Origin: Bryobacteraceae bacterium
GTDB taxonomy: Bacteria; Acidobacteriota; Terriglobia; Bryobacterales; Bryobacteraceae
Length of the DNA stretch: 64,000 nt
Direction of reading: 5' to 3'
NCBI GenBank assembly: GCA_025055455.1
Contig: JANWXD010000015.1
Span: forward strand, 10,629 to 74,628
The translations under genes were made by a program, and so were the position numbers. Positions 1 to 64,000 of this stretch are shown here, piece by piece. The notes under the pieces are model-generated. The model worked only from the letters and a program-made list of their open reading frames with translations. It made no database searches and had not been told where the DNA came from. Numbering within the stretch: the stretch's first letter is position 1; each line of letters opens with the position of its first letter.

Positions 1-639
1 GGCTCGCCGGTCGCCGCGCCGCGCCCCGAGGCCGAAGTTGAGGACCTCGCCGGGCAAGACCAGCAGATTTTCATTCAAAACCCGCTCGGAGCTTCGGAAC
101 CCGATTTGATGACCGATCCCCTGCACCGCGAGCACCGCATCGGCCTCGCCGCGGTCCAGCATGGCCAAAGCGGCCTCCAGCGAGTCGAACTTCCGCACAC
201 GGGCTCCCGGAAAGTGCCGCGCCGTCAGCATCTCATGGAGCCGTCCGGCACCGCGAAGCAACCGGCGCCCGGACACATCTTCGAAGGTACGAATGCCAGA
301 GTCCCGACGGACGACGAGCCACCAATGCGAGCGCATGTACGGCTTGCTGACCGTCAGGTCCTTGCGCCGCTCCGGCAGGTCGGCCATGAGCGGCCACAGA
401 TCCACCTTGCCCGCGCCCAACGCCTGGTCCGGGCCCTCGGGGCAGTGCACCCACACGAGCCCGATCTTGCGCCGCGCGGCCGCCTTGGAGATCAGCTCCG
501 CAACGGGGCCTCGCACGCGACCTTGCTCGTCGACAAAATAAACGGGCGGCAGATGGCGATAGCCGATGCGTAACGGAGGCTCGCCGCGCATTGGGAGCGT
601 CAGTCCCAGCCCGAGCAGGGCGCCTCCGAGCACACGCAT
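1..639 (-). CDS. Periplasmic solute-binding domain protein (partial, runs off the left edge)
   Basis: The minus strand is open for 213 codons from the ATG at 639 to the window edge, with no stop. The N-terminus is a short signal-like stretch (MRVLGGALLGLGLTLP). It is followed by RIGYRHLPPVYFVDEQGRVR, a common opening of family 3 extracellular solute-binding (SBP_bac_3) domains. Later DLWPLMADLPERRKDL and FEDVSGRRLL match the family pattern of 'time-to-respond' binding lobes. In this family the domain is either a free amino-acid-type binding protein or the sensor half of a membrane histidine kinase or diguanylate cyclase. The C-terminus is outside the window, so the choice cannot be made. A start at 639 is chosen because it precedes the hydrophobic leader; the ribosome site is weak. 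Only about 50 bp separate it from the phosphatase gene upstream on the same strand. Confidence 0.7.
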   Translation of the reverse strand, partial: MRVLGGALLGLGLTLPMRGEPPLRIGYRHLPPVYFVDEQGRVRGPVAELISKAAARRKIGLVWVHCPEGPDQALGAGKVDLWPLMADLPERRKDLTVSKPYMRSHWWLVVRRDSGIRTFEDVSGRRLLRGAGRLHEMLTARHFPGARVRKFDSLEAALAMLDRGEADAVLAVQGIGHQIGFRSSERVLNENLLVLPGEVLNFGLGARRGDRRA

Positions 640-692
640 TCCGTGTCTACTTATCGGAAAGAGCCGCCGCCTTCCTTACAAAAACCGGAAGT

Positions 693-2780
693 CTAGCTCC
701 TGCGGGCCACTAGCAGGGTCATGTCGTCGGGCAGCTCCGGCGACCGGGTCCATTGGGTCACAGCGGCGATCACGGCCCTGATCAGCTCCGTGGGCCTTCG
801 GTTGGCGTTCCAGCGGAGCACCTCGATCAGTCGCTGCTCGCCGAACATTTCGGCGTACTCGTTCTCAGGTTCGGTGACGCCGTCCGTGAAGCAAACCAAC
901 ACGTCGCCGGGCTCCAGGCCGATCCGGCTTTCGCCGTACTCGGCAAAGGGGAACGCCCCTACCACCATGCCGTTGGCCTCCAGCCGCAGCACCGCTCCAT
1001 CGCGGAGAACCACGGGCGCCGGATGTCCGGCATTGGTGTAGGTCAGCAGGCCCGTGACGCTGTCGTAGACGGCGAAAAAGAACGTGGCGAACTTCTCGGG
1101 CGAAGTGAACGCGTACAGTTGCTGGTTGAGCTGGGCCACGATCCGCCCCGCAGGCACGGCATCGGAGCCGCGTTGCCCGCAAGCGGCGCCGGTCGCGGCC
1201 CCTTCCCAGCACGCGCGCAGCTGCGTGCGCAGCGCGGACTGCACCGTGGCCATCAGCAACGCCGCCGAAATCCCTTTGCCCGCCACGTCGCCGATGGCCA
1301 GCGCCACACGGCCGTCCCCGAGCCCCAGGTAGTCGTAGTAGTCCCCCGAGACGATCCGCGCCGGCTGGCACAGGCCCGCCAGCTCCAAGCCGGGCACCTC
1401 CGGCACCTGCTTCGGATACAGCTGGCTTTGCACCTGGCGGGCGATCTCGAGCTCGGATTGCAGGCGCTCCTTTTCTTTTTCCACCCGGAGGAGCCGCTCG
1501 AGATTCTCGGTCATGAGGTTGAACGAGCGGCTGAGCTCCGCCAGTTGATCCCCCCCGGAAACCTGGATGCGGTGAGAAAAGTCGCCCCGCATGACGCGCT
1601 GGGTCCCTTCGTAAAGGTTATGGACTGCGCCGGTGATCGTGCGAGTGAGGTTGACTCCGACGAGCAAAGACACCAGCTCGACCACGAGAAACATCGAGCC
1701 CACGACCAGGAAGATCAAAAAGCCGAAACCTTGGGTCCAATCCACCCGGGGATTGAACAGAGTGCGAAGCACCGCCGAGGGTCGCGAGGTGACCACCACC
1801 GGCGTAGTACGGGACTCCCCCGGAGACTCCCAGAGGGCCACCGGAAGCCAGGTAAACCACGCCACCTCGATATCCAGCCAATTGGCCGCCGGCGGAATAT
1901 GGCCGGAACCAGCGGCCACGCCGGGCGCGCGGGAACGGCTCCCGGCCCGAAACGTGACAGCGCGCTGCCTCTGGACCCGGTCCGGGGGGCCTGCGGGTTC
2001 CGGTTCGCCGGCGGCCCTGCCAGCCCGAAACGTGACGACCCGCTCGCTCCGCGCGCCGCCAGAGACCGCCTCTAGCCGTTCCGGATTGACGATCGCCACC
2101 TCCCCGAGGCCGGGGACGAGCCCGGCCAGGAACTGGCGCGTCAGGGGCATGAGCGCCAGTGCGTCGGCATCCTGGTACGCGGCGCGTCGCCACAAATAAA
2201 AAGAGCCTTGCCGGAGCACGACGCCCCGGGCCTCCCGCCAGCCCTCCGGGGGAGGTACGATCTCGCCGCCCTCCGGGTAGCGCCACTGCCGGCCCTTGTC
2301 CCGAACCAGCAGCTGCAAACCGGGAAGACGCTGTTCGAAATACGGCGCCATCCAGCGGAGGCCCTCGGCCCGGTGGCGCGGGTCGGTCGTGAGCAATCCC
2401 ATCACCGGAACGTCCAGCGCGCTCACGCGCCGTTCCAGCTCGGTGCTGACCAAGTACACGGCGATCTGCCCGTAGAGCAGGTAAGCGCCGGTCGCCGCCA
2501 GCAAGACAATTAGGACGATCGGCACCACTGCAATGAACAGGTAGGCGACGATCAGCCGGTTGCGGAGTCGCCAGATCGCGATCCGAATCCCGCGGCGGGC
2601 CAGCCGAAGCGCCGCCGCCAGACCGAGGAACGTCGCCGCCAGCAGGCTGAGGGCGGCCCACGGGCTCCCCGGAGCGGCCCAGCGCAGCGCCAGATGCAGT
2701 GCCAAGGCGACGCTAAACGCTTTCTCGGTCCGACCTACGGCGCGAAGAAACCACCGAGCGCGGTCGGCGAACGCTATCAA
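693..2780 (-). CDS. Membrane HAMP-SpoIIE (PP2C-type) serine phosphatase
   Basis: A sensor phosphatase of about 695 residues. Hydrophobic segments lie near residues 23-34, 41-60 and 76-103. They are followed by a long extracytoplasmic region, another membrane helix (GFLIFLVVGSMFLVVE), a HAMP linker, a coiled coil rich in E/K/R, and a C-terminal SpoIIE/PP2C catalytic domain. Catalytic-domain motifs seen are GDVAGKGISAALLMA, YTNAGHPAPVVL, CFTDGVTEPENEYAEMFG and PDDMTLLV, which carry the metal-binding aspartates. Such proteins dephosphorylate anti-anti-sigma or similar phosphoproteins in partner-switching pathways; no partner is encoded nearby. The reading frame stays open upstream to 3425, but that part overlaps the LOG gene. 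I chose the TTG at 2780 because GGAG sits 7 nt before it and the hydrophobic N-terminus begins there. A GTG further upstream in the same frame is the alternative. Confidence 0.85.
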   Translation of the reverse strand: MIAFADRARWFLRAVGRTEKAFSVALALHLALRWAAPGSPWAALSLLAATFLGLAAALRLARRGIRIAIWRLRNRLIVAYLFIAVVPIVLIVLLAATGAYLLYGQIAVYLVSTELERRVSALDVPVMGLLTTDPRHRAEGLRWMAPYFEQRLPGLQLLVRDKGRQWRYPEGGEIVPPPEGWREARGVVLRQGSFYLWRRAAYQDADALALMPLTRQFLAGLVPGLGEVAIVNPERLEAVSGGARSERVVTFRAGRAAGEPEPAGPPDRVQRQRAVTFRAGSRSRAPGVAAGSGHIPPAANWLDIEVAWFTWLPVALWESPGESRTTPVVVTSRPSAVLRTLFNPRVDWTQGFGFLIFLVVGSMFLVVELVSLLVGVNLTRTITGAVHNLYEGTQRVMRGDFSHRIQVSGGDQLAELSRSFNLMTENLERLLRVEKEKERLQSELEIARQVQSQLYPKQVPEVPGLELAGLCQPARIVSGDYYDYLGLGDGRVALAIGDVAGKGISAALLMATVQSALRTQLRACWEGAATGAACGQRGSDAVPAGRIVAQLNQQLYAFTSPEKFATFFFAVYDSVTGLLTYTNAGHPAPVVLRDGAVLRLEANGMVVGAFPFAEYGESRIGLEPGDVLVCFTDGVTEPENEYAEMFGEQRLIEVLRWNANRRPTELIRAVIAAVTQWTRSPELPDDMTLLVARRS

Positions 2781-2869
2781 GGCGGCGCTCCGGCGGTATT
2801 GTAACACCTCGCGTTTCCCGCAACGGCCTACAGGCCCCGCCCCAGACCGCTCGGACTCGCCTGTGGAAC

Positions 2870-3664
2870 TCAGACCCTCGATTTGGCGATGGCCGGCGTC
2901 TCCAGTTCCGGTTCGGGCAGCGGCGCTTCCGGTTTTAAGTAATAACGCGTCAGACCGTCCCGGAGGATGCGGAAGGCACTTTCCGGGTCGTCGGCGTATT
3001 GGAATAGGTCGAGATCGGAAGGCGAGATCATCCCATAACGCACCAACGCCTCGAAATTCAGGATTTCCTTCCAATAACTGGAGCCGTACAGCACGATGAT
3101 AATCTTCTTTTGCAGTTTTTCTGTCTGCGCTAGCGTAAGTAACTCGGTCAGCTCGTCGAGCGTGCCGAACCCGCCGGGAAACACCACCAGGGCCTTGGCC
3201 AGATAGGCAAACCAGAACTTGCGCATGAAGAAGTAGTGAAATTCGAAGGACAGTTCCGGGGTTACGTACGGGTTCGGCCACTGTTCGAACGGCAAGCCGA
3301 TGTTCAGACCGATGGTCTTGCTGTTGGCGTCCCGGGCGCCGCGGTTGGCCGCCTCCATGATCCCCGGCCCGCCCCCGGTGCAAACCACGAAGCGCCGTGA
3401 GGTGTTTTCGAGACTTTCGGACCACTCGGTGACCATGCGGGCCAGTTGGCGCGCCTCCCGATAATAACGCCCCATGGGCCCGTCTTCGGTCACGCGCGCC
3501 GAACCAAAAAACACGATCGTGTCGTGGATCTTCTCCTTGCGGAAATGGGACAGCGGCTCGAGATATTCCGACAGGATCCGCAACGGACGCGCGTCGGCCG
3601 AGTCGAGAAACTCTTCGTTCTTGTACGCCAAGGGACGACGGTTGGACGCGACGAGTTTACTCAT
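2870..3664 (-). CDS. LOG family protein (TIGR00730-type, lysine-decarboxylase-like fold)
   Basis: 264 residues. A Rossmann-like LOG domain is marked by FFGSARVTEDG near the N-terminus, the glycine motif GGGPGIMEAANRG, and the family signature PGGFGTLDELTE. Studied LOG proteins are cytokinin riboside 5'-monophosphate phosphoribohydrolases, but most bacterial members have an unproven nucleotide-related role. The start ATG at 3664 lies inside the end of lpxD (an 8-nt ATGAGTAA overlap), so the two genes are probably translationally coupled in one minus-strand transcript. The N-terminal 30 residues before the domain are poorly conserved in the family. Confidence 0.85.
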   Translation of the reverse strand: MSKLVASNRRPLAYKNEEFLDSADARPLRILSEYLEPLSHFRKEKIHDTIVFFGSARVTEDGPMGRYYREARQLARMVTEWSESLENTSRRFVVCTGGGPGIMEAANRGARDANSKTIGLNIGLPFEQWPNPYVTPELSFEFHYFFMRKFWFAYLAKALVVFPGGFGTLDELTELLTLAQTEKLQKKIIIVLYGSSYWKEILNFEALVRYGMISPSDLDLFQYADDPESAFRILRDGLTRYYLKPEAPLPEPELETPAIAKSRV

Positions 3665-4703
3665 GGGATTCGGACGCTCCTTGGGTGAAGCTTTGCAGGC
3701 GCTCCACCTGCTTTTTCAATTCTCGCACTGTCCGAACCAGTTCCGGCAGGCGCTGGAAGGCGGCCACCGCGCGTCGCCACTGGCCGGCGTCGAACGCCGG
3801 TGAGCCGGAGACGACCGCGCCCGCCTCCACATCGCCGCCGACTCCGCTCTGGGCGTAGACCACCGCACCTTCGTGGATGGTCAAGTGACCCGCGACGCCG
3901 ACCTGGCCGGCCAGCAGGACATTGCGCTCCAGGATGGAACTGCCCGCCAGGCCGGTCTGGGCGCAGAGGATGTTGTCCTCCCCCACGACGCAGGCATGGC
4001 CGATCTGCACCAGGCTGTCGATCTTGGCGCCGCGCCGGATCCGCGTTTCTCCGACGGTGGCCCGGTCCACGGAGGTCAGCGACTGGATCTCGACATCGTC
4101 CTCGATGACCACGATTCCGGACTGGAGGATCTTCTCGTGAGTTCCATCGGCGCGCTTCGCGAACCCGAAGCCGTCGCCTCCTACCACCACCCCGTTTTGC
4201 AAGACCACGCGGTGGCCGATGCGGCAGAATTCCCGCACGACGGCGTGCGCGTGCGCCGTGAAATCGTCGCCGATGCGCACGCCTGGGTAGATCACGACGT
4301 GGGGATAGAGCACCGCGTTCCGCCCGATCACCACGTCGTCACCGATGACCACGTAGGCGCCGATCGAGGCCCCTTCGCCAATGCGCGCCGACGGGGCGAT
4401 GACGGCCGTGGGGTGCACTCCGGGCGCGGGCCGAGGCGGCTGGTAAAACAGGGCCACCGCCCGGGCAAAGGCCAGGTACGGGTTGTCGGAGACCAGGCTG
4501 GCGATGGGCAGATCACGCAGCGGTTCCGATACCAGGATGGCCGCTGCGCGGGTGTGCTTGACTTTGGGCGCGTACTTGGGATTGGCAAGGAAGGTGACCT
4601 CGGTCGGACCGGCCTGCTCCAGACCCGCCACGCCCGTGATCTCGATGTCGCCGTCCCCGTAAAGCGCACAGCCCAAACGCTCGGCAAGTTCCTTGAGCTT
4701 CAT
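3657..4703 (-). CDS. lpxD: UDP-3-O-acylglucosamine N-acyltransferase
   Basis: 348 residues, the normal LpxD length. It catalyses the third step of lipid A synthesis, adding a 3-hydroxyacyl chain from ACP to the 2-amine of UDP-3-O-acylglucosamine. The N-terminal uridine-binding domain (LKELAERLGCALYGDG) is followed by a left-handed beta helix of hexapeptide repeats (IGEGASIGAYVVIGDDVVIG and onward). The family segment VVGGDGFGFA is present, and so is the catalytic histidine in LVQIGHACVVG. A C-terminal helix (VRTVRELKKQVERLQSF) matches the family's ACP-binding helix. I start at the ATG at 4703; another ATG two codons upstream (4709) is possible, and neither has a clear ribosome site. The usual lpxA/fabZ/lpxB neighbours are absent. 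Confidence 0.93.
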   Translation of the reverse strand: MKLKELAERLGCALYGDGDIEITGVAGLEQAGPTEVTFLANPKYAPKVKHTRAAAILVSEPLRDLPIASLVSDNPYLAFARAVALFYQPPRPAPGVHPTAVIAPSARIGEGASIGAYVVIGDDVVIGRNAVLYPHVVIYPGVRIGDDFTAHAHAVVREFCRIGHRVVLQNGVVVGGDGFGFAKRADGTHEKILQSGIVVIEDDVEIQSLTSVDRATVGETRIRRGAKIDSLVQIGHACVVGEDNILCAQTGLAGSSILERNVLLAGQVGVAGHLTIHEGAVVYAQSGVGGDVEAGAVVSGSPAFDAGQWRRAVAAFQRLPELVRTVRELKKQVERLQSFTQGASESHE

Positions 4704-4785
4704 GACCATGCAACAGGGTACAGCAGACCGTTGCCAGCCGCGGGGCCACCGCCTGCGCCGGTTGGAAAGCTGATAGCATGAGGCC

Positions 4786-5631
4786 ATGACACGCCGAGCC
4801 TTCATTTCGGTCTCAACGGCAGCAGCCAGTGCCCTCCCGGTCGGGGCCGGCCAGTCGCCCGTCGCGCGTAAGGGCCGCCTGAAGCAAGCGGCCACACGCA
4901 GTTGCTTCGGGAAAGGCGCCAGCATCGAGGACATTTGCCGCGAGGGCGCCCGCCTGGGGTTGAAGGGCCTGGATTTGATCCGGCCCGAGGACTGGCCCAC
5001 ACTCAAGAAGTACGGCCTGGTTCCCACCATGGCGCCCGCCGGGGGGCACACCCTCACCAACGGCATCAACCGCAAGGAAGATCACGACAAGATCGAGCCC
5101 GGCTTCCGCGCCATGATCGACAAGGCAGCGGCCTTCGGGGCGCCCAACGTCATCGCGCTTTCGGGCAACCGGCGCGGCATGTCTGCCGAGCAAGGAATAG
5201 ACAACTGTGTCGCGTTCCTGAATCGCGTCAAGGCCCAGGCCGAAGACAAAGGCGTCACCATCTGCCTGGAGTTGCTGAACAGCAAAGTCGATCACCCCGA
5301 CTACCAGTGCGACCGCACTTGGTGGGGCGTGGAAGTGGTCAAGCGCGTGAACTCGCCCCGCGTGAAACTGCTCTACGACATCTACCACATGCAGATCATG
5401 GAGGGCGACATCATTCGCACCATCCGCGACAACATTCAGTGGATCGCGCATTTCCACACCGCTGGCGTTCCCGGTCGCCATGAAATCGACGAGACCCAGG
5501 AGCTGAACTACCGCGCCATCGCCCAAGCCATCGTCGATACTGGTTTCACCGGCTTTCTGGCGCATGAATACAGTCCGCTCAAGGATCCGCTCAAATCGCT
5601 CGACCAGGCGATCGCCATCTGCGACGTCTGA
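4786..5631 (+). CDS. Xylose-isomerase-like TIM barrel (hydroxypyruvate isomerase family), exported
   Basis: 281 residues. The N-terminus MTRRAFISVSTAAASALPVG looks like a Tat leader (RR followed by a hydrophobic, alanine-rich segment). The rest fits the AP-endonuclease-2/hydroxypyruvate isomerase fold. Family metal-ligand segments are visible: CLELLNSK (Glu), KLLYDIYHMQ (Asp/His), HFHTAGVPGRHEID, and a C-terminal FLAHEYSPL (Glu). Related proteins isomerise hydroxypyruvate or 3-keto sugar derivatives. A Tat-exported member suggests periplasmic sugar processing, as is common in acidobacteria and planctomycetes. It is transcribed divergently from lpxD across about 80 bp. The substrate is unknown. 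Confidence 0.8.
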   Translation: MTRRAFISVSTAAASALPVGAGQSPVARKGRLKQAATRSCFGKGASIEDICREGARLGLKGLDLIRPEDWPTLKKYGLVPTMAPAGGHTLTNGINRKEDHDKIEPGFRAMIDKAAAFGAPNVIALSGNRRGMSAEQGIDNCVAFLNRVKAQAEDKGVTICLELLNSKVDHPDYQCDRTWWGVEVVKRVNSPRVKLLYDIYHMQIMEGDIIRTIRDNIQWIAHFHTAGVPGRHEIDETQELNYRAIAQAIVDTGFTGFLAHEYSPLKDPLKSLDQAIAICDV

Positions 5632-5714
5632 GGAGTTTCTGCCGTGGGGTCGGCCTTCGGCACCCGAGCCGCGTGGGTCCAGGCAAAACCGCCGCGGTAA
5701 GATGACAAGCGAAG

Positions 5715-7415
5715 ATGTGGTTGGCGCTCGCCCTGCTGCTGTCGCCGCTTCCTGCTGAGCTTTCGCGGGACCGCTTTTTGCGGCTCGCTTGCGGCCCATT
5801 CGAAGTCGTCACCAACGCGGGCGAGCGCGAGGGGCGCCGCTGGATCCAACACCTGGAGCAGATGCGCGCAGCGCTGGCGCGGCTGATCGGCAAAGACGAG
5901 CTGCGTCCCGTCTGGCCCATTCGGGTGGTGCTGCTCGAGTCGCCGCGCCAGCTGGCCTCGCTCGGACCGCTCTCGGGTTTGACGCTGGTGCGGGACGCCT
6001 ACACGGCGGCGGCCGCGAGAGGGCCCATGGCGCCCACCTTTCTTGAAGCCTGCGCGCGGGTGCTGCTCGAGGACGGCACGCGACGTCTGCCGCGAGAACT
6101 CGACGAGGGACTGGCGGCGCTATTCTCGACTGCCGAACTCCAAGGCGCTTCTCAAGTCTCCATCGGCCGGCCGCCCCCCGAGCGCAGCCGTTCCTGGGCT
6201 AAGGCGCACTGGCTCAGTGTCCCAGCAGAGAACTACGGCAAACTCCGGACGCTGATTCGCAACCTCGAGCAAGGCGTCGCCGAGGACGCCGCCTATCGGA
6301 ACTCTTTCGGCATGAACCCGGCAGAGGTGGATCGCGCCGTCGGAGCCTATCTGGCAGCTGGGCAGTTCGGCACGGCGGACCTATCCGGACGTCCGCTCCA
6401 CCCGGAGAAGGAGATCGCTGTCGGCGCCGCCGAACCCGCCTGGACGATGGCGGTGCTCGCCGACTTGGTGGCTGCAAACGACGCGCGGCGAGGCGAAGCG
6501 CGGCAGCTATACGAGAGCCTCGGCCCAGCTGCTCCGAACGCCACCGAACCAGAAGAGGGACTTGGGCTGCTTGCGCTGCGCGCTGGCAACCAGATCGAGG
6601 CGCAACGCCGGCTATCGGCGGCCGTGGCCAAGGGCAGTCTGAATGCCCGTGCCCATTACGAGCTGGCTCGACTCGAGCCGGACCCTGCCCGAGCGCGCGC
6701 CGCCCTCGAGGCCGCCGCCAAGCTCAATCCGCGCTGGGCTCTGCCCCACTGGGAGCTGGCCCGGCACGAGACGGACCCGCAAAGGAGACTGGAGCGACTC
6801 AAGACCGCAGTCTCCTTGGCGCCGCGCAGCCCCGACTATTGGATCGCCTTGGCGGAGTTGCAGCACGAGCGCAAGGAATTCAAAGAGTCCGCCCGTGCTT
6901 GGGCGGCGGCCGAGCAGGCAGCGCCGGATGAAGAAACCCGCAACCGGATCCGCGCGCGCCGCGAGCAGGCCGAGCTGCGGCGCAAACAGGAGGAAGAGGC
7001 CGAACGCTTGCGCGCGGCCGAGGAGAAGCGCCAGGAGCTCGAGCGCCTCAAGCAGCAAGCCATTGCTTCGATTCAAGCAGCTTTGGAGAAGGCCAACCAG
7101 GCCGCGCCGCCCACCAGCGGCAACGTCGAACCCTGGTGGGACGATCCGCGGCCGCGGCACAAAGCCGAAGGGCTTCTCCAGCGCGTGGATTGCCTCGGCA
7201 AGCAGGCGCGGCTGGTGATCGCCACCGCCCCCGGCAAGCTGCTCCGGCTGCTCGTCCGCGATCCAGCACAAGTGGTCTTTCTGGGGGGCGGCGAGACGAC
7301 CCTTGGGTGCGGCCCGCAGCGCGCCGCGCGCAAAATTCGGGCCGAGTACCTCCCCCAAAACGATGCGAAGCTGGGCACGGCTGGCGAGGTCCTGGTCATC
7401 GAGTTCCCTGAGTGA
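5715..7415 (+). CDS. Secreted TPR-repeat protein of unknown function
   Basis: 566 residues. A very short hydrophobic N-terminus (MWLALALLLSPLPAE) acts as a signal peptide. The first third resembles the peptidase-like DUF1570/'gluzincin-like' pre-domain often seen before TPRs, but no HExxH zinc motif is visible. From about residue 290 there are degenerate TPR units (ARAHYELARLEPDPARARAA, RWALPHWELARHETDPQRRL, PDYWIALAELQHERKEFKES). A charged coiled coil follows (EEAERLRAAEEKRQELERL), and then a small C-terminal domain. The stop overlaps the GTG start of the MFS gene (GTGA), so the two are probably co-translated. A scaffold or envelope assembly role is only an inference. Confidence 0.7.
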   Translation: MWLALALLLSPLPAELSRDRFLRLACGPFEVVTNAGEREGRRWIQHLEQMRAALARLIGKDELRPVWPIRVVLLESPRQLASLGPLSGLTLVRDAYTAAAARGPMAPTFLEACARVLLEDGTRRLPRELDEGLAALFSTAELQGASQVSIGRPPPERSRSWAKAHWLSVPAENYGKLRTLIRNLEQGVAEDAAYRNSFGMNPAEVDRAVGAYLAAGQFGTADLSGRPLHPEKEIAVGAAEPAWTMAVLADLVAANDARRGEARQLYESLGPAAPNATEPEEGLGLLALRAGNQIEAQRRLSAAVAKGSLNARAHYELARLEPDPARARAALEAAAKLNPRWALPHWELARHETDPQRRLERLKTAVSLAPRSPDYWIALAELQHERKEFKESARAWAAAEQAAPDEETRNRIRARREQAELRRKQEEEAERLRAAEEKRQELERLKQQAIASIQAALEKANQAAPPTSGNVEPWWDDPRPRHKAEGLLQRVDCLGKQARLVIATAPGKLLRLLVRDPAQVVFLGGGETTLGCGPQRAARKIRAEYLPQNDAKLGTAGEVLVIEFPE

Positions 7416-8596
7416 TCCCGCACGTGCCCGCCCGCTGGTTGGTCGTCGGCATCTTCGTACTTTCTTCTACCCTGAACTATCTGGACCGGCAGATCCTCGC
7501 CGCCCTAGCGCCGGTGATCAAGGACGAATTCCGGCTCACGAACGCCGAATACGGCCAGGTGCTGGCCGCCTTCTCGATCGCCTACGCCGTTTGCGCGCCG
7601 ATGGCCGGATTGTTGATTGACCGTTTCGGTCTGAACCGGGGCATAAGCGCGGGCGTGGCTCTGTGGTCGCTGGCCGGAATGGCCACCGGGCTCGTGAACA
7701 GTTTCCAGGGCCTGCTGGTGTGCCGGGCCGCTCTGGGCGCGGCCGAGTCCAGCGGCATCCCAGCGTCGGGCAAAGCGTTTCACACCTACCTTCCGCCGAA
7801 GGAACGGGCGCTTGGGCCCGCGCTGAACCAAGTGGGTCTCAGTCTAGGCGCCGTGCTGGCCCCTCCGTTGGCCACTTGGATCGCGCTGCGCCACGGTTGG
7901 CGCGCCGCCTTCATCGCTGCCGGAGCGGCCGGCTTTCTCTGGATTCCGCTGTGGCTGTGGGCTGCGCGCAAGGCTCCGCGCCTCGAAGATCCGGCCGCTG
8001 GGGCCGTACGTGTGTCCGGGATGCTGGCCGGGCGCCTGCTCTGGGGGATGGTCGCGGCGAATGTGTTGAGCATGACGGTGTACACGCTGTGGACCAACTG
8101 GACAACGTTGTACCTTCAGGCCGCCCATCAGCTGACGCTCGAGCAAGCTAACCGGCTCGCTCCCTACCCGTTCGCAGCGGCTTACGCTGGAGGTCTGTTC
8201 GGCGGATGGCTGTCGATGCGCTGGATCAGCCGGGGCGAGCTGCCGCTCCGGGCGCGACGCCACGCTTGCCTGACCAGCGCGCTTCTGGTCGCCCCCACCG
8301 CCGCGGTGCCCTGGATGCCGAGCCCCGAATGGACGACCGCCGCCATCAGCCTCAGTTTCTTCGCGGTAACATCGTTCAGCGTGAACCTCTACACCATGCC
8401 GCTCGACGCCTTCGGCCCGCGCGCCGCTTTCGGCGTCTCCATGCTCACCTTCGCCTACGGTGCCATGCAGGCGGCCGCCTCCCCGCTCATCGGCGCCACC
8501 GTGGACCGCTACGGGTTTGCGCCGGCGATCCTGGCCGTGTCGCTGTTGCCGGCAGCCGCCTGGCTGGTGCTCGCGTTCACTCAGCGGCGCTCATGA
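7412..8596 (+). CDS. MFS transporter
   Basis: 394 residues with about 12 predicted membrane spans. The N-terminus (SSTLNYLDRQILAALAPVIK) matches the family 'NYxDR' motif of anion:cation symporter and hexuronate-type MFS carriers. The loop 2-3 region is AGLLIDRFGLNRGISAG. Carriers of this subgroup usually move sugar acids or organic anions with protons or sodium; the substrate here is unknown. It starts with a GTG that overlaps the previous stop by 4 nt. It ends in an ATGA overlap with the following glycosyltransferase gene, so three genes are coupled. Confidence 0.85.
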   Translation: MIPHVPARWLVVGIFVLSSTLNYLDRQILAALAPVIKDEFRLTNAEYGQVLAAFSIAYAVCAPMAGLLIDRFGLNRGISAGVALWSLAGMATGLVNSFQGLLVCRAALGAAESSGIPASGKAFHTYLPPKERALGPALNQVGLSLGAVLAPPLATWIALRHGWRAAFIAAGAAGFLWIPLWLWAARKAPRLEDPAAGAVRVSGMLAGRLLWGMVAANVLSMTVYTLWTNWTTLYLQAAHQLTLEQANRLAPYPFAAAYAGGLFGGWLSMRWISRGELPLRARRHACLTSALLVAPTAAVPWMPSPEWTTAAISLSFFAVTSFSVNLYTMPLDAFGPRAAFGVSMLTFAYGAMQAAASPLIGATVDRYGFAPAILAVSLLPAAAWLVLAFTQRRS

Positions 8597-10695
8597 GGTG
8601 GCTGCGACAGCGGCTCAAGCCGTTTGTCTTCCGCTTGCTCGGAAAAGAGCCAGAGGCCGTCATCGTCAGCGTACTGTCCGGCGAAGCGGGCTTGGCGCGC
8701 GCCATGGCCGAGGAGTTCCGGCGACTCGTGCCCGACCGGCGCCACTACACTGTGGCGCTGGAACCGGCGGGAGAACACGCCGATATCGTGCTGCAACCCG
8801 GCCGGGCGCTCCATCTTTACCGCCAACTGCGGCGGCGCTTTCGCCGCCTGCGCATCGGCATGGCTGCCGTGTTATTCACGCCGGATCCCGCCTTCCGCCC
8901 GCTCCGCCTTGCAACCTTCTTACTGGCGCCCCGCAAGATCCTCGCATACAACCAGCGGCTGGAGCGGCATCACCTCCGGCTGCGGACTTGGCTCGCCTCC
9001 TGGCTATTCTTGCGCGGCATCCCGCTAGATCGGATCTTCCTCCGGCCCCTCTGGCTCTGCCCGTGGAAAAAGGATCGCACCGTGGAAGCTCGTTCCTGGC
9101 AGGCTTGGCAGGGACGGCCCCCTGCGCCCGGACGACCGCGTATCGGCGTCCTATCTCCTTACATTCCCTATCCCCTGGCCCACGGCGGCGCCGTGCGAAT
9201 CTTCCATTTGCTGCGCGAGGCGGCGCGCAGCTTCGACATTTACCTGTTCGCATTCGCCGAAGACGGCCAGACGCTGGAGCTCGAACCCCTGCTGGAATTC
9301 TGCGCTCGCGTCACCGTCGTGGCCAAGCCCCGCTACCGCGAGCCGCGCTGGTCCACCATGACGCCGCCCGAGGTGTTGGAATACCGCTCCGCCACCATGC
9401 GCCGCTTGCTGGAACAGACGCGGCGAGAGGAGCGGCTGGACTTGATACAGGTCGAGTACACGCAACTGGCCTCCTACCCCGGCGACGTTCTGGTCGAGCA
9501 CGACATCACCTTCGATCTGTACGAACAACTGTGGCGGAGGCGGCCCACCCTCTCGGCCTGGTGGGACTGGCGTCGCTGGCGGCGTTTCGAGCAGAAGGCC
9601 TATGCCCGCTTCCGGCGCGTGGTGGTCATGTCGGAAAAGGACGCGGAGCTCGCGGCCGTCCCCCACGCGGAAGTGATCCCGAACGGGGTGGATCTGGAGC
9701 GCTTCCGTCCCGAACCGGAGCGCGAGGGCGCCCATGTGTTGTTCGTCGGCGCCTTCCGCCACCTGCCGAACGTGCTGGCCTACCGGTTTTTCACCGAGCA
9801 GGCCTGGCCGCGGGTGACGGAGCAGTTTCCCGACTGCCGTCTTACCGTCGTGGCCGGCCCTGATCCGATACTTTACTGGCGAGAGGCCACGCATACGCCC
9901 GCGCCGCCCGAGGACCCCCGCATCCGGCTGCTGGGTTTCGTTCGGGACGTGCGGCCGCTGTACGTGGAGGCCAACGTGGTGGTAGTGCCCACCCCCGTTT
10001 CCGCAGGGACAAACCTGAAGGTGCTCGAGGCGATGGCCATGGAGCGCGCGGTGGTGTCGACGCCGGCCGGCTGTGCGGGGCTGGGTCTGATCCACGGCGA
10101 AAGCGTCTGGATCGCTGCGACCGCCGAGGAGTTCGCCGCCGGTGTGTGTCGCCTGCTGGCGGATCCGGACCTCCGGCGGCGGCTGGCCCGGGCCGCCCGC
10201 CGCCACGCCGAACTCCACTTCGACTGGCGCGCCATCGGCGAGCGGCAGAGCGCCGTTTGGCGCTCGCTGATCCGGCGGGAACCGGCCGTGCGCCTGCTGC
10301 GGGTCCAGGACCTGGAAGACATTCTGCGGATTCAGGCCGGCTCGCCAGGCGCGGCGGTGTGGAGCCCGGAAAGCTACCTGCACCACCGCTGCTTCGTCGC
10401 GGAACTGGACGGCCGCGTCGCCGGCTATATCGTCTTTCAACGCCTCAGCGAGCAAGAGACCGAAATCCTCAACCTGGCGGTCGATCCGGCCTGCCGCCGC
10501 CGAGGAGTGGCCTCCGCGCTGCTGCGGGCGGTGATCGAGCGTAGCCCAGGACGCCTTTGGTTGGAGGTGCGCGTCTCCAACACCGCGGCCCGGGCGCTGT
10601 ACCGCAAATTCGGCTTCGTGGACGCCGGTATCCGGCAAAACTATTACGCCAACCCCCCCGAAGACGGGATTGTCATGACGCTGGCGTCATGCTAA
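8593..10695 (+). CDS. Group 4 glycosyltransferase fused to a RimI-like GNAT acetyltransferase
   Basis: 700 residues. Residues 1 to about 175 are a basic, tryptophan- and arginine-rich domain I do not recognise. Next comes a GT-B glycosyltransferase: N-terminal lobe IGVLSPYIPYPLAHGGAVRI, linker VIPNGVDLERFRPEPE, and the nucleotide-sugar lobe with VVPTPVSAGTNLKVLEAMA (the family E-x7-E region) and a C-terminal helix. From about residue 553 a complete GNAT domain follows: EILNLAVDPACRRRGVASAL (acetyl-CoA loop RRRGVA) and LEVRVSNTAARALYRKFGF, which is close to RimI N-alpha-acetyltransferases. I start at the ATG at 8593, which overlaps the MFS stop (ATGA). The upstream open frame belongs to the shadow of the MFS gene. 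The GNAT half could acetylate the sugar product or a protein. Confidence 0.85.
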   Translation: MRWLRQRLKPFVFRLLGKEPEAVIVSVLSGEAGLARAMAEEFRRLVPDRRHYTVALEPAGEHADIVLQPGRALHLYRQLRRRFRRLRIGMAAVLFTPDPAFRPLRLATFLLAPRKILAYNQRLERHHLRLRTWLASWLFLRGIPLDRIFLRPLWLCPWKKDRTVEARSWQAWQGRPPAPGRPRIGVLSPYIPYPLAHGGAVRIFHLLREAARSFDIYLFAFAEDGQTLELEPLLEFCARVTVVAKPRYREPRWSTMTPPEVLEYRSATMRRLLEQTRREERLDLIQVEYTQLASYPGDVLVEHDITFDLYEQLWRRRPTLSAWWDWRRWRRFEQKAYARFRRVVVMSEKDAELAAVPHAEVIPNGVDLERFRPEPEREGAHVLFVGAFRHLPNVLAYRFFTEQAWPRVTEQFPDCRLTVVAGPDPILYWREATHTPAPPEDPRIRLLGFVRDVRPLYVEANVVVVPTPVSAGTNLKVLEAMAMERAVVSTPAGCAGLGLIHGESVWIAATAEEFAAGVCRLLADPDLRRRLARAARRHAELHFDWRAIGERQSAVWRSLIRREPAVRLLRVQDLEDILRIQAGSPGAAVWSPESYLHHRCFVAELDGRVAGYIVFQRLSEQETEILNLAVDPACRRRGVASALLRAVIERSPGRLWLEVRVSNTAARALYRKFGFVDAGIRQNYYANPPEDGIVMTLASC

Positions 10696-10828
10696 TGTCA
10701 TAGTGGCGGCTGGATCGGTAGGTGGCTGGCCGCCCCGGGACTCGAGGAAACGAGTGAGCATCACCCCCAAGCCTACAGCCGTATTTGCCGCAACCGAATT
10801 GAATAGACGAGAGGGAGGATAAGGCCGA

Positions 10829-11062
10829 ATGGCGCTCACGCCGGATGAGCTCAAAGCGCATCTGATGGAGACCGACGAGGAGTTCCGCCGTCTGGCAGCC
10901 CAGCACTCCGAATACAGCAAGAAGCTCGAGGAGCTGACGTCGCGGCATTACCTGACGCCCGACGAACAGCTCGAAGAAGTCCGCCTCAAGAAGCTGAAGC
11001 TGCGGCTGAAAGACGAAATGGAGCGTATCCTCGAGCGGTACAGGTCGCAGCAGGTGGCCTGA
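10829..11062 (+). CDS. YdcH family small coiled-coil protein (DUF465)
   Basis: 77 residues, nearly all charged helix (ETDEEFRRLAAQHSEYSKKL, LTPDEQLEEVRLKKLKLRLK, DEMERILERY). The pattern of an early 'F..L...H..Y...L' and a later 'EE..LKK.KL.LKDE' matches DUF465/YdcH. These proteins are short cytoplasmic helical hairpins with no established function. A GGGAGGATAAGG stretch lies just before the ATG. The 130-bp spacer upstream holds no other reading frame that I trust; it contains a small inverted repeat CTCG-AGGAAA-CGAG near 10740. Confidence 0.85.
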   Translation: MALTPDELKAHLMETDEEFRRLAAQHSEYSKKLEELTSRHYLTPDEQLEEVRLKKLKLRLKDEMERILERYRSQQVA

Positions 11063-11236
11063 GCCGTCAGGTGGGCGCAGGGCGAGCCCCCAGCGGCGGC
11101 TGAAGCTGGAGCCGGCGCGGCAAATGGAGCAGTGTAGCAGCAGTCGGTAAAATCCGCACATCGTCTCCAACAAAACCCGATTACGCACGCATCTATAAAG
11201 AGCGAACCGGAACTTCCGGGGAAGGAGTCGTGTGAT

Positions 11237-14200
11237 ATGAAGCGGGCGTGGTGGCGTGTCGCGGTGACCCTGTGCCTGTCGGCAGGGAGCCTCTGGAGCC
11301 AGGAAACCCGATCCATGATCTTCGGCCGCGTGCTCGATCCTCAGGGCGGCGTGGTCGTCGGTGCCGTGGTCACGGTCAAGAACGTGGACACCGGAGTTGT
11401 GTTGCACTACCGCACCAACGAAGCCGGCTATTACGAAGCCAATCTGTTACTTCCGGGCAACTACGAGCTGAGCGCCGAAGCGCCCGGCTTCAAAAAACTG
11501 GTACGCGGCGGCATCTCGCTGCCTGTGGCCTCCCGCCTGGAGGTGCCGCTGACGCTCGAGGTGGGCGCCGTGGCCGAGACGGTATCGGTTACCGCCGAGG
11601 CGCCGTTGCTCGAGACCAACGCCGTAAGCAGCGGGCGAGTGATTGACAACAAGTCTCTGATGGAGCTGCCCGTCATGGGCAACAGCGCGCTGTTGCTGGT
11701 CAAGCTCACGCCGGGCGTGCAGACCGGCGGCGTAAACAACTACTTGGCGCTCCACTCCAACATCGGAGGCTCCGACTATCACGTCTCCGGCAACGTGGGC
11801 CAGAACAGTTGGACGCTGGATGGATCTCCCAACCAAGGACCGAGCCGCCGCGTCGCGTATCTGCCCTACACGGACGCTATAGCCGAATTCAAAGTCGAGT
11901 CCACGAACTTCGACGCCTCGGTGGGCCAAACCACGGGAGTGGTGATCACCATGATTTCCCGTTCCGGCACCAACACGCCACACGGTACGCTCACTTGGCA
12001 GCACTGGCAGCAGCGCTGGCAAGGTACGCCCTTTTTCGTCAAACAGAATTACTACCGGCGCATCGCCCAGGCGGAAGCCGCTGGCAACACCGCCTTGGCC
12101 AACCAATTGCGCGCCACCGACAAGCAGCTGCCTGGGCGCTCCAACAACTGGGGCGCGTCCGGAGGGGGGCCCGTCTATTTGCCGAAGCTCTTCGACGGCC
12201 GAAACAAACTCTTTTGGTTTTTCACGTATAACGGCTTCAAAGACGTCAAAACCGAAGAACCTAGCCAGTTGAACCGGACAGTGCCCACCTTGCGCGCGCG
12301 CGAAGGCGATTTCAGCGACATGCTGAGTCTGCCGAACGGAAGCCGGTACGTGGTCCACGACCCGACCACCATCCGGCCGGACCCGGCGCGACCCGGCAAC
12401 TTCATCCGCGACCCCTTCCCTGGCAACATCATCCCGAAGAGCCGATTCGTCAATCCTGCCTACGACATCGTCATGAACTTGTATCCGAAGCCCAACGTGC
12501 CGCTGGCGCCTGGCCAGGAACCGGTGAACAACTATCTGGCCGCCGGCACACCGTATAACTGGGATTACAAGGCGTTCTCCAACCGCATCGATTTTCACAT
12601 CAACGACAAGTGGCGCATGTTCGGCCGCTGGTCCTACAACAATTTCGGACCGGAGGACCGCCTGGACTGGACCTATGAAACCGCCCGCGGGCTGAACCAG
12701 AACGGCTTGGTGCGCAACAACAAAGCTGGGAACATCGACGTGGTGTATACCCAATCGAGCAGCACGCTATGGAATTTCAACATCGGCATCAATCAATTCC
12801 GCGAGGGCGGCGTCCAACGTAAAGCCTGGTCTTACAAGCCCAGCGACCTGGGTCTGCCCAGCTATCTGGACCAAAAAGCGGGCGATCTCCACATGCTTCC
12901 GTTGATGAACATCGCTGGGTACTCCCAGATTAGTCCCGCCGGACGCGGCACTTTCACACGCTTCCGAATCTTGGCGACCAAGCTCGAGGTGAGCCACGTC
13001 CGAGGCAACCATACGCTGCGCGCGGCCTTCGACAACCGGAACCACTACCGCACCGGAGGCGGGGGCGGCAACACCAGCGGCAATTTCCTCTTCAACCAGC
13101 TCTACGTCCGCCGCAACGACGATACCTTCACCCCGGCGTCGGACCTGGGCCTCGGATGGGCGGCCTTCATTTTGGGAATCCCGAGTGCGGCCAACATCCA
13201 GACCAACGACACTTTCGCCATGCACAACCCTTACTACGCCGGGTTCCTCCAGGACAGTTGGCGGGTGACGCGGCGGTTGACATTGAATTTGGGATTGCGC
13301 ATGGAGTACGAACAGGGGGCCACCGAACGCTACGACCGCGCCTTGGCGGGCTTCGATCCGAACTTGAACATCCCTCTGGCGGCTGGCGCCCAGGCCGCCT
13401 ACGCCCGCAACCCCATCCCGGAGCTTCCGGCGAGCCAGTTCGTGGTGCGCGGCGGCAGTCTCTACGCCGGCGTGGCGCCGGCCTCCCGCCGCCTCATCAA
13501 GAACGAACTGATGTGGCTGCCGCGGCTAGGCGTCGCCTACCAGCTCAACGATAAGACCGTGCTCCGAGCTGGCTACGGGCTGTTCTACGACACGATCAAC
13601 GTGCTGAATTTCGGACCGAACCAGTTCGGCTTCTCGCGGCAGACCGACGCCGTAATCACCAACGATTTCGGTCAGACCTGGAACTTCCCGGCCAATGCCA
13701 ATCCGGCGAACTTCCAGAGTCCGCTGCGAGATCCCTTCCCGGTCCGGGCCGACGGCACGCGCTTCGACGTGCCGGTGCGCAATAAGCTCGGTGCGATGGC
13801 CTTCGCCGGACGGGGCTATGATTACATCGACTTCAATCAGCCCCACACGCGGCAACAGCGCTGGCAGATCGGCATCCAGCGGCAGATCGGATCCGACATG
13901 GTGGTCACGGCCAGCTATGTCGGAACCTATGCCGATCGCATTTCGCTTCAGACCAAGAAGGACATCTTGCCAGGGCAGTACTGGGCCGACGGTTTGGTAC
14001 GCAACGACGCCATCGCGAACAATTTGAACGCCAACGTCCCCAATCCCTTCTACTTCCGCAATCTCAATCCGGCGGATTTCTCTCCCGAGGTGTGGAGCTC
14101 CATCATCACCAACAGCTTCTTCACCTCCACAACCATCCGCAAGCACCAGCTCTTGCGCGCGTTTCCGCACATGACGGCGGGCAATGGCCTCCGACCCACT

Positions 14201-14905
14201 GGAGACTTCGGCTACTACAACCGCTCGGATGAGCTGTATCTGACCTTCGAGAAGCGCTTCTCCAAGGGCTGGAATCTCAACGTTAGCTACACCGCGATGA
14301 AGTTGCGCGAAGCCGACATTTACTTGAACGAATTCGACCCCAAGCCGACGGAGCGTCCCTCCAACGATGGCCGACCGCACCGTTTGATCCTCACAGGAAT
14401 TTATGAGTTCCCCTTCGGCCGGGGCAAGCCGCTGCTGGGCAGCATCGGCCGCGGGTTCAACCTGCTCGTGGGCGGCTGGCAAGTCGCTTCCACCTACGAA
14501 TTCCAGCCCGGCCCGCTGATCGACTTCCCGAACCTGTTCTATTACGGGCAGGATCTCGACCAAATCAAGAATGTCGCCCGCAGTTTCGAGCAGTGGTTCA
14601 ACACGGCGAATTTCGAACGAAACCCGGCCCGCGGCCCGGCGGCGTTCCACCGCCGCGTGTTTCCGACTCGGATCGACGGGCTGCGCGCTCACTCCACCCA
14701 CCAGTGGAACGCCAATCTGTCGAAGAATCTTCCGTTCAACGAGCGCTGGAACCTGCAGCTCCGTCTGGACGCGCTGAACGTTTTGAACCGTTCGCAGATG
14801 GCCGCGCCGGTGACGGATCCGTACTCGACGAACTTCGGTCGGATTACCAGCCAGACCAGCGCTACCAACCGATGGATCCAGGTGCAGGCGCGCTTGACCT
14901 TCTAG
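11237..14905 (+). CDS. Oar-like TonB-dependent receptor with N-terminal carboxypeptidase-regulatory domain
   Basis: 1222 residues. Signal peptide MKRAWWRVAVTLCLSAGSLW. A carboxypeptidase-regulatory-like Ig fold spans about residues 28-115 (IFGRVLDPQGGVVVGAVVTV, YYEANLLLPGNYELSAEAPG). A plug region follows with VTAEAPLLETNAVSSGRVID. The rest is a large outer-membrane beta barrel with the family landmarks NGFKD, VPTLRAREGDFSD, IPKSRFVNPAYDIV and a closing aromatic strand. It ends in RLTF, so the barrel is complete. These receptors import large or scarce substrates in a TonB/ExbBD-dependent way and are expanded in Solibacter-like acidobacteria. The ligand is unknown. An oxidoreductase gene follows after 28 bp and may be co-transcribed. 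Confidence 0.93.
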   Translation: MKRAWWRVAVTLCLSAGSLWSQETRSMIFGRVLDPQGGVVVGAVVTVKNVDTGVVLHYRTNEAGYYEANLLLPGNYELSAEAPGFKKLVRGGISLPVASRLEVPLTLEVGAVAETVSVTAEAPLLETNAVSSGRVIDNKSLMELPVMGNSALLLVKLTPGVQTGGVNNYLALHSNIGGSDYHVSGNVGQNSWTLDGSPNQGPSRRVAYLPYTDAIAEFKVESTNFDASVGQTTGVVITMISRSGTNTPHGTLTWQHWQQRWQGTPFFVKQNYYRRIAQAEAAGNTALANQLRATDKQLPGRSNNWGASGGGPVYLPKLFDGRNKLFWFFTYNGFKDVKTEEPSQLNRTVPTLRAREGDFSDMLSLPNGSRYVVHDPTTIRPDPARPGNFIRDPFPGNIIPKSRFVNPAYDIVMNLYPKPNVPLAPGQEPVNNYLAAGTPYNWDYKAFSNRIDFHINDKWRMFGRWSYNNFGPEDRLDWTYETARGLNQNGLVRNNKAGNIDVVYTQSSSTLWNFNIGINQFREGGVQRKAWSYKPSDLGLPSYLDQKAGDLHMLPLMNIAGYSQISPAGRGTFTRFRILATKLEVSHVRGNHTLRAAFDNRNHYRTGGGGGNTSGNFLFNQLYVRRNDDTFTPASDLGLGWAAFILGIPSAANIQTNDTFAMHNPYYAGFLQDSWRVTRRLTLNLGLRMEYEQGATERYDRALAGFDPNLNIPLAAGAQAAYARNPIPELPASQFVVRGGSLYAGVAPASRRLIKNELMWLPRLGVAYQLNDKTVLRAGYGLFYDTINVLNFGPNQFGFSRQTDAVITNDFGQTWNFPANANPANFQSPLRDPFPVRADGTRFDVPVRNKLGAMAFAGRGYDYIDFNQPHTRQQRWQIGIQRQIGSDMVVTASYVGTYADRISLQTKKDILPGQYWADGLVRNDAIANNLNANVPNPFYFRNLNPADFSPEVWSSIITNSFFTSTTIRKHQLLRAFPHMTAGNGLRPTGDFGYYNRSDELYLTFEKRFSKGWNLNVSYTAMKLREADIYLNEFDPKPTERPSNDGRPHRLILTGIYEFPFGRGKPLLGSIGRGFNLLVGGWQVASTYEFQPGPLIDFPNLFYYGQDLDQIKNVARSFEQWFNTANFERNPARGPAAFHRRVFPTRIDGLRAHSTHQWNANLSKNLPFNERWNLQLRLDALNVLNRSQMAAPVTDPYSTNFGRITSQTSATNRWIQVQARLTF

Positions 14906-14933
14906 CGCGCCACGAGAGAACATACACAAAGCG

Positions 14934-16133
14934 ATGGGCGAGGCATCCATCAGCCGGCGGGGGTTGCTCGGCGCGATCTCGGCCGGAGCAGTGGCGCGGG
15001 CCGTAGGGCCGAATGACCGCATCCAGATCGGTGTCATCGGCACGGGCGGCCGCGGCCGGGAGCTGACAAGGGAGCTGGCGCGCCTGAAGGACCTCAACGT
15101 GACCGTGACGGCGGTCTGCGATGTCTACCGCCCCAATCGGGAGGCCGCTGCAGCGTTCGTTGAAAAGGCCTTTGGCGCCAAGCCGCGCGCGACCACCGAC
15201 TACCGCGAGCTGCTTTCGTGGAAGGACGTGGACGCCGTGATTATCGCCACCCCCGACTTCAGCCACGCCGTCATCCTGAAGGCGGCCCTCGAGGCCGGCA
15301 AAGACGCCTACGTGGAAAAACCCTTCGCGACGACGTTCGAGGACGCCAAGGCGGCGTATCTGACCGCCATGAAGAGCTCGCAGGTGGTGGCCGTCGGCAC
15401 CCAACGGCGCAGCGATGGGCAGTTTATGGCGGCCGCGAAGCTCGTCCGCGACGGGGCCCTCGGCAAAGTCACGCGCGTCGAGTTCTGCTTGCATCTCCAC
15501 GAGCCCCGCTGGAAGCGACCGCCCCAGAGCATTGATCCGGCCGACGTGGACTGGAAGATGTTTCAAATGGGGCGCATTGACCGGCCCTTTGACCCGAGCC
15601 TACTGCGCGAGTGGCAGTTGCACGCGCCTCTGACGACTAACGGCATCCCCGGCCTCTGGATGAGCCATTTCATCGACTTGGTCCCGTGGTTCTTGGGTGA
15701 TCTGTACCCCGCCGGAGCCGTCTCCAACGGCGGCGTCTATCTTTGGAAGGACGGGCGCACCACTAGCGACGTGTTCTACACGCTGCTCGACTACCCAAGC
15801 GAGTTCCTGGTGCTGTTCTCGATGAGCCTGACGAATTCTGCCGGCACCCGGATCACCTGGCACGGCACCCGGGGCACGCTCGATTGCGAACGCTGGGTGC
15901 TTTCGGGCGAGGGCAGCTCCGCACCGGACCGGATCCAAGCGGAGACCAAAATTCAACCCGAGCCCACCAATTCGCACCTGCACAATTTTCTCGAGTGCAT
16001 CCGGAGCCGACAAAAGCCGCGCGCCGACGCCCAAGCTGGCTTTTCGCATGCCGTGGCGACCATCATGTCCGCCGAAGCACTGCGCCTGGGCCGCCGCGTG
16101 CGCTTCGACCCGCACCGCCTCGAACTCCTCTAA
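14934..16133 (+). CDS. Tat-exported Gfo/Idh/MocA-family oxidoreductase
   Basis: 399 residues. A Tat-like leader (SISRRGLLGAISAGAVARAV) is followed directly by the Rossmann motif IGVIGTGGRGREL. The canonical EKP motif occurs in YVEKPFATTF, where its lysine is the family catalytic residue. VAVGTQRRSDGQF and the C-terminal beta-sheet domain (ITWHGTRGTLDCERW) complete the fold. Members oxidise or reduce sugars and inositols using tightly held NAD(P). Tat export is consistent with folding around the cofactor in the cytoplasm. It sits just downstream of a TonB receptor, so uptake and periplasmic oxidation of a sugar is a reasonable inference. Confidence 0.88.
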   Translation: MGEASISRRGLLGAISAGAVARAVGPNDRIQIGVIGTGGRGRELTRELARLKDLNVTVTAVCDVYRPNREAAAAFVEKAFGAKPRATTDYRELLSWKDVDAVIIATPDFSHAVILKAALEAGKDAYVEKPFATTFEDAKAAYLTAMKSSQVVAVGTQRRSDGQFMAAAKLVRDGALGKVTRVEFCLHLHEPRWKRPPQSIDPADVDWKMFQMGRIDRPFDPSLLREWQLHAPLTTNGIPGLWMSHFIDLVPWFLGDLYPAGAVSNGGVYLWKDGRTTSDVFYTLLDYPSEFLVLFSMSLTNSAGTRITWHGTRGTLDCERWVLSGEGSSAPDRIQAETKIQPEPTNSHLHNFLECIRSRQKPRADAQAGFSHAVATIMSAEALRLGRRVRFDPHRLELL

Positions 16134-16228
16134 TTTCGGGGACAAGCGCCGCAAACCCAACCCCGCCGCAAGCCGAGCGCTCCCAAAGCGGGCGACAATG
16201 TGAGACAAGGAGCGGAGAGTGACCTCCG

Positions 16229-16672
16229 ATGTGGCGCGGGTGGTTGGCCAACGTACTACCTCCGGGAACGACAGCCCCCGAATTCAGCTTGCCGGATGAG
16301 ACCGGCCGCTGGGTGAGGCTGTCGGCGCTGCGCGGCCGCAGCGTCGTGCTCGTTTTCTATCCGGGCGATGAGACTCCGGGGTGCCGGGCGCAACTGTGCG
16401 AGTTCCGCGACAAGTGGGCGCAGCTTGCCTCGCGCGGCATGGTCGTCTTCGGCATCAACCCGCAAAGCGCGGCGAGCCACGCCCGCTTCCGCCAGAAACA
16501 CGGTTTCCCGTTTCCTCTTCTGGTGGACCGGGGACAGCAGGTCGCGCGGCGCTACCACGCCGACGGCCCCATCGTGCGGCGCACGGTTTACGTCATCGGT
16601 CCGGACGGAGTGATTCGTTACGCGCGCCGCGGTCGCCCGCCAGTGGAAGAACTGCTCCAGGCGGCGAGATAA
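16229..16672 (+). CDS. PrxQ/BCP-type peroxiredoxin
   Basis: 147 residues. Thioredoxin-like AhpC/TSA domain: APEFSLPDETGRWVRLSAL, then VLVFYPGDETPGCRAQLCEF. That segment holds the peroxidatic Cys52 and a second Cys57 five residues later, the atypical two-cysteine layout of PrxQ. It reduces hydroperoxides at the expense of thioredoxin. It lacks a signal peptide, so it should be cytoplasmic. The start is supported by GGAGAG 9 nt upstream. The usual BCP 'T' after the first Cys is replaced by R. Confidence 0.9.
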   Translation: MWRGWLANVLPPGTTAPEFSLPDETGRWVRLSALRGRSVVLVFYPGDETPGCRAQLCEFRDKWAQLASRGMVVFGINPQSAASHARFRQKHGFPFPLLVDRGQQVARRYHADGPIVRRTVYVIGPDGVIRYARRGRPPVEELLQAAR

Positions 16673-16837
16673 CGAGCGAATCGGGCTGAGGATTCCCGGT
16701 GGGCTTTGGCGGCTCCGGCCAATGGCACGTGGTGCGGCGGGCGGAGCTTTTCCCCACCGAGTGAGCCTCAGGCCTGACCTCGGCCGCAGCCGTCGCCTCC
16801 CGCGGCGCGACGCGCCCCGTGAGGATTACACTGGCCG

Positions 16838-18196
16838 ATGATGAGCTACTACGAAGCGCACCGCACCGAGTTCTTGGAGGGACTCAAGGCGTTCCTCGCC
16901 ATCCCGAGCGTCAGCACGCTCCCCGAGCACAAACCTGACATCCGGCGCGCCGCCGAGTTCGTGGCGGAGGAGCTTCGAAACGCCGGCCTGGCCGGAGTGG
17001 AGTTGATCGAAGGCCCAGGCAATCCGCTCGTCTACGGCGAGTGGACCGGAGCGCCGGGCAAGCCGACTCTGCTGCTCTACGGCCACTACGACGTGCAGCC
17101 GCCGGATCCGCTGGAGGAATGGAAGTCGCCGCCGTTCGAGCCCCAGATCCGGGGCGAGGACATTTTTGCCCGCGGCGCCTCCGACGACAAGGGCCAGACC
17201 TACATCCTCATCAAGGCGGTCGAAGGATTTTTGAAGACGCGCGGCAACCTCCCGGTCAACGTCAAGTTCCTGATCGAAGGCGAAGAGGAGGTGGGCGGCG
17301 GCCACATCGAACGCTACGTGGCCGGGCGGCCGCCGCGGCTTCAGGCCGACGCCGCTGTGATCTGCGACACGGAGATGTTCGCCCCTGGCCTCCCCACCAT
17401 CTGCGTGGGGCTGCGCGGGATCGTGTATGCGGAGCTCGAAGTGCAGGGTGCCGCGCACGACCTGCACTCGGGCGTCTACGGCGGCGCGGCCCCCAATCCT
17501 CTGCAAGCCGTCGCCGAGATCCTCTGCGCCCTCAAAGACCGCGACGGCCGGATCCAGATTCCCGGCTTCTACGACCGGGTGCAGCCGCCGTCGCCGAAAG
17601 AACGCGAGGCCTGGGCGCGGCTTCCCTTCGACGAGGAAGCCTACCGCGCCCGCGAGGTGGGCGCGCCGGAATTGGTGGGCGAGCCGGGCGTGCCGCTGTT
17701 CGAGCGGCTGTGGGCGCGGCCCACGCTCGAAGTGCACGGCATCCGGGGCGGCTTCACCGGCGAAGGCGCCAAGACGGTGATTCCGGCGCGAGCTGTGGCC
17801 AAGATCAGCATGCGGCTGGTGCCGGACCAGCGTCCCGAGGAAGCCTTCGAACAGTTCCGTGCGGCGGTGGAGCGGGCCCGGCCCCGCGGCGTCACGGTGC
17901 AGGTGCGGCGGATCCACGGCGCGGCGCCCTCGGTCGTCAACCCAGACAGCCCCTTCATCCGTGCGGCGGCGCAGGCGCTGACCGAAGTCTTCGGGCGCGA
18001 GACGGTCTACGTGCGGTCGGGCGGCTCCATTCCCATCGTCGGCCTCTTCGACGCGCATCTCGGCATTCCCAGCGTGATGATGGGTTTCGGCTTGCCGGAC
18101 GACAACCTGCACGCGCCCAACGAAAAGTTTCATCTGCCGAACTTTTACCGCGGCATCGAGGCGGTGGCGCGGTATTTCGAGATACTCGGGCAGTAA
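16838..18196 (+). CDS. M20 family dipeptidase / metallopeptidase
   Basis: 452 residues, typical of the CNDP-like branch of M20. Metal ligands are visible in LLYGHYDVQPPDPLEEW (HxD), ARGASDDKGQTY (bridging Asp), LIEGEEEVGGGH (catalytic and bridging Glu pair) and ICDTEMF (Asp). The last His lies near the C-terminus in DDNLHAPNEKFHLP. The lid/dimerisation domain (HDLHSGVYGGAAPNPLQ) is complete. It hydrolyses dipeptides or related amides with two zinc ions; there is no signal peptide. The S9 peptidase gene starts 24 bp downstream, so the pair may form a peptide-degrading unit. Confidence 0.88.
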   Translation: MMSYYEAHRTEFLEGLKAFLAIPSVSTLPEHKPDIRRAAEFVAEELRNAGLAGVELIEGPGNPLVYGEWTGAPGKPTLLLYGHYDVQPPDPLEEWKSPPFEPQIRGEDIFARGASDDKGQTYILIKAVEGFLKTRGNLPVNVKFLIEGEEEVGGGHIERYVAGRPPRLQADAAVICDTEMFAPGLPTICVGLRGIVYAELEVQGAAHDLHSGVYGGAAPNPLQAVAEILCALKDRDGRIQIPGFYDRVQPPSPKEREAWARLPFDEEAYRAREVGAPELVGEPGVPLFERLWARPTLEVHGIRGGFTGEGAKTVIPARAVAKISMRLVPDQRPEEAFEQFRAAVERARPRGVTVQVRRIHGAAPSVVNPDSPFIRAAAQALTEVFGRETVYVRSGGSIPIVGLFDAHLGIPSVMMGFGLPDDNLHAPNEKFHLPNFYRGIEAVARYFEILGQ

Positions 18197-18220
18197 CATC
18201 GCCTGGGGAGGTCTTGTCGT

Positions 18221-20152
18221 ATGAGACGAATCACGCTGACTTGCGGGATCGCGGGCCTCATCGTACTCCGGTTGTGCGCCGACGCGATCGTGCCCATCCC
18301 GCCCAATCTCAAGGCGGAGGGAATCCCGCCGATTCCGGCGCCCTTGATGGAGAAGCTGAACCGGTACAGTGAAGCGCGCACGGCGTTTTTGCTCGATTGG
18401 CACCCGGTGCGGCGCGAGATTCTCATCTCGACGCGGTTCGGCGAGGCGCCGCAGATCCATCGCGTAGCTATGCCCGGCGGGGCGCGGACGCAGCTCACGT
18501 TTTTCCCGGACCGCGTGGGCGGCGGACTGTTCGACCCGCGCGACGGCGAGGCGATCCTGTTTTCCAAGGACGTGGGCGGTGCGGAATTTTTCCAGCTGTT
18601 CCGCCAGGACCTCCGGACCGGCGACATCCTGCTGCTCACCGACGGCAAGTCGCGCAATACGGGCGTGGTCTGGTCGCCGAGCGGGCGCCGCATCGTCTAT
18701 TCCTCGACGCGGCGCAACGGCAAGGACACGGATCTTTACGTGGCCGATCCTTCGGATCCGGCCTCGACACGGCTGCTGCTCCAGGTCGAGGGCGGCGGCT
18801 GGAGCGCGGTGGACTGGTCGCCCGACGAGACGCGAATCACCGTGCTCGAGTTTCGGTCCGTGAACGATACCTCCCTGCACTTGGTGGACGTCGCTACGGG
18901 CAAAAGGGAACTGCTGACCCCGGCGGGCGAGAAAGCCGCTTACACGGGCGGCTATTTCGGCAAAGACGGAAAAGGAATCTATCTGACCACGGATCGGGAC
19001 GCGGAGTTCCACCGGCTCGCCTACATGGATCTGGCCACGCGGAAGATCGAAATCCTGCGGAGCGATCGGAACTGGGACGTCGACGACATCGCGGTCTCGC
19101 GCGACGGGCGTCGCCTGGCCTACACGGTGAACGAAGAAGGGATCTCGAAGTTGTATGTCATGGACACGGCCACGCGCAAGGACCTGCGGCTGCCACCCCT
19201 TCCGGTCGGAGTGATCAGCAGCCTGCGGTGGCACAACAACTCGCGCGAGCTGGGCTTTACGCTCAGTTCGGCGCGCAGTCCGGCGGATGTCTACTCCCTG
19301 GACGTCGAGACCGGGAAGTTCGAACGCTGGACCTTCAGCGAGACCGGCGGTCTCAATCCGGAAACCTTCAGCGAGCCGGAGCTCGTCCGCTGGAAGTCGT
19401 TCGACGGGCGGATGATTTCCGGCTTCCTCTACCTGCCCCCGAAAAAATTTTCCGGGCCGCGTCCGGTGATCATCAAGATTCACGGTGGACCGGAGGCGCA
19501 ATACCGCCCCGGTTTTCTCGGGCCGGACAATTACTTTCTGAATGAACTGGGCGTGGCCATCCTTCAGCCCAACGTGCGCGGTTCCTCAGGCTACGGCAAG
19601 ACCTTTCTCCAGCTCGACAACGGAATGAAGCGCGAGGATGCGGTCAAGGACATCGGAGCGCTGCTCGACTGGATTGCCACCCGGCCGGACCTCGACAAGG
19701 ACCGCATCATGGTCACCGGGGGCAGTTACGGCGGCTACATGACGCTGGCGGTGATGACGCACTACAACGACCGCGTGCGGTGCGGGCTGGGTGTGGTGGG
19801 CATCTCGAACTTCGTCACGTTCCTCGAGCGCACCGAGGCCTACCGGCGGGACTTGCGGCGCGCCGAGTACGGCGACGAGCGGGATCCCAAAATGCGCGAG
19901 TTCCTGCTGAAGATTTCCCCGCTGAACAACGCCCACAAAATCACCAAACCGATGTTCCTCGTGCAGGGCAAGAACGACCCGCGCGTGCCGGCGGCCGAAA
20001 GCGAACAGATGGTGGCGGCGATTCGGAAGAACCGCGTGCCGGTGTGGTACCTGCTCGCCGAGGACGAAGGTCACGGCTTCGTCAAGAAGAAGAATCGGGA
20101 CATCCAACTCGCGGCCACGGTGCTGTTCGTGGAACAGCATTTGCTGAAGTAG
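18221..20152 (+). CDS. S9 family prolyl-oligopeptidase-like serine peptidase, secreted
   Basis: 643 residues. A signal peptide (MRRITLTCGIAGLIVLRLCA) is followed by a seven-bladed WD40/TolB-like propeller (for example VWSPSGRRIVYSSTRRNGKD and VDWSPDETRITVLEF). The C-terminal alpha/beta hydrolase domain carries the nucleophile in MVTGGSYGGYMTLAV (Ser about residue 502), the Asp in GKNDPRVPAAES and the His in EDEGHGFVKK. Such enzymes cut short peptides, often after proline or alanine. GGGGAGG lies 9 nt before the ATG. It probably acts with the M20 peptidase just upstream on imported or periplasmic peptides. Confidence 0.92.
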   Translation: MRRITLTCGIAGLIVLRLCADAIVPIPPNLKAEGIPPIPAPLMEKLNRYSEARTAFLLDWHPVRREILISTRFGEAPQIHRVAMPGGARTQLTFFPDRVGGGLFDPRDGEAILFSKDVGGAEFFQLFRQDLRTGDILLLTDGKSRNTGVVWSPSGRRIVYSSTRRNGKDTDLYVADPSDPASTRLLLQVEGGGWSAVDWSPDETRITVLEFRSVNDTSLHLVDVATGKRELLTPAGEKAAYTGGYFGKDGKGIYLTTDRDAEFHRLAYMDLATRKIEILRSDRNWDVDDIAVSRDGRRLAYTVNEEGISKLYVMDTATRKDLRLPPLPVGVISSLRWHNNSRELGFTLSSARSPADVYSLDVETGKFERWTFSETGGLNPETFSEPELVRWKSFDGRMISGFLYLPPKKFSGPRPVIIKIHGGPEAQYRPGFLGPDNYFLNELGVAILQPNVRGSSGYGKTFLQLDNGMKREDAVKDIGALLDWIATRPDLDKDRIMVTGGSYGGYMTLAVMTHYNDRVRCGLGVVGISNFVTFLERTEAYRRDLRRAEYGDERDPKMREFLLKISPLNNAHKITKPMFLVQGKNDPRVPAAESEQMVAAIRKNRVPVWYLLAEDEGHGFVKKKNRDIQLAATVLFVEQHLLK

Positions 20153-20212
20153 GTCTTCCGGCGGGACGAGTGGAACATCCGTTCGCGCATGCCCGCAGCG
20201 CCCCGCCGACGA

Positions 20213-20246
20213 GCCGGGCTGAAGCCCGGCGCGGCCTGAAGGCCGC
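20213..20246. repeat. Tandem TGAA-loop hairpins between convergent genes
   Basis: Two perfect stems sit side by side: GCCGGGC-TGAA-GCCCGGC (20213-20230, with one extra T/A pair possible) and GCGGCC-TGAA-GGCCGC (20231-20246). Both have the same TGAA loop on the plus strand (TTCA on the minus strand). They lie between the ends of the convergent S9 peptidase and larE genes. They could act as a bidirectional terminator, although no T-run follows, or they could be a REP-like dispersed palindrome. Confidence 0.6.
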
Positions 20247-20253
20247 CCCACGC

Positions 20254-21126
20254 TCAGGAAGCGGGATCGCGCCGCTTGAGGGCTTCGTTGAGCGAACCCT
20301 GGCGGTAGCCTTCCAGATCGAGCGTCACGTAATGAAAGCCCAAGGGCTTGAAGATCTCGACGAAGCGCCGGGCCATCTGCGGATCGAGGGCCTTGGCCAG
20401 CTCCTCCGGGGCGATCTCGATGCGCACCAGTTCCCCGTGGAAGCGAACGCGGAACTGGCGGAAGCCGAGGGCCTGGAGGGCTTCTTCGCCTTTCTCGACA
20501 GTCTTCACGGTCTCCGGCGTCACAGGCGTCCCGTAAGGAATGCGCGAACTGAGGCAGGCCGACGCGGGCCGGTCCCAGGTAGGCAGCCCGGCGCGGCGCG
20601 ACAGTTCGCGGATTTCCGCCTTGCGCAGGCCGGCTTCGACCAGCGGCGCTCGGACTTGGTGGATCCGCGCGGCGTTTTGCCCGGGGCGGTAGTCACCGAG
20701 GTCGTCCACGTTGACCCCGTAAACGATGTGGGCGATGCCGCGCTCGCGCCCGAGCTGCTCGAGGCGCTGAAACAATTCGTCCTTGCAATGAAAACAGCGG
20801 TCCGGATTGTTGGCGACGTAGGCGGGGTTGTCGAATTCGTAGGTCGGGATGAATTCATGCCGCAACCCGAATCGGCGAGCGAAATCGGCGGCATAGCGTT
20901 TGTGGGACTCCGCCAGCGAGGGCGAGTCGGCCGTCACGGCCAGAGCGTTCTCGCCTAGGACCTGATGCGCCGCCCAAGCCAAGTAGGCCGAATCGGCCCC
21001 GCCCGAATAGGCGATGATCACGCGGCCGAGCTCACGCAAAATCGCGAACAGTTTCTCTTGTTTGGCTTCCAGGGCCGCGCCATCCGCCACGGCGGTGAGC
21101 GTTTCGACCCCGACGAGGCTCGCCAT
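20254..21126 (-). CDS. larE: LarE-type ATP-pyrophosphatase sulfur transferase
   Basis: 290 residues. The PP-loop SGGADS is at residues 41-46. It is followed by the family segments VTADSPSLAESH, NPDRCFHCKDELF (Cys111 and Cys114) and ASACLSSRIPYG (Cys191, at the place of the catalytic cysteine in known LarE). LarE adenylates and thiolates pyridinium dicarboxylic acid mononucleotide to build the nickel-pincer cofactor of lactate racemase-type enzymes. In the classical form a single Cys gives up its sulfur. Here the CxxC plus a third Cys resembles the cluster-binding LarE branch. No larA, larB or larC is in the window. A TATAAT lies 6 nt before the ATG, so the message may be leaderless. Confidence 0.9.
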   Translation of the reverse strand: MASLVGVETLTAVADGAALEAKQEKLFAILRELGRVIIAYSGGADSAYLAWAAHQVLGENALAVTADSPSLAESHKRYAADFARRFGLRHEFIPTYEFDNPAYVANNPDRCFHCKDELFQRLEQLGRERGIAHIVYGVNVDDLGDYRPGQNAARIHQVRAPLVEAGLRKAEIRELSRRAGLPTWDRPASACLSSRIPYGTPVTPETVKTVEKGEEALQALGFRQFRVRFHGELVRIEIAPEELAKALDPQMARRFVEIFKPLGFHYVTLDLEGYRQGSLNEALKRRDPAS

Positions 21127-21132
21127 GCTTGG

Positions 21133-21141
21133 ATTATAGCA
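21133..21141 (-). promoter_or_regulatory. Extended -10 promoter of larE
   Basis: On the minus strand the sequence TGCTATAAT is a perfect extended -10 element (TGN-TATAAT). Its 3' end is only 6 nt from the larE ATG at 21126, so transcription should start at or next to the start codon. No good -35 box is visible at 16-18 nt, as expected for an extended -10 promoter. Confidence 0.5.
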
Positions 21142-21199
21142 GCGCAGCCTGAAAGGTTCCGGCGTGTGGTGTAATCAATGCGGAGAGGAGGCTCGGGCG

Positions 21200-22903
21200 A
21201 TGCAACAAGTCCGGCTCGTTCTCTGGCTGGGGTTCGGCCTGCTCGCCGCCGCGCAGACGGGCTCTGTGTTTTCTTCGCAAGCGCCGCCGGGCGCGTCCGC
21301 TCCGGAGGGGCCAAAGGTGACCGATCCGAAACAGCTTTCGAAGGTTGAAGGCCGCGTGGTGCATGCGCAGACCGGGGAGCCGCTGCGAAGGGTGAGCCTG
21401 ACGTTGCGGCGAATGGCGCGCGAGGCCGTCAGCTTCGTAGCCACGAGCGACCAGGACGGCCGGTTCGTCTTCGAAAATGTCGAACCGGGAACCTATCAGC
21501 TCACAGCGGAACGGGCGGGGTTCCTGCGTCAGGCCTATGGGGCGCGCGGCGCCGCGTATGCCGGCACGCCGATCACCGTGAGCCCGGGCCAGCACCTCCG
21601 GGACCTCGATTTCAAGCTGCTGCCGCAGGGCGTGATTTCGGGCCGGGTGGTGGACGAGGAAGGCGAGCCGGTGCCTCGCGCACAGGTGATGGCGATGCGG
21701 GTGGGGGCACGAATGAGCCGGTTTCCGGCCGGGAGCGCCGATGCCACCAACGATGTGGGCGAATTTCGCATTGCGGGCTTGGCCCCGGGGCGCTACCGCG
21801 TGCGGGCGATGCCGATGCGCGAGGCCTTTTTGGGTGAGACGGTGCGCCCCGGCAACCCCGACCGACTGCAAGAGGGCTTCCAGCCAACCTACTATCCCAG
21901 CGCCACGGATGCGGAGGCCGCGGCGGTGATCGAGGTGATGGCGGGACAGGAGGTGCCCGGGATCACGATTCAGTTGCGCAAGGGGCCGCTCTACCGGATC
22001 CAGGGCAGGGTGACCGGGCTGACCGCGGAGCGCCCGGCAAACCAGTTGCGCGTTACCCTGATGCCGCGGCGGTGGGACGAACCGATGCTCGGGCCCCTCG
22101 GCCGACGCGGCACGCGCGTCGAAGCGGACGGATCGTTCTTGCTGACGCAGGTCGCGCCGGGATCCTACTACCTCACGGTGATGACGTTTCCGGGGCGCAT
22201 GCAGGCCGTGGGACGCGTGCCCGTCGAGGTCACGACGAGCGACCTACGGGACGTTATTGTGCCGCTGGGCGGGGCGCTCACCGTCTCCGGGCTCGTGCGG
22301 GTGGAAGGGCAAGGCAAGACCGAGTTCGGAACGATGCGGGTGGCTCTGATGCCGGCCGAGGGCATCGCCTTCAACACGCCGGTGGGGGAGATCAAGGCCG
22401 ACGGAACGTTTCAGCTCGACGGCGTGATGGGCGACAAGTATTCCGTCGCCGTCATGGGCGCGCCGGAGAATACCTACCTGAAATCCGTGCGTGTGGGCGG
22501 GCGCGAAGTCCCGGAACAGGAACTAGACTTGTCCCACGCCCAGGGCGGGGTGCAGCTCGAGATCGTGCTGAGCCCCAATCCGGCAGCTCTGGAGGGGTTC
22601 GTGGCCGAGCAAGACAAGCCTGCACCGGGCGCCGCCGTGGTGCTGGTCCCGGAAGGGGTCCGGGCGGGCCGACCCCGCGAGTGGCGCTTTGCAACCGCCG
22701 ACCAGAACGGCCGTTTCGCGTTCGGGTCGCTGCGGCCGGGCGCGTACAAACTCTACGCCTTCGACGATCCGGAGCTCGCCTTCAGCCGCGATCCCGAGGC
22801 GCTCGAGCCTTTCGAGCAGAGAGCCCTGAAGGTGACGCTCAAAGAAGGGGAGCGGCAGTCAGCGCAATTGACGCTGCTCAAGGCCGAGAGCGGGTCGCGC
22901 TAG
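21200..22903 (+). CDS. Secreted carboxypeptidase-regulatory-domain protein
   Basis: 567 residues from the ATG at 21200, chosen because GAGGAGG lies 8 nt before it and the hydrophobic leader (VRLVLWLGFGLLAAAQTG) starts there. At least five Ig-like carboxypeptidase-regulatory units follow in tandem: VEGRVVHAQTGEPLRRVSLT, ISGRVVDEEGEPVPRAQVMA, IQGRVTGLTAERPANQLRVT, VSGLVRVEGQGKTEFGTMRV and LEGFVAEQDKPAPGAAVVLV. Each is paired with a 'DGRFVFENVEPGTYQL'-type edge. There is no enzyme domain and no barrel. Such proteins are abundant in acidobacteria and are thought to bind surfaces or sugars; the function is unproven. It is transcribed divergently from larE. Confidence 0.8.
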   Translation: MQQVRLVLWLGFGLLAAAQTGSVFSSQAPPGASAPEGPKVTDPKQLSKVEGRVVHAQTGEPLRRVSLTLRRMAREAVSFVATSDQDGRFVFENVEPGTYQLTAERAGFLRQAYGARGAAYAGTPITVSPGQHLRDLDFKLLPQGVISGRVVDEEGEPVPRAQVMAMRVGARMSRFPAGSADATNDVGEFRIAGLAPGRYRVRAMPMREAFLGETVRPGNPDRLQEGFQPTYYPSATDAEAAAVIEVMAGQEVPGITIQLRKGPLYRIQGRVTGLTAERPANQLRVTLMPRRWDEPMLGPLGRRGTRVEADGSFLLTQVAPGSYYLTVMTFPGRMQAVGRVPVEVTTSDLRDVIVPLGGALTVSGLVRVEGQGKTEFGTMRVALMPAEGIAFNTPVGEIKADGTFQLDGVMGDKYSVAVMGAPENTYLKSVRVGGREVPEQELDLSHAQGGVQLEIVLSPNPAALEGFVAEQDKPAPGAAVVLVPEGVRAGRPREWRFATADQNGRFAFGSLRPGAYKLYAFDDPELAFSRDPEALEPFEQRALKVTLKEGERQSAQLTLLKAESGSR

Positions 22904-23034
22904 AACGAGGGGCAAGCGCGGCAGGTGACGGAGAGCGCCTGACCCAGGGCGTCGAACCACGCGCGGACACGCGGGTTTTCCGTCTTGCAACCTACCCCCC
23001 GATGTGATAAAGGTTTCGGCGGGAGGAGCTGGAC

Positions 23035-23883
23035 ATGCTGGCCAGACAACGCGCAGTAGCCTCTTTCCTCTTCGCGGCCGGACTGCTGGCGATCGCCATA
23101 TCCTGCGCGCCCGGCCCACCAGGACCGAAGCCCGGGACTCCGGAATTTTTCTGGAACGCCGCCAAGACGACGTGGGCCGAGGCCGACTACGACAAGGTCG
23201 AACACAACCTGGACGAGCTGCTCAAGACCGACAACGAATACAAAGCCCGCGCTCAGGCCTGGCGGCTGGTGGTGACGGCCGGGATGGCGCGGGGGTATGC
23301 GGAGCTTGCGGACATGTTCGAAGCGGGGGCCCGGGCCAACAAGTTGAATCCGACCCCGTTCCGCAAACAGATGAACGACTACCGCAAGATCGCTGGGCAA
23401 CGAGCCTTGCAGTTTGCCGAAACCTTCCTGGCCTTCATCAAACACGACCACACGCAAGATATCCCGCTGGCCTTCAGCTTTCCGACGGGAAGCATCAATC
23501 CGGTGACGGAGTTGAAGAACGTGGCCAACGGCGTGCTCTTGCCGGAGGAAAAGCTCGAGCCCGCGCGCCAGCGCACGATCGAACGCAGTGTGCTGCTGGT
23601 CACCTGCGAAGCGGTGGGCGCTCCGGAGGACATGGCTAAAGCCCAGCAGATCTTCAAAGCCGCCGAAGTGAAAGTCCCCCACGACGTGTTCGCTGTGGCG
23701 ATGGTGAGAAACCTGCACGAGCAGGCCAAACTGTTTGGCCGCACCAAGCTGGACATGCCGGACCGGGTGGAGCTGTTCTGCAACCAAGCCCTCGAGGCGC
23801 TCAAGCACGTTAAAGAAACGAAGGAGACGAAGGACCTGGCCAAGAAGATCCAGGAGACGCTGAAGGAGGCGAAACGGACGTAG
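23035..23883 (+). CDS. Putative lipoprotein with helical (TPR-like) domain
   Basis: 282 residues. The start is supported by GGAGGAG 6-8 nt upstream. The N-terminus RAVASFLFAAGLLAIAISCA looks like a lipoprotein signal with a relaxed lipobox before the Cys. The remainder is helical and rich in A/E/K (FWNAAKTTWAEADYDKVEHN, LDELLKTDNEYKARAQAWRL). This pattern resembles the helical repeats of envelope assembly lipoproteins (BamD-like or DUF-type), but I recognise no named family. It is followed by the TGA-containing rhodanese after 115 bp in the same direction. Confidence 0.65.
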   Translation: MLARQRAVASFLFAAGLLAIAISCAPGPPGPKPGTPEFFWNAAKTTWAEADYDKVEHNLDELLKTDNEYKARAQAWRLVVTAGMARGYAELADMFEAGARANKLNPTPFRKQMNDYRKIAGQRALQFAETFLAFIKHDHTQDIPLAFSFPTGSINPVTELKNVANGVLLPEEKLEPARQRTIERSVLLVTCEAVGAPEDMAKAQQIFKAAEVKVPHDVFAVAMVRNLHEQAKLFGRTKLDMPDRVELFCNQALEALKHVKETKETKDLAKKIQETLKEAKRT

Positions 23884-23998
23884 CCCGCGTGTCGCTCGCA
23901 CTCTAAGGAGTCAGCAGGGCCGAGGCCGCGGGCTGCGAGCGCTGATCCGGACCTCCGGGATGAGTGAGGAGGCGCGGAGCTGCGGTAATCTAGGGTTT

Positions 23999-24412
23999 AT
24001 GGTGCGTTGGTTGGTGGCGATTGCACTGGCGAGCGCTGCGGTCGTAGGCAGCTCGGAGAACAAGGCCTCCCCGAAGAAGCTCACTCCGGAGGAGGTGAAA
24101 ACATATCTGGACTCGGGGAAGGTGTTTTTCCTGGATGTGCGCGAGCCCGAGGAGGTGCGGACGCTGGGCACGCTACCGGGCTATGTCAACATTCCGGTCA
24201 GCGAGCTCGAGAAGCGGCTCAAGGAGATCCCCAAGGACAAGCTAATCATCACGGCTTGAAACCGCGGGGCGAGAGCCGCGCGTGCCGCGGACCTGTTGAG
24301 CCAGAGGGGCTACAAAGTGCTGGGCAGCTGTGGTCTGGCCGAGTGGAAGGAGAAGGGCTACCAGGTCATCTATCCGGGCGAGGGCTCGGCGGAAGCCAAG
24401 CCGCAGCGGTAG
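23999..24412 (+). CDS. Exported rhodanese-like protein with TGA (predicted selenocysteine) at the active-site cysteine
   Basis: 137 residues if the in-frame TGA at 24257-24259 is read through (codon 87). A signal peptide (MVRWLVAIALASAAVVGSSE) leads into a single rhodanese domain: TPEEVKTYLDSGKVFFLDVR, EPEEVRTLGTLPGYVNIPVS, KDKLIITA-[TGA]-NRGARAARAADLL, GYKVLGSCGLAEWKEKGYQV. The rhodanese active-site loop is C-x-x-G-x-R, and the TGA falls exactly on that Cys (x-NRGAR follows). The frame stays open and conserved for 50 more codons to the TAG at 24410-24412. A GC-rich hairpin that fits a bacterial SECIS lies just downstream. The ATG at 23999 is chosen because it begins the signal peptide; an in-frame ATG at 23960 exists. 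The alternatives are a single-base nonsense mutation of TGC/TGT or a sequencing error. No selA, selB, selC or selD is in the window. Confidence 0.75.
24276..24290 (+). promoter_or_regulatory. Candidate bacterial SECIS hairpin
   Basis: CCGCG-CGTGC-CGCGG forms a perfect 5-bp GC stem with a 5-nt loop. The loop starts at the 22nd nucleotide after the TGA, has G as its second base and contains GU. Known bacterial SECIS elements place a small G-containing loop roughly 16-37 nt after the UGA, so this fits. A competing upstream stem (CGCGG-GGCGAGAG-CCGCG, 24263-24280) is also possible. The region is coding, so some pairing is expected by chance at this GC content. Confidence 0.5.
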
Positions 24413-24500
24413 GCGGACGGCTCACCCGCGGGTCCCGGCGGGCCGCAGCTGTGCTATAGTGGAACGGGCGCGCACTCACGCGCGCTCCTGCCGCAAGCGA

Positions 24501-24575
<75 letters not shown>

Positions 24576-24862
24576 AGGCTACCACACTCCTTCCACCATC
24601 GACTCGATACGACATTACGACACCGGTGCGGTGCGAGGCCCAACCCGAGCTGGTAGCGGGCTGCGCCTGTCCAACGGTCGTGGGCCACACCCTGCGGGCG
24701 GACCGAGCCGCCGTCAGCCTTTCGAGACTCACTGCAACGCCATGGAACCATTCCGATTCAGGGCGGCGTCGACGGAGACACTGCCCCACCAGCCCAGAGA
24801 CGTTCTGATCCGTCAGGACTCTCGGGTTCGGCGACCAGGGGTCGGTGCCCGGCTCAAACGAC
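24576..24862. other. Spacer after tRNA-Gly, nothing recognised
   Basis: About 290 bp between the tRNA and the end of the minus-strand export operon. No credible reading frame, tRNA-end duplication, integrase fragment or clear terminator is seen on either strand. Confidence 0.5.
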
Positions 24863-26020
24863 TCAATCCAGGCGTTTGTGGAAGCGGAGGATGCTCACCG
24901 TGAGGATGGTCAGGCCGAGGACGGCCAGGCCGAGCATCTGGGGCCACAGCGCTTCCGCGCCGGTGCCTTTCAGAAACACGCCGCGCACGATCTCCAGAAA
25001 GTAGCGCACGGGGTTCAAGTACGTCAGATACTGCACCGGCTCCGGCATGTTGCGCACGGGAAAAGTAAAGCCGCTCAGCATGAACGCGGGCGTGAAGAAA
25101 AAGAAAGACGAAATCATCGCCTGCTGCTGGGTCTCCGAGATGGTGGAGATCAACAGGCCCATGCCCAGCGTGGTGAGCAGGAACAGCAGCGCCCCGGCGA
25201 GCAACACCGCGCCGCTGCCACGGAAGGGAACGCCGAAGATCAGCAGCGCCGCCCCGGTGACCAGAAACACGTCGGCGATGCCCACCAGGGCGAAGGGCAG
25301 CGTCTTGCCGGCCATGAGCTCGGCGGGCCGGACGGGCGTGACCATCAACTGCTCCATGGTGCCGATCTCTTTTTCCCGCACGATGGCCATGGCGGTGAGC
25401 ATCAGAGTAACCAGCGTGATGATGTTGACCACCACTCCCGGCACGAAATAGTTGCGGCTCAAGAGGTCTTCGTTGAACCAGACGCGCGGGCGAACTTCGA
25501 GCGCCGGGACACCCAGGTGAACCGGACCGCCCGCGGCGGCCGTGCGGGCCACCAGGCGCGCTTCCTGCTGTTCGAGCATGACGCGGCGTCCGTAAGCGGC
25601 GATCACCCGCCCGGCGTAGCCGGCCACCACGGCGGCTGTGTTGGAATTGCTCCCGTCCACGACCACCTGAACGGAGGCCGTGCGCCCGCGGGCCACATCA
25701 CGAGCGAAGCCGGGCAGCACGCGCACCACGGCCGTGACGGCGCCGCGGTCGAGCAGATCCCGCTCCTGATCGTCCGTCTCCACCGGCGCCAGCTCGAAAT
25801 ACGGCGAGCCGGCAAAGGCGGCGCGCAGCTCCCGGCTGGCGGGCGTGCGGTCCTGGTCCATCCATCCGATGCGCGCCCGGCGCACGTCGAGGTTGACCGC
25901 GTAGCCGAAGATGACGAGCTGCACGAGCGGGGGCAGAAACAGCACCGTGCGCATGCGGGGGTCGCGCAGCGCCTGCCGGAACTCCTTGCGGACGATCTCC
26001 GCCACCGTGCGCCAGTTCAT
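24863..26020 (-). CDS. ABC-2 type export permease (YbhR-like)
   Basis: 385 residues. There is one N-terminal membrane helix (TVLFLPPLVQLVIFGYAVNL), a large extracytoplasmic domain (about residues 50-180) and five to six C-terminal helices, including YFVPGVVVNIITLVTLMLTA and the MEQLMVTPVRPAELMAGKTL segment typical of ABC-2 permeases. This is the YbhR/YhhJ arrangement of drug or multi-substrate exporters. It is the last gene of a seven-gene minus-strand operon; its ATG is 1 nt after the stop of the sister permease. Together with the ATPases, the HlyD-like protein and the TolC-like channel it should form a tripartite efflux pump. Confidence 0.9.
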   Translation of the reverse strand: MNWRTVAEIVRKEFRQALRDPRMRTVLFLPPLVQLVIFGYAVNLDVRRARIGWMDQDRTPASRELRAAFAGSPYFELAPVETDDQERDLLDRGAVTAVVRVLPGFARDVARGRTASVQVVVDGSNSNTAAVVAGYAGRVIAAYGRRVMLEQQEARLVARTAAAGGPVHLGVPALEVRPRVWFNEDLLSRNYFVPGVVVNIITLVTLMLTAMAIVREKEIGTMEQLMVTPVRPAELMAGKTLPFALVGIADVFLVTGAALLIFGVPFRGSGAVLLAGALLFLLTTLGMGLLISTISETQQQAMISSFFFFTPAFMLSGFTFPVRNMPEPVQYLTYLNPVRYFLEIVRGVFLKGTGAEALWPQMLGLAVLGLTILTVSILRFHKRLD

Positions 26021-26021
26021 C

Positions 26022-27167
26022 TCAGGCCAGCCTCTGTCCGACTTTTCGCACTGCCAACAGGAACACCACGCCGGCGTAGACCGCCAGCAGCGCGATTTCG
26101 CCCCACAGCACGGCCAGGCCCGTTCCCTTCAGAAACAGGCCTTTGAGGATCGCGACAAAGTAGCGAGAAGGAAAAACATAGGTGACGGCCTGGACGACGA
26201 CAGGCATGTTTTCGATGGCGAAGACAAATCCGGAAAGCAGGAAGGCGGGCAGGAAAGAAGTCAGCATGCCCAGCTGGTAGGCGAGCACCTGCGAGCGCGC
26301 CGCCGCCGAGAGAAAAATTCCCCAGAACAGGGCCCCGAGGAGGAAGACGCATCCCGAGGCGAAGACCAATAGCGGGTTGCCGCGCAGCGGCACGCCGAAA
26401 ACGAGCACGCCGGCGCCGGCCGCCATGAGCATGTCCACCAAGCCCAGCACGAAGTAGGCCGCCATCTTGCCGAGCACCAGCTCGGGGGCCCGCAGCGGGG
26501 TGGCGAGGAGTCGTTCCATCGAGCCCATCTCCCACTCGCGGGCGATGGTGAGGGAAGTGAGCAGGGCCGCGATGATCATCAGGATGACCACGATCAGGCC
26601 GGGGACGATGAAGTTGCGCGACTTCAGTTCGGGGTTGTACCAGATGCGGATGCGGGCCTCGACCGGATTGTCCAGCCGGCCTCCGCCCCGGCGGTCGAGC
26701 CAGGCGCGCCGCAGCTCGAAGGCATAGCTCTGAAGCAGGGCGTCGGCGTAGCCGAGGGCGATGGACGCGGTGTTGGAGTCGCTGCCGTCGAACAGCAACT
26801 GGACTTCGGGGCGGCGGCCGGCGAGCAGCTCGCGGGAGAAATCGGGAGGAATCACGACGGCGAGCATGGCGGCATTGCGGTCCACGCGCCGCTCGAAGGG
26901 CGCGTAGCTCGAGGCGCTGCCGAGCACCTGGAAATAGCGCGAGCCGGAAAAGCGCTCGACGAGCTGGCGGCTCTCAGGCGTGCCATCGCGGTCGTAGATC
27001 ACGGTGGGGACGCGGTCCACGTCCAGCGTGAGGGCGTAGCCGAACAGGAGCAGCATCACCAGCGGAACGGCCAGCGCCATGCCAAGGCTGCGGCGGTCGC
27101 GGAGCACATGGAGCGCCTCTTTGCGCGCCACCGCGGCGGTGCGGCGCCAGAACGGCCGGGAGCTCAC
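26022..27167 (-). CDS. ABC-2 type export permease (YbhS-like)
   Basis: 381 residues with the same topology as its neighbour: an N-terminal helix (LGMALAVPLVMLLLFGYALT), a periplasmic domain, then a cluster of helices (FIVPGLIVVILMIIAALLTS, MERLLATPLRAPELVLGKMA). The two permeases are clearly paralogous, as in YbhS/YbhR, and probably form a heterodimer. The start is a GTG at 27167 that overlaps the ATPase stop (GTGA). The frame continues upstream, but only as a shadow of the ATPase gene. Confidence 0.9.
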   Translation of the reverse strand: MSSRPFWRRTAAVARKEALHVLRDRRSLGMALAVPLVMLLLFGYALTLDVDRVPTVIYDRDGTPESRQLVERFSGSRYFQVLGSASSYAPFERRVDRNAAMLAVVIPPDFSRELLAGRRPEVQLLFDGSDSNTASIALGYADALLQSYAFELRRAWLDRRGGGRLDNPVEARIRIWYNPELKSRNFIVPGLIVVILMIIAALLTSLTIAREWEMGSMERLLATPLRAPELVLGKMAAYFVLGLVDMLMAAGAGVLVFGVPLRGNPLLVFASGCVFLLGALFWGIFLSAAARSQVLAYQLGMLTSFLPAFLLSGFVFAIENMPVVVQAVTYVFPSRYFVAILKGLFLKGTGLAVLWGEIALLAVYAGVVFLLAVRKVGQRLA

Positions 27168-27913
27168 GGCGACGCCCCCTCCTCGCGTTCGATGGTGGAG
27201 AGAAACACCTCCTCCAGGGAGCGCGTGCCGGCCTCGTCCTTCAGGGCCGCGGGCGAACCGAGGGCCACGATCCGGCCGCGGTGCATGAGCGCCAGGCGGT
27301 GGCAGTACTCGGCTTCGTCCATGTAGTGCGTGGTGACGAAGACGGTGTGCCCGGCCGAGGAGAGGCGGTAGATCAGGTCCCAGAAATTGCGGCGGGCGAC
27401 GGGATCCACGCCGGAAGTGGGCTCGTCGAGGAACAGGATGGGCGGCTCGTGGAGGATGGCGCAGCCCAGAGCGAGTCTCTGTTTGAAGCCGCCGGCGAGG
27501 AGGCGGGTCATGGTGCGGCGCTGTTCTTCGAGTCCCGCTGTGGCGAGCGCGTACTCGATGCGCTCGCGGCGCCGCGCCCCAGTGACGCCGTAGATGCCGC
27601 CGAAAAATTCGAGGTTCTCTTCGACGGTTAGGTCGTCGTAGAGGGAGAACTTCTGCGACATGTAACCGATGCGGCGCCGGACGGCTTCCGGATCCGCGGC
27701 CACGTCGAAGCCGGCGACCAAAGCGCGGCCTTCGGAGGGGCGGAGCAGGCCGCAAAGGATCCGGATGGCGGTGGTCTTGCCGGCGCCGTTGGGTCCGAGA
27801 AAGCCGAAGATCTCGCCGCGGGGTACGCGGAAGGAGATGCGGTCCACGGCCACGAAGTCGCCGAAGCGGCGCACGAGCCCTTCGACTTCGACCGCCCACG
27901 GCGAGGCGTTCAC
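27164..27913 (-). CDS. ABC transporter ATP-binding protein (second half of a split YbhF)
   Basis: 249 residues. Walker A is GPNGAGKTT and Walker B is ILFLDEPTSGVDP. The signature loop is degenerate (LLAGGFKQRLAL instead of LSGGQ-type), and the switch His is VTTHYMDEAE. In E. coli YbhF two nucleotide-binding domains share one chain; here they are two adjacent genes. The changed signature may mean that one composite ATP site is weak, as in many asymmetric exporters. Its start overlaps the stop of the first ATPase by 4 nt. Confidence 0.92.
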   Translation of the reverse strand: MNASPWAVEVEGLVRRFGDFVAVDRISFRVPRGEIFGFLGPNGAGKTTAIRILCGLLRPSEGRALVAGFDVAADPEAVRRRIGYMSQKFSLYDDLTVEENLEFFGGIYGVTGARRRERIEYALATAGLEEQRRTMTRLLAGGFKQRLALGCAILHEPPILFLDEPTSGVDPVARRNFWDLIYRLSSAGHTVFVTTHYMDEAEYCHRLALMHRGRIVALGSPAALKDEAGTRSLEEVFLSTIEREEGASP

Positions 27914-28830
27914 GGCGCCACCCCCTGCCTGCGGATGAGGGCGATGAAGACGTCTTCGAGCGAAGGCCGAATGCGGACAAAGCGCGCGCCGGCTACCAGG
28001 TTTGCCAGCCGCTCCGGCGCGGCGACGGCGGGATCGAGGAAGGCGTGCAAGACGGGGCCGGCAGGTTCGATGCTGAGGACGCCGGGGCGGCGGCGCAGCG
28101 CTTCGCGGGCTTCCCGGAGATCGGGGGCCTCGATCTCGTAGCAGGGTTCGGCGATAGCCTCGAGCAGCGCCTGCGGCGCGCCGATCTGAATGAGGCGGCC
28201 GCGGTACAGAAGCGCTACGCGGTCGCAGCGCTCTGCCTCGTCGAGGTAGGAGGTCGCCAGCAGCACGGTGATCCCTCCGGCGGCGAGTTCACGCAGAATC
28301 TGCCAGAAATCGCGGCGCGAAACGGGGTCCACGCCGGTGGTTGGCTCGTCGAGGAGGAGGATCTCCGGCCGGTGGAGCAGCGCGCACATCAGGGCGAGCT
28401 TTTGTTTCATACCGCCGGACAGGTGCCCGGCGCGGCGACGGCGGAAGGGCTCTAGGCGGGTCATGGCCAGCAGGCGGGAGGCCAGGGCGGCGCGCTGCGC
28501 CCGGGGCACGCCGAACAGGTCGGCGTAAAAAGCCATGTTCTCGTCCACGGTGAGATCCGGATAAAGTCCGAAGCGCTGGGCCATGTAGCCGATGCGGTCT
28601 TTGAGGGCGCCAGCGTCGCGGACGATGTGCAACCCGGCCAGCCACGCCTCACCCTCGGTGGGCGCGAGCAGACCGGCGAGCAGGCGCAGCGTCGTGGTCT
28701 TTCCTGCCCCATCCGGGCCCACCAAGCCAAAGATTTCGCCGCGGGCCACGTCGAAGCTGAGGCGGTCCACGGCCGTCAGGGAGGCGAAGCGGCGCGTCAG
28801 GCCGAGGGAGCGGATGGCAGCGTCGTGCAC
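27910..28830 (-). CDS. ABC transporter ATP-binding protein (first half of a split YbhF)
   Basis: 306 residues. Walker A is GPDGAGKTTT, the signature is HLSGGMKQKLALM and Walker B is ILLLDEPTTGVDP. The Asp in the 'GPDGAGKT' Walker A is characteristic of the N-terminal domain of YbhF-like exporters. The switch His position is Ser here (LLATSYLDEAE), so catalysis may rest on the partner ATPase. A C-terminal extension of about 80 residues (YEIEAPDLREAREALRRRPG) is a DrrA-like regulatory tail. The GTG start at 28830 follows the HlyD stop by 3 nt. Confidence 0.92.
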   Translation of the reverse strand: MHDAAIRSLGLTRRFASLTAVDRLSFDVARGEIFGLVGPDGAGKTTTLRLLAGLLAPTEGEAWLAGLHIVRDAGALKDRIGYMAQRFGLYPDLTVDENMAFYADLFGVPRAQRAALASRLLAMTRLEPFRRRRAGHLSGGMKQKLALMCALLHRPEILLLDEPTTGVDPVSRRDFWQILRELAAGGITVLLATSYLDEAERCDRVALLYRGRLIQIGAPQALLEAIAEPCYEIEAPDLREAREALRRRPGVLSIEPAGPVLHAFLDPAVAAPERLANLVAGARFVRIRPSLEDVFIALIRRQGVAP

Positions 28831-28833
28831 AGC

Positions 28834-30000
28834 TCACTCCACCAGGATTTCGGCATCGGCCGGCATGTTGGACTTGAGCTCGTGGCGCGGATTGGGCAAG
28901 TCCACTTTGATGCGGTAGACGAGCTTGACGCGTTCCTCGGGCGTCTGGATCTCCTTGGGGGTGAACTCGGCTTGGGCGGCGATGAAGGAGACGCGGCCCC
29001 AGTACACCTTGCCGGGGTAGGAGTCGGTGGTGACGCGGACGCGTTGGCCGAGCTTGACGCGCCCGAGGTCGCGCTCGCCGATGTAGCCGCGGAGCCAGGG
29101 CCGCTCCAGGTCGCCGATGGTGAGCACCGTCGTGCCGGCGGCCACGGTCTCGCCGGGTTCGGCGGAGGTGACGAGCACGACGCCGTCCACGGGAGAGAGG
29201 GCTTCGGTGTCGCGCAATTGCGCTTCGATCAGGCCGAGCTGAGCGTGGGCGCGGGCGATGTCGGCGCGGCGCAGGGCGACTTCCTGCTGCCGCCGGCGCA
29301 GCTCGATGCGGCCGGCTTCGGCCAGCCGCAACGCGGCGCGGGCCCGGGCGGCCTGGGCGCGGGCCTGCTCCAGCGTTTCTTTCCTGGGCCCCTCCTCGAT
29401 CAGAGACAGCCGCAGTTCGGCTTGGCGCAGGGCGGCGGCGGCGCGCTCGTAGGCCGTGCGGAACTGGTCGTGCTGGGCGGCCGAGATGTCGTCATTGCGG
29501 AAGAGCACCTGCGCGCGTTCCCAATCGTTGCGGGCGCGTTCCTGCTCGGCGCGGGCGGCCGCGGCAGCGGCGCGCGCTTCCTGAATCTCCTGCGGCCGCG
29601 CGCCGGCCTCGAGCTCTCGGAGCCGGGCTTCGGCCTGCTCCAGATCGGCGCGCCGTGCGGCGGTTTCGGCCTCGAGCGTTTCCCGTTGCAGCTCGATGGC
29701 CGTGAGCAACTGGGCGAGGGCGGACTGCGCCGCGGCGAGGCCCGCCTGTTCCCGCGCGCGCTGGCTGAGCAACTGGTCCCGGTCGAGCCGCGCCACAACC
29801 ATGCCCTTGCGCACGGGCCGGCCTTCGTCCACGAGCCGCTCGACGAGCCGTCCGGGAATCTTGAACGAGATGTGCACCTCCGTGAGTTCGATGTTGCCGG
29901 AGAACCGGATGACGTCCGAAGGGGATTCTTGGCGGCGCAGCCAGAACGCCAGCGCCAGGGCCAGAGCCGCGAGGAGCAGAATCCAGGCGCGCTTCCTCAC
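28834..30000 (-). CDS. HlyD/YbhG-type periplasmic adaptor protein
   Basis: 388 residues. An N-terminal membrane anchor (RAWILLLAALALALAFWLRR) precedes a split biotinyl-lipoyl domain (GNIELTEVHISFKIPGRLVE and LSPVDGVVLVTSAEPGETVA). A long alpha-helical hairpin of about 180 residues (AAQSALAQLLTAIELQRETL to ADIARAHAQLGLIEAQL) separates the two halves. The C-terminal beta barrel contains WLRGYIGERDLGRVKLGQRV. It bridges the inner-membrane permease to the TolC-like channel. The GTG start overlaps the TolC gene stop. Confidence 0.92.
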   Translation of the reverse strand: MRKRAWILLLAALALALAFWLRRQESPSDVIRFSGNIELTEVHISFKIPGRLVERLVDEGRPVRKGMVVARLDRDQLLSQRAREQAGLAAAQSALAQLLTAIELQRETLEAETAARRADLEQAEARLRELEAGARPQEIQEARAAAAAARAEQERARNDWERAQVLFRNDDISAAQHDQFRTAYERAAAALRQAELRLSLIEEGPRKETLEQARAQAARARAALRLAEAGRIELRRRQQEVALRRADIARAHAQLGLIEAQLRDTEALSPVDGVVLVTSAEPGETVAAGTTVLTIGDLERPWLRGYIGERDLGRVKLGQRVRVTTDSYPGKVYWGRVSFIAAQAEFTPKEIQTPEERVKLVYRIKVDLPNPRHELKSNMPADAEILVE

Positions 30001-31337
30001 GGGACTTTCTCCTCCTCGACGAACTGGCGGATGCCACCGACAGCGTAAGCCAGCTCGAGGCGCGCCCGGTGGTAGAGGAACAGAGCGGCCACGCGATTTT
30101 CGCGGGCGCGGGCCAGGCGAGTCTGAGCGTCCGTGACTTCGAGGCTCGCGGCTACGCCGGCACGGTAGCGGCGCTCGGCCTGCTCCAGCTCCCGCAGGGT
30201 CTGCCCCAGCCCTTCGCCGGCCACTTTGACCTGTTCGAGGGCGGAGGCGAGGGCGTCGGCAGCCAGGCGGATGTCCAGTTCGATTTGGCGGCGCAGCTCC
30301 GCGGTGCGGATGCGCTCCTGCTCGTACAGGGAGCGGCTCTCCTGGCGGCGCGCCTCGCGCAGTCCGCCGTCGAAGAGCGGCACCCGCACGGCCAGCCCGT
30401 AGACGCGGGTCGGTAGGGAATTGGCAAGCGACGTTCCCAGGGAACCGTAGTCGGCGAAGGCGGCCACCGAGGGGAGGCGTTCGGCGGCGGCGCCCGAGGC
30501 GGCCAGCCGCGCGCTTTCTTCCCGCAACAGCTGGGCGCGGTAGTCGGCGCGGGTGCGCAGCGCGGCTTCTCGAAGGGCGGCCAGATCCACCTCAGGAGGG
30601 GGGACATATTCCAGAGAAGAGGCGGGGGCGACGGGCGTGTCGAGCGCCAAGCCGATCGCGCGGAGCAGTTCGAGGCGAGCCCGCCGCGTTTCGAGCTCGG
30701 CCGCCAGGGCCTGCTGGCGTTCATTGGCCAGTTGCACTTCGGCGCGGGTCACTTCGATGCCCGTGCCGGTCCCGGCGGCTTTCTGGTTGCGGGCCAGATC
30801 GAGCAATCGCTCCGCCAAGCGGACATTGGCGCGCGCGGCTTCCAGGCGCGCCTCAGCGCGCAGCAGGGCGAGGTACAGTAGTGCGACTTCGCGGGCGACC
30901 GCATCGCGCACCGCCTCCTCCTCGGCGCGGGCCGCGCGGGCCGTTTCGCGGACCGCCTGGTAGCGCCGCCACGCGGCCAAGTCTAGCACGGTCTGGCGCA
31001 CGGCGGCGCGGGCGTCGAACGTGGTGAAGGGTCCCACCAGGTCCGGCACGCGGAAGCCCGGGATGGGCGCTTCGATGCGGATTCCGAACGCGGCCAGGTT
31101 GCGGGTCTGGTTTTGTTCCGCCAGGCTGCCCTCGAGACTCGGCAACAGCGCCGCGCGGCTCTGCGCGGCGCGCTGTTCGGCCTGCCGGGCCAACTGGTGC
31201 GCCAGGCGCCACCGCGCATTGCCCTCCGGGGCGAGGGCCAGCGCGACGGCTTGCTTCAGCGTGAGCGGGACGGCGGCCGGCTGGGCCGCAGCGCCGGCCG
31301 AGAGCACCAAGAGGAGCCACACGGTTTTGTTCAGCAT
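29997..31337 (-). CDS. TolC-family outer-membrane efflux channel
   Basis: 446 residues. A signal peptide (MLNKTVWLLLVLSAGAAAQP) is followed by two tandem TolC-like repeats, each with long amphipathic helices (AVALALAPEGNARWRLAHQL, ATEEV-like helical stretches, ALEQVKVAGEGLGQTLRELE) and short beta segments (RVYGLAVRVPLFDGGLREAR). These build the outer-membrane barrel and periplasmic tunnel of a tripartite pump. The ATG at 31337 overlaps the TetR gene end by 7 nt. The longer open frame to 32012 is a shadow of the TetR gene. Confidence 0.9.
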   Translation of the reverse strand: MLNKTVWLLLVLSAGAAAQPAAVPLTLKQAVALALAPEGNARWRLAHQLARQAEQRAAQSRAALLPSLEGSLAEQNQTRNLAAFGIRIEAPIPGFRVPDLVGPFTTFDARAAVRQTVLDLAAWRRYQAVRETARAARAEEEAVRDAVAREVALLYLALLRAEARLEAARANVRLAERLLDLARNQKAAGTGTGIEVTRAEVQLANERQQALAAELETRRARLELLRAIGLALDTPVAPASSLEYVPPPEVDLAALREAALRTRADYRAQLLREESARLAASGAAAERLPSVAAFADYGSLGTSLANSLPTRVYGLAVRVPLFDGGLREARRQESRSLYEQERIRTAELRRQIELDIRLAADALASALEQVKVAGEGLGQTLRELEQAERRYRAGVAASLEVTDAQTRLARARENRVAALFLYHRARLELAYAVGGIRQFVEEEKVP

Positions 31338-31999
31338 TTCCGTTTTCCGGATCTTTGTTTTGGGCCGGGCAGCGGAGCCTTCAGCCCGGCGGTCACGAAC
31401 GCCACCAGACGCTCGAGAACCGCGGGGAGGTCGGAGGTGTCGCAGCGCCCGCCGGAGAGCGTCTCCAGATGGACGTTTCCGGCCAGGGTGTGAGCGAGCA
31501 CGCCGGCCGAGAAATGCATGCGCCACCAGAGCTCGGTTTCCGGCAGATGGGGCAGGGCGCGGCGGAGCGCGGCAGTGAAGCGGCGAGCCACCTCGCGCAT
31601 CTGGCCGATGATGACGCGGCGCACCTGCAGGTTCGGCTCGAAGAAGCTCCGGCCCATCAGCAGGGTGAAGGCCTGGCCGGCGTCGGGATCCGCGCGCAGG
31701 GCGAGGACGGGCTCGACAAAGGCGCGGACGATCTCCTCGACGGACGGAGGCTGGTCGCCGGTTCGGGCTTCGCAGGCCCGGAGCCGGGCCAGCCGCTCCT
31801 GGTTGACGGGGCCGACGCGGCGCGCCAGCACCTCGCGGATGAGGGCGTCTTTGGCCCCGAAGTGGTAGTTGACGGCGGCGAGGTTGACGCGGGCGGCGGC
31901 GGTGATCTGCCGGAGGGAAGTGGCTTCCACGCCGTGGCGGGCGAACAGGCGCTCGGCGGCGTCCAGGATCCGGCGGCGCGTGGCCTCCGCGCTTCTCAT
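31331..31999 (-). CDS. TetR family repressor of the export operon (CecR-like)
   Basis: 222 residues. The TetR helix-turn-helix is at residues 8-55: RRRILDAAERLFARHGVEAT, then SLRQITAAARVNLAAVNYHF, whose 'VNLAAVNYHFG' recognition helix is typical of CecR/YbiH-type regulators. The C-terminal ligand-binding domain contains ALPHLPETELWWRMHFSAGV. It is the first gene of its own operon, and a palindrome overlaps its promoter, so autorepression that is relieved by the exported compound is the likely mode. The C-terminal tail is basic (GPKQRSGKRKC). Confidence 0.92.
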   Translation of the reverse strand: MRSAEATRRRILDAAERLFARHGVEATSLRQITAAARVNLAAVNYHFGAKDALIREVLARRVGPVNQERLARLRACEARTGDQPPSVEEIVRAFVEPVLALRADPDAGQAFTLLMGRSFFEPNLQVRRVIIGQMREVARRFTAALRRALPHLPETELWWRMHFSAGVLAHTLAGNVHLETLSGGRCDTSDLPAVLERLVAFVTAGLKAPLPGPKQRSGKRKC

Positions 32000-32007
32000 A
32001 CGATCGT

Positions 32008-32040
32008 TTCAATCATACGATTGATTGAATACCCTGTCAA
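32008..32040 (-). promoter_or_regulatory. Promoter and palindromic operator of the export operon
   Basis: On the minus strand a TTGACA (32040-32035) is spaced 17 nt from a TATGAT (32017-32012), a near-consensus sigma-70 promoter. A perfect 8-bp inverted repeat, TTCAATCA-TACGAT-TGATTGAA (32008-32029), covers the -10 box and spacer. A TetR dimer bound there would block RNA polymerase. The predicted transcription start is only about 6 nt before the tetR ATG. Confidence 0.8.
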
Positions 32041-32206
32041 GCGGCCGGAGCGGACAAAACCGGCGCCGGAGCCGTGACCGGGCGGGATCCCCGCGGCACG
32101 GAGTCGTCCCGCGCGAGGAAGCCTATCCCGAAGTGGGGAGAACGGGAGTATCCTGGCAAGACGGCGAGAATCCGGAGCCGCCAGCCATCCACCTGAAGGA
32201 GGAGCG

Positions 32207-33430
32207 ATGCCCACATCTCGCAGATCCTTTGTTGCCGCTTCGGCGGGGGTGTTGACGGCGGCGTCGTGCGCGCGGGTGCTGGGGGCCAACGACCGGCTGC
32301 GGCTCGGCGTCATCGGCACGGGGCCTCGCGGGCAGTGGCTGATGAAGGCCTTGCAGCGGATCGCCGGCGCCGAGATCGAGTTCGTGGCGGTGTGCGACGT
32401 CTACGACGTGCGGCGCAACGAGGCCGCCCGCCTGGCGGGCGGCGCGGTCGAGCAGTATCTGGATTACCGCTCGCTTCTCGACCGCCGCGACGTGGACGCA
32501 GTCATTGTCGCCACGCCGGATCACTGGCACGGCCGCATCACCGTGGACGCCCTCAACGCAGGCAAAGACGTCTATGTCGAAAAGCCGATGGTGCACTTCC
32601 CCAAGGACGGGCAGGCTGTGGTGCGGGCCGCGAGGGCGAACCGCCGCGTCGTGCAGGTGGGCACGCAAGGACGGGGGCTGCCCAACTATGTGGAAGCCAA
32701 GCAGAAGTATATAGACACGGGTATTATGGGCAAAGTGGGTCTGGCGCGCACCTGGTACACGTCCAACACCGGTTATATCCGCACGGCGCCCCCGGGCTTC
32801 GAGCGCAAGCCGGAAGGGCTGGACTGGGAGCGCTAACTGGGACCCGCGCGCAAGGTCCCCTGGAATCCGGAGATCTACTTCAGCCCTTACAAATGGCTCC
32901 ACTACGACGGAGGCATGATCATGGGCATCGCCATCCACGTGGTGGACTCGGCGCATCACTGGTTGTCGCTGCGGAACCCTTCCGCCGCAGTGGCCGGCGG
33001 CGGCATTTACTATTACAAGGACGGCCGCGACACGCCCGACACGGTGAGTTTCATTCTCGAATACCCGCAGGAAGTCATCGTGACCTTCACCGCCGAGTGC
33101 CTGACCGCTCCAGGCGTGCGCACGTCAGCAGGGGTGGAATTGCGTGGCACCGGGGGTACGCTCACCGCGGCCCGCTATTCCCACGAATTCGGCTACGCTT
33201 ACACGCCGAACGGCAAATTCAGCAAGGAACCGCCGGCCAGCGTCTCCTTACCGCCCGCCAATGCGGAAAATATCCTGCGGGACTGGCTGGACCGCATCCG
33301 CGACCGCAAGCGGACGGTGGCCAACGAGGAGGAGGCGTATTACTCGACGATGGCGTGCTTCATGGCGGCCGAAGCGCTGCGCACGCGGTCGCGAGTTACC
33401 TGGGACCGGAAGTGGGACTTACCCGCGTGA
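32207..33430 (+). pseudogene. Gfo/Idh/MocA oxidoreductase interrupted by an in-frame TAA
   Basis: The full-length frame would give about 407 residues. A Tat-type leader (MPTSRRSFVAASAGVLTAAS) precedes a Rossmann domain (RLGVIGTGPRGQWLM) with the catalytic motif VEKPMVHFPKDG. An ochre codon at 32834-32836 breaks the frame between GLDWER and LGPARKVPWNPEIY. The same frame then continues with fully family-like sequence (SPYKWLHYDGGMIMGIAIHV) to 33430. One base change from a Tyr codon (TAC/TAT) would explain it. A strong ribosome site (GGAGGAG) lies before the ATG. It may be a recent pseudogene or a sequence error. The next gene, a TIM barrel, often partners such enzymes. Confidence 0.85.
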
Positions 33431-33467
33431 GGTTGCGAGTCAGTAATCTTTTGAGGAGAGATTGGTT

Positions 33468-34313
33468 ATGGACATCGAAATCGGGTTGAACCTGGAGTTC
33501 ATTCGTTCGGAAGACAAGTCCTTTGCCGAAGGCGTGGCCCGGGCGGCCCAGCTCGGCTACCGGTACTGCGAACCTCTGGTGCACAGCGGCTACGAGCTGT
33601 TGAGCGGCGGGGGCTATTACCACTCCTTCTCGATGCTCGACGACCCTTACGAGATGAAGGACGTGCTGGACCAGCACGGCTTGAAGTTATCGGCGCTGAG
33701 CGCGCACTCGCCGCTCATGCGCCCCGAAGTGGCCATCCCGTACTTGGAGCAAGCGATCCGGTTCGCGGCGGTCGCCGGCGCGCCCGTGCTCAACACGGAC
33801 GAAGGCATCCGGCCGCGGTGGGTTTCCCCGGAGGAAGCCTTTTCGGTGATGAAGTACACGTTGACGCGCGTGCTCATGACCGCGGAGCGCTACGGCATCT
33901 ACATCGCCATCGAGCCGCATCAGGCCATCACGAAGACCACCGAGGGCCTCTTGCGCGTAGCCACGCTGGTGGACTCGCCCATGCTCCGCATCAACTACGA
34001 CACCGGCAACGCCTGGCTGGCGGGGGCCGATCCGTACGAAGGTTTGCGGGCGGCGGGAAAACGCGTGGTGCACCTGCACGCCAAGGACATCAGCACGGAG
34101 CAGTCCGAGAAAGAGCGGGGCGCGGTGACGGGGACGCCCGTGGGCTGCGCCTGCGGCGACGGCGTCATCGACTGGGAGCGGGTGGTGCAGATCCTGCGGG
34201 AGATCGGCTTCCGGGGCGTGCTGTCGGTGGAGTGCGGGACGGCCGAGCAGGCGGCCCGCAGCCTGGCGCATCTGAGCGCGGTCGTGGAGCGCACCGCTCG
34301 GGCCTACGCCTGA
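33468..34313 (+). CDS. Xylose-isomerase-like TIM barrel sugar epimerase/isomerase
   Basis: 281 residues from the ATG at 33468 (GAGGAG upstream; a TTG two codons earlier is also possible). The fold is shown by the regular metal-site segments: VLNTDEGIRP, IAIEPHQAITKTTEGL (Glu), LRINYDTGNAWLAG (Asp), VVHLHAKDIS (His/Asp), and GVLSVECGTAEQAARSL (Glu near the end). Unlike the member at 4786 it has no leader, so it should be cytoplasmic. Its place just after the broken oxidoreductase suggests a shared sugar oxidation-epimerisation pathway. The substrate is unknown. Confidence 0.85.
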   Translation: MDIEIGLNLEFIRSEDKSFAEGVARAAQLGYRYCEPLVHSGYELLSGGGYYHSFSMLDDPYEMKDVLDQHGLKLSALSAHSPLMRPEVAIPYLEQAIRFAAVAGAPVLNTDEGIRPRWVSPEEAFSVMKYTLTRVLMTAERYGIYIAIEPHQAITKTTEGLLRVATLVDSPMLRINYDTGNAWLAGADPYEGLRAAGKRVVHLHAKDISTEQSEKERGAVTGTPVGCACGDGVIDWERVVQILREIGFRGVLSVECGTAEQAARSLAHLSAVVERTARAYA

Positions 34314-34319
34314 GAGGAC

Positions 34320-34425
34320 AAACGCCGAGCGCCGTTCGTTGTGAAAGGCGCGCCGGCTGCGGCTCCAGCTCGATGACCCCGTCACGGCAGCGCACAACGA
34401 GTGCCGTGCCCGGGGCCAGCTGTGG
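34320..34425 (-). pseudogene. Fragment of a MazE/AbrB-type antitoxin
   Basis: The minus strand reads QLAPGTALVVRCRDGVIELE followed by PQPARLSQRTALGV. This is the second half of a SpoVT-AbrB swapped-hairpin domain (pattern 'lxPGtxlxVrxxDGxIxLxP'). A stop codon lies just upstream, the N-terminal half is missing, and the following sequence drifts. It lies back to back with the PIN gene at 34422, on the opposite strand. That is not the usual co-oriented antitoxin-toxin layout, so rearrangement or decay is likely. Confidence 0.4.
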
Positions 34426-34850
34426 TCAAGACGGCCTGGGACACGAGTTGCCTGGTAGCCCTGCTGTGCGAATGGCATGAGTTCCATCCACGAACGCTCG
34501 AAACGTACAGGGAACTCAGGGATCGGGGGCGCTTCATTATCGCCGGCTACGCACTGCTGGAGTGTTTTTCGGTGCTGACGCGCCTCCCCGCTCCGGCACG
34601 CTTGGCCCCGGCTGACGCGGCGCGTTTGTTACGGGAGAACTTTGCGGGGGCGGAGATTGCCGCCGCCGACCCCCAGTCGTGCCGGGATGCGATCGAAAGA
34701 GTCGCCGCTCTAGGGATCGGAGAAGGGAGGATCTACGACGCGGTGATTGCGTATTGCAGTTACCGCGCCGGAGCTGAGCGGCTGTTGAGCTGGAACGTCC
34801 GAGACCTCGCGGTCGTCTCGCCCCCGGGGCTGGCAATGCGCGAACCCTAA
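34422..34850 (+). CDS. PIN-domain ribonuclease (VapC-like toxin)
   Basis: About 142 residues from the GTG at 34422 (an in-frame start at 34401 also exists). PIN-domain acidic residues are seen in KTAWDTSCLVALL (first Asp), AGYALLECFSVLTRL (Glu) and GEGRIYDAVIAYCSY (third Asp), followed by LLSWNVRDL at the place of the usual 'L.T.d..dF'. Such toxins cleave tRNA or rRNA. No intact antitoxin gene precedes it. Only an AbrB-like fragment on the opposite strand is present, so this copy may be orphaned or controlled from elsewhere. Confidence 0.75.
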   Translation: MVKTAWDTSCLVALLCEWHEFHPRTLETYRELRDRGRFIIAGYALLECFSVLTRLPAPARLAPADAARLLRENFAGAEIAAADPQSCRDAIERVAALGIGEGRIYDAVIAYCSYRAGAERLLSWNVRDLAVVSPPGLAMREP

Positions 34851-34858
34851 CCGCCAGG

Positions 34859-34867
34859 TGCTATACT
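34859..34867 (+). promoter_or_regulatory. Extended -10 element before the cobalamin riboswitch
   Basis: TGCTATACT is an extended -10 box (TGN-TATACT) about 55 nt before the start of riboswitch helix P1. No clear -35 box is seen. It would give the transcript that carries the riboswitch and the BtuB-like gene. Confidence 0.45.
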
Positions 34868-34922
34868 CACGACGTCGGGCCGCGCGGCGGTCCGCGATCT
34901 TTCACACAACGATCACCAGCGG

Positions 34923-35077
34923 GCGAGGAATGTTCGGGAAGGCGGTGTGAATCCGCCACTGCCCCGCAACTGTGAGCGACACCTGCAAAGGGCCGGCGCG
35001 GTCACTGCGTGAGCGGGAAGGCTGCGCCACCCCCCACGGGAGACGGCCCGTCGCAAGTCAGGAGACCGGTTCCTCGC
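34923..35077 (+). ncRNA. Cobalamin (B12) riboswitch
   Basis: The conserved core reads GGGAAGGCGGTGTGAATCCG, then CCACTGCCCCGCAACTGTGA (B12-box region). A GGGAAGGCTGCG segment follows, and then the closing GCAAGTCAGGAGACCGG. The ends pair perfectly as P1: GCGAGGAA (34923-34930) with TTCCTCGC (35070-35077). The order and spacing match the cobalamin class (adenosyl- or methylcobalamin). P1 ends about 10 nt before the start codon of the downstream TonB receptor, so control of translation initiation by sequestering the start region is likely. Confidence 0.95.
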
Positions 35078-35087
35078 TTCTTGCGTG

Positions 35088-37349
35088 ATGCGTTCCGAGG
35101 GAGAACGTTTCACGACCAAGACTTGCCTTTGCCTCGTTTCTTGCGGTCTGAGCCTGGCTCTGGCCGCACACCCAGTGGAGATCACCGGCACGGTCGTGGA
35201 TTCGTCCGGGCGCGCGGTTCCCGCCGCGGAAGTGACGTGCGGTTTTGCGCGCGCGACCACGGGGCCTGACGGCCGTTTCCGGTTTTCGGGCATCGAGCGG
35301 TGCCGGGCCTCGGTGGCGGCGCCGGGGTTCGAGACCCTGCGCACGGAACTCGCAGCGGGCGCCGAAACCCGTTTGGAGCTGCGCGTCGCCGGGCCGTTGG
35401 AACGCGTGGTAGTGACCGCGACGCGATCCGAGTCGACGGCGGAGGAGACGGGAGTGGCGGCCACCGTGATCACCCGCGCCGATCTCGAGCAGCGCCAGTT
35501 CCCCATGGTGCTCGAAGCGCTGCGAACCGTCCCGGGCCTGTTCGTGGTGCAGACCGGGCGCCGCGGCGGCCTGACGGCCGTGTTCACCCGCGGCGCGCAG
35601 CGCACCGGAACCTTGTTTCTGGTGGACGGCGTTCCGGTGAACGATCCTGGCGGAGAGTTCAATGCCGCGCACTTGACCTCCGGCACCCTGGAGCGGGTGG
35701 AGATGGTGCGCGGGCCTGAAAGCGCGCTGTTCGGAACGGACGCCGCAGCCGGCGTCGTGCAGCTCTTCACGCGGCGGGGCGATCCGGAAGCTGCCGTCCC
35801 GCGAGGCACGCTCGCCTACGACCGCGGCAGTTTTCAGACCGACCGCTGGTCGGCCGGACTGGCGGGCGGCTCCGGCGCCCGTTTCGACTACGCCCTCCAC
35901 GCAGAGCAGCTGCGCAGCGCCGGCGAGTTCCCGAACGACCACTACCGGAACACGACGGGCAGCCTGAATGCGGGCATCCGTTTTTCCGAGGCGACACAGC
36001 TTCGGGGCGTGTTTCGGGCTATGGATTCGACCTTGGGCGTGCCGGGCCAGGTGGCGTTCGGCCTGGTGGATCACGACGCTTTCGAGACCAACCGCGATTA
36101 TGTCGTGTCGCTGCGTCTGGAAGACGCGCGAGGCAGCCGCTACCTGCAAAGTGCGTCCTTCGGGCATCACCGCGTGCGCGATGTTTACACCAATCAGCGC
36201 CTGGACGGCCCGTACGCGCTGGCCGCGCTGGTGCGGGACGTAGCCGGGCCGCCCCGGCGGACCTATCTGGTGCGGCTGCTGGATCCGCGGCGGCTGCCGG
36301 TCGAGATCCCGACAGGGACCCGCCTGGTGCAGAGGGAGGTCACGCTGTTCCCTTCGCGCGAGCCGTTCGTGAGCGCGACCTCGCGTACGCGGGCCGGCTA
36401 CCAAGGGAGTCTGACGCACGGCGCAGGGACGGCGACGTTCGGCTACGAGTACGAGCGGCAGGAGGGAGACATCTCCAAGCGAGAAGTCGCACGGAACCGG
36501 CACGGGGTCTTTGCGCACGAACAGCGGAGCCTCGGCGGCCGCTTGTTCGTGGCGGGCGGGCTACGGGTCGAACACAGCAGCGCGTTCGGTGCCCGCGTGG
36601 CGCCCCGAGGCGCCGCGAGTCTTCTGGTTTCCGGCGAGCGCGGGGCGCTCTCGTCGGCGTGGCTGCGCTTCAGCGCCGGGCGCGGGATTACGGAGCCGAG
36701 TCTGCTTCAGAACTTCGCCCGCGAAGCCTTTTTCACGGGCAACCCGGACCTGCGCCCGGAGAAGACCACGAGCTACGAAGCCGGTCTGGTAGCGGAGTGG
36801 TTCGGCCGGCGGCTGCACGCGGAAGCGGCGGCCTTTCACAGTTCGTTCCAGGACCTGATCGCTTTCGTGTCGCTGCCGCCCCCCACCTGGGGGAGCTGGG
36901 CCAACGTGGAAGCCAGCCGCGCGCGAGGCGTGGAGCTGGCGGCGGCCGTGCGGCTCCCCTGGCAGGTACAGTTGCGCGGCGCGTACCTGCGCCTTTGGAC
37001 GCGGATTCTGCGTTCGAACGCTCCGGCGAGTCCGTTTACGGGGGTCGGGCAGGAACTCGGAAGGCGCCCGGGCAACTCCGGTTCGCTGTCGCTGGCTATT
37101 ACGCCGCGCCGGTGGATGTTCCAGGCCGGAGCGGTGCTGGCCGGCGAGCGGCAGGATTCCGATTTCTGGCTCGGCGTGAACCGGAATCCCGGATATCAAC
37201 TGGTCTACGCGTCCGGTTCGCTGCGGCTGACGCGCCACGTGACGCCGTTTTTCCAAGCCGACAACGTGCTGAACGCGCGCTACCAGGAGGCACTCGGCTA
37301 CAGCAGCCTGGGGCGGAGCCTGCGGGGAGGGGTGCGGCTGGCGTGGTGA
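35088..37349 (+). CDS. BtuB-like TonB-dependent receptor for cobalamin
   Basis: 753 residues. A short leader (FTTKTCLCLVSCGLSLALAA) is followed by a carboxypeptidase-regulatory domain (ITGTVVDSSGRAVPAAEVTC). Then comes a classical plug: ERVVVTATRSESTAEETGVA is the Ton-box region, followed by VPGLFVVQTGRRGGLTAVFT, FLVDGVPVNDPGGEF and VEMVRGPESALFGTDAAAGV. The barrel runs to a C-terminal RGGVRLAW. The plug order matches BtuB/vitamin-type receptors rather than Oar-type ones. The B12 riboswitch directly upstream gives strong support for cobalamin as the ligand. A GTG one codon upstream could also be used. Downstream lie broken btuF/btuD remnants, so inner-membrane transport must come from another locus. 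Confidence 0.9.
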   Translation: MRSEGERFTTKTCLCLVSCGLSLALAAHPVEITGTVVDSSGRAVPAAEVTCGFARATTGPDGRFRFSGIERCRASVAAPGFETLRTELAAGAETRLELRVAGPLERVVVTATRSESTAEETGVAATVITRADLEQRQFPMVLEALRTVPGLFVVQTGRRGGLTAVFTRGAQRTGTLFLVDGVPVNDPGGEFNAAHLTSGTLERVEMVRGPESALFGTDAAAGVVQLFTRRGDPEAAVPRGTLAYDRGSFQTDRWSAGLAGGSGARFDYALHAEQLRSAGEFPNDHYRNTTGSLNAGIRFSEATQLRGVFRAMDSTLGVPGQVAFGLVDHDAFETNRDYVVSLRLEDARGSRYLQSASFGHHRVRDVYTNQRLDGPYALAALVRDVAGPPRRTYLVRLLDPRRLPVEIPTGTRLVQREVTLFPSREPFVSATSRTRAGYQGSLTHGAGTATFGYEYERQEGDISKREVARNRHGVFAHEQRSLGGRLFVAGGLRVEHSSAFGARVAPRGAASLLVSGERGALSSAWLRFSAGRGITEPSLLQNFAREAFFTGNPDLRPEKTTSYEAGLVAEWFGRRLHAEAAAFHSSFQDLIAFVSLPPPTWGSWANVEASRARGVELAAAVRLPWQVQLRGAYLRLWTRILRSNAPASPFTGVGQELGRRPGNSGSLSLAITPRRWMFQAGAVLAGERQDSDFWLGVNRNPGYQLVYASGSLRLTRHVTPFFQADNVLNARYQEALGYSSLGRSLRGGVRLAW

Positions 37350-37367
37350 ACAGAGGGCGAGCGCGGC

Positions 37368-37724
37368 ATGGGGGCGGCGTGGTTAGGGACGCTGGCGATT
37401 TGCGCCGCGGCCGCCCCGCCCCGACGCTTGTTTTGACCGCCCCGAGCCTTGCGGAGATGCTGTTCCGGCTGGGGCTCGGCTCACGTTTTGGGAGGGACCA
37501 CCTTCTGCCGGCACCCTTCGGAACCCGCCAAGAAGCCGAAGATCGGAGGCTATTTGCGGCCCAACCGTGGGAGCGACCTTGGCGTTGCAGACGGACTTGG
37601 TGCCGGCGGCGCGGAGCATGATTCGCAGGCGTTCGCACGGAGCGAGTTCGCGGCGTTGGCGGGACCCAACGGCGCGGGCAAATCCAACGTTGCTCGCGAT
37701 CATGGCTGGAGTGCGGGCCGGCTA
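37368..37724 (+). pseudogene. Remnant of a btuF-btuC-btuD B12 ABC transporter operon
   Basis: Pieces of a BtuF-like binding protein occur in three frames: MGAAWLGTLAICAAAAPPRR, then LVLTAPSLAEMLFRLGLGSR, then GTTFCRHPSEPAKKPKIGGY with LRPN, then TLALQTDLV and AEHDSQAFAR. These run straight into a BtuD-like ATPase Walker A, FAALAGPNGAGKS, where one extra A ends the frame, and then LLAIMAGVRAG with a stop. The btuF 3' half, all of btuC and the btuD start are missing, and at least four single-base lesions are visible. It lies 18 bp after the BtuB-like receptor. Confidence 0.75.
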
Positions 37725-37887
37725 AGTCGGCAGTTCGGCGGTTCGCGGTAAGCACCGCCATGCTCGGGGGGCGGTTCTTCGTCTGGCTGCTGCGCTCGCG
37801 GCGCCGCAGCCTGTGGCTGTAAGATGAAAGTTCGGGCACGGGCCGCCTCCGAAGCGTACAGCGTCCTTCCTCGAAGCACCGTTCCGA

Positions 37888-39001
37888 GTGCGCTGCCCGG
37901 GTCTCAGCACGCCGGTGATCAACAAACTGGTTTGGGAGAATTTGAAGCATCGCCCGGTGCGGTCGGCGCTGGCCGTGCTCGCCATCGGCGTGGAGGTCAC
38001 CATGATCCTCACGCTGGTGGGTCTCAGTCGCGGCACGGTCGAAGACATGGCGCAGCGGGCCCGTGGGGTGGGCGCGGACATTCTGGTGCGCGCGCCAGGG
38101 ACTTCCCTGATCGGCCTGAGCTCGGCCACGATGAACCAAAAGCTGCTGGGGTTTCTCGAGCAGCAACCGCACGTGCGGGCCGTGGCCGGCACCGTGGTGC
38201 ACCCCATCGGCGGGGTGAGCAGCGTCACGGGGCTCGACTTGGAGGAGTTCAACCGCGTCAGCGGCGGCTTCCGCTACCTGGCGGGCCGGCCCTTCCGCCA
38301 CGATGACGAGGTCATCGTGGACGCATACTACGCTCGCCAGAACAACCTGCGCGTAGGCGCCACGGTGCGGTTGCTCAACCGCGACTGGCGGGTGTGCGGG
38401 ATCGTGGAGCCGGGCAAGCTGGCGCGGATCGTGATCGCGCGCGACACGCTGCAAAACTTAGTGGGGGCCACGGGCAAGCTGAGCTCGATCTTCGTGAAGT
38501 TGGACGACCCGGCCAACACCGATCGAGTCATCGCATCCCTGAAGCAGCAGCTGCCGGACTACCCGATCTACTCCATGGAGGAGCTCACGTCGCTGTACTC
38601 GGTGCAAAACGTGCCGGGCCTGAAGGCGTTCACGGGCGTGGTGGTCAGCCTGGCGGTGGTGGTGGGCTTTCTTGTGGTCTTTCTTTCCATGTACACGGCG
38701 GTGCTCGAGCGGACGCGCGAGATCGGGATTCTCAAGGCGCTGGGCGCCTCACCTGGCTACATCCTCAACGTGGTGTTCCGCGAAACGGCGCTGATGGCCC
38801 TGGCCGGCTCGGCCGTAGGGATCCTGATGACGTTCGGGACGCGCTGGGCGGTGATGACGCTGATCCCCGCCTCGCTCGTGCAGAAAATCGTTCCGGAGTG
38901 GTGGCCCATCGCGGCGGCGATCGCCGTGGGCGGGGCGCTGGCGGGCGCGCTGTATCCGGCCTGGAAGGCCGCCGGCCAAGATGCGATCCAAGCGCTGGCC
39001 T

Positions 39002-39009
<8 letters not shown>
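37888..39009 (+). CDS. MacB/FtsX-type ABC transporter permease
   Basis: 373 residues. The N-terminal helix VRSALAVLAIGVEVTMILTL is followed by a MacB-type periplasmic core domain (about residues 50-250). Three C-terminal helices follow: VVVSLAVVVGFLVVFLSMYT, then the coupling segment ERTREIGILKALGASPGYIL, then ALMALAGSAVGILMTF and IAAAIAVGGALAGALYPAWK. The GTG at 37888 is given as the start; a GTG nine codons later (37915) fits the membrane topology equally well and neither has a clear ribosome site. It overlaps the ATPase gene by 8 nt. No MacA-like adaptor is adjacent, so it is more likely a mechanotransmission/lipoprotein-type system than a full pump. Confidence 0.85.
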
Positions 39010-39679
<670 letters not shown>

Positions 39680-39738
39680 AGGGCCACGCCGGAAACCGTT
39701 GCCCCGAGGCCCGCGCCGCCGCACAATGAGAGAACGGC

Positions 39739-41197
39739 ATGCGGAACTCGGCTGCGGCGGCTCCAGGAACGTTCTACGGGCTGGAGGATCGTCCGCCGTT
39801 CCTTCGCGCCGCCATGTTGGGGGCGCAGCACGTCCTGACCATGTTCGGGGCGACGGTGGCGGTGCCGCTGCTCGTGGCGCCCGTCATGAACCTCACTCCG
39901 GAGCAGACCGGGCGTCTGATTTCCGCGGTAATGCTGGCCAGCGGCGTAGCCACGCTGGTGCAGACCACTCTCGGTTCCCGGCTCCCGATCGTACAGGGGA
40001 TGTCGTTTTCCTTTATCGCCGCCTACTTCTCGATCATCGCCGCGGTAAGGGACCAGGGCGGCGGAGCGGTGGAGATGATGCAGTACATCGCCGGCGCGAT
40101 CCTGGCCGGGGCGGTAGTCGAGGCGACGGTGGGCTACGCGGGGGTCATCGGCCGGCTAAAACGTTTTTTCTCGCCCGTAGTCACGGGACCGGTGATCATC
40201 CTGATCGGCCTGGCGCTGTTTCAGCACGGAGCGCCCAAGGCGGGCGCGGACTGGGCGATTTCCGGATTGACGATCGTGCTGGTGATCGTTTTCTCTCTGA
40301 TTCTGGGACGGCGAACGGTGCTGTTTCGCATCTTTCCGGTGCTGCTCGCCCTCGTGATCGTTGTCACGTTGTGCGGGATTCTGTCGGCAGCGGGGGCTTT
40401 TGCCGTCCCGGGGATCCCTCCTACGTGGACCTGACGCCGGTGCGTTCCGCGCCGTGGCTGCGTTTCGAGCCTCGCGAGATTTTCTTTCCGTGGGGCTGGC
40501 CGAAGTTTCGCTTGGGTTTCTTTTTGGCCGTGCTGGCCGGCTATCTAGCTTCGATCATCGAGTCCTTCAGAGATTACTACGCCTGTGCGCGCCTAGCGGC
40601 GGGCCGCGACCCGACGCGCGTGAGATCTCTCGGGGGATTGGGGCCGAAGGCGTAGGCTGCTTCCTGGCGGGAATGTTCGGCGGCTTTAGCTCCACCAGTT
40701 ACTCGGAGAATATCGGGCTGGTGGGGCTGACGAAAGTCGGCAGCCGCTACGTGGTGCAGATCGGCGCGCTGCTTCTGATCGCCTTAGGCGTGCTGGGCAA
40801 ATTCGGAGCCCTGGCTGCCGCAATTCCAAGTCCGGTGGTCGGCGGGATTTATTGCGTCATGTTCGGGCTCATTTCTGCGGTGGGCATGCAGCAACTGGCA
40901 CGCTGCGATTTGCACTCGGACCGCAACCTCTTCATTGCCGGATTCAGTTTGTTCATGGGCCTGAGCGTGCCGGCGTGGTTCCGCGCGGTGGGCAGTCCGG
41001 AGGCCATGCAGCCGCTCGAAACGCTGGCCATGTACCGGCCGACGGCCGAGGCGTTTCTGGCGCGTCTGCCGGCGGCGCTGGCGGACATCGTGGCCGCCAT
41101 CGGCTCGACGGGGATGGCAGTGGGAGCAATTCTGGGGCTCCTTTTGGACAATCTGCTGCCGGGGAAAACCCAGGAGGAGGCGCAACAGGGGCAGCGG
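39739..41197 (+). pseudogene. NCS2 xanthine/uracil permease split by frameshifts
   Basis: NCS2 permease sequence is continuous but spread over three frames. Frame A (39739 to about 40410): GAQHVLTMFGATVAVPLLVA, LGSRLPIVQGMSFSFIAAYF. Frame B (about 40410-40620): DPSYVDLTPVRSAPWLRFEP, YLASIIESFRDYYACARLAA. Frame C (about 40620-41190): GVGCFLAGMFGGFSSTSYSE, NIGLVGLTKVGSRYVVQIGA, ending LLLDNLLPG. Each junction needs one missing base, the first in the C/G run at 40407-40413. Frame C has no stop before it runs antisense into the enolase-like gene, so the C-terminus is also disturbed. These are either real lesions or homopolymer-type sequence errors. Confidence 0.8.
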
Positions 41198-42616
<1,419 letters not shown>

Positions 42617-42653
42617 GAACGCAATTCTACGAGATCAGGCAAGCGGAATCGGG

Positions 42654-43229
42654 TTACCGCGAGCCCCGGAGGCGTCGCAGGGCCAGCGCGACCAGCGCGG
42701 CTGCGAGCGCCATGGCAGCCGCTGCGTGCCAAGCGTGCTGCAGGAGCCAGACCTGCACGGTCGATTCGCCGAACTGGGCGCCGAGCCAAGCCAGCCCGAA
42801 GTACCTCGGGATCCGAGCGGCCAAAATGACGAGCAAAAACGGCACGGCCCCCACGCCGAACACGCCCGCCGCGATGATGAAAGCTTTCGTCGGCAGCGGA
42901 ATGGGCGAAAACGCGGGGACGAACACGGTCGCGAGCCCGTAGCGGCGAAACCAGTCGAGGAAGGTTTGGGCCCGGCGCTGGGGCACGTGCCGACGCCAGT
43001 AAAGCTCGCCTCCCTTGCGCGCCACAAAGTAGAGGACCATGCATCCGGCCGTGGATCCGGCCACCGCGAGCCCGGCCGAAAGGAAAGCCAGCGCCGGCTC
43101 GGAGGCCGCCACGGCGATCAAGAGCGCGTCCACGGTGGCCGGCAACGGCAGGCCGGCTGAGTCGAGCAACGCCAGAAGGAAGACGCCCGCCGGTCCCCAA
43201 CTGACTAACGTCTGGGCGATGTACCGCAG
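42654..43229 (-). CDS. DedA/SNARE-associated family membrane protein, probable CTG start
   Basis: 191 residues in the version given here. DedA core motifs are ALLDSAGLPLPATVDALLIA, ARKGGELYWRRHVPQRRAQ and VFVPAFSPIPLPTKAFIIAA (the 'F.R..P..R...' region), with four to five membrane helices. The first in-frame ATG/GTG/TTG is a TTG at 43169, but it would cut off clearly DedA-like sequence (RYIAQTLVSWGPAGVFLLAL). A GGGGAGG lies 8 nt before an in-frame CTG at 43229, so I propose CTG as the start. DedA proteins flip or recycle lipid carriers and support envelope homeostasis. Confidence 0.75.
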   Translation of the reverse strand: MRYIAQTLVSWGPAGVFLLALLDSAGLPLPATVDALLIAVAASEPALAFLSAGLAVAGSTAGCMVLYFVARKGGELYWRRHVPQRRAQTFLDWFRRYGLATVFVPAFSPIPLPTKAFIIAAGVFGVGAVPFLLVILAARIPRYFGLAWLGAQFGESTVQVWLLQHAWHAAAAMALAAALVALALRRLRGSR

Positions 43230-43259
43230 TTTGCCGACCTCCCCTTCACGCTCCGGGGC

Positions 43260-43655
43260 CTAGGCCGTGCGGATCCCTTGCCGCTTCGCCTCTCGGCGGA
43301 GGGTCTGATCCGCAGACAACAGCAGGGCATCCTCCCGACGCGCCAAGGCCAGATAGAGCATATCGTAGACGCTGTGCTGGAGGAGACGAGCTAAATGGAA
43401 GGCTTCGCGGTAAAGCTCCCGCGAGGACATCAACTGGTCGGGCAGGCCCAATGTCCTTTCCATGCCCTCCTCGCACAAGTCGAGTTCCAGGTTTCCAAAC
43501 CGGTGGAACTTCCAAACCGTGTTGACCACCTCGGCAACGAAAATATCTGGTGATAGAACTTCCTCCGCGTCTTCCAGCAGCGGGACGAACCGTGAGCCGC
43601 CACCGCGGCGAAAACCGGCCTCGATCGCCGCGCTGGCATCCAGGACGATTCTCAT
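43260..43655 (-). CDS. PIN-domain toxin (VapC-like)
   Basis: 131 residues. MRIVLDASAAIEAGFRRGG carries the first Asp, APDIF-like segment EEVLSPDIFVAEVVNTVWKF the Glu, and SVYDMLYLALARREDALLLS, followed by ADQTL, the later Asp residues of the PIN active site. It is an RNase toxin partnered by the RHH-like protein just upstream, whose stop overlaps its ATG (ATGA). The upstream extension of the frame is a shadow of the antitoxin gene. The pair lies between ligA and dedA. Confidence 0.85.
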   Translation of the reverse strand: MRIVLDASAAIEAGFRRGGGSRFVPLLEDAEEVLSPDIFVAEVVNTVWKFHRFGNLELDLCEEGMERTLGLPDQLMSSRELYREAFHLARLLQHSVYDMLYLALARREDALLLSADQTLRREAKRQGIRTA

Positions 43656-43897
43656 CGGCGCCGGTCCTCTCGAATCAGTTTCACGGGATCCGGCAAGCGA
43701 TTCGCACGGGCCGGCGTGAGTTTCCCTGGGGCTCGCAGTAGCCGCCGGCGGCGCGCTTTCGGATCGAGGTCGGCTTCCAGGCCCTGAGCGAGGATGGCCA
43801 GGGCCTGTTGAGAGACGCTCCTGCGCTCCCACGCGGCGCGCTCGCGCAACCGGCGGTACACGTGTTCGGGTACGTCGCGGATCTGGACTAGTGGCAT
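43652..43897 (-). CDS. VapB/FitA-like antitoxin
   Basis: 81 residues from the ATG at 43897 (MPLVQIRDVPEHVYRRLRER). The start has GAAGGCGAG just before it. The N-terminal beta strand plus RRLRERAAWERRSVSQQALA matches the ribbon-helix-helix FitA/VapB type, which binds its own promoter. The C-terminal basic and proline-rich tail (KARRRRLLRAPGKLTPARAN) should block the toxin active site. The 49-bp gap to ligA would hold the operator. Confidence 0.8.
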   Translation of the reverse strand: MPLVQIRDVPEHVYRRLRERAAWERRSVSQQALAILAQGLEADLDPKARRRRLLRAPGKLTPARANRLPDPVKLIREDRRR

Positions 43898-43946
43898 CTC
43901 GCCTTCATTGTAACGCTGAATGCATTTGGCTGCAAATTGCAGCGCC

Positions 43947-45954
<2,008 letters not shown>

Positions 45955-45996
45955 TGGGGATTCTTCGAGGTTCGTATCGCTGCCTACTGCAACGTC

Positions 45997-46893
45997 GTGG
46001 TCATCTTCAATCCGGCGGCGCGGGGCCTTTACGGCAAACGACGGAGGCGCCTCGACACCGCCGTGGCGCAGCTCGAGGCGGCCGGACACTCGGTGCAGGT
46101 CGTGCAGACCGAAGGCCCAGGCAGCGGCGTGGAGCTGGCGCGGCGGGCCGTGGCGAGCGGTGCGCAGTTAATCGTGGCGGCGGGCGGAGACGGCACGCTG
46201 AACGAGGCGCTCAACGGCGTCACCGGCTCCGCCGTGCCGCTGGCAGTGCTGCCCGGCGGGACAGCGAACGTGCTGGCCACCGAGTTGGGGCTCGGCCGAC
46301 TCGAGGAAGCCGCGGCGCAGTTGCCGCGGTGGGTTCCGCGCCGTGTCGCGGCCGGTTTGCTGACCTGTCACGCAACCGGGACGCAACGCTACTTCCTGTG
46401 CATGGCCGGCGCCGGGCTGGACGCGCAGATCATTCAACGCGTGGACCCGCATCTGAAGAGGCAAAGCGGCAAGCTGTCCTACTGGGTGGCCGGCTTCCGG
46501 CAGTTGGGGCGGCGGCTGGAGGAATTCCAGGTCGCCGACGGTGGCGCGGCGCAGCGATGTAGCTTCGCGCTGGCCAGCCGCGTGCGCGACTACGGCGGGA
46601 CCTTCGCCATTGCCCGGCATGCCTCCTTGTGGCGCGACGATTTCGCCGTGGTACTGTTCGAGGGGCGCAATACGGTGCGCTATCTGAAGTATCTGGCGGG
46701 CGTGGTGACGAAGCGGCTGGAGGGGATGCGGGGCGTGAAGATATTTCACGCCCGCCGCCTCGAGCTCCGCCCCGGAGGCAGGGCGCCCGTGTGGGTGCAG
46801 GTGGACGGCGAGCCGGCAGGGCAGCTCCCCGCCACGATGGAAATCGTGCCGGATGCGGTCACGCTGCTCGTACCGCCGGAGTTTCGGGGGTAG
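45997..46893 (+). CDS. Diacylglycerol/lipid kinase (DagK/YegS family)
   Basis: 298 residues from the GTG at 45997 (MVIFNPAARG, the usual family start); the longer frame overlaps ligA and the promoter. The nucleotide-binding motif is AAGGDGTLNEALNGV and the second glycine loop is VLPGGTANVLATELGLG. Acidic residues of the C-terminal beta-sandwich occur in PVWVQVDGEPAGQLP. It phosphorylates a membrane lipid such as diacylglycerol or a sphingoid base with ATP. A membrane-bound hydrolase gene follows after 20 bp. Confidence 0.88.
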   Translation: MVIFNPAARGLYGKRRRRLDTAVAQLEAAGHSVQVVQTEGPGSGVELARRAVASGAQLIVAAGGDGTLNEALNGVTGSAVPLAVLPGGTANVLATELGLGRLEEAAAQLPRWVPRRVAAGLLTCHATGTQRYFLCMAGAGLDAQIIQRVDPHLKRQSGKLSYWVAGFRQLGRRLEEFQVADGGAAQRCSFALASRVRDYGGTFAIARHASLWRDDFAVVLFEGRNTVRYLKYLAGVVTKRLEGMRGVKIFHARRLELRPGGRAPVWVQVDGEPAGQLPATMEIVPDAVTLLVPPEFRG

Positions 46894-46913
46894 CAAGCGG
46901 CAGGGTCAAGCGC

Positions 46914-47918
46914 ATGGACAATCTTACGCACACGCTGGTGGGCTTGATGCTGAGCCGGGCCGGACTGAACCAGGTGTCGCCGCGGGCCACGGGCTTGCTG
47001 TTGCTCGCCGCCAACCTGCCGGACATCGATTCCATCAGCCGTTTGGCGGGCACAGTGCGTTACCTGGAGTATCACCGCGGCCTGAGCCACGCCCTCGTGT
47101 CCATTCCGGTGCTTGCGCTGATTCCCGTGGCGCTGTTTCGCCTCTTCGCCCGCCGCAAACCTCCCTGGGCGCGCGCCTATTTGGTGTCGCTGATCGGCGT
47201 CGCCAGCCACCCTCTGCTGGATTGGACGAACGTCTACGGCGTGCGGCTCCTCGAGCCGTTTTCCTCGGCGTGGCTGCGGGCCGACATTTTCGCCATCGTG
47301 GACGTGTGGATCTGGGCGGCGCTGTTTCTGGGCGTGGCGGCTCCCGCCATCGGCAAGCTGGTGAGCACGGAGATCGGCGCTAAGCCGGGCACAGGACGAA
47401 GCGGGGCGATCTTCGCCCTCGGGTTTCTTTGCCTCTACGGGCTGTTTCGCTACGCGCTGCATGAGCGCGCTGTCGCGACGCTCGATGCGCATCTGTACGA
47501 AGGGCGTGCGCCGCTGCGCGTGGCCGCCGTTCCCACGCCGTTCAACCCGTTCCGTTGGGTGGGGCTGGCAGAAGGACCGCACTTCTACGCCGTCTTCCGC
47601 GACTGGAGCCTGCTCGAGGCCTTCGACCCGGCCGCAGGCCGCATCTACTACAAACCCGAGCCGGGGCCGGAATTCGAGCGCGCCGCCGCCACCGACGCTT
47701 TTCGCGTTTTCCTGGGCTTTTCGCAGTACCCGTTATGGCGCCTGACGCCGCTGGCCGAGCCCGAGGGCGCCAAACTCGTGGAAGCCATGGATCTGCGCTT
47801 CGGGGCCCCGCCGAACGAGCGCTTCGTAGCGAGCGCGGTTCTGGACGGATCCTTGCGCGTCGTGCGCGCCGGATTCCAGTTCGGCGGGCCGCCGGAGTAC
47901 TTCTTTTCGAACCGCTGA
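46914..47918 (+). CDS. Membrane-bound metal-dependent hydrolase (YdjM/DUF457 family)
   Basis: 334 residues. MDNLTHTLVGLMLSRAGLNQ is the family's opening, with the metal-binding His in THTLVG. Asp and His residues are seen in AANLPDIDSIS, EYHRGLSHALVSIPVL and GVASHPLLDWTNVYGVRLLE, which match the zinc-site pattern of YdjM-like proteins. There are about four membrane helices, then a soluble C-terminal domain (PHFYAVFRDWSLLEAFD). The reaction is not established; it may act on membrane lipids. The 20-bp gap suggests co-transcription with the lipid kinase. Confidence 0.85.
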   Translation: MDNLTHTLVGLMLSRAGLNQVSPRATGLLLLAANLPDIDSISRLAGTVRYLEYHRGLSHALVSIPVLALIPVALFRLFARRKPPWARAYLVSLIGVASHPLLDWTNVYGVRLLEPFSSAWLRADIFAIVDVWIWAALFLGVAAPAIGKLVSTEIGAKPGTGRSGAIFALGFLCLYGLFRYALHERAVATLDAHLYEGRAPLRVAAVPTPFNPFRWVGLAEGPHFYAVFRDWSLLEAFDPAAGRIYYKPEPGPEFERAAATDAFRVFLGFSQYPLWRLTPLAEPEGAKLVEAMDLRFGAPPNERFVASAVLDGSLRVVRAGFQFGGPPEYFFSNR

Positions 47919-47932
47919 GACCGGCGCCTATC

Positions 47933-49363
47933 ATGAAGGTAATGGAATACCCGATGCGGATCGGCGGGCAGTTGGTGAAAACCGACTCGCCCCGCCAAGT
48001 GGAACTTCCCTACGACGGCACGCCGGTTGCGACCGTCTACGAAGCGTCGCGGGAGCAGGTGGAGGCGGCGGTGGAAGCGGCGGCTGCCGCCGCGCCGGTG
48101 ATGCGGGAGCTGACGCTGGCTGAGCGCGCCGCCATTCTGCGCAAGGCGCACTTCCAGGTGCTGGAACGGCAGGAGGAGCTGGCGCGGACCATCAGCTCGG
48201 AAAGCGGCAAACCGCTTCGGGAGGCGCGCCTGGAGGTGGAACGGGCCTCGCAAACCCTGTTATTCAGCGCCGAGGAAGCCGACCGGCTGTGCGGCGAAGT
48301 GGTGCCGATGGAGGCTTCCCCCGCGGGCAAAGGGCGCTGGGCGATGACGCTGCGGGAGCCGCTCGGCATCATCGCCGCCATCACCCCCTTCAACTTCCCG
48401 CTGAATCTCGCGTTGCACAAGATCGGGCCCGCGATCGCCGCGGGCAACGCCGTGATCCACAAGCCGGCTTCCGCGACGCCCGTGAGCGCGCTCCGGATGG
48501 CGGAGATTTTCGAGCAATGCGGGCTGCCCAAAGGGGCGCTCAACGTCGTCACCGGTCCCGGCGGCGCCATCGGAGACCTGCTCTCCTGTCATCCGCGCAT
48601 CGCCATGATTACGTTTACGGGCAGCGCCGACGTCGGCCAGCGCATCCGCAAGCTGGCGGGCATGAAGCGGGTGACGCTGGAGCTCGGTTCCAACTCCGCC
48701 GTAATCCTCGAAGAAGACGCCGACCTCGATGAGGCGGTGCCACGTTGCGTCACGGGCAGCTTCGCTCACTCCGGGCAGGTTTGCATCTCGGTGCAGCGTA
48801 TTTTCGTCCATCGCAAGATCCGGGAATCATTCCTCGAGCGTTTCGTGGAAGCGACCCGAAAGCTGCGCATCGGCCACCCGCTCGATCCTTCGACGGAGAT
48901 CAGCTCACTCATCACGCCGCAGGATGCCGACCGCATCGAAAGCTGGATCGCTGAGGCGATGGAGGCGGGCGCGACCTTGCTTACGGGAGGCAGACGCGTG
49001 GGGCGCGCGACGGTGGAGCCGGCGATTCTCACGGACGTGCCGCCGCACGTGAAACTTTCGTGCAAGGAGGCGTTCGGTCCGGTGGTGGCTGTGAACTCTT
49101 ACGATCACCTCGACGAGGCGATCCGCATGGTGAACGACTCCGAGTACGGCTTGCAGGCGGGCATTTACACCCGCGACTTACGCAAGGCCTTCACGGCCGC
49201 TCGTCAGGTGCACGTGGGCGGCTTCCTGATCAATGACGTGCCGCAGTACCGCGTGGATTTGATGCCCTACGGCGGCGTCAAGCTGAGCGGCATGGGCCGG
49301 GAGGGGCCGCGATACGCCATCCAGGAGATGACCGAAGTCAAGCTCGTGGTGTGGAAGCCGTAG
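47933..49363 (+). CDS. Aldehyde dehydrogenase (NAD(P)+-dependent)
   Basis: 476 residues. Core motifs: ITPFNFPLNLALHKIGPAIA, ITFTGSADVGQRI (cofactor), VTLELGSNSAVIL (catalytic Glu), and HSGQVCISVQRIFVH (catalytic Cys near residue 284). The 'GQVCISVQRI' loop resembles lactaldehyde, phosphonoacetaldehyde and non-phosphorylating glyceraldehyde-3-phosphate dehydrogenases rather than betaine aldehyde forms. It oxidises an aldehyde to an acid in the cytoplasm. The ATG at 47933 is used; 47942 is an alternative. It converges on the secreted protein gene at 49401. Confidence 0.93.
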   Translation: MKVMEYPMRIGGQLVKTDSPRQVELPYDGTPVATVYEASREQVEAAVEAAAAAAPVMRELTLAERAAILRKAHFQVLERQEELARTISSESGKPLREARLEVERASQTLLFSAEEADRLCGEVVPMEASPAGKGRWAMTLREPLGIIAAITPFNFPLNLALHKIGPAIAAGNAVIHKPASATPVSALRMAEIFEQCGLPKGALNVVTGPGGAIGDLLSCHPRIAMITFTGSADVGQRIRKLAGMKRVTLELGSNSAVILEEDADLDEAVPRCVTGSFAHSGQVCISVQRIFVHRKIRESFLERFVEATRKLRIGHPLDPSTEISSLITPQDADRIESWIAEAMEAGATLLTGGRRVGRATVEPAILTDVPPHVKLSCKEAFGPVVAVNSYDHLDEAIRMVNDSEYGLQAGIYTRDLRKAFTAARQVHVGGFLINDVPQYRVDLMPYGGVKLSGMGREGPRYAIQEMTEVKLVVWKP

Positions 49364-49400
49364 CGCGACTGCCGTTGCCCGAAACCGGCCCCCGCAAGCG

Positions 49401-50918
49401 TCAAGAACTGGAGAGTTTCAGATCCAGGATCACGTTGTCCGATTCGTGCAACTCGATCGTCTGAGCCGATGCGGTTTCCCAATTCACCTCCTCCGGGCCG
49501 CGCGCTTCCAGGGAGGCGAAAACACGGTAGGTTCCCGGCGGAAGTCCTGCAAGGAGGTAATTGCCGTCGGCGTCCGTCCGGGCCGCGTCCTTTCCCGCGG
49601 CGCGATATGCGACGGAAGGATCCATGGGTCGGAGGAGGACCGTAGCGCCAGCCACCGGACGGCCGTCCGCGGTGGTGACCCTGCCACGGAGCGCGGCCGG
49701 CGCATTCGACAGCAGGATCCGCAGCAAGAACGGCTGGGCGGGCGCCAGAGAAAAGCGGCTGCCCTCGAGCTTACCACTTTCGCCAGAGATGCTTGCGACG
49801 AACACTTCTGGTGGGGTCACAACCGCTATTTCCCACAGTCCGGGCGTCAACGTCTCCCGACCATCGCACAGCACACGCCGCGCGGCCGACGCCTCGGGCG
49901 GGCGTTGGCGCCGCACGAAGACCATTACCTGGGCGGCCTCCGAACGGCGGCCCCCGAGGTCCTCGCAGCGCACGGACACGGTAGGTGCCGGGTTCGGCTC
50001 CAGGTGCAAACCTTCCAGGTCACCGCTCAGCCAGAAACTTCGGTAGCTCACGAGGTGGCGCCCGCCCTCGGAGGACTCGGCAAGAAGCTCGTAGCTGCCC
50101 GGCGGCAGCTGGTCGAAGAGAAAACTGCCGTCGCCATTGACGCTCGCATCGCGGCGGCCCAGATCCGAGTACAACGCCACGGAGCGCACCCCAGGCCAGC
50201 TGGTGCCCGTGACGCGAAACAGCTTGCCTGGCAGCGGCGTGATATTCACCGAGGTGGTCTCTGCATCCAGTCGCGCCTCGACAACGGCCGATTCCTCCAG
50301 CGAGAGGGTGTTGGGAAAGAAGGTCGGAAGCAGTTCGGTGCCGTCCTCCAGCTGAATGGGCGCCGTGCGAACGCAATAGAGGCCAGGCTCTAGCCCCGCA
50401 ATCCGGTAAACCCCGCGATCGTCCGTGCGGCCGTGCGCCACCAGCTCCAGCGGAGGCCCACGCCGGTATACCAGCACCTGCTGGTCCGGCAGTCCAACCC
50501 CGTTTTCGTCCGTGACCTGGCCGCTGATGACTGCCAATCGCGGCAGGCGCAGCTCGGCGACGAAACGGCTTCCCTCCTCCAGCACAATCGGGGTTCCGGG
50601 GCCCTTCCAGCGCCGCTGCCCGAAACGTGTGGCGGCGAATCCGGGCTTGGAGGCGGTCAAGAAGTAGACGCCGGCGGGCAGGTCCGTGAAGAGAAAGCGT
50701 CCTTGCGCGTCCGAGTAAGCGCGGTGAGGGCCTCCGGCTGCAGCTTCGAGCACCACGCGCGCCCGGGCCAAGGGGCGGCCGGTGGCCCCTTCCGCGACCA
50801 CGCCCTCGATCACCGCGGCGGCAACCGGGCAGACCAAAAGTAATGCGGGCGCTCCGCTAAGAAAGCTGGAGCAAAGTGAGCCAGCGCGACGCCGGCTTGT
50901 TCGACGCGGAGGATGCAT
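49401..50918 (-). CDS. Secreted carboxypeptidase-regulatory-domain protein
   Basis: 505 residues. The N-terminus (basic, then SGAPALLLVCPVAAAV) could be an export signal. At least four Ig-like regulatory units follow: IEGVVAEGATGRPLARARVV, ISGQVTDENGVGLPDQQVLV, the GPGVRSVALYSDLGRRDASV region, and LRGRVTTADGRPVAGATVLL with NYLLAGLPPGTYRVFASLEA. It resembles the protein at 21200. The start at 50918 overlaps the end of the HTH gene by 62 nt, so the true start may lie further in. It is the last gene of a long minus-strand run. Confidence 0.75.
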   Translation of the reverse strand: MHPPRRTSRRRAGSLCSSFLSGAPALLLVCPVAAAVIEGVVAEGATGRPLARARVVLEAAAGGPHRAYSDAQGRFLFTDLPAGVYFLTASKPGFAATRFGQRRWKGPGTPIVLEEGSRFVAELRLPRLAVISGQVTDENGVGLPDQQVLVYRRGPPLELVAHGRTDDRGVYRIAGLEPGLYCVRTAPIQLEDGTELLPTFFPNTLSLEESAVVEARLDAETTSVNITPLPGKLFRVTGTSWPGVRSVALYSDLGRRDASVNGDGSFLFDQLPPGSYELLAESSEGGRHLVSYRSFWLSGDLEGLHLEPNPAPTVSVRCEDLGGRRSEAAQVMVFVRRQRPPEASAARRVLCDGRETLTPGLWEIAVVTPPEVFVASISGESGKLEGSRFSLAPAQPFLLRILLSNAPAALRGRVTTADGRPVAGATVLLRPMDPSVAYRAAGKDAARTDADGNYLLAGLPPGTYRVFASLEARGPEEVNWETASAQTIELHESDNVILDLKLSSS

Positions 50919-51195
50919 TTACCGGAGGCTCGTAGTCGCGACTTAATACGCGATACTTTTGTACTAACTCTATCTCATCGTATTCTATGGCGCGAGCGTA
51001 CTGTCGGATATAACTTGTGTTGAAAATGCCGCCTGGCAGCTTGGCAAATTCGCCTGCTTCGATCGCCTCGAGGAAACGCTTACTGATCTTGGTCATTTGA
51101 GCGATCGAGTCTAAGGTAATGCCCCTGGACTCCCGCACTGCCGCCAAGTCCGGCCAGCCTACGGAACGCTTTCCCTCACCGGCACCTTCCATCAC
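50857..51195 (-). CDS. Helix-turn-helix protein (RodZ N-terminal type, no membrane tail)
   Basis: 112 residues. A Cro/HTH_25 motif is clear: DLAAVRESRGITLDSIAQMT, KISKRFLEAIEAGEFAKLPG, GIFNTSYIRQYARAIEYDE. 'GIFxxxYIRxYA' is the signature of the RodZ-like cytoskeletal HTH. Unlike RodZ there is no transmembrane helix or periplasmic domain; the chain ends soon after. It may be a free regulator of the neighbouring genes or a trimmed RodZ-like protein. Its 3' end overlaps the start of the next gene. Confidence 0.8.
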   Translation of the reverse strand: MMEGAGEGKRSVGWPDLAAVRESRGITLDSIAQMTKISKRFLEAIEAGEFAKLPGGIFNTSYIRQYARAIEYDEIELVQKYRVLSRDYEPPVNASSASNKPASRWLTLLQLS

Positions 51196-51406
51196 TGCCT
51201 CACCCTCGATTGGCAGTCTCTCTCAGGTCCAACCTCGCCGTCGGCTATGGGGACCGCTTGGGTGAACCGCTAACAGTATCCCACAAAAGCCCCGCGACCG
51301 CCAAGCCTTTTGGAAGAAAAAGTACAAGCCTGCCAAGGGTTTGGGAGCGGGTTCTAGGAATCCACCCCCGCCTTTGGGTGGGTACCTCGCAAAGGGCAGT
51401 CTCGCT

Positions 51407-52783
51407 TCAAGGAATCATCGTTCGGGGCACCTTGGTCACGCCGTGCTGATTGGCCATCTCGATCTCATAGGAAACAATGCGTAGGCCGTTGCCCACGACC
51501 GGGAATACAGCGCGCAGCAGAAACAGGCCCCCAAAGCTGCTCGATCGAAAATACTCTTGAAAGGCGGACCGGACGTCCACAGGAATGGCGCCGGGCCGCA
51601 CCACCTTACCTTCCCGGTCGAAAAACGTGAAGGTCACGCGGGAGGCCGTGCGCGAGGTGTCGAAACCGGCCACCTGGAGTTCGAGGTTGGAGGCACTCCG
51701 GAGTCCGCGAGTCGAATCGACGACCACCGGGCCGGGCGGCACCGACAGTTCCAGCCTCTCGGTGTGGGCTCCGAGCCTTGCCGTCAGCACGACGGTGCCG
51801 GCTGTGGTGCCGGTCTGAAGGATCGCCTCCGCCTGGTCGCCGAACCGGGCCATAGTCTGGCCGGCGGTGACGGTGAAGCTCAAAGTTCGCGTGTTGGAGG
51901 GCAGGAAGACGATACCAGGATCCGTTCCCGGTCCGGGAACCGCCGCGGTAAACGAGACGCCGAGTTCGCCAGCACCCGAGAAGCGCGGCGCCTCTGCGAG
52001 CCGGATACCGACCCGGACCTGCTTGCCGGCGCCGATCGTGACAGGCTCGACCCAGATCTGGGGCCGGGGAAAGTCCGCGTGTTCCCCGGCTCCGCGCAGC
52101 ACGTAGCTGCGGCCGTCAATCTCGAGTCGACCTTCCTGAAGACCCGTGGCCACTGGAGTGAACGCCACCTCGAAATTCACCGACCGACCGGAGCTCAACT
52201 CCAAAGGGGCGCGAAGCGGCGCCGCCAGCCGGAAGGAAGCGCCGCTCACGGAGAGGGAGAAAACGCTCAAGCGTTCGGGGAGCGGATTCACGAGTTCGAA
52301 GGAGCGTGTAACGCTCTGGCCCACCGCGACCGTTCCGAACAGAGCCGCCTCGCCCGGTAACAGTTCGATGCGGGATGAATCCCGCATGTAGTAAAGGCGG
52401 AAGCTCGGCGTGGCGATGCCGAGCAGCGTCGTCAGGCGGATGCCGTTCACGTTCAGAAAAGCCGTGTAACTGGCGGGGGTCAGCGGGTGGAAACGCACCA
52501 CGAAATCCAAAGCCGCTCCGGCGCCGAGCTCCAGGGGCCAGGCGTCGAACCGTGTCTGCAACGAGAAGCGCTGGCCGGCCACGTTGAGGCCGCTGAGCGT
52601 GACGGGGTGGCTAGAGACGTTGCGGAGGCGGAAGGTGGTATCCAGCGTCAGGCCGGCGGGCACGGTCCCCACCATGAAGGATTCCCCCACCGACTCTTCT
52701 CCGGTTGGGCGGACCACCCACAGCCGGATCTGGGCTCCGAGCCAGATGGGCGTCAGCAGCGCGAGCAGCAATACCGCCTTCAT
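51407..52783 (-). CDS. Secreted protein with ASPM-SPD2-Hydin-like (choice-of-anchor) domains
   Basis: 458 residues. A signal peptide (MKAVLLLALLTPIWLGAQIR) is followed by two ASH-type beta sandwiches: VGTVPAGLTLDTTFRLRNVS, LGAGAALDFVVRFHPLTPAS, then FGTVAVGQSVTRSFELVNPL, LSSGRSVNFEVAFTPVATGL. The pattern 'V.vg......f.l.N....l....v.F.P' repeats. A Calx-beta-like or Ig-like C-terminal part follows (GELGVSFTAAVPGPGTDPGI). Such domains mediate protein binding at cell surfaces. The start overlaps the preceding gene stop (ATGA). Confidence 0.75.
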   Translation of the reverse strand: MKAVLLLALLTPIWLGAQIRLWVVRPTGEESVGESFMVGTVPAGLTLDTTFRLRNVSSHPVTLSGLNVAGQRFSLQTRFDAWPLELGAGAALDFVVRFHPLTPASYTAFLNVNGIRLTTLLGIATPSFRLYYMRDSSRIELLPGEAALFGTVAVGQSVTRSFELVNPLPERLSVFSLSVSGASFRLAAPLRAPLELSSGRSVNFEVAFTPVATGLQEGRLEIDGRSYVLRGAGEHADFPRPQIWVEPVTIGAGKQVRVGIRLAEAPRFSGAGELGVSFTAAVPGPGTDPGIVFLPSNTRTLSFTVTAGQTMARFGDQAEAILQTGTTAGTVVLTARLGAHTERLELSVPPGPVVVDSTRGLRSASNLELQVAGFDTSRTASRVTFTFFDREGKVVRPGAIPVDVRSAFQEYFRSSSFGGLFLLRAVFPVVGNGLRIVSYEIEMANQHGVTKVPRTMIP

Positions 52784-53559
52784 GGCGTGGTCCCCGGCAA
52801 GTAGTACTGCTCGAGCTGGCCGGCGCGGAGGCGGACGGCCCGCCGTCCCCATGGTCCTTCAAGGGCGACCAAGAGCCATCCCGGCCCCAGGTCGTGCAGC
52901 GCTTTGACGGGCGCCTCCGTCACGATACGCAGCTCGAAGCCCTCGGCGGACCGCAACACGACGGTATGGCTCTCCGCGAAAGCCAGCGTGCCGTCGCGCA
53001 GCAAGACAACGGGCTCGGAGAGGTTGACGAGCGGCGACTCGATTTCCAGCCGCCCTTCGGGCGAAAATTCCAGCAGAGCCAAGCCCTCACTGCGGCGCAC
53101 CACCAGGCCGATCCTCCCGTCGGCCAAATAGCCGAGGCTGATCACGGCATCGGTGACGGGCGGCTCGAGCGGCAGTGGCTCCATCGTGCAGCCGCGCACG
53201 CGGACCAGCTGGCCCGGCGCTGCGAACCAAGCGAGAGCGTCCTCGCCCGAGGCCGAGAAACCGAACCGGACCGTGCCGGACGGCACCCCCTGGCGGCAGA
53301 GAACCTCACCCTCCAGCGTCAGCACCGCAAGTTGACCGCCCGCGGCCTCGGCTTCCCGATGGGCCAGCAAGTAGCGTCCGGTGTGCTCGACGCGCTCCCA
53401 GTCCCAGCTGGAGCCGAGCACGAAGCTATTCGCGACGCCGTAGACTAAGGCGGGACGCCCCGAGACGTTCGGGATCACTCCCACGAGAGGCGGCGTCAAA
53501 CCGGACTGGGCGAACGCTGCGGCGGCGCCCCACAGTAGCGCGCTCGCCAGACGCTTCAT
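52780..53559 (-). CDS. Secreted beta-rich protein of unknown function
   Basis: 259 residues with a signal peptide (MKRLASALLWGAAAAFAQSG). The rest is made of short strands with regular 'G.l..v...g....' turns (GRYLLAHREAEAAGGQLAVL, RIGLVVRRSEGLALLEFSPE, TLAFAESHTVVLRSAEGFEL). This suggests a small beta propeller or sandwich, but I recognise no family. It overlaps both neighbours by 4 nt (ATGA at each end), so its product is likely made in a fixed ratio with theirs. Confidence 0.65.
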   Translation of the reverse strand: MKRLASALLWGAAAAFAQSGLTPPLVGVIPNVSGRPALVYGVANSFVLGSSWDWERVEHTGRYLLAHREAEAAGGQLAVLTLEGEVLCRQGVPSGTVRFGFSASGEDALAWFAAPGQLVRVRGCTMEPLPLEPPVTDAVISLGYLADGRIGLVVRRSEGLALLEFSPEGRLEIESPLVNLSEPVVLLRDGTLAFAESHTVVLRSAEGFELRIVTEAPVKALHDLGPGWLLVALEGPWGRRAVRLRAGQLEQYYLPGTTP

Positions 53560-54215
53560 CGCGGGCCTCCAATCGTCACCGATGGCGTGCCGATGCTGAG
53601 ATCCGATGCGGCGCCTGTGGCGGCCTCCCCTGCGTTGCGTTTCACCCAACCCAAGCCGGCCGCAGCGCCGGCCGCCGCCACTCCGGCGACCATCGCCACT
53701 TTGAGCCAGCTCCGGCGGGGCTTGAACGGTGGCAGCCCAAGGTCGCCCCCAGAAGCAGCGGTCGGGGGCGTGCCGCCGGACTGCGCCGCCGCGCCCGAGA
53801 GAATCTGCTCGACGACCAATCCCGCGCGGGCGCCCGCTTTCGCCGCAGTGATGCGGATTTCGACCACTCCGGGGGCATCGCCCCACCGTATGGCCCCAGG
53901 AGCGGCCCGGCCGTCGGCGCCGGTGATCGTGATATCGGTGCGCAGACCGTTGGAGAAAAGGCCCGACGGTTCCTGCTCGGGCAGGCGAAACGCCACTACG
54001 GCGCCTTCCAGCGGCCGGCCGGTCTCATCGGTCACTTCGACGAGAAGCGGTCTCGGAACCGTGGATCCGGCGCGGAATTCCGCTCGCTCCCCCTGTAGCA
54101 CGCGGATCCGAACCGCAGTCGCAGATGGCGCACCGGCCGCCGCCATCAGCTCGAAGACTGGGGCGAAAACAGGGAAGGCCAGCAGGCTCGCCCCGACGAC
54201 AGATAGGATTTTCAT
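53556..54215 (-). CDS. Exported Ig-like (invasin/Big_1-type) protein with C-terminal membrane helix
   Basis: 219 residues. A signal peptide (MKILSVVGASLLAFPVFAPV) is followed by an Ig-like domain, VRIRVLQGERAEFRAGSTVP, then RPLLVEVTDETGRPLEGAVV with AFRLPEQEPSGLF. This is the 'V.V.D..G.Pl.ga.V.f' pattern of Big_1/invasin units. A C-terminal basic segment and alanine-rich helix (KPRRSWLKVAMVAGVAAAGA) would anchor it in the membrane. It starts inside the end of a doubtful small reading frame and ends in an ATGA overlap with the next gene. Confidence 0.7.
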   Translation of the reverse strand: MKILSVVGASLLAFPVFAPVFELMAAAGAPSATAVRIRVLQGERAEFRAGSTVPRPLLVEVTDETGRPLEGAVVAFRLPEQEPSGLFSNGLRTDITITGADGRAAPGAIRWGDAPGVVEIRITAAKAGARAGLVVEQILSGAAAQSGGTPPTAASGGDLGLPPFKPRRSWLKVAMVAGVAAAGAAAGLGWVKRNAGEAATGAASDLSIGTPSVTIGGPR

Positions 54216-54460
54216 AGCTTGGCACCTTGGGCCGGCGAGCTTCCGGACGGAGGCACAGCTGAGCCGGCGCGCAACCGCACCGCCGGTGGCCGTATCCGGG
54301 CCTCCCGCCCGAGCGCAGCCTCGATAAGGTAGTGGACCTTGGCTGGCAAAGTTTGCCGGAAATTTGCGGTTTGCGACGGAACGGCACCTCTGACGCTCGC
54401 CGCCCGGAGCCCGAGGGGCTTGCGGATGCGACCGTTGAGAGCCTGTCTAGCGGCCCGCAC
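54212..54460 (-). CDS. Possible small protein between coupled genes
   Basis: 82 codons from a GTG whose G is the last base of the TonB gene stop (TAGTG), ending in an ATGA overlap with the Ig-like gene. The product is basic (RIRKPLGLRAASVRGAVPSQ) with one helical stretch (LPAKVHYLIEAALGREARIR). I recognise no family. The overlaps on both sides fit the style of this operon, but the composition is also what a spurious frame would give at this GC content. Confidence 0.25.
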   Translation of the reverse strand: MRAARQALNGRIRKPLGLRAASVRGAVPSQTANFRQTLPAKVHYLIEAALGREARIRPPAVRLRAGSAVPPSGSSPAQGAKL

Positions 54461-57069
54461 TACAAATTCAGGCGCACCCCGAGCTGCAATACTCGCCCGT
54501 CATTGAGCGTGTTCGTGATCCGCCCGAAGCTGGGTGCACTCAGGTTTCTCTGCGGCTCGTCGAACTGGGGATGGTTGCCCAAGTTGTAGGCTTCAATCCG
54601 CACCTGGACCGTCCATTCGCGAGATCGGCGCCAGCGCCACTGTCTGGCCAGGGCCGCGTTGAGATTGGCGATACCGTCTTTACGGAAAGTGTTGCGGCCG
54701 AGCGAACCGCGGAGCTCGCCAGGCCGCATGAAGGCAAACCGATCCCGCTGCAGGATCCGCGGGGCCGCGTCGGGATGCGCCACCGCCTGGCCGAGGATGG
54801 ACGGATCGAGGATGTGAGGGCGGTCGCCCGGTCCGCCATCCACGTTGCCGAAGCCCGGCGCGTCCGAACCCGCGTACAAGGTGAAGGGCGTGCCCGTTTT
54901 GAAGAGCGCCGCGCCGGAAAGCTGCCAGCCCTCCAGCCACCGAGTCGCCGCGCGCGGCAAAGTCGAAGCGCGTGGCAGCTCCCAGCTCCAATAAAGCAAC
55001 AGCGCATGGGTGGCGTCGAAGGCGCTGAGACCCTTACGGTCGCGAAAAGCGTCGTATTGCCACTGGCTGCGGCCCCGCGTCAGATCGCGGTTGGCCGCCG
55101 TGGCGGCGTAGTCCACGCCTTCGTCGATGGCCTTGCCGAACGTGTACGTAACGCCCGCGCTCCAGTTGCGCCAGGAGGAGAGTTCGAAAGAGGCTTGGGC
55201 CGCGTCCAAATACGCGACCCCTCCGTTGACGATATGTTTCACCTCGTAGTATCGGGGGTCAGGACGGCGCACATCTACGGTTTCGGTAGTCAGCGGGACT
55301 CCCGGCACAGGTTCGGCCCGATTCAGAATGAAGGCATTTAGTAGCTTGAAGCTCCGGCTGCCGACGTAGGCGAGCCGCAGACGCGAACGCAGGCCCAACG
55401 GGCGCTCCAGTTGCAGGGTGTACTGGTGGGCGTAGGGCGACACCAGATCCGGCGAAAGGACGGTCGGCGAGTAGCGTGCCTTCGGGTCGTCGAGCTTGAC
55501 GCCCCGCAGGGGATCCGCCAAGTCAGGATTTTGCACCTGGATGTAGCGCACGTGCGGCGGATTGTTTCGGATCTGCTGGTAGGTGACAGGTGGAATCCGG
55601 CCGAACGAGACGCCGTACGAGGCACGCACCACCCAGTCTGCGGCTGCCTCCCAGCTCAAAGCCAGCCGCGGGCTGAAGTTGTTGCAATCGCAGCGGTATG
55701 GGATCCGATCCATGCGGTGGACTTCGATCGGGGCCGTTTCCAGCGAGTAGCGCAGGCCATAGTAAAGCTGGAGGCGGGGGTGCACGCGCCAGCGGTCCGC
55801 GGCGTAGACGTTCGCTCCCCAGTTGCGGAAACCGCGGGCCAATTCTCCGATGGTGACCTCGTAGGTCGTGGGCGTTCCGTACAGCAAGTTCTCGATCGCG
55901 CTGCGTCCAAAGTTGTTACTGAACTGGAAGAAACCGCGCTGGTTGTTGCTTTCCACCCCGTTGAGTTGGAACCGCGTGACGTCGGCGCCGACGGTAAGGA
56001 CATGAGCCCCTGAAGCCGGGCGGTGTGCGGCAAGCCCTCCCCAGCGGAAACTGTTCTCGGCCCGATCGATGGGGAAATGACTCTCGGGACCGAGCTCTTC
56101 GATCTGGAAGCCGATCCGGACGCGCGGGCCGACCGCGTTCGGCTCCGGCAACAGGGCGGAGCGGACGCGATGAAAGGCAAACCCCAAGGCCGCTTCCGTT
56201 GCGGGGCCTAGCAATGCGCGCCACGTCAACTGGGAACGGTGCGTGTGGATCTCGGTGTCCGGGTTCTGACCGGCGACAAACTGGAAGGCGCGGATGCGCT
56301 GGCGGCTGAGAGAATGCGCAGCGGACAAGCGCCCGCGGGCCGTTTCGGGAGCGTCCCAAACCGCCTCGGCGCGGGTCTCATCGATGCGTTGAGGCGCATT
56401 GGTGTTGAGGGCGCGAGGATCGAAATCCGGACGATTGGGGAGGCTGGCTGGGTAGGCGGCCAGGAACCGGGCCACGATGGCGCGCACGTGCGGATCCTGG
56501 GCGCGCGGCGTGCGCTCGGAAGCCAGGGGCACCAGCACGTTGCCGTTCACCATGCCGCGGACTTTGTTCTGGGAGGCGGTCAGCGTCAAGCCGCCGAAAC
56601 GTCCCAGGCTTCCCGCGGCCCGGGCGCCGTAGGCGTTGCGGCGCGAGGGGAGAACGTCGCCGACCTGGAAGAAACTTCGAGCGTTGAAGACACTGTTCTG
56701 GTGCCACCAATGCCACTCGGAATGCCATGCGCCGGCACGCGGGGCGGCACGCAGGACCCCGGGCTCTTGCGGCGGCTGGCCGTGCTCGGCAGCGAAGTAG
56801 CCTCTTTCGGCGGCGGGTTCGACCACCGGGGTCACGTTGTTGCCGAGGCGGATGTTCGCCTCCCGAATCGCTTCGTTGTCGATGCGGTGGACGGGAACGT
56901 TCTCATTGCGCTGGGCCGCGGCGTCAAGCTGCCGGCGGGTCTCCCTGGGTAAGGTTGGGCGCCGCTCGCCGGGCGGTTCTTGGGCAGCGGCGAACGACGG
57001 AGAGCTCTGAGCGGCCACCCACGGTGTTGCCGCGCACAGCCACAGCACCCCCCTCGCGATTCCGGACAC
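54460..57069 (-). CDS. TonB-receptor-type outer-membrane barrel lacking an obvious plug
   Basis: 869 residues from a GTG at 57069 (GAGG 6 nt upstream). After a leader (GVLWLCAATPWVAAQSSPSF) there are only about 110 residues before barrel-like sequence begins (HWWHQNSVFNARSFFQVGDV). Oar-family barrel landmarks follow: YAADRWRVHPRLQLYYGLRY, VVRASYGVSFGRIPPVTYQQ, YTLQLERPLGLRSRLRLAYV, FELSSWRNWSAGVTYTFGKA and a closing VLQLGVRLNL. No carboxypeptidase-regulatory domain and no recognisable plug are seen. It may be an open porin-like derivative or use a diverged plug. The TPR gene ends 9 bp upstream. Confidence 0.85.
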   Translation of the reverse strand: MSGIARGVLWLCAATPWVAAQSSPSFAAAQEPPGERRPTLPRETRRQLDAAAQRNENVPVHRIDNEAIREANIRLGNNVTPVVEPAAERGYFAAEHGQPPQEPGVLRAAPRAGAWHSEWHWWHQNSVFNARSFFQVGDVLPSRRNAYGARAAGSLGRFGGLTLTASQNKVRGMVNGNVLVPLASERTPRAQDPHVRAIVARFLAAYPASLPNRPDFDPRALNTNAPQRIDETRAEAVWDAPETARGRLSAAHSLSRQRIRAFQFVAGQNPDTEIHTHRSQLTWRALLGPATEAALGFAFHRVRSALLPEPNAVGPRVRIGFQIEELGPESHFPIDRAENSFRWGGLAAHRPASGAHVLTVGADVTRFQLNGVESNNQRGFFQFSNNFGRSAIENLLYGTPTTYEVTIGELARGFRNWGANVYAADRWRVHPRLQLYYGLRYSLETAPIEVHRMDRIPYRCDCNNFSPRLALSWEAAADWVVRASYGVSFGRIPPVTYQQIRNNPPHVRYIQVQNPDLADPLRGVKLDDPKARYSPTVLSPDLVSPYAHQYTLQLERPLGLRSRLRLAYVGSRSFKLLNAFILNRAEPVPGVPLTTETVDVRRPDPRYYEVKHIVNGGVAYLDAAQASFELSSWRNWSAGVTYTFGKAIDEGVDYAATAANRDLTRGRSQWQYDAFRDRKGLSAFDATHALLLYWSWELPRASTLPRAATRWLEGWQLSGAALFKTGTPFTLYAGSDAPGFGNVDGGPGDRPHILDPSILGQAVAHPDAAPRILQRDRFAFMRPGELRGSLGRNTFRKDGIANLNAALARQWRWRRSREWTVQVRIEAYNLGNHPQFDEPQRNLSAPSFGRITNTLNDGRVLQLGVRLNL

Positions 57070-57077
57070 CTAAGTCC

Positions 57078-58277
57078 TCAATTATAGTGCGCTCGCGGGG
57101 GGCGCCACTGGGCGGAGGCGGGCATCTGCGCCCGCGCGCTGGCCTCGGTCAAGGCCGCTGGAAGGTTGTGTTTGAGACGCTCCAGGGCCTCGGCGCGGCT
57201 CTCGACCCGCCCCGGCCCGCTGCGTCGGAGGCAGCGGCCGAGCATGGTCATGGCGATCGCATCCTGGGGCTGCGCCCGCAACACGGCCCGAAACATCTCG
57301 GCGGCGGCTTCGTAAGCGCCCCGCCGCCAGAGCGCGTAACCCACATTGAAGCGGTAGACGGAATCTTGGGGGCTCGCCTCCAGCGCCTTGCGGAAACTGT
57401 CGAGGGCCTCAGGCAGATTGAGCCGCGACTGGCTGGCGCCAAGATTGTTCCAGACCTCGGGCGCCGGTGTGCTCCGGGACAGAGTTTGGAAGCTGAGGGC
57501 CGCTTTTTCATAATCGCCGGCCTGATAGGCGCACAGACCCAGCAGGTAAGTCGCCTCCGGGTAGTGGATATCGTCCCGGCGGACCTGCTCGAGCCAGCCC
57601 GCCGCCACCCGGCACTCCTTCTTACGCCACAAAAGCTTCCCGAGAAGGAAGCGCGCCTGCGACAGATTCTCATCCAGACGGGCGGCTTGGGCGAAATACC
57701 GGTGTTGCTGTTCGGCCGTCTCGGCCAGCAGCCCGCGGATGTACTGTTCCCAGGCATCCAGCCGGACGGGACGGCGACGGGCGCGCAATCTCTCCAGGTC
57801 GGGACCGCCAGGACGCAAGGCCCGCAGCACACGCCATGCCAGCTCGTCCTGGAGGCGCCCGAGCTCGTCCAGGGCACCCTGGAGCTGGAAGGACGGGCCG
57901 TTGCGCCACTCTACGCGGTCCAAGATCTGGGCCTCGAGCTCGAGCGTCGAAGTTCCGCTCGCGCTCTGCACACGGAAACTGCCGAAGACGGCCGTGGTGG
58001 CCCCCGAAGCCTCGCTCAGCTTCCAGACGGTGGCCTTGGTGAGCGGGCGGAACCGGCCGAGGCCAAGCCCTTCGTAGGCGGCCTCGCGCTGGTCACGGCT
58101 CACCACCGCGACGGAGGCTCGCCCGAGCGCCTCGCGGATGGATTCGGCCAGGCTTTCGCCGATCCAGTCGTACGCCGCCAGGCCGGAGCGATTGCAGAAG
58201 GGCAAGATGACGATCCTTTCTGCCCACAGCGGCGCGACCGAGCACAGCATCAGCACGAGGCCGAAACGGCGGTGCAT
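57078..58277 (-). CDS. Exported TPR protein with TolB-N/FlgO-like domain
   Basis: 399 residues. A signal peptide (RRFGLVLMLCSVAPLWA) precedes an alpha/beta domain starting RIVILPFCNRSGLAAYDWIG, typical of the TolB N-terminal/CsgG-FlgO-like 'lpF.n.s.......ia..l...l' unit, to about residue 150. TPR repeats follow (ARLDENLSQARFLLGKLLWR, PEATYLLGLCAYQAGDYEKA, PEVWNNLGASQSRLNLPEAL, SVYRFNVGYALWRRGAYEAA). It is the first gene of the 58.3 to 49.4 kb minus-strand run and likely helps assemble or position the envelope proteins encoded behind it. Confidence 0.8.
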   Translation of the reverse strand: MHRRFGLVLMLCSVAPLWAERIVILPFCNRSGLAAYDWIGESLAESIREALGRASVAVVSRDQREAAYEGLGLGRFRPLTKATVWKLSEASGATTAVFGSFRVQSASGTSTLELEAQILDRVEWRNGPSFQLQGALDELGRLQDELAWRVLRALRPGGPDLERLRARRRPVRLDAWEQYIRGLLAETAEQQHRYFAQAARLDENLSQARFLLGKLLWRKKECRVAAGWLEQVRRDDIHYPEATYLLGLCAYQAGDYEKAALSFQTLSRSTPAPEVWNNLGASQSRLNLPEALDSFRKALEASPQDSVYRFNVGYALWRRGAYEAAAEMFRAVLRAQPQDAIAMTMLGRCLRRSGPGRVESRAEALERLKHNLPAALTEASARAQMPASAQWRPPRAHYN

Positions 58278-58946
58278 GTAGGGAAGTTTATCAAACCCGC
58301 GAGTCGGGACATTGCTGTTCCGACCTGCACCCGGCGGTCGCCAGGAGCCACTCAGCGAACCCGGTTTGCGCTGGTTCCCCAGGTGTGGCCGCAGGCAGGT
58401 AAAACCCCTGGCGTGGTTTCCGGACTAAGGTTACCCACCGAGTCCATTTTCACTGCGACCGCCGGAGGACGTACGAATGGCGTGTGCGACTCGACGTCGG
58501 GAGTGCCGGCCCGGGGCGGTCTGGCATCCGATCGTCGCTACGGGATCGGGCCCGCCTCAGTTGCACGGGCGGTCAGCAGCGTGTCGGAGCACGGCCAGGG
58601 TTGCCACCAGCGCAGGGGGGGACGCTCGCAACGGCCAACCGCGCCACAACCCATCCCGTTGGTTCACACAAGCCCCTCGGCGCGCTGGTCCGCTTTTCCC
58701 TTGCGGCTGCCGTGGGGACAGCGTTGCACCACGCAAGCTCGAACCGTCCTCACTGGTGGGGCCGGCCAGAGCGGAGGCCGAGCTCGCTGGGGCCGCCACG
58801 GCGTGCTTGACTGAACGGCTCTCCCACGGCCTCGGTCCGGGCCTGGAGATCCGCTCGAGGATGGCGCCTCGTTCGAAACGCCGTCGAACAGTAGGTGGCA
58901 ACATGCTCTCTGTCGACAGTTGTATAGTACCGTAGAGTAGGTCCCG
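58278..58946. other. 669-bp intergenic stretch without a recognised gene
   Basis: Divergent spacer between the TPR gene (minus) and the MBL gene (plus). Open frames exist on both strands but all have arginine- and serine-heavy, shadow-like products. On the minus strand, SPETTPGVLPACGHTWGTSA near 58370-58440 is more protein-like than its surroundings, yet has no start or family that I know. No stable RNA class was recognised. It may be decayed mobile DNA. Confidence 0.4.
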
Positions 58947-59696
58947 ATGCGCGTCCGATCCCGTCTCGCCCTCGTCGCCAGCCTTCAGTTCGGCCTTTCC
59001 TCCCGCTTCGACTGCCACGTCTGGGCCCTCCGGGCGCCCGGCGGCGCCATCCTCATCGATGCCGGCTCTGGCTGGGCCAACGATGCCGTGCTGGAAAATC
59101 TGGAGCAGGCGTTCGGAACCCGGCACGTGGCAGCCGTCTTGTTAACCCACTCTCACCCGGACCACGCGCTGGGCGCCGCCTCCTTGCGCGAACTCACCGG
59201 TTGTGCGGTCTTCAGCCCCGCGCCCGCCCGCCGGCTGATCGAAGAAGGCGACGAAGAGGGCTGCGGTCTCGCCTACGCACGGCGACTGGGCGTGTATCCG
59301 GCGGAGCTGCGGATGAAGCCTTGCCCGGTCGCACACGCCTTCGCGCATGGCGAGCGATTCACCGTGGCGGGTCAAGCTTTTCAGGCCATCCAGGTTCGCG
59401 GTCACAGCGAGGATAGCTTTTGCTTGTTGACGGAACTCGATGGCATGGGCACCCTGTTCTCCGGCGACGTGGTGTTTTACGGCGGCCTGCTGGGACTGAT
59501 CAACGCCCCGGGCAGCACGATGGAGGGCTATCGCGCCGATCTGGCCCGCCTGCAGGGCTTGAACGTGGAGGCGCTCCTGCCCGGCCACGGGCTGTTCACG
59601 CTGCGCGGTGGCCAGCGCCATATCGACTGCGCGCTCAACGAGCTGAGCCGCAACTTCCTGCCTCGCATGATTGGACAGGGCGATTTGATCTTTTAG
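58947..59696 (+). CDS. MBL-fold (metallo-beta-lactamase) hydrolase
   Basis: 249 residues. The zinc motif THSHPDHALGA (His68, His70, Asp72, His73) is followed by GHSEDSFCLL (third-site His), TLFSGDVVFYGG (bridging Asp) and a final LLPGHGLFTLRGGQRHI (His). The N-terminal strands (DCHVWALRAPGGAILIDAG) complete the fold. Family members hydrolyse thioesters, lactones or similar bonds, for example glyoxalase II; the substrate here is unknown. There is no signal peptide. A TATAGT lies about 20 nt before the ATG. Confidence 0.9.
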   Translation: MRVRSRLALVASLQFGLSSRFDCHVWALRAPGGAILIDAGSGWANDAVLENLEQAFGTRHVAAVLLTHSHPDHALGAASLRELTGCAVFSPAPARRLIEEGDEEGCGLAYARRLGVYPAELRMKPCPVAHAFAHGERFTVAGQAFQAIQVRGHSEDSFCLLTELDGMGTLFSGDVVFYGGLLGLINAPGSTMEGYRADLARLQGLNVEALLPGHGLFTLRGGQRHIDCALNELSRNFLPRMIGQGDLIF

Positions 59697-60298
59697 ATGA
59701 AGAGCAACCCGGCAATGGTTCCGAGCAAGAGGCGACAGCGGCTCGCCGAGAGCGGCCTCGCACGGCTCACTTCGATCCGCTCGCTTACGGGTAGCCCTTC
59801 GGCGGGCCGGATCGGACGACTCCGCTTCGATGGCATCTGCTCCGATTTGAAACTGCGCACCTCGCCCGAAGCGAGCGGGAACGCCAGGGGCGTAGCCTGC
59901 TGCTGCATGCTGGCTTATCTCCATAACCGCACCGCCTCCGTCCATTTACAAATCTTCGCGGCGTCACCAGCGGACGGCTGGACCTGCCGCCGAGGCCGCA
60001 CCAGAATCGTCGGCATCTCCGGACCTGCGATCCCCCCCGGTCCGAACGGCGTCTGGCTGAGCTTGCGGGTCCCCTCGAGGAACCCGGCAGGATTCTGGGG
60101 CGCCACCCAGCGCGTGGCGGAGGCCACCTCGAACCCCGGCCCGTGGTGCGGCTTGCGGGGGCACCGGACGCAGCGGAGCGACGCCTCCAGCGGGGCTCTT
60201 GCCGGCTGGCCTGAGACGGAGACCACGTCCCGGCGGGACAAGGACGCCGCCCAATCCGTGTCGTTGCGAGCCTCGAACTCCCCAAACAGGTTGTGCTG
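59697..60298. other. 602-bp stretch without a confident gene
   Basis: Both strands are open over most of the interval. The plus frame from the ATG at 59697 (directly after the MBL stop) gives 200 basic residues. A minus frame gives FEVASATRWVAPQNPAGFLE and GPGGIAGPEMPTILVRPRRQ, which is equally protein-like. I recognise neither and cannot decide from composition. No RNA motif or repeat was seen. Confidence 0.35.
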
Positions 60299-61810
60299 AT
60301 GCGCTTGGGGGCTCTCGATCTGGCTGTCATTGTCCTTTACCTGGCGTCGCTCTCCCTGATCGGCGTGTATTTTTCCCGACGGCAGGTTTCGCGTGAGGAA
60401 TACCTGCTCGGCCGTCGCCGCATCCACTGGCTGCTGGCCGCCGGCAGCGTCGTCGCTACCCTGCTTTCCACCCTCACGTATCTGTCCGTGCCGGGCGAGA
60501 TGATCCGCTACGGGCTGGCCTTTTTCACCGGCCTGCTGGGACTGCCGCTTGCGATCCCCGTGGTGACGCGCATTCTGTTGCCGAAGCTGACGTCACTGGG
60601 CATCACGAGCATGTACGAGTATCTGGAGCAGCGCTACAGCGCCGGGCTGCGCCGCCTCGCAGCCGCCATCTTCAGCGTGCGAACCCTCACCTGGATGGCT
60701 CTGGTGGTGTACAGTTGCAGTCTCGCCGTGGCCGAAATGACTGGCTGGAATCTGTACGGCACGATCGCCGTGACGGGCTTGCTCACCACCTTTTATGCCG
60801 CCGCCGGAGGCTTGCGCACCGTCATTTGGACGGACAATCTCCAACTGTGGATTCTGGCGGGCGGCGCGATTGCCATCCCGGCCTCGATCTGGATCCGCAC
60901 AGGCATGGGCCCCGCCGGCTGGTGGGAGCTTTTCACTCAAGCCGGACACGCCGACGTCCACGTGTTCAGTCTGGATCCGACCGTGCGACTCACGGTCTTC
61001 TCCGCCATCCTGTCCCAGGTTTTCTGGAGCGCCTGCACCCAGGGCTCCGATCAGCTGGCAATGCAGCGCTATCTGGCCACGCCGTCACTCCGGGCAGCAC
61101 GACGCACAGCCTGGGCCTACCTGGTGCTGAACCTCGCCGTAGTCGGGCTGCTTGTCGTCAGCGGCTTGGCTTTGTTTGCGTTCTACTACCGGGGCTCGGG
61201 GTTGGCGCCGGCCGAGTTCCAACGGCAATTCGCTCCCCGCGCCGACACTCTGCTAGCGCGGTTCATTGTCGAGGAGCTCCCGGCTGGCGCGGTGGGACTG
61301 CTGCTAGCGGCGTTGCTGGCAGCGGCGATGTCCAGTTTTAGCTCTGGAATCAACTCGCTGGCGGCGGTCGTCTCCGGGGATTTGCTCACTCCCCAGGGGC
61401 GGAGGGCGCGCGACGAACGGGCGTCGCTCCGGCTCGCCAAGGCGGCCTCGACAGCTTCCGGGCTTGCGGCCGTCGCTTTGGCCATGCTGACAGCTTGGGC
61501 CGTGCAACGTACGGATTGGAACCTGATCGACCTCAGTCAAAGGCTGAATCACCTCTTCGTGGGCCCGCTGGCGGTGCTATTCTTTGCCGGACTGCTGCTG
61601 CCCCGTGTGGGGGTCCGAGCGGCCCTCGGGGGCTTTCTGGCCGGGAGCGTCTGTAGCGTGCTGGTGGCCTTCGGCTCGGGGTGGCTCGGTTTGGCGCGAC
61701 CGATCTCTTTCACTTGGCTGGTGCCGGGATCCTTTGTTACGGGCTTCGGCACGGCGATGGCGCTAGGGGCCCTCCGGTATTGCAAATCTGTCGACGGTAT
61801 GTCAAAATAA
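60299..61810 (+). CDS. Sodium:solute symporter (SSS family)
   Basis: 503 residues from the ATG at 60299 (AGG 8 nt upstream; a GTG two codons earlier is possible). There are about 13 membrane helices. Family landmarks are VYFSRRQVSREEYLLGRRRI (the loop after helix 1), LSTLTYLSVPGEMIRYGLAF (Na+ site region), AAGGLRTVIWTDNLQLWILA (helix 5-6 motif) and AAAMSSFSSGINSLAAVVSG (helix 8, with the SS pair of the Na2 site). It takes up a sugar, amino acid or carboxylate with sodium. It precedes an Oar-like receptor by 37 bp, so uptake across both membranes may be linked. Confidence 0.92.
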   Translation: MRLGALDLAVIVLYLASLSLIGVYFSRRQVSREEYLLGRRRIHWLLAAGSVVATLLSTLTYLSVPGEMIRYGLAFFTGLLGLPLAIPVVTRILLPKLTSLGITSMYEYLEQRYSAGLRRLAAAIFSVRTLTWMALVVYSCSLAVAEMTGWNLYGTIAVTGLLTTFYAAAGGLRTVIWTDNLQLWILAGGAIAIPASIWIRTGMGPAGWWELFTQAGHADVHVFSLDPTVRLTVFSAILSQVFWSACTQGSDQLAMQRYLATPSLRAARRTAWAYLVLNLAVVGLLVVSGLALFAFYYRGSGLAPAEFQRQFAPRADTLLARFIVEELPAGAVGLLLAALLAAAMSSFSSGINSLAAVVSGDLLTPQGRRARDERASLRLAKAASTASGLAAVALAMLTAWAVQRTDWNLIDLSQRLNHLFVGPLAVLFFAGLLLPRVGVRAALGGFLAGSVCSVLVAFGSGWLGLARPISFTWLVPGSFVTGFGTAMALGALRYCKSVDGMSK

Positions 61811-61847
61811 CACCACCGGCAGAAGATCATCCAAAGGAGGTCGTCTC

Positions 61848-64000
61848 ATGCGGCATCGATGCCTTCCCTGGCTGCGGATCACCGTGCTGGCGGCCCTTGC
61901 CTGCCTGACCGCTCCCGCCCAGAACACTACCGGCACCATCACGGGGACCGTCCGTGATCCCTCTGGCGCCTTGGTCGCCGGCGCGCGCGTCACCGTCCGC
62001 AACGAGGCCACGGGCTTGACGCGGACCACCGAAAGCTCCGACGAAGGGTTGTACCGAGTCTCCCTGTTGCCCCCAGGCACCTATGCGGTCACCGTCGAAA
62101 AAGAGGGATTCAAGACCCAGACCCAGACCGGCGTTCGAATCGAGATTCTTCAGGTTCGCTCGGTCGACTTTACGCTCGAACTCGGCTCGGTGACGGACAG
62201 GGTCACCGTCGAGACCCGGGCGCCGCTACTCGAAACTGAGACCTCGCAGGCCGGCGAGGTCATCAAGGGCGAGCAAGTGGCGAGCCTGCCGCTGAGCGCG
62301 CGCCAATTCCTCCAGCTGACGTTCTTAACGCCAATGGCCATCCCTGCCATCAACGACTTCCGTTCCACCGAAATCAACCGCGAATCAGCCATGCCCGCCG
62401 CAGCCGGTCAGCGCCCCGAGCAAAACAATTACCAGGTCGACGGCGTGGACAACCGCGAGAGCGGCCGCAACAGCCTGGCGCTGAGCGTTTCGCTCGACGC
62501 CATCAGCGAGTTCCGGGTGCAAACGGGTCTGGCGCCCGCGGAATTCGGCCGCGGCGGCGGGGCGATCATCAATGTCGCCACCAAAAGCGGCACTAACGAA
62601 TTTCACGGGGCACTTTACGAGTATCTGCGCAACAACAAATTCGATGCCCGGCCGTTTTTCGCAAACCGCGTCAACCCCCTCAAGCGGAATCAGTTCGGCG
62701 GCGCGCTCGGCGGTCCGATCGCGCGCGACAAGCTGCTGTTTTTCGGCAACTACGAGGGCTTTCGCGAAGCGGCCACGGGCAACCCACCGGTGGGCCGCGT
62801 GCCGACCGACGCCGAGCGCCAGGGTGTGCTGGCTGTGGCGATCGTAGATCCTTTAAGTAACCGCGTTCCTTTCCCGAACAACACGATCCCGCGCAGCCGC
62901 TTCGACCGCATCTCGACGGCTGTCCTGGACCTGGTGCCGCGTCCGAACAACCCCCAGGACCCGCTGCGGAACTTCGTTTTCAACGACGTGCCATCGGGCC
63001 GCACCGACCGCGACTACGTCCTTGGCCGTCTCGACTATCACCTGGGCACGAGCGACACGCTCTACGGTCGCTATCTGTTCAACGAGGAGAGGCACCGTAG
63101 GCCTCCGCTTTTGCCGCCGCCAGCCAACTCCGGTGGCCAGTATCTCTACCTCCGCGCTCAAAGCGCCAGTCTGCACTGGAACCGGGTGCTTAGCCCGACG
63201 CTCGTCAACAGCCTGACTCTAGGTTTTACCCGCTACCGCAACCGCCTGGCCACGCTCAATTCCTTCGTCAAGAACCTGATCACGCCGCTCGGCATCACCA
63301 ACGTGATGGCGGAAACAGACCCGTTGTTCTGGGCGGCGCCGAGCGTCAGCGTTCCCGGCTATCTGTTTCCGGGCGAAGTCACGCCGAACTACCGCACCAT
63401 GAACCAGGCCCAAGTGCTCAACGGGCTGTTGTGGAGCAGGGGCCGCCACACCGTAAAGTTCGGCGGCGAACTGCGGAACATCCGGACCTGGATGTTTTAC
63501 ACGGGCGGCAATGGCAGCTTCACGTTCGCGAACCGATATACCAACGACACTCTGGCCGACTTCCTGCTCGGCTTCGCGTCGACCGTCGGGAAGACGGCGC
63601 GGGCGACGCAGTGGAACTCGCGCCTGGATTACGGCGCTCTCTATCTCCAGGACGACTGGAAGCTCACCAGCCGTCTCACCTTCAACCTCGGTCTTCGCTG
63701 GGAGGTAGAAAGCGCGCTGCGGCAGTCAGATAACGGCGGCTTGGGCTTCGACGTGCGCACTGGCGAAATGCTGGTTTCCAGAAAAGCTACCAACATCCGA
63801 GCAATCCAAGACTTCTACGCACGCATCCGGCCGGACGTCAAGGTTCGCTACGTCGACGAGGACCGCCCCTACGATGCCGATACCAACAATCTGCAGCCCC
63901 GCATCGGATTTGCCTACAGTCTATTTTCGCGGACCGTAGTCCGCGGAGGCTACGGTCTTTACTTTGACGCTCCGCAACTACCGTCCGCCGCTTCATCGAA
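61848..64000 (+). CDS. Oar-like TonB-dependent receptor (partial, cut by the right edge)
   Basis: 717 codons are visible from the ATG at 61848, which has an ideal AAAGGAGG 7 nt upstream. Signal peptide (PWLRITVLAALACLTAPAQN), carboxypeptidase-regulatory domain (ITGTVRDPSGALVAGARVTV, YRVSLLPPGTYAVTVEKEGF), plug (RAPLLETETSQAGEVIKGEQ, NYQVDGVDNRESGRNSLALS) and the start of the barrel (TNEFHGALYEYLRNNKFDAR, PFFANRVNPLKRNQFGGALG) are all present. The frame is still open at the window end, so the C-terminal third is missing. The ligand is unknown. Confidence 0.93.
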   Translation, partial: MRHRCLPWLRITVLAALACLTAPAQNTTGTITGTVRDPSGALVAGARVTVRNEATGLTRTTESSDEGLYRVSLLPPGTYAVTVEKEGFKTQTQTGVRIEILQVRSVDFTLELGSVTDRVTVETRAPLLETETSQAGEVIKGEQVASLPLSARQFLQLTFLTPMAIPAINDFRSTEINRESAMPAAAGQRPEQNNYQVDGVDNRESGRNSLALSVSLDAISEFRVQTGLAPAEFGRGGGAIINVATKSGTNEFHGALYEYLRNNKFDARPFFANRVNPLKRNQFGGALGGPIARDKLLFFGNYEGFREAATGNPPVGRVPTDAERQGVLAVAIVDPLSNRVPFPNNTIPRSRFDRISTAVLDLVPRPNNPQDPLRNFVFNDVPSGRTDRDYVLGRLDYHLGTSDTLYGRYLFNEERHRRPPLLPPPANSGGQYLYLRAQSASLHWNRVLSPTLVNSLTLGFTRYRNRLATLNSFVKNLITPLGITNVMAETDPLFWAAPSVSVPGYLFPGEVTPNYRTMNQAQVLNGLLWSRGRHTVKFGGELRNIRTWMFYTGGNGSFTFANRYTNDTLADFLLGFASTVGKTARATQWNSRLDYGALYLQDDWKLTSRLTFNLGLRWEVESALRQSDNGGLGFDVRTGEMLVSRKATNIRAIQDFYARIRPDVKVRYVDEDRPYDADTNNLQPRIGFAYSLFSRTVVRGGYGLYFDAPQLPSAASS

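Follow-up and report, generated by a model that had tools for sequence, protein, structure and literature searches.

A cobalamin riboswitch and receptor gene ahead of transporter remnants

We analysed a 64,000-nucleotide stretch (the window) of contig C52 in a draft Bryobacteraceae genome (3.95 Mb in 145 contigs, completeness 98.75, contamination 3.51). A cobalamin riboswitch precedes the gene for a BtuB-like receptor, which is followed by remnants of btuF, btuD and btuC and by the genes of an exporter. The features of the locus, with two damaged neighbours, are listed below.

34911..35088, + strand: cobalamin riboswitch aptamer (RF00174)
35084..35114, + strand: Shine-Dalgarno hairpin (stem 35090-35095/35103-35108, Shine-Dalgarno sequence in the loop, 35096-35102)
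35085..35090, + strand: possible substitute starts in frame, GTG (35085) and ATG (35088), read from the sequence
35112..35114, + strand: ACG where relatives carry the ATG start, from leader comparison
35085..37349, + strand: BtuB-like TonB-dependent receptor, 754-codon open frame (Pfam)
37427..37635, + strand: btuF remnant in three frames (profile matches)
37626..37719, + strand: btuD remnant, Walker A at 37626-37691, then the residues next to it, weakly matched in another frame at 37675-37719
37745..37822, + strand: btuC remnant, last 25 codons and stop (profile, tblastn)
37888..39009, + strand: FtsX/MacB-type exporter permease (Pfam; the same gene lies 3' of btuC in seven relatives)
38981..39679, + strand: ABC ATPase of the FtsX/MacB-type exporter, intact (Pfam)
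32207-33430: Gfo/Idh oxidoreductase with one in-frame TGA, damaged neighbour
39739-41188: xanthine/uracil permease split over three frames, damaged neighbour

The riboswitch and its P1 pairing, recognised in an earlier note made from the sequence, were confirmed using cmscan (score 70.7 bits, gathering cut-off 31.5, model positions 1-189 of 189), with the P1 arms GCGAGGAA at 34923-34930 and TTCCTCGC at 35070-35077. Rfam scans placed a riboswitch at 32 of 34 receptor loci of relatives (4/4, 12/14 and 16/16 in the separate scans; L136, L142, L143, L144 and L156 lay outside them). No promoter-like sites were found, and terminator-like sites were as frequent as in shuffles (3 versus 3.0).

The receptor frame encodes CarboxypepD_reg, Plug (PF07715) and beta-barrel (PF00593) domains with no stop in its 754 codons, and orthologues in four near relatives are 53-60% identical. 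The best NCBIfam model is TIGR01779 (TonB-B12) at 177.3 bits, which is below its cut-off of 599.7; hence it is the riboswitch and synteny that point to B12, and the protein is described here as BtuB-like with a putative role in cobalamin import. Among named records, the closest receptor orthologues (L045-L064) are all from MAGs. Among the literature matches listed, no title concerned this locus.

Remnants of btuF, btuD and btuC

Between the receptor end (37349) and the exporter permease (37888) there are no open frames for a binding protein, permease or ATPase, only fossils of btuF, btuD and btuC that span about 400 bases. These were scored with profiles built from 16-17 relatives, using 1000 two-base block shuffles of the region as the null. 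The BtuF pieces in more than one frame described in the earlier note were recovered at 37427-37486 (14.8 bits) and 37479-37568 (29.6 bits), together with a weak third piece at 37537-37635 (4.4 bits; best shuffle 3.7). The Walker A motif of BtuD, also described there, gave 15.9 bits, and the second BtuD piece gave 2.1 bits, within the shuffle range (best shuffle 5.9). The btuC gene had been reported as missing, but its last 25 codons and stop lie just past position 37724, where that note ended. The BtuC profile gives 33.1 bits at 37745-37819, immediately before the stop (best shuffle 4.8), and tblastn shows 83% over residues 308-331 of the 331-residue BtuC of relative G010.

The main fragments of all three genes are far above the shuffles and stand in the ancestral order, and the pieces change frame about three times. 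This implies two large deletions, one running from btuF into btuD and the other from btuD into btuC. Direct repeats at the deletion ends were sought and rejected, the only direct repeat found being a 15-nt pair at 37416-37451, away from the ends.

The operon in relatives

A receptor search of 237 genomes of the family (E 1e-60) returned 39 with the receptor, including the window genome, and the downstream stretch was examined for all 38 others. A synteny comparison with relatives had been suggested in the earlier note, and it places near full-length btuF, btuD and btuC without stops beside the receptor, in the same place and order, in 20 of the 38 (G019, G002, G010, G112, G157, G116, G111, G118, G110, G148, G249, G194, G248, G193, G204, G197, G199, G207, G198 and G205). 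Three carry btuFDC behind an insert of 1.5-3.4 kb (G232, G234, G252), a contig end cuts the view in six (G017, G138, G154, G143, G206, G117), and btuFDC is absent from the stretch examined in nine (G215-G219, G172, G196, G213, G214).

The same MacB-type exporter lies downstream of btuC in G010, G019, G110, G111, G116, G148 and G249, where its match starts 2613-3722 nt after the receptor end, compared with 542 in the window. Synteny and the exporter spacing together therefore show that about 2.1 kb or more is gone from the window relative to the known arrangement, and make a false join unlikely. The operons of G010 and G019 share with the window the riboswitch family, the receptor orthologue, the gene order and the downstream exporter; the window differs in having btuF, btuD and btuC only as fragments and ACG at the start position. 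The proposal that the operon is being lost from the 3' end onward is supported by the near full-length btuFDC of relatives, but the tail of btuC persists and the receptor, too, appears to have been hit, at its start codon.

The receptor start codon

The leader comparison took in 39 loci, each read from the B12 box. L136, L154 and L156, whose 5' part is missing, and L153 and L155, which have no box, were excluded; the 34 kept include L051, recognised only with a looser box pattern. All 34 readable relatives have an ATG no more than 20 nt after the Shine-Dalgarno sequence, and the window alone lacks it, carrying ACG at 35112-35114. The description of the receptor as intact thus applies to its open frame and domains and not to its start.

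A similar hairpin with the Shine-Dalgarno sequence in the loop occurs in most relatives, although a simple hairpin rule returned no hairpin in L147 and L149 and picked the wrong one in L133 and L043. In the window a predicted outer helix pairs 35084-35088 with 35110-35114 and encloses the ACG in its stem; the leader folds at -15.5 kcal/mol (z -2.88), the lowest energy among 35 folded leaders of 33-42 nt. The riboswitch of E. coli btuB acts on translation initiation. Its leader is described as having a like layout, with the riboswitch followed by a stem-loop region (P13/P14) that holds the Shine-Dalgarno sequence and AUG (PMC11162775). In the window, by contrast, ACG occupies the start position and the gene is the first of what was once a transporter operon.

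The in-frame GTG and ATG lie 24-27 nt upstream of the ACG, with no purine-rich Shine-Dalgarno sequence before either. The same GTGATG stands upstream of the later ATG in L125, L128, L043 and L051, and hence it is not a new compensation in the window. An E. coli reporter study places ACG in a codon group giving 0.1-1.5% of the ATG level (PMC6925171). As the receptor ATG is now ACG, translation is probably much reduced, to a very low level that need not be zero.

Conservation of the receptor body

At otherwise invariant columns the window receptor carries 3 private changes (range 0-6 across 27 sequences, made up of 26 of the 38 relatives plus the window). The exporter permease, used as a control, carries 10 (range 0-15, 11 sequences); the same control on the ATPase is unreliable, the row of G154 (66) being evidently a wrong match. 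At the density of frame changes in the remnants (three in about 127 codons left of btuF, btuD and btuC), the 754 receptor codons would be expected to hold about 18, where none is seen; with the lower 95% limit for three events the expectation is still nearly four. The estimate supposes that mutation rates are equal and the base calls correct. The receptor was therefore probably kept longer than the transporter genes.

The damaged neighbours lie within about 5 kb and their lesions are of the single-base type. An ad hoc coding scan of the 64 kb, trained on ten frames from the window, found most other coding stretches in single frames and three further segments with one internal stop (23995-24405, 27931-29994 and 42661-43647). 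The damaged neighbours may represent a run of genuine pseudogenes or a stretch of low-quality consensus; given their damage, the ACG at the receptor start could be a base error. The large deletion is independent of this question; the ACG might depend on it.

A second locus with BtuFCD-like genes

The genome encodes methionine synthase (MetH, a partial frame with 884.9 of 1010.85 bits to TIGR02082) and both parts of methylmalonyl-CoA mutase, and a search for CbiC/CobH gave no match in the genome, with the search control positive in 7 of 14 known genomes. These findings indicate that it probably needs imported corrinoid.

The genome's other cobalamin riboswitch lies on contig C62 (47005-47210), directly downstream of CbiB and CbiZ. 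Behind it follow a PduO-type adenosyltransferase, a DUF7676 frame, btuF, btuC, btuD, a second receptor, btuF, btuD and btuC, these gene names being given at family level. The binding proteins, permeases and ATPases of the BtuFCD-like sets are whole frames; the contig holds both FecCD permeases found in the genome, neither with stops, and two of its three Peripla_BP_2 proteins. By the families searched, this is the only whole import locus found. The expectation in the earlier note that the cell needs another inner-membrane transporter is thus answered as far as whole BtuFCD-like sets are concerned, and B12 is their likely substrate by homology and by the riboswitch.

All named B12 models that match on C62 score below their cut-offs. 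The first permease has BtuC as its best named model (275 versus a cut-off of 461 bits), and the first binding protein has no BtuF match. The second permease is best matched by a model of FhuB type, with BtuC lower (171), the second binding protein gives 82.6 to BtuF (cut-off 234), and the second receptor is best matched by TonB-B12 at 123.8 of 599.7. Given these below-cut-off and FhuB-type scores, it is less certain that the second set carries B12.

Contamination of the bin by C62 was considered and is disfavoured, as its composition matches the genome: the tetranucleotide correlation is 0.84-0.86, where ten pieces taken from this genome give 0.79-0.91 and ten from other genomes 0.37-0.76. In a BtuC tree of 51 rows (50 different), the first C62 permease groups at 97/90 with G028, G029, G030 and G035, from a neighbouring family of the order, and with G302, from another class, apart from the bulk of the BtuC sequences in its own family. 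The own-family genome G021 has a BtuC copy outside this group, yet on the same side of the tree. The second permease groups weakly with G004, G009 and G013 of its own family (94/81), and both permeases are long branches. Rows of the neighbouring family (G032, G036 and G037) fall within the family-type group, so the BtuC types do not strictly follow taxonomy. Among 396 genomes of the phylum, the top non-self match of the first permease is 55% identical and belongs to another class. It is plausible, if unproven, that the first set was acquired from outside.

The earlier note had pointed to a second btuFCD or an ECF-type CbrT locus as places to look, and only the former yielded candidates, namely the two sets on C62. 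The single CbiQ match found by the CbiQ-based ECF search stands beside CbiM, a metal component, and the module is thus a metal importer of the CbiM/CbiQ type and not an ECF for B12. CbiQ matches occurred in all 10 genomes searched and were of metal type in the three loci viewed (L164, L165 and L168, typed by reading frames, and by Pfam also for L165 only), and an ECF replacement was rejected within the reach of this CbiQ search. A BtuF-like protein on contig C54 was likewise set aside, with no permease frame beside it in 6.5 kb. BtuM is a further, small transporter specific for B12.

Relatives with a receptor and no recognised permease

Seven of the 38 relatives have neither btuFDC beside the receptor nor a full-length FecCD permease. 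Five of these (G215, G216, G217, G172 and G196) gave no FecCD match at E 1e-3 in a genome search, and G218 and G219 gave one weak partial match each (51.9 and 41.1 bits; Pfam cut-off 26.5). Best matches in the other 32 matching genomes reach 161.7-301.8 bits. The partial matches cover positions 79-309 and resemble the second, weak matches of G198, G002, G204, G157 and G148; being far below the main range and of the same kind as these, they were not counted as BtuC. In G213 and G214, btuFDC is absent beside the receptor and a full FecCD lies elsewhere.

Completeness is 89-98% for the relatives without btuFDC beside the receptor. In G215-G219 and G196 the receptor frame is unbroken and the ATG and riboswitch are kept; G172 is alike, except for one TAG in the receptor frame. 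Rfam confirmed the riboswitch before the receptor in G216, G218, G219, G172 and G196, and in G215 and G217 the B12 box alone was checked and seen. Genus g74 is represented by five genomes, and in four of them a methyltransferase-like frame lies between receptor and exporter, identified using Pfam in G216 (L050) and G215 (L053) and by eye in G218 and G217 (partial).

Probable stepwise decay of a redundant operon

We consider it probable that the locus is a redundant ancestral B12 uptake operon in stepwise decay from the 3' end, which has by now reached the start codon as well, with import supplied by the locus on C62. The ancestral family operon would have run riboswitch, btuB, btuF, btuD, btuC, followed by an unrelated exporter. 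Comparison with relatives shows that btuF, btuD and btuC were removed by a pair of large deletions together with several small frame changes, a loss that would be tolerable because the second locus supplies import. For some of this time at least, selection would have preserved the receptor, before its ATG became ACG and its translation presumably fell very low. The C62 locus is present, and its taking over of import is suggested by homology and by the riboswitch at its head.

Against decay of the receptor stands its body, which shows no excess damage (no stops and 3 private changes), and the protein may therefore still be made. It could be a working gene, translated from the ACG or from the upstream GTG or ATG under riboswitch control and feeding the C62 transporter, with only btuFDC dead. 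The unbroken 754 codons beside heavily shifted fragments, the shortfall of frame changes against prediction, the ordinary number of private substitutions, the above-threshold aptamer and the Shine-Dalgarno hairpin all speak for this. The missing purine-rich sequence before the upstream starts, the low output of the ACG codon group in the E. coli reporter study (PMC6925171) and a leader fold more stable than in any other of the 35 argue the other way, and on balance we find a functional receptor somewhat unlikely.

It is quite improbable that the small lesions, the ACG among them, are consensus errors and that only the large deletion is real. A draft in 145 contigs with these completeness and contamination values, and the broken Gfo/Idh and xanthine/uracil permease genes so close by, would suit such errors, but base errors are unable to remove about 2.1 kb, and in the ad hoc scan most coding stretches elsewhere in the 64 kb keep to one frame. 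To a chimeric assembly that falsely joined the receptor to the exporter, the caveat raised in the earlier note, we give almost no credence, since the exporter follows in seven relatives too and the gene fragments in between keep the ancestral order.

Stepwise decay of a redundant operon, the reading that we prefer, makes this a case of ordinary gene loss, well resolved. Where two copies of a function exist, bacterial pseudogenes arise as one copy suffers deletions, frame changes and the loss of its start codon. The window is the same in kind, and differs in that the order of loss can be read, transporter first and receptor later. It displays how a riboswitch operon dies, with the distal transporter genes going first, the receptor body kept longer and then the start codon lost, and it illustrates that an unbroken frame can conceal a lost start.

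In a comparative study, BtuFCD appeared to be missing from about 10% of the organisms that import B12 (PMC2667541). A wider and still speculative proposal, which we rate as unlikely, is that the receptor repeatedly outlives the transporter in this family. Here a second btuFCD-like cluster, perhaps acquired, would have taken over, and G215-G219 and G196 (with G172 alike) would need an unrecognised inner-membrane corrinoid transporter. Relatives that have a B12 receptor and no recognised B12 permease offer a testable lead for missing transporters.

Frames neighbouring the B12 operon in the window

Pfam profile matches and reading of the frames gave the following features in the window.

39739-41188, + strand: xanthine/uracil permease (PF00860), broken across three frames (Pfam profile match)
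32207-33430, + strand: Gfo/Idh/MocA oxidoreductase frame with a single in-frame TGA (Pfam, frame reading)
34401-34850, + strand: PIN-domain protein (Pfam)
43260-43954, - strand: second PIN-like frame (PIN-like by eye only) with an adjoining small possible antitoxin frame

Consecutive frames of the permease match PF00860 profile positions 4-201, 221-263 and 282-388. The TGA of the oxidoreductase frame lies at around 32834; the half before it matched its own Pfam domain, whereas the half after it scored 26.1 bits, narrowly below the cut-off of 27. No antitoxin frame was recognised adjoining the PIN-domain protein at 34401-34850.

Receptor loci in relatives and on contig C62

Seven relatives' genomes, G218, G219, G172, G216, G217, G215 and G196 (fetched loci L135, L137, L138, L139, L143, L144 and L158, respectively), retain a B12 receptor with ATG together with a riboswitch or B12 box. 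At none of these loci does btuFDC adjoin the receptor, and no full-length FecCD permease was found genome-wide in any of the seven, two of which gave weak partial FecCD matches. The G172 receptor frame contains one TAG.

In genus g74 an O-methyltransferase-like gene stands in the place of btuFDC, flanked by the receptor on one side and the FtsX/MacB-type exporter on the other.

L050:9243-10277: O-methyltransferase-like gene, g74
L053:9314-10333: O-methyltransferase-like gene, g74

Most of 34 receptor-orthologue leaders place the Shine-Dalgarno in the loop of a hairpin between aptamer and start codon, and in the predicted fold of several relatives' leaders, as judged by eye, the AUG is also paired with an upstream AUGAG.

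In the window's own genome (G000), the probable second B12 import locus (L008, C62:34000-52000) has two btuFCD-like sets flanking a single receptor, one ordered F-C-D and the other F-D-C. A riboswitch and a PduO-type adenosyltransferase precede these sets, with CbiZ and CbiB upstream.
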